Shown: positions 1 through 54,866, numbered from the stretch's first letter. The stretch is DNA of 54,866 bases from Nitrospirota bacterium (GCA_016201825.1 JACQCD010000003.1:1-54866); one strand, 5' to 3'. Numbers and translations: made by a program. Notes: generated by a model not told the origin, from the letters alone.

Positions 1-986
1 TGCTCCGAGGCGAGTGCTTGACTCTGTCCATGCCATTCTTCGATTTGTGCGGCAAGGAAGTCCACCCGATGCCTGGAGTTTTGCGCGCAGGTTTCTCCCT
101 CGACTAGTTGTCCCTGGGCATCCTGGAGTTCGCGATCCAGGATATCAAGCGCGTTTTTTTCAGCCGCGATCTTCGCGTCGATCGCGCTCAGGTCGGTCGA
201 GAAGCGGACTTCCCCGGCGCGATCCCGATCCAGCGCGGTACTCAGCTCGCCGGCTTGAGCGCGCCAGGCCTGATAGCGAGTGGCGGCGGTCCTCAGATCG
301 AGTCCCTTCAGTTGATCATAGGTCTGGCGATACCGCTCGGCCTTTTTGGCTTGACGGTCGAGAGAAGCCAACTGGCGCTTCACTTCGCCGATGATGTCGC
401 GGACGCGCAGCAAATTCTGTTCGGTCGCCTCGAGTTTTCGGAGGGCTTCGGTTTTGCGGATCTTGTATTTGATGATTCCCGCCGTTTCTTCGACCAGCGC
501 ACGACGCTCGAGGGGCGAAGCGTTGATAATGGCGTCGACCTTCCCCTGCTCCAAAACGGTATGGCCTTTGATCCCGGCTCCGGTTTCGATGAGGAGGTCA
601 CGGATGTCCTTCAGCCTGCACGGAACCCGATTGACGAGATACTCACTCTCTCCGGACCGATAGAGCCGCCGGCTGATGGTCAGTTCGGAAAACTCGCCGG
701 CGACGCTATCGAGTTCCGCCCGCTGCACACCCCCAAAGGTGAGCGACACTTCGGCCAGGCCGGTCTGGACTCTTCGCGCGCTTCCATTAAAGAGGACATC
801 CTCCATCCGGTCGCCGCGGAGGGTCTTGGGTGACTGTTCGCCCAAGCACCACAGAATGGCATCGGCAATGTTGCTCTTTCCACAGCCATTAGGTCCAACG
901 ACGGCCGTAATCCCTGGCTGAAACGTGAGGAGAGTCCGTTCGCCGAAGGACTTAAAGCCCGTGATCTCTAATCGCGTGAGTCGCAT
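1..986 (-). CDS. smc: Chromosome segregation protein SMC, N-terminal part (3' end beyond window)
   Basis: Reverse-strand translation from ATG at 986: MRLTRLEITGFKSFGERTLLTFQPGITAVVGPNGCGKSNIADAILWCLGEQSPKTLRGDRMEDVLFNGSARR..., with Walker A GPNGCGKS and SMC signatures. Runs off the left edge, so the ORF track does not list it. Confidence 0.93.
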   Translation of the reverse strand, partial: MRLTRLEITGFKSFGERTLLTFQPGITAVVGPNGCGKSNIADAILWCLGEQSPKTLRGDRMEDVLFNGSARRVQTGLAEVSLTFGGVQRAELDSVAGEFSELTISRRLYRSGESEYLVNRVPCRLKDIRDLLIETGAGIKGHTVLEQGKVDAIINASPLERRALVEETAGIIKYKIRKTEALRKLEATEQNLLRVRDIIGEVKRQLASLDRQAKKAERYRQTYDQLKGLDLRTAATRYQAWRAQAGELSTALDRDRAGEVRFSTDLSAIDAKIAAEKNALDILDRELQDAQGQLVEGETCAQNSRHRVDFLAAQIEEWHGQSQALASE

Positions 987-1191
987 CGGTCCCTCAAAAC
1001 AGGTTGGTGTTCCCCGGAATGGGGATTCTATAGCACAGGCTTGTCATGGATGTAAAGTAGAAAAAAACAACTTTTGGCTTTCTTGTATCATTAGAAGAAC
1101 GCCCCTCCAAGTGCAGACGACCGGTCGCGTTCGTGGTATAGTACGGGCCGTGGTCCCAGAAGATCCCCAACGCGATCCAGATGCCACCAGG

Positions 1192-1470
1192 ATGACTCTC
1201 TCGTGCCCTGGTTGTCACGCGCAACTGGTGGTTGACATAGAAACGGGCACGGTGCTCTGGCACCAGCCGCCTCCCGAGCCGGCGCAACCATCGCTGGGCG
1301 ACCTCATGAAAAACCTCGAGGCCAAACGGCAGGAGGTGGCCCAACGGTTCGAACGCGAACGGCGCGCCTTAAGCGACCGGGGGCGCGTGCTCGAGGAGAA
1401 AGTCAAGGAATCGCTCAAGCGCGTCGATCCAAACAGCCCACCTCCTCTGCGTCCCATCGATCTGGATTAA
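1192..1470 (+). CDS. Small CPxC-containing coiled hypothetical protein
   Basis: ORF MTLSCPGCHAQLVVDIETGTVLWHQPPPEPAQPSLGDLMKNLEAKRQEVAQRFERERRALSDRG...; an in-frame GTG at 1150 is an alternative start. Confidence 0.6.
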   Translation: MTLSCPGCHAQLVVDIETGTVLWHQPPPEPAQPSLGDLMKNLEAKRQEVAQRFERERRALSDRGRVLEEKVKESLKRVDPNSPPPLRPIDLD

Positions 1471-1539
1471 GGCCGCAGCGCGCGGCGTCCTTGCCGGTTC
1501 CCGGAGCGTGTGTTATCTTTCGAGCTCTCGGAGGTCGGC

Positions 1540-2319
1540 ATGTTGCTTCACCAGTGGGATGTCCCGGTCCTGATCGGGTTCGTCGGAGCCTTGATCGGGA
1601 GCTTCCTGAACGTGTGTATTCATCGTCTGCCCCGCGGCGAGTCCGTCGTCCGGCCCCGATCCCGATGTCCCGCCTGCTTCTTGCCCATCCGGGCCCTCGA
1701 CAACGTCCCGGTTCTGTCGTTTCTGTGGCTGGGGGGGCGGTGCCGGCGGTGCCGGGCTGCGATTTCGTATCGGTATCCAGCCGTCGAGATTCTCAACGGA
1801 ATAGGCTACGTCCTCATTTGGCATCGATTCGGCGCCACGCCGGCCGCCGCGGTCTACGCGGTATTTTTCTCCGCACTGCTCGTCGTCACCTTTATCGATT
1901 GGGATCATCAGATTATTCCGAATCGGATTACCTTGCCCGGTATCGTCATCGGGCTGATTTCGGCGGCCACGGTGTTGGCTGGGGGCTTTGCCGATGCCGT
2001 ATTGGGGGCCGTCCTGGGTGGAGGATTGCTCTATGCGGTGGCGGTGATCAGCGAATGGTTTCTGAAGAAGGAAGGCATGGGGTTGGGCGACGTCAAACTG
2101 CTGGCGATGATCGGTGCCTTCCTCGGGTGGAGAGCGGTCCTGGTCACGATTTTCATCGGCGCCTTGACGGGCTCTCTCATCGGACTGGCCCTCATGGCGT
2201 TACGGGTCAGACGTCGAGAAGACCCCATTCCGTTCGGTCCATTTCTCGCACTGGGCGCGGTGGCAGCGCTTTTTGCCGGGCCCGAGTTGATTGCGTGGTA
2301 CCTTCGGTTGGGAGCATAG
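1540..2319 (+). CDS. pilD: Type IV prepilin peptidase (A24 family)
   Basis: CPACFLPIRALDNVPVLSFLWLGGRCRRC double CxxC motif, FIDWDHQIIPNRITLPG and GLGDVKLLAMIG aspartyl motifs, multiple TM segments. Confidence 0.93.
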   Translation: MLLHQWDVPVLIGFVGALIGSFLNVCIHRLPRGESVVRPRSRCPACFLPIRALDNVPVLSFLWLGGRCRRCRAAISYRYPAVEILNGIGYVLIWHRFGATPAAAVYAVFFSALLVVTFIDWDHQIIPNRITLPGIVIGLISAATVLAGGFADAVLGAVLGGGLLYAVAVISEWFLKKEGMGLGDVKLLAMIGAFLGWRAVLVTIFIGALTGSLIGLALMALRVRRREDPIPFGPFLALGAVAALFAGPELIAWYLRLGA

Positions 2320-2327
2320 AACCCCGC

Positions 2328-3752
2328 GTGCAGCGCTTCTTCGATCGCCCTGGGTCGGTGGTGTGGCTCGGGATTATACTCTGCGTGGCTTTCCTGGTGC
2401 TGGTGTTCCACCGTGGGATCGAGCCGGCTTCGCCCGCGGCGCGTCCTCTGACCTTGATTGAGGTCACCGTGGCCGTCGCCCTGGGCGCAATCGGCTTGGC
2501 GGTCATCATCGCGCGCCGCTTCGGACGCGGAGGTCGTTCGAGCCAGAGCCCCTCCGAGGATGAACGAGCGGGTTTTGTCATGGACACGTTCCAGCACGTG
2601 CTCCAGGAACTCAAGGAAAAGGAAACTGCCTTGGGCCGACTTCGGGCAAAGGCCGAAGCTCGCGCCGAGCGGGTGGAGAGTTACCATGAAAATATCCTGA
2701 GGAGCATTGCAAGCGGAGTCATCACGTCCGATTCCCGTGGAATCATCACGACATTTAATGTTGCCGCCGAGCGTATATTGGGCCTTCGAAGCGGTGAGGT
2801 CATCGGTCGGCCGTGTGGTCAGGTGTTGGGAGAAACAAGCCCGATCACGACGATGGTCAGTCGGTCGCTCGAGGAGCGGACCCACTTCTCTCGCCAAGAG
2901 TGGGATTTTCTTCGAGGAACCGAGCGGGTGTGTGTGGGCTTGAGCAGCGCGCTCCTCCGGGACCGAGCGGAGACCATCATCGGCGCGGCAGTCGTGTTCA
3001 CCGATTTGACCGAGATCAAGCGCCTGGAAGAGCAGGTCGAATCGGAGCACCGGCTGTCGGTCCTAGGGGAGATGTCCGCGGGAATAGCCCACGAATTCCG
3101 GAATTATATGGGCGCCATTCTGGGATGGTCCAAGCTCTTAGCGAAGCAGCTTCCGGAAGGCACCAGTGGTCGCCCGATGGTCGAGGCCATTATGCACGAG
3201 TTGTCGATCATGCAACACCTGATCGACGATCTCCTGGGGTTCGGGCGCGACCTCGAACCGCAGCGTCAACCGCTGGAGTTTCGCGAGTTCTTAAAGGAGG
3301 CCACCACACTGAGACCATGCCGGCCAGGGATCCAGGTCGGCGTCACGATCGCTCCGGCGGTGCCTCACGAGGTGGAATGGGACCTCACGCTGATGCGACA
3401 GGCTCTCAAGAACTTGGTCCAAAATGCCGCTGAGGCCATGCCAGAGGGAGGGACGGTCACCGTCCAGGTCGCGGTGGCGGACGCAAAACCGGCGGCGATC
3501 GAATTGGTGGTCGGTGACACGGGCGTCGGCATCCCAGCCCAGTTTATGGACCGGATCTTTCTGCCATTCTTTACGCTCAAAGCGACAGGACACGGGCTTG
3601 GACTGGCGCTCGTTCACAAGATCGTCCTCGCCCACCAGGGGAGCATTCGCGTCCGCAGCCATGAGGGAGCGGGCACCACGTTTACACTCACCATGCCGGT
3701 GACCGGAGCCACATCGACGGGACACCGCAGCCGGCTGAACCAAGCGGCGTAA
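2328..3752 (+). CDS. PAS-domain two-component sensor histidine kinase (PilS/AtoS-like)
   Basis: Two N-terminal TM segments, PAS region (ITSDSRGIITTFNVAAERILG), H box GEMSAGIAHEFRNYMGAI, N box QNAAEAMPEGG, G boxes DTGVGIP and GHGLGLALV. The ORF-track start at 1491 is an out-of-frame extension over pilD; GTG at 2328 chosen. Confidence 0.88.
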   Translation: MQRFFDRPGSVVWLGIILCVAFLVLVFHRGIEPASPAARPLTLIEVTVAVALGAIGLAVIIARRFGRGGRSSQSPSEDERAGFVMDTFQHVLQELKEKETALGRLRAKAEARAERVESYHENILRSIASGVITSDSRGIITTFNVAAERILGLRSGEVIGRPCGQVLGETSPITTMVSRSLEERTHFSRQEWDFLRGTERVCVGLSSALLRDRAETIIGAAVVFTDLTEIKRLEEQVESEHRLSVLGEMSAGIAHEFRNYMGAILGWSKLLAKQLPEGTSGRPMVEAIMHELSIMQHLIDDLLGFGRDLEPQRQPLEFREFLKEATTLRPCRPGIQVGVTIAPAVPHEVEWDLTLMRQALKNLVQNAAEAMPEGGTVTVQVAVADAKPAAIELVVGDTGVGIPAQFMDRIFLPFFTLKATGHGLGLALVHKIVLAHQGSIRVRSHEGAGTTFTLTMPVTGATSTGHRSRLNQAA

Positions 3753-3766
3753 GGAACCCTCACTCG

Positions 3767-5188
3767 ATGCTCACCATCTTGATTGCAGAAGACAACGACG
3801 GAATGGCCACCATGCTGATGTCGGCCCTGAGGGCTGAGGGATACGAGGTGACCTGGGCACGGGATGGGCGGGAAGCCGTGCAACGATTGCGCGCGCAAAA
3901 ATTTGATCTGGTCGTGACCGACTTGAAACTGCCTTATAAAGGCGGGTTGGACATCCTGCAGACCGCGAAAGATCAGAACAGCCTGCTCCCCGTGATCGTC
4001 ATGACCGCACACGGCACCATCGAAACGGCAGTCAAAGCGGTCAAGGACGGCGCGTACGATTTTCTCACCAAGCCCTTCGACCCCGACCACCTGCTGCTGG
4101 TCATCGGCCGCGCCCTCGAGAAACAGCGGCTGATCACGGAAAACCTCCTCTTAAAGGAAGAGGCCGCCAGCCAATCCGGGCTTCCGCGCATCATCGGCAA
4201 GCACCCCCGAGTCCTTGCCGTCATCGACCAAATTACCAAAGTGGCCGCCAGCCGGACAACGGTCCTCCTCCTCGGTGAGAGCGGGACCGGGAAGGAGTTG
4301 TTTGCGCGGGCGCTACACGGATTGAGCCCTCGTCGCGAGGGGTCGTTCGTGGCGATCAACTGCGCCGCCATTCCGAAAGAGTTGCTGGAAAGCGAGTTAT
4401 TCGGTCACGAGCGCGGGTCGTTCACGGGTGCGACCGACCGCCGGATCGGCAAATTCGAGTTGGCGGATCATGGCACGATCTTCCTCGATGAGATCGGCGA
4501 TCTCGACCTGGGATTACAGGCCAAACTTCTGCGAGTACTGGAAGGGGAGGAGTTCTGCCGCGTCGGAGGAACCGCGCGGGTGAAGATCGACGTCCGCGTA
4601 GTGGCGGCGACCAACAAAGATTTGCGCGCGGCGATTGCACAACAATGCTTTCGGGAGGACCTGTTCTTCCGCCTGAGCGTCGTGCCGATCACCGTCCCTC
4701 CGCTGCGCGACCGTCGGGAGGACATCCCCGCCCTCGTCGCCTATTTTCTTGCACACTACTGCCGGGAGCTGAAGCGGCCGCTGAAGACGCTGTCAGAGAG
4801 CGCGCGGCAGGTCATGATCCACCATCCCTGGACGGGCAACATCCGAGAACTGCAAAACTGCATCGAGCGGGCCGTGATCTTGACCGACAGCGATGTGATC
4901 GAGGAGGAACACCTCGGAATCCGCCAGCAAGAGTTAGGAGAGATCCACGCGCGGGAAATTCCTCTGGAAGGGACGTTACATGAGGTCAGCGCAGCGGCCA
5001 CCCGGATGGCCGAAACGCGCATGATTCGCAAGGTTCTCAAAAGCACCGGGGGCAACAAAAGCCGCGCCGCGCAGCTTCTCGGGGTGAGTTACAAAACGCT
5101 GCTCACGAAAATCAAAGACTATAAGATCGAGCGATCCCACTCGTCCTCTTCGAGTGATCCGGTCGAGGTCATCCCTCCAGCAGCCTAG
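3767..5188 (+). CDS. Sigma-54 dependent response regulator (PilR/NtrC family)
   Basis: Receiver domain (VVTDLKLPYKGG), AAA+ domain with GESGTGKE and GAFTGA-class ELFGHERGSFTGATDRR, C-terminal Fis-type HTH (NKSRAAQLLGVSYKTLLTKIKDY). Confidence 0.93.
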   Translation: MLTILIAEDNDGMATMLMSALRAEGYEVTWARDGREAVQRLRAQKFDLVVTDLKLPYKGGLDILQTAKDQNSLLPVIVMTAHGTIETAVKAVKDGAYDFLTKPFDPDHLLLVIGRALEKQRLITENLLLKEEAASQSGLPRIIGKHPRVLAVIDQITKVAASRTTVLLLGESGTGKELFARALHGLSPRREGSFVAINCAAIPKELLESELFGHERGSFTGATDRRIGKFELADHGTIFLDEIGDLDLGLQAKLLRVLEGEEFCRVGGTARVKIDVRVVAATNKDLRAAIAQQCFREDLFFRLSVVPITVPPLRDRREDIPALVAYFLAHYCRELKRPLKTLSESARQVMIHHPWTGNIRELQNCIERAVILTDSDVIEEEHLGIRQQELGEIHAREIPLEGTLHEVSAAATRMAETRMIRKVLKSTGGNKSRAAQLLGVSYKTLLTKIKDYKIERSHSSSSSDPVEVIPPAA

Positions 5189-5294
5189 TCCCTTCGTTCG
5201 CGGTCATTCACAGTCGCGCCCGCTGGTCTGAACTCCGGTTCAGGTCGAGAGGGCGCTGTTCATCGCGTCTCTAAGAATTCGCCCTCCCCGCCTT

Positions 5295-5310
5295 CGGCAC
5301 GGCTTTTGAA
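5295..5310 (+). promoter_or_regulatory. Possible sigma-54 -24/-12 promoter of the first minor-pilin set
   Basis: CGGCACGgcttTTGAA against consensus TGGCACGnnnnTTGCA. Spacing fits, but the -12 C is A, and the predicted start of transcription is almost at the ATG. Confidence 0.3.
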
Positions 5311-5323
5311 ACTACCCACAATC

Positions 5324-5818
5324 ATGACCAGAACAGGTAATCGGCCTGAGCAAGGGTACACCATGCTGGAGCTGCTGGTTGTGCTGAGCATGGTGGCGAT
5401 TGTAGCGGCCATGGCCTGGCCCCGGATGACGGAATGGCTGCCGCGCATCGAACTCACGGCCGCGACCAACACGCTGGTGGCCGACATTCGCTGGGCGAGG
5501 CAGAAAGCCCGGGCCCAAGGACGGGTGCTCGTCATCCGGTTCGACCCCAACGGGCGATGCTACACCGTCGGCGGTGAGACCGGATTCCAACGCGCGGTCC
5601 ATCTTCCGGTTCCGCTCTCGTTCGGAACCCCGGAGGATCAAGCCTCAGACGGAATTACCTTCCGAGACAACGCGATCAGATTCAGTCCAAGACCCGGCCT
5701 TCAGAATAGCTTTGGGTCAGTCAGTCTCCGCACGCCGAGCGGTCAGGCTCGGAAGATCACCGTGAGCATCGCCGGATATTCTTCGTTGGCGGTCTGGGAT
5801 GGCATGCAGTGGCGATGA
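5324..5818 (+). CDS. Minor pseudopilin, GspH/FimT family (set 1)
   Basis: Prepilin motif EQG/YTMLELLVVLSMVAIVAAMAWPRM. Confidence 0.85.
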   Translation: MTRTGNRPEQGYTMLELLVVLSMVAIVAAMAWPRMTEWLPRIELTAATNTLVADIRWARQKARAQGRVLVIRFDPNGRCYTVGGETGFQRAVHLPVPLSFGTPEDQASDGITFRDNAIRFSPRPGLQNSFGSVSLRTPSGQARKITVSIAGYSSLAVWDGMQWR

Positions 5819-5828
5819 GCGAGGACGT

Positions 5829-6236
5829 ATGAGGGGTGCGCACCGGCAAGCAGGGTTTAGCCTCATCGAAACGTTGGTGGCCCTCTGCATCCTGGTTGTC
5901 GGCGTGTTGGGTGTGACCAAGATGTTCAGCGAAGGGCGGCGGATCTTTGCAGAGATCGAGCGGCGCCGGTCGGCCGTGTGGTTAGCCCAGGACAAATTGG
6001 AGGCAAAGGTGGGCCAAGAGTATGACACGCTGGGTGCTCCAACCAACGGGTCCGAGTGGAGCGAAGGCGGCATGCTGGCTGGACAAGACGAACACGAGGG
6101 AATTATGCGGAGCTGGAGGGTAGAGATCGACCGTCCAGCCCCGGGAGTTGCGAACATCTGGGTGGCGACGCAGTGGACCGAGCGCGGGGCACGACGCTCA
6201 GTCCTTCTTGTCGGGCTCAAAGCCCGCGGCGATTGA
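5829..6236 (+). CDS. Minor pilin, PilV-like (set 1)
   Basis: Prepilin motif QAG/FSLIETLVALCILVVGVLGVTKMF. Confidence 0.8.
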   Translation: MRGAHRQAGFSLIETLVALCILVVGVLGVTKMFSEGRRIFAEIERRRSAVWLAQDKLEAKVGQEYDTLGAPTNGSEWSEGGMLAGQDEHEGIMRSWRVEIDRPAPGVANIWVATQWTERGARRSVLLVGLKARGD

Positions 6237-6241
6237 CCACG

Positions 6242-6988
6242 ATGAGCGCTCTAGGCCAAAAGGAGTTCCCGGGGCAACAGGGCACGACGCTCGTTGAATG
6301 CCTGCTCGCGACTGGGATCGGGGTGGCGCTCGTTGCCATGTTCGTCCACGCGCTCTGGACCCATCAAGCCGCCTATCGTGACCAGCTTGCCCGACTCGAT
6401 ACCACCCAGCAAGCCGACTTTGCCCTTGCCATGATGGCCGATGAGCTTCGTATCGCCGTGCAGGCCATCCATGGTCAAGGGTGTCCCGAACCCGGAGTCC
6501 AGGTTCAGAGCGCGCAGATCTCGTTTGCCGCGAATCTCTACGACCACACGACCGAGTTGCGGGAACAGGCCCCCGTGGCTCAGGGCAGTCTTGTGGTGAG
6601 GTCCTCATCCGTTTTCGAGGTCAACGATCTCGTTATGATCGTCGGCGTCGGCGATCCGGCCGATCCCTCTGACGACGTAGCCGAATGCCGAGTGATCGAG
6701 CAGATCGTCGGTGATCGGGTGACCGTGCGCGGCACGTTGACCCGATCTTACCCTTTGGGTAGTGCGGTCTTCGTGCTCAATCGGATCCGATATTCGTACG
6801 ATGCTCTCCGTGGCCGATTGATGCGCTCGCAAGATGGGGCGAGTCAGAGAATCGCGCAGGGGGTGAGAGTGTTTTCCATCGGGAGAGAGGGCCGAACCAT
6901 CGTGGTGAGCCTCGGTCTGCGGGCGTTGAACCCGGCTGCTCCGTCTCCGACGTGGCAACGCCGCATCCTGTTTGAGGATATCCGATGA
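6242..6988 (+). CDS. Minor pilin, PilW-like (set 1)
   Basis: Prepilin-like N terminus QQG/TTLVECLLATGIGVALVAMFVHAL; ATGA overlap with the next gene. Confidence 0.75.
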   Translation: MSALGQKEFPGQQGTTLVECLLATGIGVALVAMFVHALWTHQAAYRDQLARLDTTQQADFALAMMADELRIAVQAIHGQGCPEPGVQVQSAQISFAANLYDHTTELREQAPVAQGSLVVRSSSVFEVNDLVMIVGVGDPADPSDDVAECRVIEQIVGDRVTVRGTLTRSYPLGSAVFVLNRIRYSYDALRGRLMRSQDGASQRIAQGVRVFSIGREGRTIVVSLGLRALNPAAPSPTWQRRILFEDIR

Positions 6989-8523
6989 CGGGAGTCCAGG
7001 GAAGCGACTTGTTCCCGCGGAAAGAGTATCCCCCGCCCGGGGTCGGGTGGGGCGGGGCTGAGCGCGGAGCCGTTCTCGTGGTCGCCCTCGTGACGCTGGG
7101 ACTGCTTTCGGTGCTCGGTGGGGCGTGGCTTCGAGTCGTGACCGAGGACCGAGAGACAGTGGTCCGCGAGGAGCGCGAGATCCTCGCCCGGTCTCTGGCG
7201 GATGCGGGGGTCGAGCGAGTACTCGCCTGGTTTGCGGACCCGGCGAGCTTCGTTGGCCCGGGCGTCATCCGACAGGCGAGTTCCTGCGCCGCACCGAGAG
7301 ATCAAGCGGCCATCTTCCGTAAGCGGTGTCTCGGCGCGGGTGGACTTCCAAGTTTCAGAGGCGTTGATGGCTCGTTTCAATTCGTTGGAACGGCGACCAG
7401 CCCGGACTTGGTCTACGCGTGGAATACGATCGAGGAGCTCTCGCTCGACTCGATACTCCAGGATCTGAATCTACCCGGGCCGTCCCTCCGATCCCTTGTG
7501 TCGACCATCCGCATGGAAATCCGACTCCTCGCCCCACAGAGCCCCGACGCCATCGCGACCATCTTGAGCCGGGCGTCCATCGGCGAGGATGCCACCGCGA
7601 CCGTCAGGGCCGAATTGATCGATGGACCATGGCGGGGGATCTCTGAGGCGATCCACGCGGGAGCGGGTACTCCCGGATCGATTCCCATTCGCGTCCACTG
7701 GGGAGATATCTTCGTCGATGGGCCGCTCGACATGACGACGATCGCGGATCGTCTCCCTCGCCGTGATCCCGATACGATGATCAACGGCCAGCCGTACATC
7801 CTCGAGCCCGGAGCGGATCGCTGGCTCGACCTCCGAGCAAGCGGCACGGTCTCCGGGCCGCTTGCTCCAAATGGCCAAAGCTTTTTAGATCCGTATGCCC
7901 ACGTGCATCAGAATGTCCCCCAGCCAGGCCCCGAGGTCTGGGGATATCGGGCGCTGAAGAGTTATGCGCAACGGCACGGCCGCTATGTGACGACCAGGGG
8001 AACCGGTCTCCTCTATGAGAACGATCAAGGTCCGGGGGTGCCGCCCAACGCTGTCTTCACGCCGTCCGGGAACACCAGGTCGGGCGTTCTCTTTATCGAC
8101 ACCCTGGACCAGCAACCGCCTCGGTTGGATAATCTGGAGCAACTCCGCGTGGAGTTCGATTTTGCGCAAGCTGATGCATTTGTCGGAGCGCACCTCGTCA
8201 TCACCGGCGCTGCGGGTCGGTCGGTGGTGGTGGACACGCCGCCGGAAGACGGAAATCTCTCGGCAGAACCGGCCGTGCGCGGCATTACGCTATCGGGGAT
8301 CCACTACGTGGGTGCCCTGCTGGTTGCGGGCCAAGTCAGGGTGGAAAACCGCGTCAACGTATTTGGTGCTATCAAAGCCGGCCAGGGCTTCGACGATGTC
8401 GGCGGCCTCGAGATCTGGTACGACGGCCGCCTTGCCCAAGGATACCGAAAGGGATTCGCTCCGGTTTTGGTGAAGCCGGGGAGTCGCCGAAGGGTGGTGC
8501 CCGAAACCCCGCCCACTGGGTAA
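6985..8523 (+). CDS. Large PilX-like pilus assembly protein (set 1)
   Basis: GAVLVVALVTLGLLSVLGGAWLRVV hydrophobic N-terminal helix followed by a ~450-aa extracellular domain; position after PilW. Confidence 0.65.
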   Translation: MTGVQGSDLFPRKEYPPPGVGWGGAERGAVLVVALVTLGLLSVLGGAWLRVVTEDRETVVREEREILARSLADAGVERVLAWFADPASFVGPGVIRQASSCAAPRDQAAIFRKRCLGAGGLPSFRGVDGSFQFVGTATSPDLVYAWNTIEELSLDSILQDLNLPGPSLRSLVSTIRMEIRLLAPQSPDAIATILSRASIGEDATATVRAELIDGPWRGISEAIHAGAGTPGSIPIRVHWGDIFVDGPLDMTTIADRLPRRDPDTMINGQPYILEPGADRWLDLRASGTVSGPLAPNGQSFLDPYAHVHQNVPQPGPEVWGYRALKSYAQRHGRYVTTRGTGLLYENDQGPGVPPNAVFTPSGNTRSGVLFIDTLDQQPPRLDNLEQLRVEFDFAQADAFVGAHLVITGAAGRSVVVDTPPEDGNLSAEPAVRGITLSGIHYVGALLVAGQVRVENRVNVFGAIKAGQGFDDVGGLEIWYDGRLAQGYRKGFAPVLVKPGSRRRVVPETPPTG

Positions 8524-8626
8524 CCGATTACAGAGGTGTCCTCCCGCCTACCGGCTCCACGCCCTCCAAGCATTTCTTAGGTCAAAATAACCAAACGATC
8601 TTAACTACTTCTGCACAACGTCGCCC

Positions 8627-8643
8627 TGGCATAGCTGATGCAA
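8627..8643 (+). promoter_or_regulatory. Predicted sigma-54 -24/-12 promoter of the second minor-pilin set
   Basis: TGGCATAGCTGATGCAA: GG and GC separated by exactly 10 nt, 35 nt upstream of the GTG start at 8679, which is preceded by GCAGGAG. Confidence 0.6.
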
Positions 8644-8678
8644 ACTCGTCGTCAACGATGAGTCGCAGGAGTCACAAC

Positions 8679-9164
8679 GTGAAGAGTGAACGAGGCGTCA
8701 CCCTGATAGAGATGATGGTCGTCCTTGCGATCATCGCGATTGTGAGCGCGGTTTCCGTGCTGAACTCGCAAGGGCTGCTGAACTCCTACCGTGTAAGAGC
8801 GGCCGCGCGACAGGTGTTCAGCGATGTACAGACGGCGCGTCTGGGCGCGATCAAAGGCGGGCGGGCGTGGGCGCTGTGTTTTCCCGCAGGCAACCCTGTG
8901 GCGGTCACCACGTACACCCTCCGGAATGTTGCGGGGGCCGACACGGCCTTATGCACGGCCGACGACGGCCCTCCGGTGAGAACCACGACGATCGGGAACC
9001 CGAGGCTAGTCATTACGAAAAACTTCGCGGCCGCCGCTCTAAGTTTTAATCCCAACGGAACGGCTTCAACGGGTGGCAATCTCGTCACCATCGCTTCGAG
9101 CGACGGGGCGCGAACCGTGACCATCAACATCACCACCGGGACCGGGAATCCCAGGATTCAATGA
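8679..9164 (+). CDS. Minor pseudopilin, GspH/FimT family (set 2)
   Basis: VKSERG/VTLIEMMVVLAIIAIVSAV class III signal. GTG at 8679 has an SD (AGGAG) and gives a 6-aa leader; ORF-track start is 8658. Confidence 0.85.
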   Translation: MKSERGVTLIEMMVVLAIIAIVSAVSVLNSQGLLNSYRVRAAARQVFSDVQTARLGAIKGGRAWALCFPAGNPVAVTTYTLRNVAGADTALCTADDGPPVRTTTIGNPRLVITKNFAAAALSFNPNGTASTGGNLVTIASSDGARTVTINITTGTGNPRIQ

Positions 9165-9180
9165 GATGAAAGGGCCGGGC

Positions 9181-9615
9181 ATGCAGAAGCCGAACGGCTT
9201 CACGATCATCGAAGTGCTTATCGCGATCTTGATCCTTTCCATCGGTCTGCTGGGGGTTGCGGCGATGCAGACCACGGCGATCCGGGGCAATACGTTCTCC
9301 CGTGATACCACCCTGGGAACTCAACTGGCCGAAGAGATGATTGAGCGGATTCGCGTCAACGCGCTCAACGCTCCGGGGGCGTACAACGGGATCGATACCA
9401 GCGTGGCGTGCGGTGGCGCCGACCCGGTGTTGGGTGATTGCGTGCAATGGCGGGCGGCGCTCCAAGCCTCGGCGCTCCTCTCGGCCAGGGGTCAGGTGAC
9501 GGTCGTCACCAACACGCCGGTCCAGGAGAGCACCACGATCAATGTGGTGGTGTCCTGGGGAACGCCGCAACGATCCGTGACGTTCAGCACGATTGTGGAA
9601 ACATGGGTGAGTTAG
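9181..9615 (+). CDS. pilV: Type IV pilus modification protein PilV (set 2)
   Basis: MQKPNG/FTIIEVLIAILILSIGLLGVAAMQTTAIRGN...AEEMIERIRVN, strong PilV signature. Confidence 0.88.
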   Translation: MQKPNGFTIIEVLIAILILSIGLLGVAAMQTTAIRGNTFSRDTTLGTQLAEEMIERIRVNALNAPGAYNGIDTSVACGGADPVLGDCVQWRAALQASALLSARGQVTVVTNTPVQESTTINVVVSWGTPQRSVTFSTIVETWVS

Positions 9616-9657
9616 GCGCAGGTGGAACGCGGTAACGAGATAAGGGAGGGTGCGGAC

Positions 9658-10698
9658 GTGTCCAAAGGCGAGCGCGGATTCAGTTTGACGGAGCTCCTCG
9701 TCGCGATGGGAATGGCGGTGATCGTGGGGATGACGAGTTACGTGGTCTTCCAATCCAGCAACCGCTCCTCGCAGATCCAGGGAGATGTTTCCGACGCCCA
9801 GCAGAACGTGCGGGTGGCGATGGAAGAGTTGGCCAAAGGCGTTCGGTCGGCGGGGTTCGGCCTGCCGAACCCGCCGTTCTCCATCACGATTACGCCGACC
9901 ACCGGAGCCGCCGCCACGTACACCTCGGCGGTGACGATTTCCAACGCCAGCACCGCGCCCGACGGCCTCCTCATCTTGGGAGGTGGATTTAGGGCGGGCA
10001 CCCTGGCGGGTCCCGGACAGAGCATGAACGGAGTCGATCCAACCTGTAACGCGAGCGGGGGAACCTTTGTCTGCGTTACGGCGGGCGATCGGACGAATTT
10101 CTTCGATGCGGGGGGCGTGTTCATCAAGCCCAGGACCGCCATCAACCTGGAGGGTGGCCATTTTGTCGAACTCGCGGCCGCCGGGCACGACTATGTCAAC
10201 GGGAAACTGAGGCTGGCCGCTGGCTCCCTGGACCGCGATTATGCGGCCAGCACCACGGTGTACATCATCGAGGCGTATCGCTACGACATCAACCCCGCAG
10301 CCTCCGGGTGTACGGCGTCCGCTCCGTGCCTCTACCTCACGGATATCACCGGCCTGCGCGGAGGAAGCGGGATCCTCGCCAACAACGTCGAGGACCTCCA
10401 ACTGGCGTTCGGGGTAGACGTGAACCCACGAGACGGCCGGGTTGACGACGCCAACGCCGACGGAGCCTATACCGCTGCCGATTACGCAAGCAGCCCGGCC
10501 GACCCGGCCAGCGTCATCGCCGTTCGAGCCAACGTCGTGGGACGGACGCAGAATACTGATCGGAATGGGCAGACCTTTCGGAGGATCTGTCTCGAGGATC
10601 GTACGGCGGACGCAACCTGTACCGGCGCGGCGGCGGATGGTTTTCGCCGTCGGGTGTTGACGAAGATCATCACGATTCGGAATCCAAAGGCAGCCTAG
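9658..10698 (+). CDS. pilW: Type IV pilus assembly protein PilW (set 2)
   Basis: KGERG/FSLTELLVAMGMAVIVGMTSYVVFQSSNRSS...; GTG start with upstream AAGGGAGGG. Confidence 0.85.
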   Translation: MSKGERGFSLTELLVAMGMAVIVGMTSYVVFQSSNRSSQIQGDVSDAQQNVRVAMEELAKGVRSAGFGLPNPPFSITITPTTGAAATYTSAVTISNASTAPDGLLILGGGFRAGTLAGPGQSMNGVDPTCNASGGTFVCVTAGDRTNFFDAGGVFIKPRTAINLEGGHFVELAAAGHDYVNGKLRLAAGSLDRDYAASTTVYIIEAYRYDINPAASGCTASAPCLYLTDITGLRGGSGILANNVEDLQLAFGVDVNPRDGRVDDANADGAYTAADYASSPADPASVIAVRANVVGRTQNTDRNGQTFRRICLEDRTADATCTGAAADGFRRRVLTKIITIRNPKAA

Positions 10699-10710
10699 GG
10701 GAGATTGGCG

Positions 10711-11217
10711 ATGAATCTCGACAAGAGCGAGCGCGGTAGCACCCTGATCACGTCCTTGATTCTCCTGATGATCGTGACGTTGGTCGGCGTGATCGCGGTG
10801 AATACCGCCACGGTGGACATTCAGATCGCGGGCAACTCCAAACGGGCGACGGGCGCGTTCGAAGGGGCGGAAGCGGGAACCACCCTCTCCGTTCCGATCA
10901 TCGAGAGCACGATCACCAACGCGGGGGTGTTGACCCCGGCCGCGCCGGTCGGAGTCATCACCGGCCTCGACACGGCGAATCTAGCCAACGAGATCATGAC
11001 GACCGCGCCGAACGACCCGGACACTGCATCCGGTTCGCCTGACGTATCGATGGCCAATCTCTCGGGGGTATCCGTGAACGTAGATATCGACTACCTGTAC
11101 ACCAACGAGGTTTCGGGCGGGAACCAGAACATGGGGATGGGGTACGAAGGCATCGGCGCCGGATCGGCTGGTGGCGGGGCCGGCGCAATCTATCGGCTGC
11201 AGGGAGAGGGGACCTGA
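10711..11217 (+). CDS. pilX: PilX N-terminal domain pilus assembly protein (set 2)
   Basis: ERGSTLITSLILLMIVTLVGVIAVNTATVDIQIAGNSKRATGAFEGAEAG, typical PilX N terminus. Confidence 0.85.
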   Translation: MNLDKSERGSTLITSLILLMIVTLVGVIAVNTATVDIQIAGNSKRATGAFEGAEAGTTLSVPIIESTITNAGVLTPAAPVGVITGLDTANLANEIMTTAPNDPDTASGSPDVSMANLSGVSVNVDIDYLYTNEVSGGNQNMGMGYEGIGAGSAGGGAGAIYRLQGEGT

Positions 11218-11250
11218 GCATAACCGGCTGGCCCGGAAGGAGGGAGAATC

Positions 11251-11592
11251 ATGAAGATCCGACAACAGACGAGATACCGACTGGGATTGATCCTGATGGC
11301 TGTGGCGCTCTGGGCATCGCTGGGTTCGGTGGCCTTCGCCGGCGAGTGGACGGAGGGTACGCTGAGCTTCATCGGTGGCCTTGGCGAGAATGGCGGGGCG
11401 ACGCCCTCGTCCCAGATCGAACTGACGATGAAGGGCGGAAATACGTTCACGCTTGATCCCCAACTGAAGATCGTAGACCGCTTGGGGCACGCGATGACCA
11501 TCGGTCAGTTGGCGGCCCCGTCCAAGGTCCGTTTCCGCGCTGATGAAGGCGTGATCAGAGAACTCAAGGTCTTGGAGAACTTGCCGCGTTGA
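11251..11592 (+). CDS. Small secreted protein between pilX and pilY1
   Basis: Signal peptide MKIRQQTRYRLGLILMAVALWASLGSVAFA, then an ~80-aa beta-rich domain. PilY2-like only by position. Confidence 0.7.
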   Translation: MKIRQQTRYRLGLILMAVALWASLGSVAFAGEWTEGTLSFIGGLGENGGATPSSQIELTMKGGNTFTLDPQLKIVDRLGHAMTIGQLAAPSKVRFRADEGVIRELKVLENLPR

Positions 11593-11638
11593 AGCGATTT
11601 GGCCGTCAGTGGCCGTCAAAGGAGAGAGGAAGGGTGAG

Positions 11639-14600
11639 ATGAAGATAACGCGCGCGCTCGTGATCGGGATCGCTCAGATCGTCTTGGGCGTTGGCTTTGG
11701 TCTCCACGCTCAAGCCCAGACCGTGACCGACTACACGGCCATCCCACCCTTTGTGGGCAACGCCAACGCTCCGAACGTCCTCCTCCTGCTGGATAACTCG
11801 GGGAGCATGAACGATCGGGCGTACGTGAGTCCAGCCGCGTATAGCGCCACCACCGAATTTGGCGGGTACTTCGATCCCACCCAATGCTACAGCTATGCCA
11901 GCAACACGTTCAGCGTGGCTGGCACGACCAGGCCCTGCGGGACAGCGGGGAATTGGGATGGGAATTTCCTCAACTGGCTGATGATGAGCCGGATCGAGGT
12001 GGCCAAGTGGGTCATGACCGGGGGGAAGTGCACACCCAGGAGCGGGACCGGCAACTGCGACGCGGCCACGAATTCAAAGCTGATCTTCGAGACCGCCCCG
12101 TCCTTCTCGGTCAACAACGTGACCGCCGACGGCGTGACCCCATTTTCCGGCACCCGGTGTTTTATCAAGGGGTCCGGTAGCCTCACGGTCAAGAATACGA
12201 ACTGCAGTAGCGCCACGACGGGAACGTATACCCTGAACGTCAAAGTCGCGGGGACCGCCACGGGCGTGATCCAGTCGGTGGGGAATAAAGCCCGTTTCGG
12301 TCTGATGGAGTTCAAGGGTTCTGGCGACGGGGGAAAGGTCCTGGCGGACGTCGGCAGCAATACCGTGAGCATGATGAACGCCATCGACACGACGGTTGCC
12401 GCCACGTGGACGCCGCTCGGCGAGTCGCTCTACGAAGCCAGCCGCTACTTCGCGCAGGTTGCACCTGCGTACACCAATTCGGATTATTCCTATACCGTCG
12501 CTACTCGGGACCCCTATTACTTCGATTCGAGCTGGCTCAGCACGCCCCAGGTTGTCCCGTGTTGTAAGAGCTTCGTGATGATCTTCACCGACGGCCAACC
12601 GACCCAGGACTTGAACATTCCCAGTGCCATGCAGGACGTCGCGCATACGGCCGCCAACCACGCCGCGACCGGCCATCACAGTCTCTGCGGCGCGTACTAT
12701 GGCGGCGGGTCGAGCGACCCCTGTCTGTACAATGGGTCGCATTACCTCGATGACGTGGCGTACTGGGCGCACACCACGGACCTGCGCCAGGCCAACATTC
12801 CCGTGATCAATGTCGCGGGTAAGGACCTGCCCGGGATGCAAAACCTCACGGTGTACACGTTCTACGCGTTCGGGACCGGATCGAACCTCCTCAAAGACGC
12901 CGCGAAGACGGGTGGCTTCACCGATCTGAACGGCGATGGCCTCCCCGGTCCGGATCCCAAGGAATGGGACGACAATGGGGACGGGGTTCCCGATACCTAT
13001 TTCGAATCGGCCGACGCTTTCGACATGCGGGACCGGTTGCTCGCGGCGATCACCGATATCCTGAAGCGCAGCGCGTCCGGGACCTCCGTCTCGATTCTCG
13101 CGACCTCCGAACAAGGGGACGGCGCCCTGTACCAGGCCTATTTCTACCCCAGCAAGTTCGAAGGGATCAATGAGCTGCGATGGTTGGGCTATCTCCGGGG
13201 CCTCTTCGTCGATACTTATGGGAATCTGAGAGAGGACACCGACCACGATGGGAAATTGGTGCTGAAGAACGATCGAATCGTCAAGATGAACCTCGATCCG
13301 GCCACCAACCTGGTCAAGGCCGATCTCTACAACGATACGAACGAAGACGGGGTCGCCGACACCGCGGTTCCAGTCTTGTCGGTTGGACTGGATAGTATCG
13401 AGTCCCTGTGGGAGGCCGGAAAGCAGCTTGCCCTACGGGACGCAAGCGCCCGAACGATTTATACCTGGATCGACTCCAATCGCGATGGAGTGGTGGACAA
13501 CGGCGATTTTAGCACTCTCACCGGAGAGGCCCTGTCGTTCGCCAATACCAACGCGGCAACGCTGAAGCCATACCTCAGGGGGGCTTCGACGACAGAGGCT
13601 TCAAATATTATTGACTGGATCCGAGGCGTCGAGGTCTCGGGGTACCGTGATCGATGCCTCACGATCAGTGGGGCGCCGGTTGAAACCGGCTGTACCGGCA
13701 ACCAACGGGTTTGGAAACTCGGGGACATCATCTCGTCCACGCCCACGGTGGTGGCCGCGCCGAAAGAGCAGTACGACCTAATCTACGGCGACACCACCTA
13801 CACCGCATTCCGCAAGGCGTATGTCAATCGCCGCAACGTCGTGTACGTCGGCGCCAACGACGGAATATTGCACGCGTTCAACGCCGGGATGTTTACCTCG
13901 GGGGACGACTCCACGACCGCGGGCGTGACCGAACGGGTTCGGTTTCAGGCGAACCCCTCGACCGGAAGCGGGTGGAGCGTTGGCTTGGGGGATGAGTTGT
14001 GGGGCTTCGTGCCCTACGATGATTTGCCCCACCTCAAATGGTTGACTCAAAGCAGCTACACCCACGTTTACTACGTCGATTTGAAGCCCAAAGTAACCGA
14101 CGTCCGCATCTTCAACGACGCGGCCACCGGCGTGAGCGGGTTGACCAACGGTCAGACCGGGGTGTCCCATCCCAACGGCTGGGGCACGATCCTCATCGTG
14201 GGCCTGCGGTACGGGGGGGGGGCGATCGACGTCGATCTCAACGGAAACGGGACGACCACCGACGCGGGGGAAAAAGCCTTCCGGTCGTCCTATTACGCGC
14301 TCGACGTCACCAATCCGGAAAAACCGCCCCGGCTTCTGTGGAGGTTTACGGATTCGGGGCTCGGGTTGACGACGTCCTACCCCGGAATCATGCACTTCAA
14401 AGCGTCGGGCGTGACGACCGAGAAATGGTACATGGTCGTCGGCTCGGGGCCCGACAATCAGGCGCCAAGCAGCACGCTGCGCGGGTATGATGGGTCGAGC
14501 AACCAGACCGGAAAAGTCTTCGTGGTGAACCTCCTCAACGGAGCGCTGCTGAACAGCTTTTCCACCGACTCGAACGCATTCATGGGCGATCCATCGGTGG

Positions 14601-15517
14601 CGGACGGGAATTTCGATTTCAACGCCGATGCGGTCTATATCGGGAACGCGATCAAAAACGCCGGGACGGGAACCTGGACGAACGGAAAGACCTACCGGTT
14701 GGTGACCGACAACAAGTCCGATCCGACGGGGACGAACTGGACCCTGTCGACCCTTATCAACCAAAATCGGCCGCTCTTGGTCACTCCAGCGACGTCCAAG
14801 GACGACCTGAACAATCTCTGGGTCTTCTTCGGAACGGGTCGCTTCCTTTCCGTGTCCGATAAGTCGAACGCGGATCTGCAGACGATCTATGGGATCAAGG
14901 ATCCCTGCTGGACGAGAACCACCGCGGGCACGCTCTGCGCGAGTACCTATACCAAGACCGACCTCCTGGATTCAACCAATGTGTTGGTCTCCCGCACGCA
15001 AGGGCCTACGCAGGTCAGCGGGAGCACCGCCGCGTGTGGAGGCACGGCGACGTGCGATTTCAATCAATTGGTCAAGACCGCGCGGAGCAAACAAGGCTGG
15101 TTTGTCGATCTCTCGTCTGCGACGCCCAGCGAGCGCGTGCTGTCCCCTGGCGCGGTCTTGGGCGGAATCGCCATGTTCACCAGCTTCATTCCGAACTCGG
15201 ACATCTGCGCCTTATTGGGAGACAGCTTCGTCTGGGCCCTGTACTATGAAACCGGCACGGCGTTTTACAAGCCCGTGATCGGGGACGACGGTACACATAT
15301 TGATAAGAGGGATACTCTCGGGAAGGGTCTCCCCACCACCGTGGGTCTCGCGATCGGGCAGGAGACGACGGGGTTCGTCCAGACCAGTACCGGAACCATC
15401 GTCCAGGTTACCACGCAAAACCCGGACGATCGGAGTCGGGTGATCAACTGGATGGAGGGGACCGGGGGTGGCGGAACCGCTCAGGTCCAAACGATCTATC
15501 GACACTTGGTCAAGTAG
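11639..15517 (+). CDS. pilY1: PilY1-type pilus tip adhesin (VWA plus C-terminal beta-propeller)
   Basis: Signal peptide, NVLLLLDNSGSMNDR VWA/MIDAS motif, C-terminal PilY1 region (NVVYVGANDGILHAFNAG, WGFVPYDDLPHLKWL, WGTILIVGLRYGGG). Confidence 0.93.
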   Translation: MKITRALVIGIAQIVLGVGFGLHAQAQTVTDYTAIPPFVGNANAPNVLLLLDNSGSMNDRAYVSPAAYSATTEFGGYFDPTQCYSYASNTFSVAGTTRPCGTAGNWDGNFLNWLMMSRIEVAKWVMTGGKCTPRSGTGNCDAATNSKLIFETAPSFSVNNVTADGVTPFSGTRCFIKGSGSLTVKNTNCSSATTGTYTLNVKVAGTATGVIQSVGNKARFGLMEFKGSGDGGKVLADVGSNTVSMMNAIDTTVAATWTPLGESLYEASRYFAQVAPAYTNSDYSYTVATRDPYYFDSSWLSTPQVVPCCKSFVMIFTDGQPTQDLNIPSAMQDVAHTAANHAATGHHSLCGAYYGGGSSDPCLYNGSHYLDDVAYWAHTTDLRQANIPVINVAGKDLPGMQNLTVYTFYAFGTGSNLLKDAAKTGGFTDLNGDGLPGPDPKEWDDNGDGVPDTYFESADAFDMRDRLLAAITDILKRSASGTSVSILATSEQGDGALYQAYFYPSKFEGINELRWLGYLRGLFVDTYGNLREDTDHDGKLVLKNDRIVKMNLDPATNLVKADLYNDTNEDGVADTAVPVLSVGLDSIESLWEAGKQLALRDASARTIYTWIDSNRDGVVDNGDFSTLTGEALSFANTNAATLKPYLRGASTTEASNIIDWIRGVEVSGYRDRCLTISGAPVETGCTGNQRVWKLGDIISSTPTVVAAPKEQYDLIYGDTTYTAFRKAYVNRRNVVYVGANDGILHAFNAGMFTSGDDSTTAGVTERVRFQANPSTGSGWSVGLGDELWGFVPYDDLPHLKWLTQSSYTHVYYVDLKPKVTDVRIFNDAATGVSGLTNGQTGVSHPNGWGTILIVGLRYGGGAIDVDLNGNGTTTDAGEKAFRSSYYALDVTNPEKPPRLLWRFTDSGLGLTTSYPGIMHFKASGVTTEKWYMVVGSGPDNQAPSSTLRGYDGSSNQTGKVFVVNLLNGALLNSFSTDSNAFMGDPSVADGNFDFNADAVYIGNAIKNAGTGTWTNGKTYRLVTDNKSDPTGTNWTLSTLINQNRPLLVTPATSKDDLNNLWVFFGTGRFLSVSDKSNADLQTIYGIKDPCWTRTTAGTLCASTYTKTDLLDSTNVLVSRTQGPTQVSGSTAACGGTATCDFNQLVKTARSKQGWFVDLSSATPSERVLSPGAVLGGIAMFTSFIPNSDICALLGDSFVWALYYETGTAFYKPVIGDDGTHIDKRDTLGKGLPTTVGLAIGQETTGFVQTSTGTIVQVTTQNPDDRSRVINWMEGTGGGGTAQVQTIYRHLVK

Positions 15518-15540
15518 CTATTGAAACGATTCTACGTATG

Positions 15541-15576
15541 CCGGGCGGGAGCCGGTGTAACCCGGTCTCCCGCCCG
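15541..15576. terminator. Strong GC-rich hairpin between pilY1 and phoH
   Basis: GGGCGGGAG-CCGG tgtaac CCGG-t-CTCCCGCCC inverted repeat in the pilY1-phoH gap; no U-tract. Confidence 0.5.
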
Positions 15577-15654
15577 CCGCGTGTGCGCCGGGCCGCGCTT
15601 GTGCTCTCCCGGGTCCCCCGATATAATCCCGTCAGGAGGCGCAGACCCGACCAC

Positions 15655-16623
15655 GTGACCGTCCGACTCAGACTGAAAGAAGGCCTGGACACCTCGGTAC
15701 TCTTCGGGACATTCGATCAAAACCTTCGCGAGGTCGAGGACGCATTCGGGGTCACGATCCGCGCGCGTGGCGAAGAGCTGCGGATCGATGGTGAGCCAAA
15801 TGCCGTCCGCCGAGCCGAGCGGCTTCTCACCACGCTCGCCTCCCGCCTCCAGCGGACCCCCAAGCTGCAACCGGAGGATATCGCGGACGTGATCCGGTCG
15901 GCCCGCCGGCGCCCTGACGAGGCCCAGGAGGTCGGTCCGGATGAGGGCGCGGTCAGGACGAAAAAGCGGGTACTCACTCCGAAGTCACCCCATCAGCGCG
16001 AATACCTCGAGGCGCTCAAGACGGCGGACATCGTAGTGGGCATCGGACCGGCCGGCACGGGTAAAACGTACCTCGCGATGGGCATGGCGGTCGCGGCGCT
16101 GACCAAGCGAGAGGTGGCCCGCATCGTGCTCACTCGACCCGCGGTCGAAGCGGGAGAAAAGCTCGGATTTTTGCCCGGAGACATGTACGCCAAGGTCAAC
16201 CCGTATCTCCGGCCGATGTACGACGCGCTGTATGACATGATGGAGATGGAGCAAGCCAACCGCCTGGTGGAGCGTGGCGAGATCGAGATCGCGCCCCTCG
16301 CCTATATGCGGGGACGGACGCTCAACGACGCGTTCATCATCCTCGACGAGGCGCAAAACGTGACCCCCGAACAGATGAAGATGTTTCTGACCCGCCTGGG
16401 GTTTCGATCGAAGGCGGTGATCACCGGAGATATCACCCAGGTCGACCTGCCCGCGGAGAGCCCCTCCGGCTTGATCGAGGTTCAAGCGATCGTCCGCGAC
16501 GTTCCCGGTATTGCCTTCGTGTATTTCGACGACCGCGATGTCGTCCGGCATCGATTGGTCCAGGAGATCATCAAAGCCTACGAGCGGTATGAAAGCCGAA
16601 GCGGCGCAAAGCGCAAGCGGTAA
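15655..16623 (+). CDS. phoH: PhoH family ATPase
   Basis: GIGPAGTGKTYLAMGMAVAAL, LTRPAVEAGEKLGFLPGDMYAKVNPYLRPMYDAL, FIILDEAQNVTPEQMKMFLTRLGF; GTG start at 15655. Confidence 0.94.
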   Translation: MTVRLRLKEGLDTSVLFGTFDQNLREVEDAFGVTIRARGEELRIDGEPNAVRRAERLLTTLASRLQRTPKLQPEDIADVIRSARRRPDEAQEVGPDEGAVRTKKRVLTPKSPHQREYLEALKTADIVVGIGPAGTGKTYLAMGMAVAALTKREVARIVLTRPAVEAGEKLGFLPGDMYAKVNPYLRPMYDALYDMMEMEQANRLVERGEIEIAPLAYMRGRTLNDAFIILDEAQNVTPEQMKMFLTRLGFRSKAVITGDITQVDLPAESPSGLIEVQAIVRDVPGIAFVYFDDRDVVRHRLVQEIIKAYERYESRSGAKRKR

Positions 16624-16632
16624 CCACGGCGG

Positions 16633-17079
16633 ATGATCCGCGTCGCGATCTCCAATCGGCAACGCATACTCATAGTGAACATCCCCCACCTCAGGCGACG
16701 GGCCCGGCAGGTTCTGCTCGAGATGGGATTCGTCAAGGGAGATCTCAGTCTGGCGTTTGTTAACGATGGTGACATGCGCGTGCTGAACGCGACGTACCGC
16801 TCGATCGACCGTCCCACCGACGTCCTGGCGTTCGCCATGAGCGAGGGGCCGTTTACCGATATCAATCCCGGAATCTTGGGCGACGTCGTGATCTCGACCG
16901 AGACCGCCCTCCGTCAGGCCCGACGCGCCGGTCGGGATCCCGACGACGAGATCGACGCGTTGCTGGTTCACGGGGTACTCCATCTCATCGGCTACGATCA
17001 CGAGCGTTCTCGATCCGATGCGCGCGTCATGCGGGCGCAGGAAAGGCGGCTCCGACACATGTTGCACAACACGGGGTAG
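16633..17079 (+). CDS. ybeY: rRNA maturation endoribonuclease YbeY
   Basis: LLVHGVLHLIGYDHERSRSDARVM zinc-binding signature; adjacent to phoH. Confidence 0.94.
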   Translation: MIRVAISNRQRILIVNIPHLRRRARQVLLEMGFVKGDLSLAFVNDGDMRVLNATYRSIDRPTDVLAFAMSEGPFTDINPGILGDVVISTETALRQARRAGRDPDDEIDALLVHGVLHLIGYDHERSRSDARVMRAQERRLRHMLHNTG

Positions 17080-17082
17080 CGC

Positions 17083-17985
17083 ATGTCATTGTGGGATCGT
17101 GTCTCCGCAGGACTGACCAAAAGCCGTGAAACGCTGGCGAGGGGCCTCAACAGCTTACGCGCCCCGGTGCACAAGGGTCGGCAGACGGTGTCGTTTGATG
17201 AGATGGAGGCCGCGCTCATCGAAGCGGATGTGGGCGTCAGAATGGCGGATGCCCTGATCGAGGAGCTCAAGCGCGTCCCTGATGTGGATGCCGACCAGGT
17301 CCGACAGCACCTGAAGACGCTCATCATCTCGCGGTGTGATCGAGCCCCATCCAGTGCGTTGGCGGAGGGCCCACACCCGCTGGTCGTGCTGTTTGTCGGG
17401 GTCAACGGAGTGGGCAAAACGACGTCCGTGGCGAAACTGGCGGCTCGGTACCGGTCCCAGGGACGACAGGTGCTGCTCGCAGCCGGAGACACCTTTCGCG
17501 CCGCGGCGGTCGAACAACTCCAGATCTGGGGCGCTCGCTTGGGAGTGGAGGTCATCCACCAGAAGCCGGGGTCCGACCCCGCGGCCGTCGTGTTCGATGC
17601 GGTGTCGGCCGCGAAGGCTCGCGATGCGGACGTTCTGTTGATCGACAGCGCGGGCCGACTTCACACCAAACAATCGCTCATGGACGAGCTGGTGAAAATT
17701 AAACGCGTAATCGGCCGCGCTTTACCCGGCGCTCCCCATGAGATCCTGCTGGTTCTGGACGCTTCGACCGGCCAAAATGGCCTGGCGCAGGCCCGGGTCT
17801 TTCACGAGGCGCTGGGCCTGACTGGGATCGTCGTCACGAAATTGGATGGCACGCCGAAAGGCGGAATCGTGCTGGCGATCGTCGACGAGTTAGGCCTTCC
17901 CGTGAAGCTGCTGGGGCTGGGGGAAGAACCGGATGCCTTGGTGCCGTTCGAGGCCACCGCCTTCGCCGAAGGGCTGGTGGGGTGA
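17083..17985 (+). CDS. ftsY: Signal recognition particle receptor FtsY
   Basis: GVNGVGKTTSVAKLAARYRSQG, AAGDTFRAAAVEQLQIW, IDSAGRLHTKQSLMDEL, VTKLDGTPKGG. Confidence 0.96.
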   Translation: MSLWDRVSAGLTKSRETLARGLNSLRAPVHKGRQTVSFDEMEAALIEADVGVRMADALIEELKRVPDVDADQVRQHLKTLIISRCDRAPSSALAEGPHPLVVLFVGVNGVGKTTSVAKLAARYRSQGRQVLLAAGDTFRAAAVEQLQIWGARLGVEVIHQKPGSDPAAVVFDAVSAAKARDADVLLIDSAGRLHTKQSLMDELVKIKRVIGRALPGAPHEILLVLDASTGQNGLAQARVFHEALGLTGIVVTKLDGTPKGGIVLAIVDELGLPVKLLGLGEEPDALVPFEATAFAEGLVG

Positions 17986-18000
17986 TCCGAATCGGGTATT

Positions 18001-18029
18001 GTAGGGGCGGGTTTCAAACCCGCCCCTAC
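18001..18029. repeat. 29-bp perfect palindrome plus degenerate second half (to ~18069), convergent intergenic
   Basis: GTAGGGGCGGGTTTCAAACCCGCCCCTAC, followed by GTTTCAAGCCTGCCCCTACGG. Confidence 0.8.
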
Positions 18030-18063
18030 GGCGCCACGCAGACACCGCGTTTCAAGCCTGCCC

Positions 18064-20118
18064 CTACGGCGACGGTGGGGACGGAGACTCAAACAGCACG
18101 ACCTGGTTTTTCCCCCGCCGCTTGGCGTCGTACATTGCCTGATCGGCGCGAAGGAGCAGATCCCCGATATTGTCCGCGTCGTCGGGGAAACTGGCGACGC
18201 CCAGGCTGACGGTGAGGTGCAGGGTGTTGCCGCTCACGGAATGGATCGCGGTCTGCCGGACCGCGTGACCGATGCGGAGCGCTTGCGTCTTGGCGTGTCG
18301 TTTCGGCGTTTGCGGAAGAATGACGGTGAACTCCTCCCCCCCATAGCGGGCGGCGACGTCGATCGCCCGGATCGATTTGCGAATCGCCCGTGCCGTCGCG
18401 ACGAGCGCTTCATCGCCCACCAAATGTCCATAGGTGTCGTTGAGTTTCTTGAAGTCATCGATGTCGATCATGACGAGGGAGAAGGGTAATTTGTGCCGCT
18501 TGAAGCGTTCGATTTCCTCGGCGAGACGCTCTTGGAAGTAGCGGTGGTTCAGCAACCCCGTCTTCGAATCAGTGATGGAGATACGTTTGAGTTCCTCTGA
18601 TTTTCGGTGGTATTCCGACCGCTGGATCGCTACCGTGGTATACGTGGCGATCGACGTCAGCAGGTCGAGGTCGTAGGTCGTGAAGGCGTCACCGCTGACT
18701 TTATCCGCCACGTTGAGGACGCCGATCGTCTGGTCGTGCGATTGCAGCGGCAAGCTGATGAAGGAACGTGTCCGGTAGCGGGGCCGCTTGTCCCGGAGGA
18801 CGCGAACATCGGTCTCCAGATCCGCCACCAACAAGGGCTGGCCCTCGGCGAACACCATCCCGGAGATGCCTTCCCCCGGTCGGATCCGGACGGCTTCGAC
18901 GATTTTGGGGTTGAGGCCTTTGATCGCCTTGATGACGAGCTCATTGGTTTCCGTGTCGAACAGAAGCAGCGACGCCTGCTCGGCTTCGACGCACTCCGTC
19001 GACCGGTCGAGGATGATTTCAAATAAATCGCCGACGGCAAGGGCCGAGACCGACGTCCGCATAATACTCGTCAGGGCGGCCAGTCCTTGCTGGCGATCCT
19101 TCACTTGCGACCGCAGCCGACTGTTTTCTAACACGACCGAAAAGAGCTCGGTGAACGCATCCAAGATCCTGACGTCTTCCGCCGAGAGGGACGTGTCCAG
19201 AATCGCCAAAACCGTTCGGGAGCCGCTGGCCAGGGGAAACAAGTACGCGGAGGCGACGTCAGACGGGAAACCGGCCTGGAGCAGATCGTAGGCGGTATCG
19301 CAAAACAGCGGACCACGTATGGAGGCCAAGCGTTCCAGCAGGCCTTTTTGGATGGGGCTGCTGTACGCCTGGAGCGCGTCGCGCTTGACCCCGAAGCCGT
19401 CGGCGTACTCGAGCCGTTCGCCGCGGGCGTCCACCGTCAGAATCACCGCGGTATTCGCGTTGAACAGGACGCCAACGGTGTTCAGCGCGAGCCGAAAGAG
19501 CGACGGCTGATCGAGCTGGTGTTTGAGATCCGCGCCGATGGAAAACAAGGTCATGAGGCGGGCGGCCGTGGCTTCGTGGCGCTGGCGAAACGTCAGATTG
19601 CGCACCAACGATCGACACACCGTCTCCGCCAGCCCGGCTGCGGAGTCGAGGAACGACTGATCCTTGAATTGAATATCCTTCACCAACGTCAGGAGGGTCT
19701 GCGTATCGACTCCATAGCGCTGAGCGGTTTCACGAAACGCGAAGAAATCCTCGTAGGATCGGAAGGCTTTGCCGCCGAGCAGGACCAGCGCGACGCCACT
19801 TTCATCGGTGATCGGAACCGTAAACGCCTGCAGATTCGCGTGGCAGGTAAACGAGGCGGGGCGACCGGTGGCGAAAGTCCGGGCGACCTGCTGACCGCAA
19901 TGCGCCTCGCACTGGGCGCGTTGACCAGACCGATCTTGCAGGAGCCCGCAAATCGGGTTGTCTCGGCTCGGCTCGCACAGCGACGTTCGGAGGTCGACGT
20001 TGCGCGAAGGCCCGTACGTGATCAGTGACAAGCCCATGGCGTGCGCGAGCCCGTCCTGGGTTTGTCTCCACTGGGCGGATTTTAGGAGTTCGGGATCCAT
20101 ACGTACGAGCACCGGCAC
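18064..20118 (-). CDS. PocR/GAF-domain diguanylate cyclase (GGDEF)
   Basis: N-terminal Cys-rich PocR-like region (CGLLQDRSGQRAQCEAHCGQQVARTFATGRPASFTCHANLQAFTVPI), GAF-like regions, C-terminal RYGGEEFTVILP GGDEF active site. Confidence 0.9.
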   Translation of the reverse strand: MPVLVRMDPELLKSAQWRQTQDGLAHAMGLSLITYGPSRNVDLRTSLCEPSRDNPICGLLQDRSGQRAQCEAHCGQQVARTFATGRPASFTCHANLQAFTVPITDESGVALVLLGGKAFRSYEDFFAFRETAQRYGVDTQTLLTLVKDIQFKDQSFLDSAAGLAETVCRSLVRNLTFRQRHEATAARLMTLFSIGADLKHQLDQPSLFRLALNTVGVLFNANTAVILTVDARGERLEYADGFGVKRDALQAYSSPIQKGLLERLASIRGPLFCDTAYDLLQAGFPSDVASAYLFPLASGSRTVLAILDTSLSAEDVRILDAFTELFSVVLENSRLRSQVKDRQQGLAALTSIMRTSVSALAVGDLFEIILDRSTECVEAEQASLLLFDTETNELVIKAIKGLNPKIVEAVRIRPGEGISGMVFAEGQPLLVADLETDVRVLRDKRPRYRTRSFISLPLQSHDQTIGVLNVADKVSGDAFTTYDLDLLTSIATYTTVAIQRSEYHRKSEELKRISITDSKTGLLNHRYFQERLAEEIERFKRHKLPFSLVMIDIDDFKKLNDTYGHLVGDEALVATARAIRKSIRAIDVAARYGGEEFTVILPQTPKRHAKTQALRIGHAVRQTAIHSVSGNTLHLTVSLGVASFPDDADNIGDLLLRADQAMYDAKRRGKNQVVLFESPSPPSP

Positions 20119-20302
20119 AGCGATGAAAGGGCGGAAACGGTTGGAGGGGGACCGTGCTGCCGAAAAGAGCTAACAGTTTATTTATACGCCCTGTTTACTT
20201 GCGAAGTCAAGACATTCTAACGAGGAGAGCGTGGTGGGGGCGGAGGGCCTTCCGCGCGGTCCGGCCGTGGTACAATGCCGCCGACCTCGATGGGGATCGG
20301 TG

Positions 20303-22297
20303 ATGGGGACATCGTTCAAGCTCGTCTCGGACTTTAGCCCGCAGGGCGATCAGGTGCACGCGATCACGGCCCTGAGCGAACAGGTTCTCGCGGGAGCCCG
20401 CCACCAGGTGTTGCTCGGCGTCACAGGATCGGGCAAAACCTTCACGATGGCGAACGTCATCGCGCGGGCGCAGCGTCCGACGCTTGTCTTGGTGCACAAT
20501 AAGACGTTAGCGGCCCAACTCTATCACGAGTTCAAGACCTTCTTCCCCGACAACGCGGTCGGCTATTTCGTGAGTTACTACGACTATTACCAGCCCGAGG
20601 CCTACCTCCCTCAAACCGATACGTACATCGAAAAAGACACCGCGATCAACGACGCGATCGATCGGATGCGCCACGCCTCCACCAGCTCGCTCTTCGAGCG
20701 AGACGACGTCATCATCGTCGCCTCCGTCTCGTGCATCTACGGGTTGGGCTCGCCGGAAGCGTACCACGGGATGCTGCTGGCGCTCGAGGAAGGAATGACG
20801 ATCAGCCGAGAGGAGCTCTTGGCTCGTCTGGTGGACATCCAGTACGAGCGGAACGACATCGACTTTCATCGCGGCACGTTTCGGGTGCGGGGCGATGTCA
20901 TCGACGTCTTTCCCGCATCCGCGGAGGCGCACTCCATCAGGATCGAGCTCTTTGGCGACCAGATCGAATCCCTCGCGGAGATCGATCCCCTGCGTGGCCA
21001 GGTGGTCCGTAAAGTGCCCAAAGCGCCGATCTACCCGGGGAGTCATTACGTCATTCCCCCCGATCGGATGGACCGGGCGCTCGCGGGGATCGAAGCGGAG
21101 CTCCAGGAACGTATCGCGTCCTTTCGACAGAAGGGGCAACTCGTCGAGGCCCAGCGGATCGAGCAGCGCACGCACTTCGACTTGGAGATGATCCGCGAAA
21201 TCGGGTTCTGCCAGGGCATCGAGAACTATTCGCGTCACCTCTCGGGCCGCGCGCCGGGAGAGCCCCCTCCGACGCTCATCGATTATTTCCCCCGGGACTT
21301 CCTGCTGATCGTGGATGAAAGCCACGCCACGATTCCTCAGATCGGCGGGATGTACGAGGGCGACCGCGCGCGCAAGAAAAACCTCGTGGAGTATGGATTC
21401 CGGCTCCCGTCCGCGTTCGACAACCGCCCCTTGACGTTCAGCGAGTTCGAACGACTGGTCCACCAAGTCATCTACGTGTCGGCCACCCCCGGTCCGTACG
21501 AACTGGAGAAGGTCGGGCACCGGGTCGTCGAGCAACTCATCCGTCCCACCGGCCTCATCGACCCCCCGATCGACGTCCGACCGGCGACCGGGCAGGTCGA
21601 CGATCTCCTGGGTGAACTCCGTCGGCGGGTCGATCGGGGCGAGCGCGTGCTCGTCACCACCCTCACCAAGCGGATGGCGGAAGACTTGACCGATTATTAC
21701 CGAGACCTCGGCGTCCGCGTGCAGTATCTCCATTCCGAAGTCGAGACGCTCGAGCGAATGGAGATCATTCGCGAGCTGCGAATGGGCAAGTTCGACGTGT
21801 TGGTGGGCATCAACCTGCTGCGCGAAGGACTGGATATCCCCGAGGTCTCGCTGGTGGCAATCCTGGACGCGGACAAGGAAGGATACCTGCGGTCGCGGAC
21901 CGCGTTGGTGCAGACCTCCGGCCGAGCCGCGCGGCACATCAACGGTCACGTCATCATGTACGCGGACGTGGTGACCGGCTCCATGCGGTGGGCCATCGAG
22001 GAGACCGCGCGCCGCCGCGCAATCCAAGAAGCGTACAATCGCGAGCACGGCATCACGCCGCTCTCGATCCAAAAGGGCATTCCGAAGACGCTGTACGAGG
22101 CCAGCGAGGCGGACTATGTGACGGTGCCCATCGCGGCGGAGGCCGAGGCGCCCTACGTCCCGCGGGAGGAGCTACCCGCCCTGCTCAAGACCCTCGATCG
22201 GCAAATGCGGGATGCCGCAAAACGGCTGGACTTTGAAACAGCGGCTCGCTTGCGGGATCGGATCGAAGCGCTCAAAGAAACGGCGCTGAGCGCATAA
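20303..22297 (+). CDS. uvrB: Excinuclease ABC subunit B
   Basis: [64 protein letters not shown]-terminal UVR motif. Confidence 0.97.
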
Positions 22298-22320
22298 GCC
22301 CTGCCCGAGCGCCGAACTGC

Positions 22321-22590
22321 TTAAGCTTGCCGGTAGATATACACGCCCATCAGGATCCCTATGATGCTCAGGAGGTTGATCTTGAGGGCGGCGCCGAAGG
22401 TGAACGTCAGCAGATAGAGATCCACCGTGGCCGGAGCGGTGATGCCGATCGGGACATTCTGTAGGAACAGGGCGCTGATCGGGCCGGTGGGAGCGATCGC
22501 GCGTAGAATTTCAGCGACCACTCCGCCGAACAACCCGCCCACGAGCACAAAGAATACCAGCAGCCATGGCGTCTTACGGAGGATAGCCAT
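22321..22590 (-). CDS. Small membrane protein, DUF4321-like
   Basis: MAILRKTPWLLVFFVLVGGLFGGVVAEILRAIAP...LTFTFGAALKINLLSIIGILMGVYIYRQA. Confidence 0.7.
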   Translation of the reverse strand: MAILRKTPWLLVFFVLVGGLFGGVVAEILRAIAPTGPISALFLQNVPIGITAPATVDLYLLTFTFGAALKINLLSIIGILMGVYIYRQA

Positions 22591-22736
22591 TAGGTGTATT
22601 TTACCAATCGCATCCTCACGAACCCAGCGACAGTACCGTGTTGACCCCGCCTTGTCAAGGCGGCAGTCGTGCCGATGGCGAGATGCCACTGCTCGGGACT
22701 AGCGCGAGCACCGCCGTAAGCCGTGGGCGAAACCCG

Positions 22737-22766
22737 TTGATTTGGGCCGCGGCGGAATGCTACGAT
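22737..22766 (+). promoter_or_regulatory. Predicted sigma-70-type promoter upstream of trxB
   Basis: TTGATT-N18-TACGAT. Confidence 0.35.
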
Positions 22767-22812
22767 AGCGCACTTCGCTTGGCCACGCGGGCGGTGGAGA
22801 ACGATTCTGATT

Positions 22813-22901
22813 TTGCGCCGTCGGCGCAATGCACGTTGCTGCGCGACGTGGGCGGGAAGGTGATCTGATCGAGAGGTTGCGCCGTCGGCGCAATGCACGT
22901 T
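22813..22901 (+). repeat. Two copies of a 25-bp direct repeat with an internal palindrome in the trxB leader
   Basis: TTGCGCCGTCGGCGCAATGCACGTT at 22813-22837 and 22877-22901; TTGCGCCG-T-CGGCGCAA is a perfect palindrome. Confidence 0.9.
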
Positions 22902-22912
22902 CGGAGGGGGCT

Positions 22913-23833
22913 ATGCGTTCCGTCATCATCCTGGGCTCGGGCCCGGCCGGGCTCACGGCGGCCTTGTACACCGCGCGGGCCAACCTGTCGCCGCTTCTCA
23001 TCGAGGGCACCCAGGCCGGCGGGCAGCTCACGATTACCACCGACGTCGAAAACTATCCGGGATTCCCTAAAGGGATTATGGGGCCGGAATTGATCCTCGA
23101 GATGCGGGCCCAAGCCGAGCGGTTCGGCACCGAATTCGTTCGTGGTGATGTCACCAAGGTCGCGCTGGCCGGGCCGCCGTTTCGTCTCTGGGTGGAAGGG
23201 AAGACCGAATATCAGTGCGACGCGTTGATCATCGCCACCGGCGCGTCCGCGAAACTCTTGAGCTTGGAGTCGGAGCGACGGCTCATGGGGCACGGCGTTT
23301 CGGCCTGCGCCACCTGCGACGGGTTCTTTTTCAAAGACCGGCGGGTGATCGTGGTCGGTGGGGGAGACACGGCGATGGAAGAAGCAACCTTCCTCACCAA
23401 GTTCGCGTCCCAGGTGACCATCGTGCACCGGCGCGGTAAACTGCGGGCGTCCAAGGTGATGCAGGACCGGGCGCGGAAAAATCCCAAGATCGACTTTGTG
23501 TGGAACAGCGCGATCGACGACATCATCGGCGTCGACCGCGTCGAGGCCGTCCGGTTGAAACACCTTCAAACCCAGGCGATCAGCGAGCGACCGTGCGAGG
23601 GCGTGTTCGTGGCGATCGGTCACCAGCCCAACACGCGGCTGTTCCAGGGCCAGCTGGCGATGAACGAGGTCGGCTACCTCGTCACGACGCAGGGGACGAA
23701 GACCAGCGTCTCCGGGGTGTTTGCGGCCGGTGACGTGCAAGACCCGGTGTACCGCCAAGCCGTCACCGCCGCTGGCACGGGATGCATGGCCGCCATCGAT
23801 GCGGAACGGTACTTAGAAACCAGGCACGGGTGA
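22913..23833 (+). CDS. trxB: Thioredoxin-disulfide reductase
   Basis: [82 protein letters not shown]; start ATG at 22913. Confidence 0.95.
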
Positions 23834-23900
23834 AGGCCCTCGATTCGAGGGGTCCCGCCTGAGCTCGCCGGCTGCCCGGTCGGCGCCACCACGGAGGCAT

Positions 23901-24272
23901 ATGGCCGAACTCAAAGATCTGAACACGCTCCGTCGGTTCGCGATGGAGAAAATGCAGAAGGTCGGTCTCTTCGAGACCCCCCGATTGTTCTGCGATCTGT
24001 ACTGCCTGGAGCCAGGCCAGGCCCAGAAGGCCCACAGCCACGGAGAGGCGGACAAAGTGTACTTGGTCGTCGAAGGTCGGGCCCAGATCCAGGTCGGATC
24101 GGAGCGATTCGACGTCGGGCCCCAGCAGGCGGTGCTGGCTCCGTCGGGGTCCGATCACGGCGTCGTCAACCCGGGTCCGGGTCGCGCGGTGCTCTACGTT
24201 TTGATGGCGCACACTCCTGCGGGCGGCGGGTCCACGGCCAAGCCGGCCCATGACCACGACCACGGGCATTAG
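23901..24272 (+). CDS. Cupin-domain protein
   Basis: AHSHGEADKVYLVVEGRAQIQVGSERFDVGPQQAVLAPSGSDHGVVNPG, C-terminal His-rich tail HDHDHGH. Confidence 0.75.
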   Translation: MAELKDLNTLRRFAMEKMQKVGLFETPRLFCDLYCLEPGQAQKAHSHGEADKVYLVVEGRAQIQVGSERFDVGPQQAVLAPSGSDHGVVNPGPGRAVLYVLMAHTPAGGGSTAKPAHDHDHGH

Positions 24273-24365
24273 GACGAGGCCTCAGGCAGTCGCCGGAACG
24301 CGGAACTTCGGGTATGATTCCACAGACCTGCACGATGACCTACATGACAAGGCCAGGGAGGGCTC

Positions 24366-25616
24366 ATGACGGCACGGGACGGCATGGAGATGGGGCGGTG
24401 GATGGCGGGAATACTGATGGTCGGCCTCTTCACGGTCTCGGTGGCGGAGGGTGGCTCGGATCCGTTGGCCGAGGGGCAGGCGCTTCAGGCGCAGCGGAGC
24501 TACGGTCAGGCCGCGGATGCCTTTCAACGGGCGATCGCCAAATCTCCCGGCGCGGCCGAACCCCATTATCGATTGGGCCAGGTGTATCGATCGATGGGCC
24601 GTCAGGAGGACGCAGTAGCGGAGGCCAAGAAGGCATTGGAATTGAAGCCGACTTTCGGGGAAGCCCACGTGTTGTTGGGTCAGTTGAGCGAGGAACAGGA
24701 GAGCTGGAGCGACGCCATCGCGGAGTATACCAAGGCGATTGATGCCGGAATGAAAACCGCCGAGGTGTACGGCCGACTCGGGAAGGCATATGGCCACACC
24801 CGGGAGTACGAGAAAGCAATCGGGGTCTACCGGCAGGCGCTGGCCCAGGAACCGGGCGATCTCGAAACCCGGTACGAGTTCGGCAATACCCTGGCCGAGA
24901 TGGGGCGCGATGCCGAAGCGCTCGCCGAGTACGATCAGATTCTCACGCGGGATAAGAATTTTTACATGGCCCATTTCCAGAAGGGCCTCGTCTATAAAAA
25001 GCAGGACAAGCTGGATTTTGCGGAGCTGGAGCTCACGACCGTGCTCACGGCCAACCCCGAAATGGCCACCGCGTTCTTTGAACTCGGTCAGGTGTACGCG
25101 CGGATGGGAAAACCCGGCGCGGCGGCGGCGGCCTATCGAGAAGTCGCTCAAATCAATCCCTATGTCGGCAACGTCAACACCCGGCTGGGCGAGATGGCCC
25201 TGGCCGACGGGAAGCTCGATGGGGCGATCGTCTATTTCAAGAAGGCCTTGGAGCGAGACAGCGAGCAGTTTATCATCTATTTCCACCTCGCCACCGCGTA
25301 TCAGAAACGAGGCAACCTGGTCGAAGCGGCCGATGCCTATCAGCAGGTCATCAAGCTCTTCCCCGTGCTGTTCGACGCCCGGTACAACTACGGCGTGGTC
25401 CTCTTCCTACAGGGTCGGTTTGACGCCGCGGAGAAGGAGCTGGAGGCGACGTTGAATCTCAACCCGCGGTTTATGAACACGCACTACCAGCTCGCCGTTG
25501 TGCAAAATAAACTCGGCAAGAAGCAGGACGCGAAAAAGCACCTTGAGGAATACCTCAAGAACGCGCCGGAAGGCGAGTTCGTCGCAGACGCCAAAAAGCT
25601 GCTCCCCTCGCTCTGA
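24366..25616 (+). CDS. TPR-repeat protein
   Basis: Signal-like N terminus and many tandem TPR motifs (e.g. AEPHYRLGQVYRSMGRQEDAVAEAKKALEL). Confidence 0.85.
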   Translation: MTARDGMEMGRWMAGILMVGLFTVSVAEGGSDPLAEGQALQAQRSYGQAADAFQRAIAKSPGAAEPHYRLGQVYRSMGRQEDAVAEAKKALELKPTFGEAHVLLGQLSEEQESWSDAIAEYTKAIDAGMKTAEVYGRLGKAYGHTREYEKAIGVYRQALAQEPGDLETRYEFGNTLAEMGRDAEALAEYDQILTRDKNFYMAHFQKGLVYKKQDKLDFAELELTTVLTANPEMATAFFELGQVYARMGKPGAAAAAYREVAQINPYVGNVNTRLGEMALADGKLDGAIVYFKKALERDSEQFIIYFHLATAYQKRGNLVEAADAYQQVIKLFPVLFDARYNYGVVLFLQGRFDAAEKELEATLNLNPRFMNTHYQLAVVQNKLGKKQDAKKHLEEYLKNAPEGEFVADAKKLLPSL

Positions 25617-25622
25617 CCGTCG

Positions 25623-26339
25623 ATGGGCGGCCCGCGCGCTCCGCGCATCGACCCCGGCAAGCGTCGAACGTTTCAGCGGCGCCTCCTGGCCTGGTACCGC
25701 GTTCATGGTCGGGATCTGCCGTGGCGCAACACCACCGATCCCTACGAGATTCTGGTCTCTGAAGTCATGCTCCAGCAGACGCAGGTCGAGCGCGTGATCC
25801 CCAAGTACCACGAGTTCCTCGAGAAGTACCCGACGGTGGAGCACTTGGCCGACGCGGATGTCGCCGATGTCCGCAAGACGTGGTACCCCCTCGGCTACAA
25901 CATCCGCCCGGTCCGACTCCACGGGATCGCGCGCGAATCGGTCGCTCGTTACGGCGGGACCATCCCCCAGGACGAAGAAGACCTTCTGTCCATGAAAGGC
26001 ATCGGCCGGTACACCGCGGGCGCGGTCCGCAGCTTCGCCTTCGGGCTCGACGCGCCGATCCTGGATACGAACGTCGCGCGCGTCCTTCACCGCGTCTTTC
26101 TGGCCAAGGGCGATCCCAAACGCTCGACCGTTCGAAACACGCTCTGGACGCTCTCGGCGGCGCTCATTCCTCCGGGGAAGGGCTACGATTTCAACCAGGC
26201 CCTGATGGATTTCGGCGCGACGGTCTGCAGCGCGAAGCGTCCCGCGTGTCCCGCCTGCACGATGCGGACGATCTGCAAGGCCTATCCCGCTCAGCGGCCC
26301 GATGTCTCCAAGAAACCGAAAGCCCGCGCCGGTCGTTGA
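25623..26339 (+). CDS. A/G-specific adenine glycosylase MutY-like, short form
   Basis: HhH-GPD: WRNTTDPYEILVSEVMLQQTQVERV, MKGIGRYTAGAVRSFAFGLDAPILDTNVARVLHR; 4Fe-4S CX6CX2CX5C. 238 aa, lacking the usual C-terminal domain. Confidence 0.88.
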   Translation: MGGPRAPRIDPGKRRTFQRRLLAWYRVHGRDLPWRNTTDPYEILVSEVMLQQTQVERVIPKYHEFLEKYPTVEHLADADVADVRKTWYPLGYNIRPVRLHGIARESVARYGGTIPQDEEDLLSMKGIGRYTAGAVRSFAFGLDAPILDTNVARVLHRVFLAKGDPKRSTVRNTLWTLSAALIPPGKGYDFNQALMDFGATVCSAKRPACPACTMRTICKAYPAQRPDVSKKPKARAGR

Positions 26340-26721
26340 AGTCGCCGCGGCCCTGATCGAACAGGATGGCCGCTATCTCATCGCTCGGCGGCGGGACGAC
26401 GCGGCGTTGGGCGGGTACTGGGAATTCCCCGGCGGAAAGCGGAAATCAGGAGAATCGCTGGAAGCCTGCTTGCAGCGGGAGGTCCGGGAGGAGGTCGGGG
26501 TCGAGGTGGCCATCGTCTCACCGTGCGACCGCGGTCTCCATGCGTATCCCCACGCAACCGTCGACATCCGCTTCTACCGCTGTGCCCTGATCGCGGGCGA
26601 ACCCCGCGCGCTGAGTTGCGCGGAACTCCGTTGGGTGGCCCCCCACGAGCTCGCGGGGTTTCGGTTTCCTCCGGCTAACGCCGCCCTCATCCAACGCCTG
26701 ATGGCCGAATACTCCCACTGA
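26302..26721 (+). CDS. NUDIX hydrolase, MutT-like (8-oxo-dGTP diphosphatase candidate)
   Basis: Nudix box GKRKSGESLEACLQREVREEVGV fits GX5EX7REUXEEXGU; 38-nt overlap with the upstream mutY-like gene. Confidence 0.85.
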   Translation: MSPRNRKPAPVVEVAAALIEQDGRYLIARRRDDAALGGYWEFPGGKRKSGESLEACLQREVREEVGVEVAIVSPCDRGLHAYPHATVDIRFYRCALIAGEPRALSCAELRWVAPHELAGFRFPPANAALIQRLMAEYSH

Positions 26722-26831
26722 TCGGTGTCGATGATCGACCGAGGGTGGGCGAAGATCATCCTGAAGCCGCGCCCGTGGCTCCGCATGAACCGTTCCTTGC
26801 AACTCGCCCCGCCCTTCGGTATCCTCCGCCC

Positions 26832-27983
26832 GTGCGCTACGCCCTCGTCCACTATCACGAGCTGACGCTCAAAAAAGGCAACCGCGCCTATTTTCTCCAG
26901 CGCTTGGTGAAGAACCTCCAGCACGGGTTGAAGGGCACCGGCGCGGGGCCGATCGAGCGGCCGGAGGGCCGGCTCCTGATCGCGCTGCGGGAGGGGGCGG
27001 ACGTGGGAGAGGTCCGCGTGCGGCTCGCGCGCACGTTCGGCGTCGCGAATTTCGCGATCGCCCGGTGGGTGCCCCTCGACATGGGGCGGCTCGCCGAAGT
27101 CGTGACCGACACGGTCAAGCCCCTCAGTTTTGCCTCGTTTCGGATTTCGGCCAAGCGCGGGAATAAACGCTTTCCGTTGACCTCGAACCAGATCAACGTC
27201 GAACTCGGGGCCGTGGTCAGATCGCTGACCGGAGCGCGGGTGGACCTGGAGCGCGCCGAGCTGACGATCTACGTCGAAGTCCTGGAGAAAGGATTCCTGC
27301 TTTCGCTCGACCGGACGGCGGGGCCCGGCGGACTCCCAGCCGGGATCTCGGGCCGGGTCGCGTGTCTGCTCTCCGGGGGGCTGGACTCACCGGTTGCGGC
27401 GTACCGGATGATGAAGCGCGGCGCGCACGTGATCTTCGTCCACTTCCACAGCCACCCGTTCGTCACGCGCGCGTCGCAGGAAAAAGCGCGCGAGCTGGCC
27501 GAGCTGCTCACCAGGTATCAGCACGCGTCGCGCCTCTTTCTCGTGCCGTTCGGCGAGGTCCAGCGCGAAGTCGTCCTCGCCGTGCCGGCCGCCCTGCGCG
27601 TGGTGGTCTATCGCCGCCTGATGATCCGCATCGCAGAGGACATCGCGCGGCGGGTCCACGCCCAGGCGCTCATCACCGGCGAGGCGCTGGGGCAGGTCGC
27701 GTCGCAGACGCTTTCGAACATGGCCGTGATCGACGCGGCCGCGGACCTGCCCATCCTCCGCCCGCTGGTGGGGATGGACAAGGAAGAAATCGTCCACCAG
27801 GCGCAGGCGATCGGGACGTACGAGATCTCAATTCAGCCCGATGAGGACTGCTGCACGCTCTTCACGCCCAAGCACCCCGCGACGAAATCGACGGTGGCCG
27901 AGCTGGAGGCGGCGGAGGCCAAGCTGGACGTCGCCTCGCTGGTTCACGCGTCACGCGCTCTCAGGGTCGGCGAGATCAGATGA
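26832..27983 (+). CDS. thiI: tRNA 4-thiouridine synthase ThiI (no rhodanese domain)
   Basis: THUMP region, PP-loop CLLSGGLDSPVAAYRMMKRG, DEDCCTLFTPKHPAT; GTG start at 26832. Confidence 0.9.
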   Translation: MRYALVHYHELTLKKGNRAYFLQRLVKNLQHGLKGTGAGPIERPEGRLLIALREGADVGEVRVRLARTFGVANFAIARWVPLDMGRLAEVVTDTVKPLSFASFRISAKRGNKRFPLTSNQINVELGAVVRSLTGARVDLERAELTIYVEVLEKGFLLSLDRTAGPGGLPAGISGRVACLLSGGLDSPVAAYRMMKRGAHVIFVHFHSHPFVTRASQEKARELAELLTRYQHASRLFLVPFGEVQREVVLAVPAALRVVVYRRLMIRIAEDIARRVHAQALITGEALGQVASQTLSNMAVIDAAADLPILRPLVGMDKEEIVHQAQAIGTYEISIQPDEDCCTLFTPKHPATKSTVAELEAAEAKLDVASLVHASRALRVGEIR

Positions 27984-28930
27984 TCCCCGTATCTCAGGTA
28001 TCCCCGCAGGAAATTGTTCGGAGCGTGACCCGCAACATCGAACGGGTGATGCATGGACAATCCGCGGCCGTTCGGATGGTCCTCGTGGCCTTGGCCGGCG
28101 GCGGCCACGTTCTCCTCGAAGATTATCCCGGGACCGGTAAGACCACGCTCGCCAAGGCGTTGGCCCGATCGATCGGCGCGAAGTTCACGCGAATCCAGTT
28201 CACGCCCGATCTCTTGCCGTCGGATATCCTGGGCGTGTCGATCTTCGATCAGCGAGACCAGGCCTTCCGCTTCCACGAGGGGCCGATCTTCACGAATATC
28301 CTGTTGGCCGACGAGATCAATCGGGCCTCGCCCCGCACCCAGTCGGCCCTGCTGGAGGCGATGGGCGAGGGGCAGGTCAGCCTCGATGGCGCCCTCCGTC
28401 GTCTCGACGAGCTGTTCTTCGTGATCGCCACGCAGAACCCCGTCGAATTTCGCGGGACGTATCCGCTCCCCGAAGCCCAGATGGACCGCTTTGCGATGCA
28501 GCTCGGCCTCGGCTACGTCGCGCCGCACGACGAGGTGGGCATCCTGTCGGCCCAGGAGAAAAGCCACCCGATCGACGGCCTCACGGCGTGCGCGAGCATG
28601 GACGACGTCCTCAGCCTGCGGCGCCGCGTTGGGGACGTCCGGATCAGCGAGGAGTTGAAGCGGTACATCGTCGACCTCGTCGGCGCCACGCGGTCGGCCT
28701 CGGGGGTCCAGCTCGGGGCCAGCCCGCGCGCCTCCCTCTCCTTGATGAAGGCCGCGCAGGCACTGGCGTTGTTCGACGGGCGGGAGTTCGTGACCCCCGA
28801 TCAGATTCAGGAGCTCGCCGTGCCCGTCATCGCCCATCGGATGGTCCTGGACCCGCAAGCCCGGTTTTCCGGCGTGACGGCGCGCGGGATCGTCGAGGAT
28901 GTTATCAAGGCCGTTCAGGTTCCGATTTAG
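27980..28930 (+). CDS. MoxR family AAA ATPase
   Basis: EDYPGTGKTTLAKALARSI, FTPDLLPSDILGVSIFDQ, ADEINRASPRTQSALLEAMGEGQVS; ATGA overlap with thiI. Confidence 0.93.
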   Translation: MIPVSQVSPQEIVRSVTRNIERVMHGQSAAVRMVLVALAGGGHVLLEDYPGTGKTTLAKALARSIGAKFTRIQFTPDLLPSDILGVSIFDQRDQAFRFHEGPIFTNILLADEINRASPRTQSALLEAMGEGQVSLDGALRRLDELFFVIATQNPVEFRGTYPLPEAQMDRFAMQLGLGYVAPHDEVGILSAQEKSHPIDGLTACASMDDVLSLRRRVGDVRISEELKRYIVDLVGATRSASGVQLGASPRASLSLMKAAQALALFDGREFVTPDQIQELAVPVIAHRMVLDPQARFSGVTARGIVEDVIKAVQVPI

Positions 28931-28936
28931 GATCGG

Positions 28937-30286
28937 GTGAACCGACTTCGCTATCGTGCCTTCTGTCTCGTGTCCTCGCTCGACGCGTGGATCGGGCGGC
29001 GATTCACGCCCGCCGGTCTGATTGTACTGGGCGGGCTCGTGATCTCCGCAGTGCTGGGAATCGATACGAATCAGACCGTGGCGTATCAGGCGTTCACCTT
29101 CCTCCTCGCGTTGCTGGCGATGGCGATGCTGAGCGCCGCGTTCGCGCGGCCGCGGTGCACGGCGTCCCGCGTGCTCCCGCGGTTCGGCACCGTCGGAGCG
29201 GAGCTCGCGTATCGGATCGTGGTCACGAACCGGACGCGACGAACCCAGCGCGGCCTGTTGCTGCGCGATACGGTGCCGCCGGCCGTTCCCTCGTTCGACG
29301 CATTCCTCCACACCCGCGAGCCGGGCGGCGGGCGCCGCAATTGGTTCGACCGCACGGTGGGCTATCCCCGGTGGTCGTGGCTGGTGGCCGATCACCGAAC
29401 GGCCGACGTCCGAGAGATGCCGCTCGGCACGATGCCCGCCGGGGAAGCGATCGACGTCCGCGCCGTCGTCACGCCGCGGCGCCGGGGGCGCCTGCAGTTC
29501 ACGGGGGTGGCGATCGCCCGGCTCGATCCGTTCGGACTGTTCAAGTCGTGGACCACGCTTCCGGCAGCCCAATCAGTCCTGGTGCTCCCCACACGCTACC
29601 CCGTGCCCCCCGTCGCGCTCCCCGGCGCCAGGAAATACCAGCCCGGCGGCGTGGCGCTCGCGTCCGCGGTGGGCGAGTCCGAGGAGTTCGTCTCGGTGCG
29701 CGAGTATCGGCCGGGGGATCCGTTGCGCCGGCTCCACTGGAAAAGTTGGGCCAAGACCGGGACGCCGATGGTCAAGGAGTACCAGGACGAATTTTTCGTC
29801 CGGCACGCCCTGGTGTTGGATACCTTCGGGACCGTCGGATCCGAAGATCGGTTCGAGGAGGCCGTGTCCGTCGCCGCCTCGTTCGCTTGCACGATCGACA
29901 CGCAGGAGTCCCTGCTGGATCTCCTGTTCGTGGGGCCGGAACGGCAGTGCTTCACGGCGGGGCGGGGCCTCGGCGGGACGGACAAGATGCTGGAGATTCT
30001 GGCGTCGGTGAGCCTGTGCCGTGACAAGCCGTTCAGCGTATTGCACCGCTCGGTGGTCGATCATCTGTCTTCGGCGAGCGGCTGCATCTGCGTGCTGCTC
30101 GCGTGGGATGACGCGCGACGGGCGTTCGTCCGTCACCTCCGAACGCTCGGCGTGCCGCTGCTGGTTCTGGTTGTAACGGACGCCGACGTCTCGGCCCCGC
30201 TTGACCAGGGGCCGATGAGCGATCAGCCCGAGTGCGTCCATCCCTTGCGGGTCGGCGCCATCGCCGAGGGCCTCGCGGCGCTGTGA
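28937..30286 (+). CDS. DUF58 domain protein
   Basis: Two N-terminal TM segments and EFVSVREYRPGDPLRRLHWKSWAKTGTPMVKEYQDEF. Confidence 0.9.
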   Translation: MNRLRYRAFCLVSSLDAWIGRRFTPAGLIVLGGLVISAVLGIDTNQTVAYQAFTFLLALLAMAMLSAAFARPRCTASRVLPRFGTVGAELAYRIVVTNRTRRTQRGLLLRDTVPPAVPSFDAFLHTREPGGGRRNWFDRTVGYPRWSWLVADHRTADVREMPLGTMPAGEAIDVRAVVTPRRRGRLQFTGVAIARLDPFGLFKSWTTLPAAQSVLVLPTRYPVPPVALPGARKYQPGGVALASAVGESEEFVSVREYRPGDPLRRLHWKSWAKTGTPMVKEYQDEFFVRHALVLDTFGTVGSEDRFEEAVSVAASFACTIDTQESLLDLLFVGPERQCFTAGRGLGGTDKMLEILASVSLCRDKPFSVLHRSVVDHLSSASGCICVLLAWDDARRAFVRHLRTLGVPLLVLVVTDADVSAPLDQGPMSDQPECVHPLRVGAIAEGLAAL

Positions 30287-32274
30287 AGACGACCCCCCTG
30301 CTCCTCGGCGCGGCTGTCCTGTTCTGGGGGTGGCACACCGATCTCCTCCCGTTTGCGGCGACGATCGCGCTGCTCCTGGAAGGCTCGCGTCTCGTCGCGT
30401 GGCGATGGAACGTGGCTGCCGGCGATTTTCGCCGGGTCGCCGACGGCTGCGCGCTCGTGTTCCTGGCGTTGGCGGTCTATCTCTATAGCGCCAATCAGAC
30501 CACCAGGGCCATTCTCACCGTCATCCAGTGGCTCCCGCTCGTGACGCTTCCCTTGGTGGCGTTGCAGGTATACAGCATGAGCGACACCATCCCGCTGAAC
30601 ACGGTCTTCCTGAGTCTCAGACGAAAGGCGGCTCCGACGCCCCCGAGGCCGTGGCGGACCATCAACCTCGCGTATCCGTACCTCGTCCTGTGCCTCGCGG
30701 CCGCCGGCGCCGCGAACGTCCGGGGCGCCCGGTTTTACCTCGGGTTCTGCCTGCTGTTGGCCTGGGCATTGTGGCCGGCACGGTCCCCACGCGATTCCGC
30801 GCTGGTCTGGGGAGGATCGTTGGCGCTTGTCGTGCTGGTCGGATACGCGGGGCACGTCGGGCTCCACGATCTCCAGCGGCATGTGGGAGACCGATTCGTC
30901 GCCTGGTTCACCCCGTCTCCCATTGGCGAAGCGGACGCCGCGCGGACCAGGACCGCGATCGGCGAGATCGGCGCCCTCAAACTCTCGGATCGGATCGTGT
31001 TGAGGGTCGAGCCGGGCCGGGGGAGCCCGCCGCTCCTTTTGCGCGAAGCGAGCTACACCGTCTACGCCTCATCGACGTGGTGGGCCGCCCGCGCGGCGTT
31101 CGAGTCGGTGCGGCCGGAGCGGGACGGAACGACGTGGGCGCTCACGGACGATGTCGCCTCGCGCGAGGCCGCGACCATCTCGGCCTATTTGAGAGACGGC
31201 CGGGGGTTCCTCGCGCTTCCGACCGGGACGACGCGCATCGAATCGCTGCCCGTGACGACGATGGAGCGCAGTCCGTTGGGCGCGGTGCGGGTCGACGGAG
31301 GCCCGCGACTCGTCGCCTACCGCGTGCGCGCTGGTCCCGCGTCGTCGCTGGACGCCCCGCCCGGTCCGGCCGATCTGGCGGTCCCCCCGGCCGAGGCGTC
31401 CGCCGTGGCCCGCGTCGCTGGGGAGCTCGATCTCGCGTCGAAATCCCCCGCGGACATGCTCGACACCGTCGCCGAGTTCTTTCGGCAACGTTTCACCTAT
31501 TCGACCTACGCGTCGTTGAACGCGGGCGACCGCGAGCCGGGCGCGACCGCACTCGGCGATTTCCTGCTCCGATCCCGATCCGGCCACTGCGAGTATTTCG
31601 CCGCCGCCACCGTGCTCCTCCTCAGAGCGGCCGGCATTCCGGCCCGGTACGCCACCGGCTACTCCGTCCAGGAATTCAGCCGACTGGAGAAGGCGTACGT
31701 GGTCCGCGACCGGCACGCCCACGCCTGGGCCCTGGTCTACCACGACGGCGCGTGGCGCGACTTCGACACCACGCCGCCCGGCTGGGTCAACGCCGAGCAG
31801 GCTGCGGCCTCGATCTGGGAGCCCGTCGCCGACGCGTGGTCGCGGGCGGCCTTTCTCTTCACCCGCTGGCGGGCCCGGGAACGGACCGGCGGGGTGCCCG
31901 ACGGGCTGGCCTGGGTCCTGATCCCGCTCCTCATCCTCCTCGGGTGGAGGCTATACGCAAAGAAGCGGGTGGCGCGGCTCAAGACCACCGCCGCCCCGCG
32001 CGTATTGATCACGCCCGGCGCCGATTCCGAGTGGTATCGGATCGCGAGACGCCTCGAAGACCTGGGGATGCCTCGCCAGCCCGGGGAAACCCAGTCGCGC
32101 TGGGTCGCGCGACTGGACGGAGCCGGGGAGCGACCGCTCTCCACCGAATCGTTGCGGCCGATCCTGGACCTGCACGACCGCTATCGGTTCGATCCGGCCG
32201 GGGTGTCGGACGCGGAAAAAGAGGTATTGAAGTCGGGCGTGCACGCGTGGCTGGAGAGGCACCAATCCGCATAA
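30283..32274 (+). CDS. TgpA-like transmembrane transglutaminase-domain protein
   Basis: Multi-TM N terminus; FLLRSRSGHCEYFAAATVLLLRAAGIPARYATGYSVQE...VVRDRHAHAWALVYHDGAWRDFDTTPPGW; GTGA overlap with the DUF58 gene. Confidence 0.9.
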   Translation: MKTTPLLLGAAVLFWGWHTDLLPFAATIALLLEGSRLVAWRWNVAAGDFRRVADGCALVFLALAVYLYSANQTTRAILTVIQWLPLVTLPLVALQVYSMSDTIPLNTVFLSLRRKAAPTPPRPWRTINLAYPYLVLCLAAAGAANVRGARFYLGFCLLLAWALWPARSPRDSALVWGGSLALVVLVGYAGHVGLHDLQRHVGDRFVAWFTPSPIGEADAARTRTAIGEIGALKLSDRIVLRVEPGRGSPPLLLREASYTVYASSTWWAARAAFESVRPERDGTTWALTDDVASREAATISAYLRDGRGFLALPTGTTRIESLPVTTMERSPLGAVRVDGGPRLVAYRVRAGPASSLDAPPGPADLAVPPAEASAVARVAGELDLASKSPADMLDTVAEFFRQRFTYSTYASLNAGDREPGATALGDFLLRSRSGHCEYFAAATVLLLRAAGIPARYATGYSVQEFSRLEKAYVVRDRHAHAWALVYHDGAWRDFDTTPPGWVNAEQAAASIWEPVADAWSRAAFLFTRWRARERTGGVPDGLAWVLIPLLILLGWRLYAKKRVARLKTTAAPRVLITPGADSEWYRIARRLEDLGMPRQPGETQSRWVARLDGAGERPLSTESLRPILDLHDRYRFDPAGVSDAEKEVLKSGVHAWLERHQSA

Positions 32275-32283
32275 AGAGGAACC

Positions 32284-32871
32284 ATGTTTGAGCGACTCAG
32301 CGAACTGTATCACGGGGCATGGAAACCGGTGGCGGGCGGCCACCTCGTGGCGGCGTCGCTCGGGTTCGCGTGGATCGCGTATCTCCTCAAGACGGCGGAT
32401 GATGGATGGGTGCGGATCATCGACGACGCGAACCTGGTGTTTCACGAAGCCGGCCACCCGATCTTCGGCATCCTCGGCTCGGCCGTCACAGTGTACGGCG
32501 GCACGCTGGGCCAGCTCGCGATTCCGGCCGGGATCGCGGCGGCGTTCTGGGCGAAGCGCGAACCGGTCGGCTGCGCGGTGACGGGGTTCTGGTTCTTCGA
32601 AAACTTCCCCAACATCGCGCGGTACATGGCCGACGCCCGCGCGCAGGTGTTGCCGTTGGTCGGGAACGGGGAGCACGACTGGGCCGACATCTTCAGCCGG
32701 TGGGGCGTGCTGTCGTCCGACGCCGCCATCGCCGCCGTCGTCCGAGGGGCCGGTTGGCTGGGCATGATCGGCGTGTGGGGCTGGTTGGTGTGGCGGTGGA
32801 GGGCGTCGAACGATCATCGCCAGGACACGGGGCCGATGATCGATTACCCTTCTCGATGGAGCCCGCGATGA
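32284..32871 (+). CDS. Small integral membrane protein with HEAGH motif
   Basis: 195 aa, several TM helices, DDANLVFHEAGHPIFGILGSAV. Confidence 0.7.
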   Translation: MFERLSELYHGAWKPVAGGHLVAASLGFAWIAYLLKTADDGWVRIIDDANLVFHEAGHPIFGILGSAVTVYGGTLGQLAIPAGIAAAFWAKREPVGCAVTGFWFFENFPNIARYMADARAQVLPLVGNGEHDWADIFSRWGVLSSDAAIAAVVRGAGWLGMIGVWGWLVWRWRASNDHRQDTGPMIDYPSRWSPR

Positions 32872-33017
32872 CGATCTGCCCGGCATGCCAACGGAACATT
32901 CAAGATGGAGCGGAAGAATGTCCCGCTTGTGGAGTCATCCTTGCCAAATTTATCGTGCTCGATCCGGTATCGGCAAAACCGAGGCGAGATGCGGCGGGCT
33001 TAGGGACGGCGGAGTAG
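32868..33017 (+). CDS. 49-aa zinc-ribbon protein
   Basis: MTICPACQRNIQDGAEECPACGVILAKF: two CPxC knuckles; ATGA overlap with the upstream gene. Hidden inside a longer spurious ORF in the track. Confidence 0.65.
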   Translation: MTICPACQRNIQDGAEECPACGVILAKFIVLDPVSAKPRRDAAGLGTAE

Positions 33018-33737
33018 AGGCCCGAGGTCGGCGAGATCGGCCACGATCGCCTGGGCGGCGGGGACGTCGACTGTTCGCCCCCGCGTGTACCACATTGCGG
33101 CGAGACCGGCCTGGGTCGCCCCCACCACGTCCAGTTCGTAATTGTCCCCCACGAAGAGCGCCACATCCGCTCGGACGCCGAGCCGTTGCAACGCCGTCTC
33201 GAACATCACCCGGTGGGGCTTGCGCCACCCCACCTCCCCCGAGATCACGACCACCTCGAAGAAGGCGTCGATCCGCTCCCGACGGAGCACGTCGTGGACG
33301 GTGGGCGCGTGATCGAAATTGGTGACCACGGCCAGGCGATGGGTGCGAGCCAGGCTCTCCAGGACGGTCCGGTGATGGGAGGGGAGGACGAGCGCCGTCG
33401 CCAGCCGGCTCATGTGCGCGACGACCAGGCGGTCGGCGGTGTCGGGACCGGCCTCGGCGCCGAGGCGGTCCATGACGCGCCGAAACCGCTCCTGCGACGT
33501 GACCTCACGACAATCGACGTCTCGCTGGGCGGCGATCTCGGCGGTGACCGCCGTCAAGCACGCGAAGAACGCGTTGAACTGAATCGGAGGGGAGGCCCCC
33601 AGGGCGTCGTAAATGGCGTGAGCCGTCGAGCGCGTGGGACGGTGGTCGACCTCGACGAGCGGGAGCCGCTCCGCGTCGAAGTGAAGGAGGGTGTCACAGA
33701 AGTCGAACAGGACAGCGCGGTAGCGCACCGCGTTCAA
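33000..33737 (-). CDS. HAD family hydrolase
   Basis: VLFDFCDTLL motif I, VVTNFDHAP motif II, GWRKPHRVMFETAL and FVGDNYELDVVGATQAGL motifs III/IV. Confidence 0.85.
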   Translation of the reverse strand: MNAVRYRAVLFDFCDTLLHFDAERLPLVEVDHRPTRSTAHAIYDALGASPPIQFNAFFACLTAVTAEIAAQRDVDCREVTSQERFRRVMDRLGAEAGPDTADRLVVAHMSRLATALVLPSHHRTVLESLARTHRLAVVTNFDHAPTVHDVLRRERIDAFFEVVVISGEVGWRKPHRVMFETALQRLGVRADVALFVGDNYELDVVGATQAGLAAMWYTRGRTVDVPAAQAIVADLADLGPLLRRP

Positions 33738-33741
33738 CCCA

Positions 33742-34233
33742 TCAGGTCAACTGCTCGATGGCCTCTTTGATCAACCGCGTGTGATCCGCGTCGGTCAGGC
33801 TGCGTCGGAGGATGCGCTCGGAGGCCGCCATGACCAACTCGACGGTCTGATCCTTGAGCTCCTTCCCCATCCGCAACCGCTCGCGCGCCATCTCCTCGCG
33901 AGACGTGGCCAGCATGCGGTCCGTCTCTTCCTTGACACGCCGCTGGTTGTCCTCGCCGACCTGCAGGGCCTGCTTGCGCGCCTGGTCAATCATCGCGGTG
34001 GCTTCCTGCTGGGCGGCCTTGAGCTTGGTCTGATACTCGGCCAGGAGCTGTTCAGCCTCCTGGCGCGCCCGCTCCGCCTTGGCGAGGTTCTCGGTGATCG
34101 TCCGCTCGCGGGCGTCCAAAATCTCGGTGATCGCGGGGAACGCGTAGCGCTTCAGCAGAAAAAGAAGAATCGCGAACGAGACCGCGGACCAGAAGAGCAG
34201 GGGGGTGAAAAACTCGGTGTCGAATTGCGGCAT
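33742..34233 (-). CDS. atpF: F0F1 ATP synthase subunit b
   Basis: N-terminal TM helix and long charged coiled coil; adjacent to atpE and atpB. Confidence 0.9.
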   Translation of the reverse strand: MPQFDTEFFTPLLFWSAVSFAILLFLLKRYAFPAITEILDARERTITENLAKAERARQEAEQLLAEYQTKLKAAQQEATAMIDQARKQALQVGEDNQRRVKEETDRMLATSREEMARERLRMGKELKDQTVELVMAASERILRRSLTDADHTRLIKEAIEQLT

Positions 34234-34245
34234 ACGATCCTCGCC

Positions 34246-34476
34246 TTATTTGCGCATACCCATGATGATGAACGCGATCACGAGCCCGTACAGCGCGATC
34301 GCTTCGACCAATGCGAAGCCGATCCACATGTACTTGCCGACCTTCGCTTCCGCCGCGGGCTGCCGGGCGGTCGCCTCGATCATCTTGCCGAAAATATAGC
34401 CGATGCCGATACCCGCGCCGCCGAACCCCGCCGCCGCAATACCCATCCCCAACAATGCCGCTGCCGCTGAATCCAT
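34246..34476 (-). CDS. atpE: F0F1 ATP synthase subunit c
   Basis: GIGIGYIFGKMIEATARQPAAEAKVGKYMWIGFALVEAIALYGLVIAFIIMG. Confidence 0.95.
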   Translation of the reverse strand: MDSAAAALLGMGIAAAGFGGAGIGIGYIFGKMIEATARQPAAEAKVGKYMWIGFALVEAIALYGLVIAFIIMGMRK

Positions 34477-34506
34477 CGGTTCTCTCCCTCGTTATACGTG
34501 GTCGTG

Positions 34507-35235
34507 TTAGTGGAGCTTAATGGCGTCCCCTAAATACACCGTTGCCAAAATCGTAAAAATATAGGCCTGAATGAACGCGACGAAGAGCTCCAGCCCGTAG
34601 ATCGCCACGGTGAACCCGAACGGCATCCAGCCGATGTACACCGGGGCGGAGAGCATGAGCGAAAAGAGCACGATCAGAATGATGTGGCCGGCCGTCATGT
34701 TGGCGAACAATCGGACGGCCAACGTCACGGGCCGGGCCAACTGGCTCACGATCTCAATGGGGATCATCAGCGGCAACAAACAGCCGGGCGTTCCCGCCGG
34801 CGCCAAGATCGACAAGAAGTGGAAGCCGTGCAGGGTAAAGCCGACCACGAGGCTGATGCCGTACACCACCAGCGCGAAGAATCCCGTCACGATGATTTGG
34901 CTGGTCACCGTGTAGGCGCCGGGGATGAGCCCCAGAAGATTGGCGAAGAGGACGAAGAAGAAGAGAGTCGCGATGAACGGGAAAAATTTCTGACCCGCCG
35001 GTCCCATGTTTTCCGCGACGATGCCGCGCAGAAACTCCACGGCCATTTCCGCGAGGCTCTGGATGCGGCGCGGCACCAGGCTGCGGCCTTGGGTGGCCAC
35101 GTAGAAAAAGAGAAAGACCAGCCCGCAGGCGAGCCACATCATCACGATCGCCTTGTTGATCGAGATGTCGATCCCGAATAACGAGAGCGGGATCAGCGGG
35201 TGCAGCTCAAAATGTTCGAGCGGGTTGTCCATCAA
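34507..35235 (-). CDS. atpB: F0F1 ATP synthase subunit a
   Basis: LARPVTLAVRLFANMTAGHIILIVL with the essential Arg; FVAFIQAYIFTILATVYLGDAI. Confidence 0.95.
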   Translation of the reverse strand: MMDNPLEHFELHPLIPLSLFGIDISINKAIVMMWLACGLVFLFFYVATQGRSLVPRRIQSLAEMAVEFLRGIVAENMGPAGQKFFPFIATLFFFVLFANLLGLIPGAYTVTSQIIVTGFFALVVYGISLVVGFTLHGFHFLSILAPAGTPGCLLPLMIPIEIVSQLARPVTLAVRLFANMTAGHIILIVLFSLMLSAPVYIGWMPFGFTVAIYGLELFVAFIQAYIFTILATVYLGDAIKLH

Positions 35236-35283
35236 TCCAGTTCGGTGTTTCGTCTGGGCGCATCGCCCGCTCCTGCCTCTGTT

Positions 35284-35496
35284 TTACGAATCAGGTGCGT
35301 TCACCAGGCGGTAAATGCCCAGAAACCCGGCGGCGGCGCCCAGCACCACGCCCACCACCAACAACCAAGGCCGCGTACCCAACCATGCATCGAGGCCGTA
35401 CCCGACCCCCGCCCCCACCACGGTGGCGGCGACCATCTCCACGCCCACCCGCGCCGCCAACGCCAACCCCTTGCGGAACGCGTCGTCATCGGCCAT
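35284..35496 (-). CDS. AtpZ/AtpI-family ATP synthase accessory protein
   Basis: Two-TM, glycine-rich 70-aa protein (GAGVGYGLDAWLGTRPWLLVVGVVLGAAAGFLGIYRL) upstream of atpB. Confidence 0.75.
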   Translation of the reverse strand: MADDDAFRKGLALAARVGVEMVAATVVGAGVGYGLDAWLGTRPWLLVVGVVLGAAAGFLGIYRLVNAPDS

Positions 35497-35599
35497 GGGG
35501 GACCCTCAAAGTCCGTTACTGTAGCGAAAACCGGCGGGGGGAGTCAAGGAAAAATCGGGCGGACCAGCCGGGCGACGGTCTGGCGGCGGATGGATAGGC

Positions 35600-36034
35600 C
35601 TAGCGGCTCTTTAACAAGTCGCGAATCTCGATCAACAACTCCTGGTCTTTGGTCGGCGGGGGCGGCACGGTCGCCTCGGCGTGCTTGGCCCGCATCATCC
35701 ACCCGAGGAACTTGACGATGAAGAGAAACAGCGCGAACGCGACGATCACGAAGTTCACCAACTCGCCGATGAACAGGCCGTAGGGCACCTCCTTGCTCCC
35801 GACCACGATCTTCCACCCCAAATAGCCCTGCTCACCCGGTACGAGGAGACCGATCACCGGCATGAGGATGTGCTTGACGAGCGAGTCGACGATCTTCCCG
35901 AATGCGGCGCCGATGATCACGCCGACGGCCAGGTCGACCACGTTGCCCTTAAATGCGAACCCCTTGAACTCCTCGACCAACGAAGAGGCCGTCTTCGTGG
36001 CGCCCAGCGACGATACTTTCTTGAGAGGATCCAT
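35600..36034 (-). CDS. mscL: Large-conductance mechanosensitive channel
   Basis: LVEEFKGFAFKGNVVDLAVGVIIGAAFGKIVDSLVKHILMPVIG. Confidence 0.95.
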   Translation of the reverse strand: MDPLKKVSSLGATKTASSLVEEFKGFAFKGNVVDLAVGVIIGAAFGKIVDSLVKHILMPVIGLLVPGEQGYLGWKIVVGSKEVPYGLFIGELVNFVIVAFALFLFIVKFLGWMMRAKHAEATVPPPPTKDQELLIEIRDLLKSR

Positions 36035-36304
36035 AGCGCGCACCTCCGAATCAGGTAGGGGGGGCCATCCTCCGACAAGAGGAGGTCATCGTACATAAAA
36101 AAGGTCGGGTTCATTGGGGGCCGTGGTCCGGCAAAGAGGGCCGTCCATCAGGAGCACCCAAGGGCCCCACACTAGCACGGTGTATTTCTTGGCGTCAACG
36201 CGAAGTCAGTCTGCGGGAGTAGGGGGCGGTTGGGACTGGTTGGTTGACCTTCTGCGATGGGCTTTGATAGCGTGACTCCATCATCACCGCGAGGAGGAGA
36301 CGAA

Positions 36305-38146
36305 ATGCCACGACGCTTTCCGGCGGGGAAACCGGCCCTGTATGTGCCGCTGGTGATCCTCGCGGGATGCTGCGCTGGACTCTTCGGCTTCGTGGGCTCG
36401 CCCGCTGCGTTCGCCGGACCCCCATCCGGTATCGCTCCCGCTCCCGAGGTGTCCACCGACGTGTATTTTCGCACCGAAGGTCCAGTGTCCGGGCCTCCGG
36501 CCCCGTGGTTGACCGGCAAGGACTACCGCTCTCTACCCCTTCCGTATCCCTTGAGCGAAAGTCGCGTGGTCGTCTGGGTGCTCGCTCAACAGCACACCTA
36601 CTTCGGCGCGTTCGTTCTCGGCGCTCTCCTCTTGGTGACGCTCGCTGAAGCGGGATCGATGTTCTGCCGAGATGGTGAACCCGCGCGCCGCTACCGCGTT
36701 GCGGGCCGCGAGCTGTTACGGCTTGTGGTGGCGGCAATGGCCGTGGCCGCCGTGCTGGGCGCTGTCCTGCTGGCGGGGCTGGTCGCGCTCTATCCCGGTC
36801 TCATGCGCTACTTCGCCGCCGTGTTCCGCCAATCCGTCCTGTTCTATGGGGTGCTCATCGTCACCTTCAGCGTGACCACGACGCTGTACTACTACACGTG
36901 GCCGACGAACGGAACGAGCCCGGGGCGATGGGATCACCTCGGTCTCGGCCTGTTCGCCAACCTACTCGGCACGGGGCTGATGGTGGTGGCCAACTCCTGG
37001 GGCGCGTTCATGATGTCCCCTGCGGGAGTGGATAAGGTTGGTCGATTCCTCGGGTCCGACTGGGACGTGTTTCGCAACGCTACCTCGTTGTCCTTCGCGG
37101 TACATCGGTTTGCTGGTAGCCTCGTGTTTGCCGGCGCAGTGATCGCAACGTACGCGGCCTACCACGCGATGGCGGCTGTGACCAAAGAGAGAAAGGCCTA
37201 CTACGATTGGATGGGCTGCATGGCGCTGATCGTTACCCTTATGGCATTTGTGACTATTCCCTTTGGCGGGTATTGGCTACACCGGACTATCTACGCTTAC
37301 CGGCAACAGATGGGAATCACCATGGTCGGCGGGTTACTTGCCTGGCTCGGCATTATTTTGGTCATACTGATCGGTGCACTCATCATCGCCATGACGTACT
37401 ACCTGTGGCAACGGATCGAGGCTGAGTCAGGAGGCGGGCGCTTTCGTCATCAGGCCAAGTACGTGCTGATGATCCTGGTACTCGGCCTGCTGGTTTATGT
37501 CACCCCACATACGCTCGTCATGCGCGCCGCGGAACTCAAAGCCGTCGGGGGCCAACAACACCCCGTCCTCGGCAACTACGGCGTCGAGTCTGCCAAGCAG
37601 GGGGCGATCAACCTCATGCTGGTGGCCATGATCTGGTCGCTCCTCACGTGGTGGCGGTCGAAATACATGGAAACGAATTCTCGCATTCCCATAGTCCTTA
37701 CTTCGCTGTTTGTCGTGGGGTCTCTCAACATCCTCTGGCCGGGTGTCATGGGGTACTTCATCCCCGCGAACGTGCGAGTCGGCCTGCAGGTCCCCGTGGT
37801 ACTGACCACGCTCAGTCTGCTCGTGATCGGCGCGTGGCTCACGCGCGCGCTGGTTGCCCGTTCGACGCGAGCCCCGTCCTCTGGATGGGGGACCCTCTCG
37901 CCGAGAGGGTGTTGGGCGTTGATGTTCATCGGCGTGACCGTCACCTGGATCATGGGGCTGAATGGGTACCGGAGGTCCTCGGTGCGCCTATTCTGGCACG
38001 CGATGGAGATGGTTCGCGACAACTCCCCGTGGGCATTCACTCACGCCATCGGTTTCGCCGGCAATGTCATCACGTTCAATACGCTTCTGTTCTGGTTGGG
38101 AATGTTGGGGCTGGTCTGGCTGGCGAAAGAAAAATCACCGACATGA
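36305..38146 (+). CDS. Divergent cytochrome bd subunit I (CydA)-like multi-TM protein
   Basis: About 14 TM helices; QQHTYFGAFVLGALLLVTLAEAGSMF, VVANSWGAFMMSPAGV, FRNATSLSFAVHRFAGSLVFAGAVIATYAAYHAM. No cydB adjacent. Confidence 0.55.
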   Translation: MPRRFPAGKPALYVPLVILAGCCAGLFGFVGSPAAFAGPPSGIAPAPEVSTDVYFRTEGPVSGPPAPWLTGKDYRSLPLPYPLSESRVVVWVLAQQHTYFGAFVLGALLLVTLAEAGSMFCRDGEPARRYRVAGRELLRLVVAAMAVAAVLGAVLLAGLVALYPGLMRYFAAVFRQSVLFYGVLIVTFSVTTTLYYYTWPTNGTSPGRWDHLGLGLFANLLGTGLMVVANSWGAFMMSPAGVDKVGRFLGSDWDVFRNATSLSFAVHRFAGSLVFAGAVIATYAAYHAMAAVTKERKAYYDWMGCMALIVTLMAFVTIPFGGYWLHRTIYAYRQQMGITMVGGLLAWLGIILVILIGALIIAMTYYLWQRIEAESGGGRFRHQAKYVLMILVLGLLVYVTPHTLVMRAAELKAVGGQQHPVLGNYGVESAKQGAINLMLVAMIWSLLTWWRSKYMETNSRIPIVLTSLFVVGSLNILWPGVMGYFIPANVRVGLQVPVVLTTLSLLVIGAWLTRALVARSTRAPSSGWGTLSPRGCWALMFIGVTVTWIMGLNGYRRSSVRLFWHAMEMVRDNSPWAFTHAIGFAGNVITFNTLLFWLGMLGLVWLAKEKSPT

Positions 38147-38196
38147 AATCCCACCCACGGGTCACGAGCAGGATGCTGAAAACCTCGGTAACGCCT

Positions 38197-38322
38197 GCCG
38201 GCTGTTCAAAAAGCGCCAGATGCAAGGCGGAGAGATGTCTTGCGCGCGGAGCGTACTGGCTCGTACGTGAGCACGCAAGACCGACTGACAACGCAGCAGA
38301 TGGAGATTTTTCAGCAGCCGGC
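38197..38322 (+). repeat. Structured dispersed element, copy 1 (126 bp)
   Basis: GCCGGCTGTTCAAAAAG...TTTTTCAGCAGCCGGC terminal inverted repeats; inner stem GTCTTGCG/CGCAAGAC; apex GGAGCGTACtggctcGTACGTGA. Confidence 0.9.
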
Positions 38323-38587
38323 TAGCATGGTGACGCCTTAGGTGGACCATCGTGTCGTCGAAGTCATCGACCTCGAGCGCGAGAGAGGGGCCGTCACTGG
38401 AGGGCTTCCAGTTGGGGCTCATCCCGATTCCGAGGGTGTGGGGTCCGACCTCGTACTCAAACCAGACCTGTTCAGAGTCAGTCGCAGTCGGCTTCCGGGT
38501 GAATCCAAGAACGCCTTCGTAAAAGGAACGAGCGCGATTGATATCCGTGACGGGGTAGGCGACAAAGGCGAATTCGAGAATCTTCAT
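38323..38587 (-). pseudogene. Truncated VOC (glyoxalase/bleomycin-resistance-like) gene, 5' portion only
   Basis: MKILEFAFVAYPVTDINRARSFYEGVLGFTRKP...LALEVDDFDDTMVHLRR, then the ORF reads into structured element copy 1. Confidence 0.75.
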
Positions 38588-38643
38588 GGCGATGAGTGCC
38601 CTTTTCGTACCGTGACAGGTTTCAATCTGCCAGAAATAGTACT

Positions 38644-38818
38644 CTGACCCCGATATTTCTCCGATATTTCTCGCAGCGGTACTGTGCTCTTTTCGTGGGA
38701 TAGTGCTCGCGGATCTCGTTGTGGAGCGCCTCAAGAGTTGCTAACGCGGAAGACGGCAGTGCATCAACTCGAATGTCAACGAGGGCTTCTTTGATCGGTG
38801 GATTTGGATAGGGTTGCA
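38644..38818 (-). pseudogene. N-terminal fragment of a TIGR04255-like protein
   Basis: MQPYPNPPIKEALVDIRVDALPSSALATLEALHNEIREHYPTKRAQ, then loss of recognisable sequence. Confidence 0.5.
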
Positions 38819-38950
38819 TCGTCAGCGATGTTACGCAGACCGAGAGGCTAATTACAAGATCCTGCTCTGAGTGGAGGAAGAAAATCCCTTGCTCCTCTTT
38901 TCTCCCACGGGAAAAACTCAAGATTAAAGATGCGACCCCTCAACCAGCTG

Positions 38951-39139
38951 CCGACCCCTCAACCAGCTGCACATCGACCCGCTGCTCCGGCACATTCAAC
39001 TCAACGCGCTCCACGGTCCATGGCTCCAACAAGCCCAACAGGTGTCGGTACAGCTCGGTATCGCGCACAGGAGGCCCTCCCGGTGAGTGCAGGCCCCCTC
39101 TATACCAGAATTCTCACCCACGGAAAAGCCGGAAGAACC
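38951..39139 (-). mobile_element. ISL3-family-like IS remnant (terminal repeat plus transposase N terminus)
   Basis: Reverse strand: GGTTCTTCCGGCTTTTCCGTGGGTGA end at 39139, then a GTG start at 39068 giving VRDTELYRHLLGLLEPWTVERVELNVPEQRVDVQLVEG, truncated. Confidence 0.6.
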
Positions 39140-39668
39140 TGAACTTGGCTGTGCCCAAACTATTCTGGTGCAGGTAGTAGCCTACCATCGCCCCGCTGGC
39201 CTCGGCTTTGAGCGGCAGTTGATCCACCTTCAGTGCATACACGGTAAAGATGTACCGGTGCGGCTTATCACCCTGCGGCGGACAGGGACCGCCGTAACCC
39301 GGTTGGCCAAAGTCGGTCATGCTTTGAATGCTGCCTTGGGGCGCCAACCCGCTATCCGGCTTTCCGGCGTTGGCGGGAAGTTTGGTCACTGAGGGAGGAA
39401 TGTTGAAGATGACCCAGTGCCACCACCCGCTGCCGGTCGGCGCATCGGGATCATAGACCGTCACCGCGAAGCTCTTGGTGTCCTTGGGAGCGTTCTGCCA
39501 GATAAGCTCCGGGGACGTATTGCCTCCGGTGCACCCAAAACCGTTGAAGACCTGTTCGGTCGCGATCGTGGCTTTATGTTTCAGGACCGGGCTGGATAGA
39601 TGAAAGTTTGCGGCGACGGCTGGAACGGTCCAGAGGACCATGACCACTGCTAACCAGATACGAGTCAT
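39114..39668 (-). CDS. YbhB/YbcL (PEBP/Raf kinase inhibitor-like) protein, C terminus altered
   Basis: Signal peptide; [44 protein letters not shown]. Last residues FFRLFRG* lie in the IS remnant end. Confidence 0.88.
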
Positions 39669-39928
39669 CTTCTTCTCCGTAGGTTGAACGCCGTTGCCTG
39701 ACTGTCTCCCGTCTTGGGATTGAACCACTCACCTTGCACCACCGCGGAGTGAGCCGTGACTGTTTGACTGTCGAAGAGGACGCGCACACCGGACCCCCTG
39801 TGGGACGGACCTTTTGCGTGACGCTGGGAGGAACGAGGGGCTCAGGCTAGCATAGTGCGGAACACGATTCAAGCCACCACCCCCACCGGATGGCCCACTG
39901 AACGGATCATCGGCACTGGTCGGTGTAG

Positions 39929-40051
39929 CAGGCTGCTCAAAAAGCTCCAGATGCAAGGCGGAGGGAGGTCTTGCGAGCGGAGCGTACTTACGCGTACGTG
40001 AGCACGCAAGACCGACTGACAACGCAGCAGATGGACTTTTTCAGCAGCCTG
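39929..40051 (+). repeat. Structured dispersed element, copy 2 (123 bp)
   Basis: CAGGCTGCTCAAAAAG...CTTTTTCAGCAGCCTG; inner stem GTCTTGCG/CGCAAGAC; apex GGAGCGTACttacgcGTACGTGA. Abuts the RND stop codon at 40052. Confidence 0.92.
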
Positions 40052-43000
40052 TTAGAGCTCGATGCTGCTTCCGACCCCCGCCCCCTCGCCATTCCCGGCA
40101 ATGGACTGCACCTCAACCTCCGGAATCCCTGGCGTGCCGGATTGGCTTTTCCGCCGCGGGTGCGGGGTTCGCCCCGTCAGCTTGCTGCGCAAGAGCACGT
40201 AGAAGACCGGGGTGAGGTTCAAGCCGAAGGCGGTCACGCCGATCATGCCGGTGAACACCGCGATGCCCATGGCTTCGCGCATTTCCGCGCCGGCGCCGAA
40301 GGAGAAGACCAGGGGCATCACGCCGGCGATAAACGCGATGGACGTCATCAGAATCGGCCGCAAACGCAAGCGGGCCGCTTCCTTGGCGGCCTCCACCACA
40401 CCCATGCCGCGCTGTTCCAGCTCGCGGGCGAACTCGACGATCAGGATCGCGTTCTTGCAGGCCAAGCCCACGAGCACGATGAAGCCGATCTGCGTGAAGA
40501 TGTTGTTGTCGCCGCCCTTGCCGATGTGGCCGAACAGCCACACGCCGAAGATGGCGGAGAGCAACCCCATCGGCACGATCATCACCACCGCCAGGGGCAA
40601 GGTCCAGCTTTCATACAGCGCCGTCAGCACCAGGAAGGCCAGCACCACGCACAGCGGAAAGACGAGCAGCGTCGTATCGCCGGCGAGGATTTGCTGGTAG
40701 GTGAGGTCCGTCCACTCGAACGTCAGGCCGTTGGGCAGATTCTCCCGCGCCAGCTTCTCCATCATCGCCTGCGCCTGCCCGGAGCTGACGCCGGGCGCGG
40801 CCGCGCCGTTCACGTCGGCCGCGAGATAGGCGTTGTAGCGAATGGCACGGTCCGGTCCGTAGCTTGGCTGGACCTTCATCAGCGAACCGAGCGGCACCAT
40901 CTCGCCCGCGCTGTTACGCGTCTTGAACTGCGCGATGTCCTCCGGCTTCTGGCGAAACGGCGCGTCCGCCTGGGCGATCACCTGGTAGGTGCGGCCGAAT
41001 CGGTTGAAGTCGTTCACGTACATCGAGCCCAGGTAGATCTGCAGGGTCTCGAAGATGTCGGTGACCGCCACGCCCTGCTGCTTGGCCTTGACGCGATCCA
41101 CGTCGGCGAACAATTGCGGCACGTTGATTTGCACGCTGCTGTAGGTCTGATAGGGGTTGATGACTCCCGACATCCGCGCCTTGTTGAGCAGGTTTTGCGT
41201 CTGCTGGTACAACTCCTCGATGCCCAGATCGGCCCGATCCTCCACCATCATCTTGAAACCACCACTGGTGCCAAGGCCCAGGATCGGCGGCGGTGGGAGC
41301 ACAAAGACAAAGCCATCCTGGATGCCACCGAGTTGTTGATTGAGCGCGCCGGCGATGGCCGGCGCCGACATGCCGGGGCCTTTGCGCTCCTTGAAGTCCT
41401 TGAGGGGGAAGAAGACGATGCCGGCGTTGGGCGCGTTGGAGAAGCCGCTGATGGACAGGCCCGGGAAGGCGACCGCATTCTCCACGCCCGGCTGCTCCAG
41501 CGCAATGGCCGACATGCGGCGGATGACATCTTCGGTGCGGTCCAGCGACGACGCATCGGGCAATTGCGCGACGCCGATGAGATAGGCCTTGTCCTGCGCC
41601 GGCACGTAGCCGCGATGCTCTTGTGACCCAGGATGGTCCCCAGCCCCCGGTAGTAGCTTTGGGACCGGTTGGTGAAGAGCCGGTTGAACGGCCGGAACAG
41701 CCAGCCGAAGGACTTGTCCATGAATTTGGTCAGCCAGTCCTTGGGCGCATCATGGCCCTTGAGCAGCAAGGCCGCGAGAGCGGGCGAAAGGGTCAGCGAG
41801 TTGAACGCCGAAATCACCGTGGAGATGGCGATGGTCAGGGCGAACTGGCGATAGAACTGGCCCGTGAGGCCGCTCACGAACGCGATGGGAACGAACACCG
41901 CGCACAGCACGAGCGCAATGGCGATGATCGGCCCGCTCACTTCCTGCATGGCCTTGTAGGTCGCATCGCGCGGAGAGAGGCCCAACCCGATATTGCGCTG
42001 GACGTTCTCCACCACGACGATGGCGTCGTCGACTACGATGCCGATCGACAAGACCAGGCCAAAGAGGGACAGGGCGTTGATGGAAAAGCCGAACGGCAAC
42101 ATCAGGGCGAAGGTGCCCACGACGGACACCGGCACGGCCAGCAGCGGAATGATCGAGGCGCGCCAGGTCTGCAGGAACAGGATCACCACCAGCACCACCA
42201 GCAGCACCGCGATGATCAGCGTCTCCACGACCGCCTTGATCGAATCGCGCACGAAGATGGTCGGGTCGTACACGATCGAGTAGTCGACGCCCTGCGGGAA
42301 CCCCTTCTTCAGCTCCTCCATGGCGCGCCGCACGTCGTCGGAAAGCTGGATGGCGTTCGAGCCCGGCGCCTGGAAAATCGCCACCGCGACCGCCGGCTTG
42401 TTGTTGAGCAAACTGCGCAGCGCGTAATCGGCGGCGCCCAGTTCGAGGCGCGCCACGTCGCCCAGGCGCGTGACCGCGCCGCCTTCGCCGGTCTTGATGA
42501 TGATGTCGCGAAACTCGTCTTCGGTGATGAGCCGACCCTGCGCGTTCACGATGAGCTGAAAGTCGGCGGCGCCCTTGCCATTGCTCGGAAACGGCGGCGC
42601 GCCGATGGTGCCGGCGGCGACTTGCAGATTCTGCTCGCGGATCGCCCGCACCACGTCGCCGGGGGTGAGGCTGCGTGCGGCGACTTTTTGCGGGTCGAGC
42701 CACACGCGCATCGCATAATCGCCGCCGCCAAAGGTGATCGCTTGGCCCACGCCTGGAATACGGGCCAAGACGTCCTTGACGTTGAGCACGGCGTAGTTGC
42801 GCAAATAGACCGTGTCGTAGCGCTGGTCAGGCGAGATCAGGTGCACGACCAGGGTCAGATCGGGCGAGCTCTTCACCGTGGTCACGCCCAGCCGGCGCAC
42901 GTCTTCCGGCAGACGCGGCAACGCCTGCGACACGCGGTTCTGCACCTGCACCTGGGCATTGTCGACGTTGGTGCCCAGCTTGAAGGTGATGGTGATCTGC

Positions 43001-43269
43001 ATGACGCCATCGGTGGTGGACTGCGAGGACATGTACAGCATGTTCTCGATGCCGTTGATCTGTTCTTCCAAAGGCGCCGCCACGGTTTCCGAAATGACCT
43101 TGGGGTTGGCGCCGGGATAGACGGCCCGCACGACGACCGAGGGCGGAACCACCTCCGGATATTCGCTGATGGGCAGCCGATTGAGGGCCAAGAGACCGGC
43201 GAGGAAAATGACGAGGGAGAGCACGGCCGCAAAGCGCGGGCGATCGATGAAGAAACGGGAGATATTCAT
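40052..43269 (-). pseudogene. RND efflux permease (HAE1/AcrB family), disrupted by internal deletion and frameshift
   Basis: Two overlapping frames: 43269 down to ~41612 (MNISRFFIDRPRFAAVLSLVIFLAGLLAL...YRGLGTILGHK) and ~41611 to 40052 (GYVPAQDKAYLIGVAQLPDASSLDRT...), each matching half of one transporter. Confidence 0.88.
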
Positions 43270-43277
43270 GGCAGCCC

Positions 43278-44552
43278 CTATCGACCGGCGAGCGTGGTGG
43301 CGGCCGGGAATCGCTCAGCCTTCTTGTCCGCCGGTTTTTCAACGGACTTTGCCTCGGGGGTTTTTTCTGACGACTTCTCCGGCGCGCCGGCCGGCGCATC
43401 CGCCTCGAGCATCGGCACGGTTTGCGGTGTCACCGCATCACCCGGCCGCACGCGCTGCAGGCCGTTGACCACGATCATCTCGCCGCCCTTGAGGCCCAGC
43501 TTCACCACGCGCAGTCCGTCAATCACCGGCCCGAGCTTCACTTCCCGGTAGAGCGCCTTGTTGTCCGCTCCCACCACCAGCACGAATTTCTTGCTCTGGT
43601 CGGTGCCAACCGCCTTGTCGTTGACCAGCATGGCTTTATAGGTGCCGCTGCCCACCAGCTTCAGCCGGGCGAAGAGGCCCGGCGTGAACGTGCGCTGCTT
43701 GTTGTCGAACACGGCGCGGGCGCGGATCGTCCCGGTCTGAGGATTGAGCGCATTGTCGACGAAATCCACGTAGCCCTGGTGCGGGTGGCCCTTCTCGCTG
43801 GACAGGCCCAGATAGATGGGATTGCGCGTGTCCCGCGAACCGGGCCGTTCGCCGCGTCGGCTGAGTTCGGCGTATTTGAGATAGACCTGTTCGTCACCCT
43901 CGAAATAGGCATAGATCGGATCCAGCGACACGACCGTGGTCAGCAAGGTAGACCCCGCCCCGCCACCGGTGACCAGGTTGCCGGCCGTGACTTCGGCGCG
44001 GCTGGTGCGGCCATTGATGGGCGAGCGGATTTTCGTGTAATCCAGATTGAGACGCGCCGTCAGCACGGCCGCCTGCGCGGCCTTGACCGCCGCGTCCGAA
44101 TCCTGCCGGCCGCTGGTCAACTGCTCGTACCCCTGCTGGGAGATGGCCTTGGATTGCACGAGTTCCTCCGCGCGGGCCAGATCGCGCTGGGCAAGGTCGA
44201 GTCTCGCGTTGGCGCGGGCCAGTTCGGCCTCGGCACGGGCCAGTTCGGCCTGCAGCGGGCGCGGATCGATCTCGAATAGCAGATCGCCCTTCTTCACCTC
44301 GGCCCCTTGCTGGAAATAGATCTTTTCGATATAGCCGGAAATACGCGGTCGTATTTCCACCCGCTCGACGGCTTCCAATCGGCCGGTAAATTCATCCCCC
44401 TCGTTGACTTCCTTCTCGATCACCGCCGCGACGCTCACCTGCGGCGGAGGCGGTGGGCCGCCAGGCCCCGGCGATGATGCCTTGTTACAGGCGGCGAGGA
44501 CCAGCACGGTTGCGAACAGCAACACCAGGTCATACGGCTTGTTTCGTCTCAT
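43278..44552 (-). CDS. RND efflux periplasmic adaptor (AcrA/HlyD family)
   Basis: Lipoprotein signal LAACNKASSP; FTGRLEAVERVEIRPRISGYIEKIYFQQGAEVKKGDLLFEIDPRPLQAEL. Confidence 0.93.
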   Translation of the reverse strand: MRRNKPYDLVLLFATVLVLAACNKASSPGPGGPPPPPQVSVAAVIEKEVNEGDEFTGRLEAVERVEIRPRISGYIEKIYFQQGAEVKKGDLLFEIDPRPLQAELARAEAELARANARLDLAQRDLARAEELVQSKAISQQGYEQLTSGRQDSDAAVKAAQAAVLTARLNLDYTKIRSPINGRTSRAEVTAGNLVTGGGAGSTLLTTVVSLDPIYAYFEGDEQVYLKYAELSRRGERPGSRDTRNPIYLGLSSEKGHPHQGYVDFVDNALNPQTGTIRARAVFDNKQRTFTPGLFARLKLVGSGTYKAMLVNDKAVGTDQSKKFVLVVGADNKALYREVKLGPVIDGLRVVKLGLKGGEMIVVNGLQRVRPGDAVTPQTVPMLEADAPAGAPEKSSEKTPEAKSVEKPADKKAERFPAATTLAGR

Positions 44553-44589
44553 GATCTTGATCTACTCCGCACTCGAAATGTGTTGGGGC

Positions 44590-47500
44590 CTAGGGTTTCG
44601 TCACGACGTATTCACGCCCCTTGACCAAGATGTCGGATCCCACGCCGTCGCCGTCGGCATCGGGCATCGGCTCACGCCGCCGCGCGAGCAGCGTGTAGGC
44701 GGTGGGAATCACGAAAAGCGTGAGCAGCGTACCGAGCAGCAAGCCGCCCACGATCACCCAGCCGATCTGTTGACGGCTTTCAGCCCCGGCGCCATGGGCT
44801 AACGCTAATGGGACCGAGCCCAGGATCATGGCGGCCGTGGTCATGAGGATCGGGCGCAAGCGCAGCGACGCGGCCTCGATGACGGCCTCGCGTACCGCGC
44901 GGCCCCGCTCCTGGAGTTGGTTGGCGAACTCCACGATCAAGATCCCGTTCTTGGCGATCAAGCCCACCAGCATGACCATGCCGATCTGGCTGTAGACGTT
45001 CAGCGTGTTGCCGGTCAATTTCAGCGAGAGCAGCGCACCGGTCATGGCCAGCGGGACCGAGAGCATGATGATGAACGGGTCGATGAAGCTCTCGAACTGC
45101 GCGGCCAGCACCAGGTAGAGGAACGCCAGCGCCAACGCGAAGGCCAGGTACATGCTGGCGCCGGATTCTTTGAATTCCCGCGACTGGCCGTCGAGCGCGG
45201 TCTGCGTGCCCGGCGGCAACACCTCTTTGGCGGCCTTGTCCATGAACGCGAGCGCGTCGCCTAGAGCCACACCGGGCGCCACGTTGGCCGAGATGGTGGC
45301 GGACCGGAGGCGGTTGAAGTGGTTGAGTTCCTTCGGCGCCACGGTCTCTTTGATCTGCACGAGATTGGAGAGCTGGACCAACTGGCCGTTGGTTCCGCGG
45401 ACGTAGATTGCGGTCAGGTCGTCGGGGTTCGTGCGGTCCTTGTCCGCGACTTTGACGATCACGTCGTACTGCTCGCCTTCCCGCTTGAAACGCGTGACCT
45501 GTCGGCCGCCGAGCAGGGTTTCCAGCGTGCGGCCGACTGTTTCGACTTCGACCCCGACGTCCGCGGTTTTTTCGCGGTCCAGCTTGACCGAAAATTGCGG
45601 CTTGTTCAACTTCAAATCGGAATCCATGTTCACGAGGCCCGGAAACTCGCGGGCCTTGGCCATCAGCTTGTCGACCATGGTTTGCAGGTCGGCGTAGGTG
45701 TTCGCCTGCACCACGAACATCACGGGCGGGTTGCGAAAGCTCTGGCCGAGCGAGGGCGGGTTGATGGCGAAGGCCAGCACGCCCGGCAACCCGCCGAACA
45801 TTTTCGGCATCAAGTCCGCGACGATCGCCTGCTGCTTACGCCCCCGCTCCGACCATGGTTTCAGCATGACGAACGAGAACGCGGAGGTTACGGGGTTAGG
45901 CCGCTCCAGGCCGGGTGCCACCACCATGAAGTAGGTCTTGATCTCCGGCACCTGCTTGTAGAGCGCTTCCACGCGGCGCGCATACCCGTCGGTGTAGGCC
46001 ATGGTCGCGCCTTCCGGCGCCAGCATCACGCCGATGATGATGCCGCGATCCTCCAAGGGCGAGAGCTCGGCTTTCAGGGTCATGAACAACAACACGATCG
46101 CGCCGGCGGCGACCAGCCCCGTCGAGATGATCACACCGCGATGGCTCAGCGAACGGGTCAGCAGCGCCCGATACCCGGTGTTGAGCCGCTCGATCCCGCG
46201 CTCGATCAGCCGGTAGAGACGGCCGTGCTGACGTTCGTGACGCAGCAGTTTGGAGCACATCATGGGCGTCAGCGTCAGGGCCACGAAGCCCGAGACGAGC
46301 ACCGCGGCGGAGACCGTCAGGGCGAATTCCCGGAAGAGCCGGCCGGTGGTCCCGGACATGAACGCCACGGGCACGAACACCGCGGCCACCGTGATGGTCA
46401 TGGCGAGCACGGCGAACGCGATCTCTTTGCTGCCCTCCAGCGCCGCCTGACCAGGCGGCATGCCGCGCTCGATGCGGCGATAAATGTTCTCCAGCATGAC
46501 GATGGCGTCGTCCACCACGAGCCCGATCGCCAGCACCAGCGCCAGCAGCGTGAGTACGTTGACGGTAAAGCCCAGGGCGTAGACGAAGATGAAGGCGCCG
46601 ATCAGGGAGACCGGGATCGTGACGAACGGAATGAGCGTGGCGCGGCCCGAGCGCAGGAAGGAGAAAATGACCAGCACCACCAGGGCCAGGGCCTCGGCCA
46701 GGGTCTCGAACACCGACTTGATCGACTCGTCGATGAAGATCGAACTGTCGAAGCCGATCTGCAGCTTCATCCCGGGCGGCAGGGCCGCGACCAGGTTGGG
46801 CAACTCCGCTTTGACCGCCTTGGCCACGGCCAGGGTGTTGGCGTTGGACTGCTTGACCACGCCCACCCCGACCGCGGGATTGCCGTTGACGCGCACCGCG
46901 TTGCGATCGTCGGCCGCGCCGAGTTCGGCGTGGCCCAGGTCGCGCAGGCGCACCGGATAGGTGTTCACGTTGCGGATGATGAGGCGATCGAACTCCTCCG
47001 GCGTGCGCAGGTCGGTCTGGGTCAGCACGGAGAATTCGCGCTGACGGCTTTCGATGCGGCCCGCCGGCACTTCGACATTTTGCCGCCGTAGCGCGCCTTC
47101 CACGTCTTGCGGGGTGAGGCCGTAGGCGGCCAGCCGTTCGCGGTCCAGCCAGAGGCGCATGGCATAGCGACGCTCGCCCCCGATCATGACGCTGGCCACG
47201 CCCGGCAGCGTTTGCAGTCGGTCTTTGACGACGCGGTCGGCGTAGTCGGTGATCTCCAGCGGGCCGTGGCGATCGCTGGAGAATGCGAGCCAGATGATGG
47301 GGAAGGCATCGGCCTCGATCTTGGCGATGACCGGCTCATCGGTCTCAGCAGGCAGGCGTCCGCGGACGCGGGCGACGCGGTCCCGCACGTCGTTGGCCGC
47401 CGCGTCGATGTCCCGCTCCAGCGTAAACTCCACCGTGACCTGGCTGACCTCTTCGCGGCTGACGGACTTGATCGTCTTGATGCCCTCGATACCCGCCAAC

Positions 47501-47709
47501 GAATCTTCCAACGGCTGGCTGATCTGGCTTTCCACCACTTCGGCGCTGGCACCGGTATACACGGTGCGCACCGACACGATCGGCGCGTCGATGTTGGGAT
47601 ATTCGCGGACCGCCAGGCGCGTGTACGAGATGACGCCGATCAAAATCAGCATCAAACTCATCACGGTCGCGAGGACCGGACGGCGAATGGACAGTTCAGG
47701 GAGAAGCAC
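44590..47709 (-). CDS. RND efflux permease (HAE1/AcrB family), intact
   Basis: 1039 aa; N-terminal LSIRRPVLATVMSLMLILIGVISYTRLAVREYPNIDAPIVSVRTVYTGASAEVVE; GLVVDDAIVMLENIYRRIE. Confidence 0.95.
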   Translation of the reverse strand: MLLPELSIRRPVLATVMSLMLILIGVISYTRLAVREYPNIDAPIVSVRTVYTGASAEVVESQISQPLEDSLAGIEGIKTIKSVSREEVSQVTVEFTLERDIDAAANDVRDRVARVRGRLPAETDEPVIAKIEADAFPIIWLAFSSDRHGPLEITDYADRVVKDRLQTLPGVASVMIGGERRYAMRLWLDRERLAAYGLTPQDVEGALRRQNVEVPAGRIESRQREFSVLTQTDLRTPEEFDRLIIRNVNTYPVRLRDLGHAELGAADDRNAVRVNGNPAVGVGVVKQSNANTLAVAKAVKAELPNLVAALPPGMKLQIGFDSSIFIDESIKSVFETLAEALALVVLVIFSFLRSGRATLIPFVTIPVSLIGAFIFVYALGFTVNVLTLLALVLAIGLVVDDAIVMLENIYRRIERGMPPGQAALEGSKEIAFAVLAMTITVAAVFVPVAFMSGTTGRLFREFALTVSAAVLVSGFVALTLTPMMCSKLLRHERQHGRLYRLIERGIERLNTGYRALLTRSLSHRGVIISTGLVAAGAIVLLFMTLKAELSPLEDRGIIIGVMLAPEGATMAYTDGYARRVEALYKQVPEIKTYFMVVAPGLERPNPVTSAFSFVMLKPWSERGRKQQAIVADLMPKMFGGLPGVLAFAINPPSLGQSFRNPPVMFVVQANTYADLQTMVDKLMAKAREFPGLVNMDSDLKLNKPQFSVKLDREKTADVGVEVETVGRTLETLLGGRQVTRFKREGEQYDVIVKVADKDRTNPDDLTAIYVRGTNGQLVQLSNLVQIKETVAPKELNHFNRLRSATISANVAPGVALGDALAFMDKAAKEVLPPGTQTALDGQSREFKESGASMYLAFALALAFLYLVLAAQFESFIDPFIIMLSVPLAMTGALLSLKLTGNTLNVYSQIGMVMLVGLIAKNGILIVEFANQLQERGRAVREAVIEAASLRLRPILMTTAAMILGSVPLALAHGAGAESRQQIGWVIVGGLLLGTLLTLFVIPTAYTLLARRREPMPDADGDGVGSDILVKGREYVVTKP

Positions 47710-47710
47710 G

Positions 47711-48814
47711 TTAACCTTTGGCGGCCGGCGGCGGCCCGCCGGGCCCCGGTCCTTGATTGATCACGGTGACCGGAGCCCCGTCGCGAATCTTCATCTGGCC
47801 GCCGGTGACGACCACGTCTTCGGGGCTCAGCCCCGAGACGATCTCGGCCTCGCCGTCTTTGCGCCGGCCGATGACGACCTTCACTATCACGGCCTTGCCC
47901 TCGACCACGCGGAACACGAACGCGTCGTCGCCTACCGGCACCACGGCCTGCTCGGGAATCAGGACCGCGTTCGGCCGATCGGCCACGACCACGGCCACTC
48001 GCGCGAACATCCCGGGCAACAAGGCCCCCTGCGGATTCGGGATCCGTGCCCGCACGATCACGGTCCGCGTGGCGGTATCGAGATGCGGATCGAGGGCTTC
48101 GATCATCCCCGTAAACGTGCCGGCCGGAAACGCGTCGACGCGGACCGTGACCGGCTGGCGAACCGCCAGATGCCCGAGCCGCGCCTCCGGCACGCGGAAA
48201 TCGACCTTGACGGTGGACACGTCTTCCAGGTTGACCAGGGCCTGACCCGGCTGCACGTAGTCGCCCGGGCTCACTTGGCGCAGGCCGAGCGTCCCGCCGA
48301 ACGGCGCGCGGATCGCGGTCTTATTCAGCCGCTCCCGGGCCACCGCCAGGCTCGCTTCCGACTCCTTGAGTTTCGCGGCAAGCTGGTCGAAGTCCTGGGG
48401 GCTGATCAGCGCGGCCTCGCGCAGCGGTTTGGCCCGCTCGACGTTGTCGCGGTTGAGACCCAACGTGGCTTCGATCTGCGCCACTTGCGCCGCGGCTTCC
48501 GCCGAGTCCAAGCGGAACAACGCGTCGCCCGGTTTGACCGTCCGCCCCTCGACGAAGTCGATGGACGCAATCCGTCCCGGAATTTCCGAGCGGATCACGA
48601 CCGACTCATTGGCCGAGAGCGACCCGACCGCGGCGATCTCGTCGGTCACCGCGCCGACGCGTACGCGCGCCGCCTCCACCGGCATCCCGCGCATCTCGCC
48701 CCCTTGGGGAGGCTTGGGGCCGCCCTCGCCGCGGGAGCCGGCCACGCCCCACGCCACGACCCCCGCCGTCGCGACGGCGATCACCGCCAGCATCCATCTG
48801 CTTCGAGCTGTCAT
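47711..48814 (-). CDS. RND efflux periplasmic adaptor
   Basis: GSLSANESVVIRSEIPGRIASIDFVEGRTVKPGDALFRLDSAEAAAQVAQIEATLGLNRDN. Confidence 0.92.
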   Translation of the reverse strand: MTARSRWMLAVIAVATAGVVAWGVAGSRGEGGPKPPQGGEMRGMPVEAARVRVGAVTDEIAAVGSLSANESVVIRSEIPGRIASIDFVEGRTVKPGDALFRLDSAEAAAQVAQIEATLGLNRDNVERAKPLREAALISPQDFDQLAAKLKESEASLAVARERLNKTAIRAPFGGTLGLRQVSPGDYVQPGQALVNLEDVSTVKVDFRVPEARLGHLAVRQPVTVRVDAFPAGTFTGMIEALDPHLDTATRTVIVRARIPNPQGALLPGMFARVAVVVADRPNAVLIPEQAVVPVGDDAFVFRVVEGKAVIVKVVIGRRKDGEAEIVSGLSPEDVVVTGGQMKIRDGAPVTVINQGPGPGGPPPAAKG

Positions 48815-48844
48815 CGGTCTCTCCCTACCAACGGATCGAGCACG

Positions 48845-50161
48845 CTACGAGCCCGCCGGCGTCTCCTTCAGGGCCTCGGCCAAGAACACTCCGGCGCTGC
48901 GTTGCAGATCCAGAATCGCCAGATGCCGATCGTACGTCGCCGCGATCACGTCGCGCTCGGCTTCGATCAGGGCTTGGTTGGCGTCGAGCGCGTCCAGATT
49001 GGTGGCCAGACCGAACGTGAATTGCTTCGACACCATCTCGTAGTTTTTCTGCGCAAAGCGGAGCTGATCCCGGCGCGAGTCCAGCGCGCGGGTGACGGCC
49101 TCGAGGGTAAGACCCGCGCGGGTGACGTCCAGATCGATCTGCTTGCTCAGCTTCCCGGTCTCCAGCCGGCCTTGTTCGTACCGGGACTTGGCCTGGCGCC
49201 ACTCCGCGACCCGCAGCCCGCCTTCGAAGATCGGAAACTCGATTTTGCCGCCCACGAACCAGTTCTGCTCGATGAAGAAGGTCGCCTGGGGATCCTGCCG
49301 GCGACTGGACACACTGCCTTCGAGCTTGACGCTGGGCAGAAAATTCCCGCGCGCGAACGCGATGCGCTCCTCCGCGATGCGCTCCTGGACGCGGCTTCGC
49401 TGGATCTCCTCACGGTTGCTCTGCGCCGCCTCGCGCAATTGCGTCATCGGCTCCTCCGGAACGCGGGGCGCCGGGGGTTCGACGATCTCCACCTCGCCGG
49501 TCAACCCGGCCAACAACCCGAGTTCCCGCTTGGCCACCGCGACGTCTCGCTCCCGCGCCACCAACTCGGCGTTCGCGCCCGCCAACTCCGCTTCCGCCCG
49601 CAACAGAATCGACTCGGTCACCTCACCCACTTTGTAGCGCAGTTCCGACAGGCGCCGATGCTCCTTGAGCCGCTCGACGTTGCGCGCTTGAATCTCGGCG
49701 GTCTTCTGCGCCCGCAACACGGTGTAAAAGACCTCGGCGACGTGCAGCAACAGCTTTTCCCGCGCCAGGCGGACGTCCTTCTCGGCCGTCACGGTCTCCT
49801 GCTGGGCAATGCGACGACCGGCGCTGTTCTTTCCCCCGGCGTAGAGCGACTGCTCGACGCGCGCCTCCGCCCCATACCCTTCCCTCGGTTGAAGGATCGT
49901 CGTGGAAGTTCCCAGATCCCTCGTCTTCTCGGGGTACCGCGTGTAGTCTCCGCTCAACGTGAGCTGGGGGAACACCGTCGAGATCGCGCGGCGTTCCTCC
50001 TGCTCCGATTGGCGGACGCTTTCGACGCTGATCTGGAGGTCCTCGCTGTGCTCGATCGCCCGACCGTAGAGTTGGCGGAGCGTCAACGGTTCAGCGCGCG
50101 CCGTCCCCACTCCCATTCCCAGCATCACGATCATCACCGGTACGAACAGTCGCTGCTTCAT
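48845..50161 (-). CDS. TolC family outer membrane efflux protein
   Basis: Signal peptide, LTLRQLYGRAIEHSEDLQ, repeated helical OEP domains. Confidence 0.9.
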   Translation of the reverse strand: MKQRLFVPVMIVMLGMGVGTARAEPLTLRQLYGRAIEHSEDLQISVESVRQSEQEERRAISTVFPQLTLSGDYTRYPEKTRDLGTSTTILQPREGYGAEARVEQSLYAGGKNSAGRRIAQQETVTAEKDVRLAREKLLLHVAEVFYTVLRAQKTAEIQARNVERLKEHRRLSELRYKVGEVTESILLRAEAELAGANAELVARERDVAVAKRELGLLAGLTGEVEIVEPPAPRVPEEPMTQLREAAQSNREEIQRSRVQERIAEERIAFARGNFLPSVKLEGSVSSRRQDPQATFFIEQNWFVGGKIEFPIFEGGLRVAEWRQAKSRYEQGRLETGKLSKQIDLDVTRAGLTLEAVTRALDSRRDQLRFAQKNYEMVSKQFTFGLATNLDALDANQALIEAERDVIAATYDRHLAILDLQRSAGVFLAEALKETPAGS

Positions 50162-50841
50162 CAGGCCACCTTTCCGTCCCCGACCCGTGCCCGCTCACCC
50201 GTTTGCCGCAAGACACCGCCGAGAAACACATCTCGGATCACCTCGGCTTTACCCACCAACGATTCGTCGCCCGCGCTCACGATCCAGCGGTGGATGATCG
50301 CGTTCATCATCCCGTCGAAGAGGTGCGCCATTTCACGGGCATCCATCTTCTTGAGGGCCCGGCTCCGGATCCCCGCGGACAGGGTCGAGGTGATCAGCGC
50401 CAAGTAGTCATCGCGCCGCGCCGAAATTTTTTCCCCCAAGGCTCCCTTCACGGAACACTCGCTGCCGCCCCATTCGGTGACGTAGATCCGGAAAAATGTT
50501 CGGTGTTTTTCGAAGAAGCGGACCTTGGTGGCGATCAGCGCGTCCACTTTCTCCAGCACCCCCTTGGCGGCGCGCACCTCGCCCTGCGCGAGCGCGAGGT
50601 ATTCCTCGAACTTTTCTTCCATCAGCGCGACGTAGATGGCGTCTTTGGAGGCAAAGAATTGGTACAGCGAACCGACCGAGAACTCGGCGTCATGGGCGAT
50701 CTCGGCCATGCTGGTCTTGAAAAACCCCTTATGGGAGAAGAGGCGTTCCGCGACCCCGAGGATTTCTTGGCGCCGCTGGTCGGTCTCCCGCTCCCGACGA
50801 CTCGGCCGACCAGCCCGTTTCAGACCAGAACCGGTGTTCAC
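50161..50841 (-). CDS. TetR/AcrR family regulator
   Basis: RRQEILGVAERLFSHKGFFKTSMAEIAHDAEFSVGSLYQFFASKDAIYVALMEEKFEEYL; adjacent to the RND/tolC genes. Confidence 0.92.
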   Translation of the reverse strand: MNTGSGLKRAGRPSRRERETDQRRQEILGVAERLFSHKGFFKTSMAEIAHDAEFSVGSLYQFFASKDAIYVALMEEKFEEYLALAQGEVRAAKGVLEKVDALIATKVRFFEKHRTFFRIYVTEWGGSECSVKGALGEKISARRDDYLALITSTLSAGIRSRALKKMDAREMAHLFDGMMNAIIHRWIVSAGDESLVGKAEVIRDVFLGGVLRQTGERARVGDGKVA

Positions 50842-50952
50842 CGTGACGAACCTCTATTCTTCTTCACGAACATGGATTCAAAATACTGAATCGGCACCGG
50901 CTTTGTCAAGCGACGCTAGCAGGATACTGAAAAAACCCGGGAAAGCGTGGTG

Positions 50953-51073
50953 CAGGCTGCTCAAAAAGCTCCAGATGCAAGGCCGCAGGGAGGAGGAAAC
51001 CGGAGCGTACTGGGTCGTACGTGAGGATTTCCGACGACCGAGCACGCAGCAGATGGGCTTTTTCAGCAGCCTG
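50953..51073 (+). repeat. Structured dispersed element, copy 3 (121 bp)
   Basis: CAGGCTGCTCAAAAAG...CTTTTTCAGCAGCCTG; inner stem changed to GGAAAcCC/GGaTTTCC; apex GGAGCGTACtgggtcGTACGTGA. Confidence 0.92.
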
Positions 51074-51085
51074 CTGCAGGACGGC

Positions 51086-52498
51086 CTACCGGCCCTTCTT
51101 CATCCGTACCTTGATGCGGATCGGCGTGCCGGCAAAGCCGAACTGCTTGCGGAGGGCGTTCTCCAGATAGCGGTGGTAGTTGGCGGGCAAGCCCGACGCG
51201 TCGTTGCTGAACGCGACGAAGGTCGGAGGCTTGGTCGCGGCCTGCGTGATGTAGTACAGGCGCACGGAGCGGCCCCTGGACAGCGGCGGCGGGTGGTCGC
51301 GCATGACCTTTTCGAAGAACCGATTGAGATCCCCGGTCGTCACGCGCTTGGTGTAGGCAGCCATCACGGTGTCGATCGCGGAGAAAATCTTCCCCACCCC
51401 CGTGCCCTTGAGCGCCGAAATGAACAGCGCCGGGGCATGTTCCAGGAACACGAACTTCTGCTTCACCTTGTCCAGGAACTCCTCCTTGGCCTCGTCTCCG
51501 CGCGGTTTGAGATCCCACTTGTTGATGAGCAGGATGCACGCCTTGCCCGCGGCCAGCGCGTCGCCCGCGATCTTGGTTTCCTGCTCGACCACGCCCTCGC
51601 TCGCGTCGATCAGCACCAGCGCGAGGTCTGCGCGCGCCACCGCGTCCTGCGCACGCGCGACGCTGAAGTGCTCCACCCCCCGCCCCACCTTGCCGCGACG
51701 CCGGATCCCGGCGGTGTCGATAAACCGGTAGGTCTTCGCCCCGCGCTCGACCACGGTGTCGATCGTGTCGCGGGTCGTGCCCGGCACCTCGCTGGTGACG
51801 AGCCGCTCCTCCCCCAGGATGGTATTGATCAGCGTGGATTTGCCCGCGTTGGGCCGCCCGAGGACGATGATGCGGGGCAGCTCGTCGGGCGGCGGTTCCT
51901 CGGGCGCCGCGGTCCGCTTGGGGATCGCCGCCTCCAACAGGTCGTCGAGGCCGTAGCCGTGTTCCGCGGAGAGGGGAAAGAGCCGCTCGACACCCAATTG
52001 GTAAAACTCGAACAGCTTCTCGTCGTGTTTCGGTCCGTCGATCTTGTTGACGGCATACCACACCGGCTTGGTCACCTTCCGCAGGCGTTCGGCGATTTCG
52101 AGGTCGACCCCGGTCAGGCCTTCCCGGGCGTCCATCATATAGATCAGCACGTCCGCCTCTTCGATCGCGAAATCGGTCTGGCGCTGGACCTGAGCCAAGA
52201 GCTGTTCCCCTCCGCCCGTCCCCTCCCGGCCTGAGAAGGCCGGGGTGACCGGCACGTGGTCGGGGATGATCCCGCCGGTGTCGATCAGCGTAAAGCGCGT
52301 TCCGCAGTACTCCACCGCGTGGTAGTTGCGATCGCGCGTCACCCCCGGCTCGTCTTGGACGATTGCAAGCCGATGCCCGACCAGGCGATTAAACAGCGTC
52401 GACTTGCCGACGTTGGGACGGCCGATCACGGCGATAAAGGGGTGAGGCAACCCTGATCCGCCGATACGGGGCGGCTGCTGCGTTGTCGCTTCAGTCAT
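51086..52498 (-). CDS. der: GTPase Der (EngA), tandem G domains
   Basis: Two G1 motifs (IGRPNVGKSTLFNRL and LGRPNAGKSTLINTI), DTGGI and DTAGI, NKID and NKWD, C-terminal KH-like domain. Confidence 0.96.
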   Translation of the reverse strand: MTEATTQQPPRIGGSGLPHPFIAVIGRPNVGKSTLFNRLVGHRLAIVQDEPGVTRDRNYHAVEYCGTRFTLIDTGGIIPDHVPVTPAFSGREGTGGGEQLLAQVQRQTDFAIEEADVLIYMMDAREGLTGVDLEIAERLRKVTKPVWYAVNKIDGPKHDEKLFEFYQLGVERLFPLSAEHGYGLDDLLEAAIPKRTAAPEEPPPDELPRIIVLGRPNAGKSTLINTILGEERLVTSEVPGTTRDTIDTVVERGAKTYRFIDTAGIRRRGKVGRGVEHFSVARAQDAVARADLALVLIDASEGVVEQETKIAGDALAAGKACILLINKWDLKPRGDEAKEEFLDKVKQKFVFLEHAPALFISALKGTGVGKIFSAIDTVMAAYTKRVTTGDLNRFFEKVMRDHPPPLSRGRSVRLYYITQAATKPPTFVAFSNDASGLPANYHRYLENALRKQFGFAGTPIRIKVRMKKGR

Positions 52499-52577
52499 GC
52501 GTCCTCACGTACGACCCAGTACGCTCCGGGCGCAGACCTCGCTCCGCCTTGCATCCGCCCCGTCTTGGCGGCCAGGG
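52451..52577 (-). repeat. Structured dispersed element, copy 4 (127 bp), overlapping the der start
   Basis: Reverse strand CCCTGgCCGCCaagaCGGGGCGG...CCGCCCCGtatcGGCGGatCAGGG terminal inverted repeats; GATGCAAGGCGGAG; TGCGcCC-GGAGCGTACTGGGTCGTACGTGA-GGaCGCA; ACAACGCAGCAG. Confidence 0.85.
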
Positions 52578-52627
52578 TGTACTGGGTTGATGACAAACAA
52601 GACATTCTGAAACCATGATCGACCTCG

Positions 52628-54583
52628 TCACAGTGTGGGATCGGTAGGAATTGGATACGCTTCGGTTCCCATGATTTCGGTCGTTCGATACGGACGTTTC
52701 TGGACGAGGTAGCCGTACCATTGCCGAGCCGATTCGGCGAGGATGATCACCGCCAGCAGGGCCACGGACGCCACCAGCGCGGCGTCGAGCCGAAAATTGA
52801 ACGCCTCTTTGGCAACGGTTGCGGCGGCGGCCTTGGCGGAGAAGAGGTCGTAGAGTTGCCACGACGCGGTGAACGTGATCGTGCCGACGAAGACCATCGG
52901 CACCGCGGTCACCCAGAGATACCGGGCCTTGCCCATCTTGATCAAGAGCGTCGTGCCGACGCAGAGCGCGAGCGTGCCGAGGAGCTGGTTGGCCGCGCCG
53001 AACATGGGCCAGATCGTGGAGATCGACCCGTTCGCGATGAGGTAGCCCCACGCCCCGACCACCGCGCCGCTCGCGATTGCCACACCGGGCCCCCAATTTA
53101 AATCGCCGAAGCGCTGATACGCCGAGCTGCCCATCTCCTGGACCAGGTACCGCGCCACGCGGGTCCCCGCGTCGATCGTGGTCAGGATGAACAGCGCTTC
53201 GAATAAGAGCGCGAATTGATACCAATAGGCGATCAACCCCCTCAGGCCGGGAACCGACGCGAAGATCGTGGCCATGCCGACGGCGAGCGAGACCGCTCCC
53301 CCGGGACGCCCCTGGACGTTGGTTTCCACCAATTGGGACAGCTCGCCCACCTCGACCGGCGGAAATCCCATGGCGGTCAACTGCGCTGCCGGGAGCGCGG
53401 TGTTGATCGCGAAGTAATCGCCGGGCAGGAGGATCGACGCCGCGATCAGCGCCATCACACCCACGAAGCTCTCCATCAGCATCGCGCCGTAGCCCACCAG
53501 CGCGTGGCCCTCGCGCTCGAGCATCTTGGGCGTCGTGCCCGAGCAGATCAGCGAATGAAATCCCGAGATCGCGCCGCACGCGATGGTGATGAAGACGAAG
53601 GGAAAGAGCGTGCCCGGGATGATCGGCCCGCCCCCGGCGATGAAGGCCGTGGTGGGCGGCATGTGCAGGTCGGGCGCCATCACGACCACGCCCGTGGCCA
53701 GGAGCACGACCACGCCCACCTTCATGAACGACGAGAGGTAGTCGCGCGGCGCGAGCAGGAGCCAGATCGGCAGGACCGAGGCCACGAATCCGTAGCCCGC
53801 GAGCCCCCAGATCAGGCTCTCGCGCCCGAGGTCGAACCACGAGCCGACCGGCAACGCCGCGACCGGCCGCCCCAAGACCACGGCCGCGAACAGGAGCGCA
53901 ACGCCGATGAGCGAGACCTCGCCCACCCGCCCGGGCCGCCAGCGTTGCAGGTACAGGCCCATGAAGAGCGCAATGGGAATCGTCATCACGAGCGTGAACG
54001 TGCCCCACGCGTTGTGCGCGAGCGCGTTGACCACGGCGAGCCCCAGCCCCGCGAGCGCGACGATGACGATGAACAACACGGCGATCGTGGTGGCCACCCC
54101 GGTGACCACGCCGATCTCATCGCGCGCGATCTGCGGGAGCGACCGCCCGTTGCGCCGCAACGACCCGACCAAGATCACAAAATCCTGAACCGCCCCCGCC
54201 ACCACCGCCCCGATGACGAGCCACAGAAATCCAGGAAGATACCCGAACTGCGCCGCGAGCACCGGCCCCAAGAGCGGCCCCGCCCCCGCAATCGCCGCGA
54301 AGTGGTGACCGAAGAGCACCCAACGATGCGTGGGGTAGAAGTTCTTCCCGTCGTTGAGCCGGTGCGCAGGCGTGACCCTCCGGTCATCGAGGCCGACGAC
54401 GGTGCGCGCCAGGAATCGGCCGTAGAACCGAAACGCCAAGACGTAGAAGCACGCCGCGGCCACCACCATCCACAGCGCGTTGACCTTCTCCTGCGGCCGC
54501 ACGACACCGGTCACAATGGCGAAGGCAAAAGCGCACAGAAGGGCGATCCCCACCCAGAGGGCCTGTCTCAACAACGATCTCAT
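52628..54583 (-). CDS. cstA: Carbon starvation protein CstA family transporter
   Basis: NALWMVVAAACFYVLAFRFYGRFLA, LNDGKNFYPTHRWVLFGHHFAAIAGAGPLLGPVLAAQFGYLPGFLWLVIGAVVAGAVQDF, FHSLICSGTTPKML. Confidence 0.95.
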   Translation of the reverse strand: MRSLLRQALWVGIALLCAFAFAIVTGVVRPQEKVNALWMVVAAACFYVLAFRFYGRFLARTVVGLDDRRVTPAHRLNDGKNFYPTHRWVLFGHHFAAIAGAGPLLGPVLAAQFGYLPGFLWLVIGAVVAGAVQDFVILVGSLRRNGRSLPQIARDEIGVVTGVATTIAVLFIVIVALAGLGLAVVNALAHNAWGTFTLVMTIPIALFMGLYLQRWRPGRVGEVSLIGVALLFAAVVLGRPVAALPVGSWFDLGRESLIWGLAGYGFVASVLPIWLLLAPRDYLSSFMKVGVVVLLATGVVVMAPDLHMPPTTAFIAGGGPIIPGTLFPFVFITIACGAISGFHSLICSGTTPKMLEREGHALVGYGAMLMESFVGVMALIAASILLPGDYFAINTALPAAQLTAMGFPPVEVGELSQLVETNVQGRPGGAVSLAVGMATIFASVPGLRGLIAYWYQFALLFEALFILTTIDAGTRVARYLVQEMGSSAYQRFGDLNWGPGVAIASGAVVGAWGYLIANGSISTIWPMFGAANQLLGTLALCVGTTLLIKMGKARYLWVTAVPMVFVGTITFTASWQLYDLFSAKAAAATVAKEAFNFRLDAALVASVALLAVIILAESARQWYGYLVQKRPYRTTEIMGTEAYPIPTDPTL

Positions 54584-54866
54584 AACGGGCTATCGTAGCG
54601 GAGCGAGGCTGGGGAAGTCAAAACACGGCACCAGGATTGAACTTGCACGCCAAAAGGCGTACCGTGGATGCGTATCCCACCAGGAGGGCGCCCGTGCCCA
54701 GAAAGTTTTGCAATGCTGATACGTGACGTTGAGGCTGTAGAAAAACCCGTTTTAGGAAATATGGTTTGTTGATGAACAAAAAACGACCTCCCAGGATGCC
54801 CTGTATTCGACGATCGCATACCCGGGAGGGGTCAAGGCACCCCCTAAAAACGGTACCGGTGAAGTC

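Follow-up and report, generated by a model that had tools for sequence, protein, structure and literature searches.

The hairpin repeats in the window

The window (the whole analyzed stretch of 54,866 nucleotides from the draft genome of a Nitrospirota bacterium, GCA_016201825.1 JACQCD010000003.1:1-54866) carries four copies of a hairpin-forming repeat, whose coordinates are given in Table 1. Copy 1 occupies part of the 3′ portion of a minus-strand VOC (glyoxalase) gene, the right end of copy 2 adjoins the TAA stop codon of a minus-strand RND transporter ORF, copy 3 sits 12 nt past the stop codon of der (minus strand), and copy 4 adjoins the probable start region of der. The open frame of the VOC gene crosses copy 1 and terminates within the tail of that copy, so that approximately 54 C-terminal residues are encoded by the element; the VOC domain appears truncated. 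The AcrB/RND transporter gene seems to be split into two overlapping frames, by a frameshift or a sequencing error, and the frame adjoining copy 2 matches only profile positions 553-1020. A short tandem duplication lies between copies 1 and 2.

Table 1. Copies of the repeat and neighboring features in the window (positions counted from its first nucleotide)
Feature	Position	Strand	Ends and structure	4-bp flanks (left / right)	Covariance model match	E value
Copy 1	38169..38321	+	type A ends, CAGGATGCTGAAAA...TTTTTCAGCAGCCGG; left tail 38169-38196; hairpin 38197-38322	CGAG / CTAG	38198-38323 (+)	3.3e-13
Copy 1, conserved core	38219..38299	+	GATGCAAGGC block, inner stem, apex GGAGCGTAC-N6-GTACGTGAG, CGCAGCAG block			
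Copy 2	39929..40051	+	type A ends, without left tail	GTAG (39925-39928) / TTAG (40052-40055)	39929-40053 (+)	1.4e-20
Copy 3	50920..51073	+	type A ends with left tail (50920-50952); hairpin 50953-51073	CTAG (50916-50919) / CTGC (decayed)	50953-51075 (+)	2.9e-25
Copy 4	52451..52577	-	third end type, CCCTGGCCG...CAGGG; core like other copies		52454-52575 (-)	4.2e-9
VOC/glyoxalase open frame	38162-38734	-				
Tandem duplication	38936-38968		CGACCCCTCAACCAGCTGC (repeated)			
AcrB/RND transporter	40052-43269	-	overlapping frames 41248-43269 and 40052-41605			

A sequence-only reading of this DNA had described four copies of a structured element, and their positions were borne out to within 1-4 nt, as were the long imperfect hairpin, the sequences of the conserved blocks, the stem exchanges affecting both sides and the GA/GA positions around the CGTAC/GTACG stem. 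It is to be corrected in one respect: the mobile unit of copies 1 and 3 includes an additional left tail of approximately 30 nt, and the terminal repeat recurs, as a second copy, in the inner arm of the hairpin. On folding, each of the four copies (141-147 nt, in the orientation of Table 1) produced one long imperfect hairpin, with a minimum free energy of -65 to -78 kcal/mol.

We searched the window with a covariance model trained on 29 copies from other genera of the class, the genome of the window and its nearest relatives being excluded. The four copies were the four best matches, and the remaining ones represented only the opposite strand of copies 3 and 1, as near-palindromes predict. 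The left and right 4-bp flanks of the four copies do not match each other, which suggests that these insertions are probably old.

Structure and end types of the element

Alignment of the host copies together with their flanks revealed a common core of approximately 90 nt and several kinds of ends: (i) type A, CTAG-CAGGNTGCTGAAAAA ... TTTTTCAGCAGCCTG-CTAG, (ii) type B, CTAG-GAGNNTGTCC ... GGACAGGCTC-CTAG, and (iii) a third type with CCTGGCCG-type ends, represented by copy 4 of the window and by loci L016 and L039. In full-length copies the left end starts with an outer terminal repeat, continues with a tail whose length is about 35 nt in the host and about 80 nt in Nitrospira, and closes with an inner repeat; it is the pairing of this inner repeat with the right-end repeat that forms the outer stem. 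Two unpaired blocks are conserved, GCAAGGC(C)GCAG on the left and, on the right, GAGAACG in most relatives or GACAACG in many host copies; the tandem GA/GA that surrounds the CGTAC/GTACG stem at the apex is conserved as well. The left terminal repeat was recognizable in only 26 of 145 Nitrospira-type copies, which indicates that many copies are decayed or tail-less.

Several copies contain other short palindromes within the hairpin apex, namely TAGGGGTTCGACATGTCGAACCCCTA and GTAGGGGCGGGTC...GCCCCTAC (L007, L008 and L025 of the window's own genome; L073, L075 and L085), as if the hairpin tips were targets of insertion. Separate small hairpins were also present in the arms of Nitrospira copies, either in the right arm (GGTTCACGACGCGCG...; L104, L296, L297 and L308) or in the left (CACCCGCCCAACCCTGGCGCGCCGAGACGCG...; L111, L126, L136, L149 and L190).

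Distribution

BLASTN with copy 2 as the query yielded at least 42 copies in the host draft genome (2.8 Mb), own-genome counts being lower bounds because they come from searches, and matches in 22 of 40 relatives from the class Nitrospiria. We also scanned 84,980 GTDB species for the core pattern. Among the matches listed (at least 80 loci), 79 of 80 were in entries titled Nitrospira, Nitrospiraceae, Nitrospirae or Nitrospirota, and the remaining one was in an uncultured assembly titled Nitrosospira. The core pattern had no match in IMG/VR and copy 2 had none among plasmids and phages, and a phage or plasmid origin was rejected on these grounds.

Rfam returned nothing at the gathering score for the window, and the only matches obtained for a locus with two adjacent inverted copies were to miRNA families, far below gathering; the assignment to a known RNA family was dropped. 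The sequence-only reading, which knew of no family name for the element, agrees with this result, and a conserved core is present. In the open-access literature, to which the survey was confined, we found no description of a Nitrospira MITE or palindromic repeat of this kind.

Target site duplications and partner insertion sequences

The complete genome G027 (4,317,083 bp) contains about 17 nearly identical copies, mostly of 205 bp including the TA flanks, which are bounded by CAGGNTGCGGAAAAAC repeats. Fourteen of the 17 have identical 4-bp flanks (CTAG, CTAA, TTAG or CTAT; p 0.0003 versus shuffled pairing). Target-site duplications, named by the sequence-only reading as a feature to be looked for, are thus present in most of these copies but are not preserved in the four of the window.

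The same genome also carries one IS of 1.32 kb (L290/L310), bordered by TTAG on both sides, whose ends are identical to those of the MITE; 17 of 18 compared bases agree between its own two ends. Its 342-aa transposase belongs to the IS5 family (NF033581, E 4.5e-83; PF05598 and PF01609). Homologous ISs with CAG-N2-TG-type ends and YTAR flanks were found in other genomes of the Nitrospira family (G045, G034 and G055).

IS1182-family ISs with the CTAG-GAGCCTGTCC ends of type B copies were identified in G047 and G018, and one end of a third in G051. At two loci of this family (L358, L359) CTAG-GAGCCTGTC(C/T)GACATT is present at either end, with a spacing of about 1.62 kb, and a third locus (L360) has one such end; these sequences match the type B ends. 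Five contigs of G002 end inside repeats with type B ends, and two of these contig ends begin an ORF, MSKTYRPYEPDQV, resembling the N-termini of IS1182 transposases; the autonomous type B IS is incomplete in this genome because the contigs break inside it. Three contig ends of G002 (C1, C17 and C31; L332, L333 and L336) share 126 identical bases behind the type B end, starting the ORF MAVNLDTPGVEALMGSDRVRGIESVCRPGG, which had no match among plasmids; they may represent a third sort of autonomous element that has type B ends.

IS630 elements target CTAG, for which reason mobilization by an IS630-type (DDE_3) transposase was also considered. It was rejected, since in none of 30 loci was the transposase flanked by the ends of the element.

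Two of the host insertions (L024 and L009) are absent from the congener G001. The L024 site reads ...GCGCGG-CTAG-element-CTAG-TCTTTGCG... in the host and ...GCGCG-TCAG-TCCTTGCG... in the congener, and a gene stops there in both, at TAG in the host and at TGA in the congener. Judged from this alignment, the target is consistent with a 4-bp duplication, although the 4-mer of the congener (TCAG, not CTAG) has diverged.

The ends, the target duplications, the empty site and the autonomous partners in relatives all support the suggestion of the sequence-only reading that the element is a MITE mobilized in trans. As type A ends correspond to the IS5 family and type B ends to IS1182-type elements, one hairpin core of approximately 90 nt is shared by MITEs that two transposase lineages serve. 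Against this account, no IS with ends of either type was found in the window's own draft genome (89% complete), for which transposition in trans is our inference.

The sequence-only reading had also considered a REP-like element, moved in single-stranded form by a RAYT/Y1 transposase recognizing the foot of the hairpin. The copies are indeed palindromic and mostly intergenic, and Y1 transposases occur in 30 of the 40 relatives, including the host; however, none of the 30 Y1 loci of the class has the element in its flanking sequence, and the 4-bp target duplications and the DDE partner ISs with the same ends argue against such a mechanism, which we consider extremely improbable.

Another way to place the same core under different outer stems would be the stem-loop-replacing transposition reported for IS1272 (PMC5678879), in which hairpins serve as targets and their outer stems are exchanged. 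The palindromes nested in the apex and arms and the type B ends of the IS1182-family partner would fit such a process. Transposition of IS1272, however, is not accompanied by a target duplication, and the duplications and the ordinary empty site observed here make such a process quite improbable.

Position relative to genes

CTAG is generally avoided in bacterial coding sequences, and TAG stop codons supply it. Insertions often fall on stop codons because CTAG is rare in genes except at such stops: according to crude ORF calls, the right-hand gene faced the element in 108 of the 163 copies that were classified, and in these the stop codon of that gene was placed at the element end (median gap -2 to 1 nt). 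Within tandem gene pairs the element was oriented against the genes in 61 cases and with them in 27 (p 0.0004).

This bias is one of several observations that would be expected if the hairpin were a host-domesticated structured RNA, acting now mainly at 3′ ends as a terminator or mRNA stabilizer, with the transposon ends of historical significance only. The hairpin is kept while the left tail has become unrecognizable in most copies, and the arms of type A contain an A-tract and a T-tract. In contrast, T-tracts are missing from types B and C, the copies were not picked by a simple terminator scan, and the young, near-identical, duplication-flanked copies testify to recent mobility. Taking these points together with those from base pairing described below, we regard domestication as possible, though somewhat unlikely. 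A general role as an intrinsic terminator was rejected, since the T5 run of type A is part of the outer stem, and types B and C have no such run.

Covariation and conservation of the hairpin

The covariation test proposed by the sequence-only reading was performed with a script of our own, whose tree-aware null follows R-scape (100 null alignments for 125 sequences). The ten top-ranked of 7,875 column pairs were all pairs of the hairpin (p 3e-17), but only three column pairs (5-120, 8-117 and 45-80) passed the strict tree null at E<0.05.

For orthologous insertions with conservation of both flanks, all pairs whose elements had an identity above 0.8 were pooled. Altogether 17 base pairs were altered on both sides, versus 3.0 expected under independence, and 13 of the 17 still pair. 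In L163/L200 the 80-nt core is identical, with flanking genes 79% identical and a left flank beside the element that could not be aligned, which also accords with a domesticated RNA. Some shared sites hold different subfamilies, which points to repeated insertion at a favored stop codon or to gene conversion as possible explanations.

Among the imperfect pairs, read on the element's plus strand, G-T (140) was more frequent than A-C (80), a hint that a single strand is the one that folds, as domestication would also predict. However, most of the abutting genes are transcribed from the strand opposite to this excess, so that this comparison is suggestive without being decisive.

Selection on a folded form, claimed by the sequence-only reading, is thus supported but not proven: the covariation falls on the hairpin and double changes are in excess, yet arm-to-arm conversion or repeated insertion could give the same result. 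The best reading is that the hairpin is kept either by selection or by arm-to-arm conversion; selection acting on RNA would be our inference from this pattern.

Proposed origin and significance

The repeats very probably constitute a MITE family of the class Nitrospiria that is mobilized by DDE transposases, being moved in trans by enzymes of the IS5 and IS1182 families, and whose hairpin is maintained after insertion. A non-autonomous unit with short terminal inverted repeats would insert at YTAR/NTAN sites, preferably CTAG, and generate a 4-bp duplication, the units with type A ends being moved by IS5-family transposases and those with type B ends by IS1182-family transposases. The right terminal repeat pairs with its own inverted copy, which yields the outer stem of a hairpin of 120-125 nt; throughout the class the unpaired blocks of this hairpin are conserved, and its stems vary on both sides. 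After insertion this hairpin would be maintained, most likely in folded form within transcripts at the 3′ ends of genes, where the A-tract/T-tract layout of type A arms, unlike types B and C, could terminate transcription both ways.

A more speculative and, in our opinion, unlikely extension is that the module of approximately 90 nt has been conserved across the Nitrospiria in its own right and that any CTAG-targeting transposase lineage at hand carries it, its arms being swapped with the ends of various IS families. It would then be a parasite of several transposons rather than the derivative of one, and would in addition provide the host with an RNA structure at 3′ ends.

The proposed MITE family accounts for an abundant repeat in the genomes of nitrifying Nitrospira and names the transposases likely to move it. 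One hairpin core combined with the ends of two transposase lineages offers a natural way to test whether the interior of a MITE is junk or a structure under selection, and by inserting at stop codons a mobile element may reshape gene 3′ ends in a simple manner without gene disruption.

Comparison with known systems

MITEs derived from ISs are well known. The repeats described here share with the IS5- and IS1182-derived MITEs of bacteria the terminal inverted repeats in common with an IS, the 4-bp NTAN-type duplication, the lack of coding capacity and the presence in many copies; they differ from them in the internal hairpin core, which is conserved class-wide under the ends of two transposase lineages.

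REPs are likewise small extragenic palindromes occurring in many copies, but they measure 20-40 bp, carry in most cases a short motif tag such as GTAG, and are linked to RAYT genes (PMC2817692, PMC3116915), whereas this size, the motif tag and the RAYT linkage are absent here. IS1272 of the IS1182 family, for which replacement of target stem-loops with no target duplication has been reported (PMC5678879), resembles the present system in the transposase family of the type B ends and in the link between palindromes and transposition, but it is an autonomous IS. By analogy, IS1272-like replacement would offer a route to the exchange of outer stems, although it conflicts with the duplications seen here.

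ERIC, a family of approximately 127-bp elements reviewed in PMC10969869, is similar in size, in its long imperfect palindrome, in its tens of copies per genome and in its possible effect on mRNA at gene 3′ ends. It differs in taxonomic range and in target, and the likeness is one of size and shape. We know of no mobilizer of ERIC. In size and shape, ERIC can be regarded as the nearest analogue of the repeats described here.
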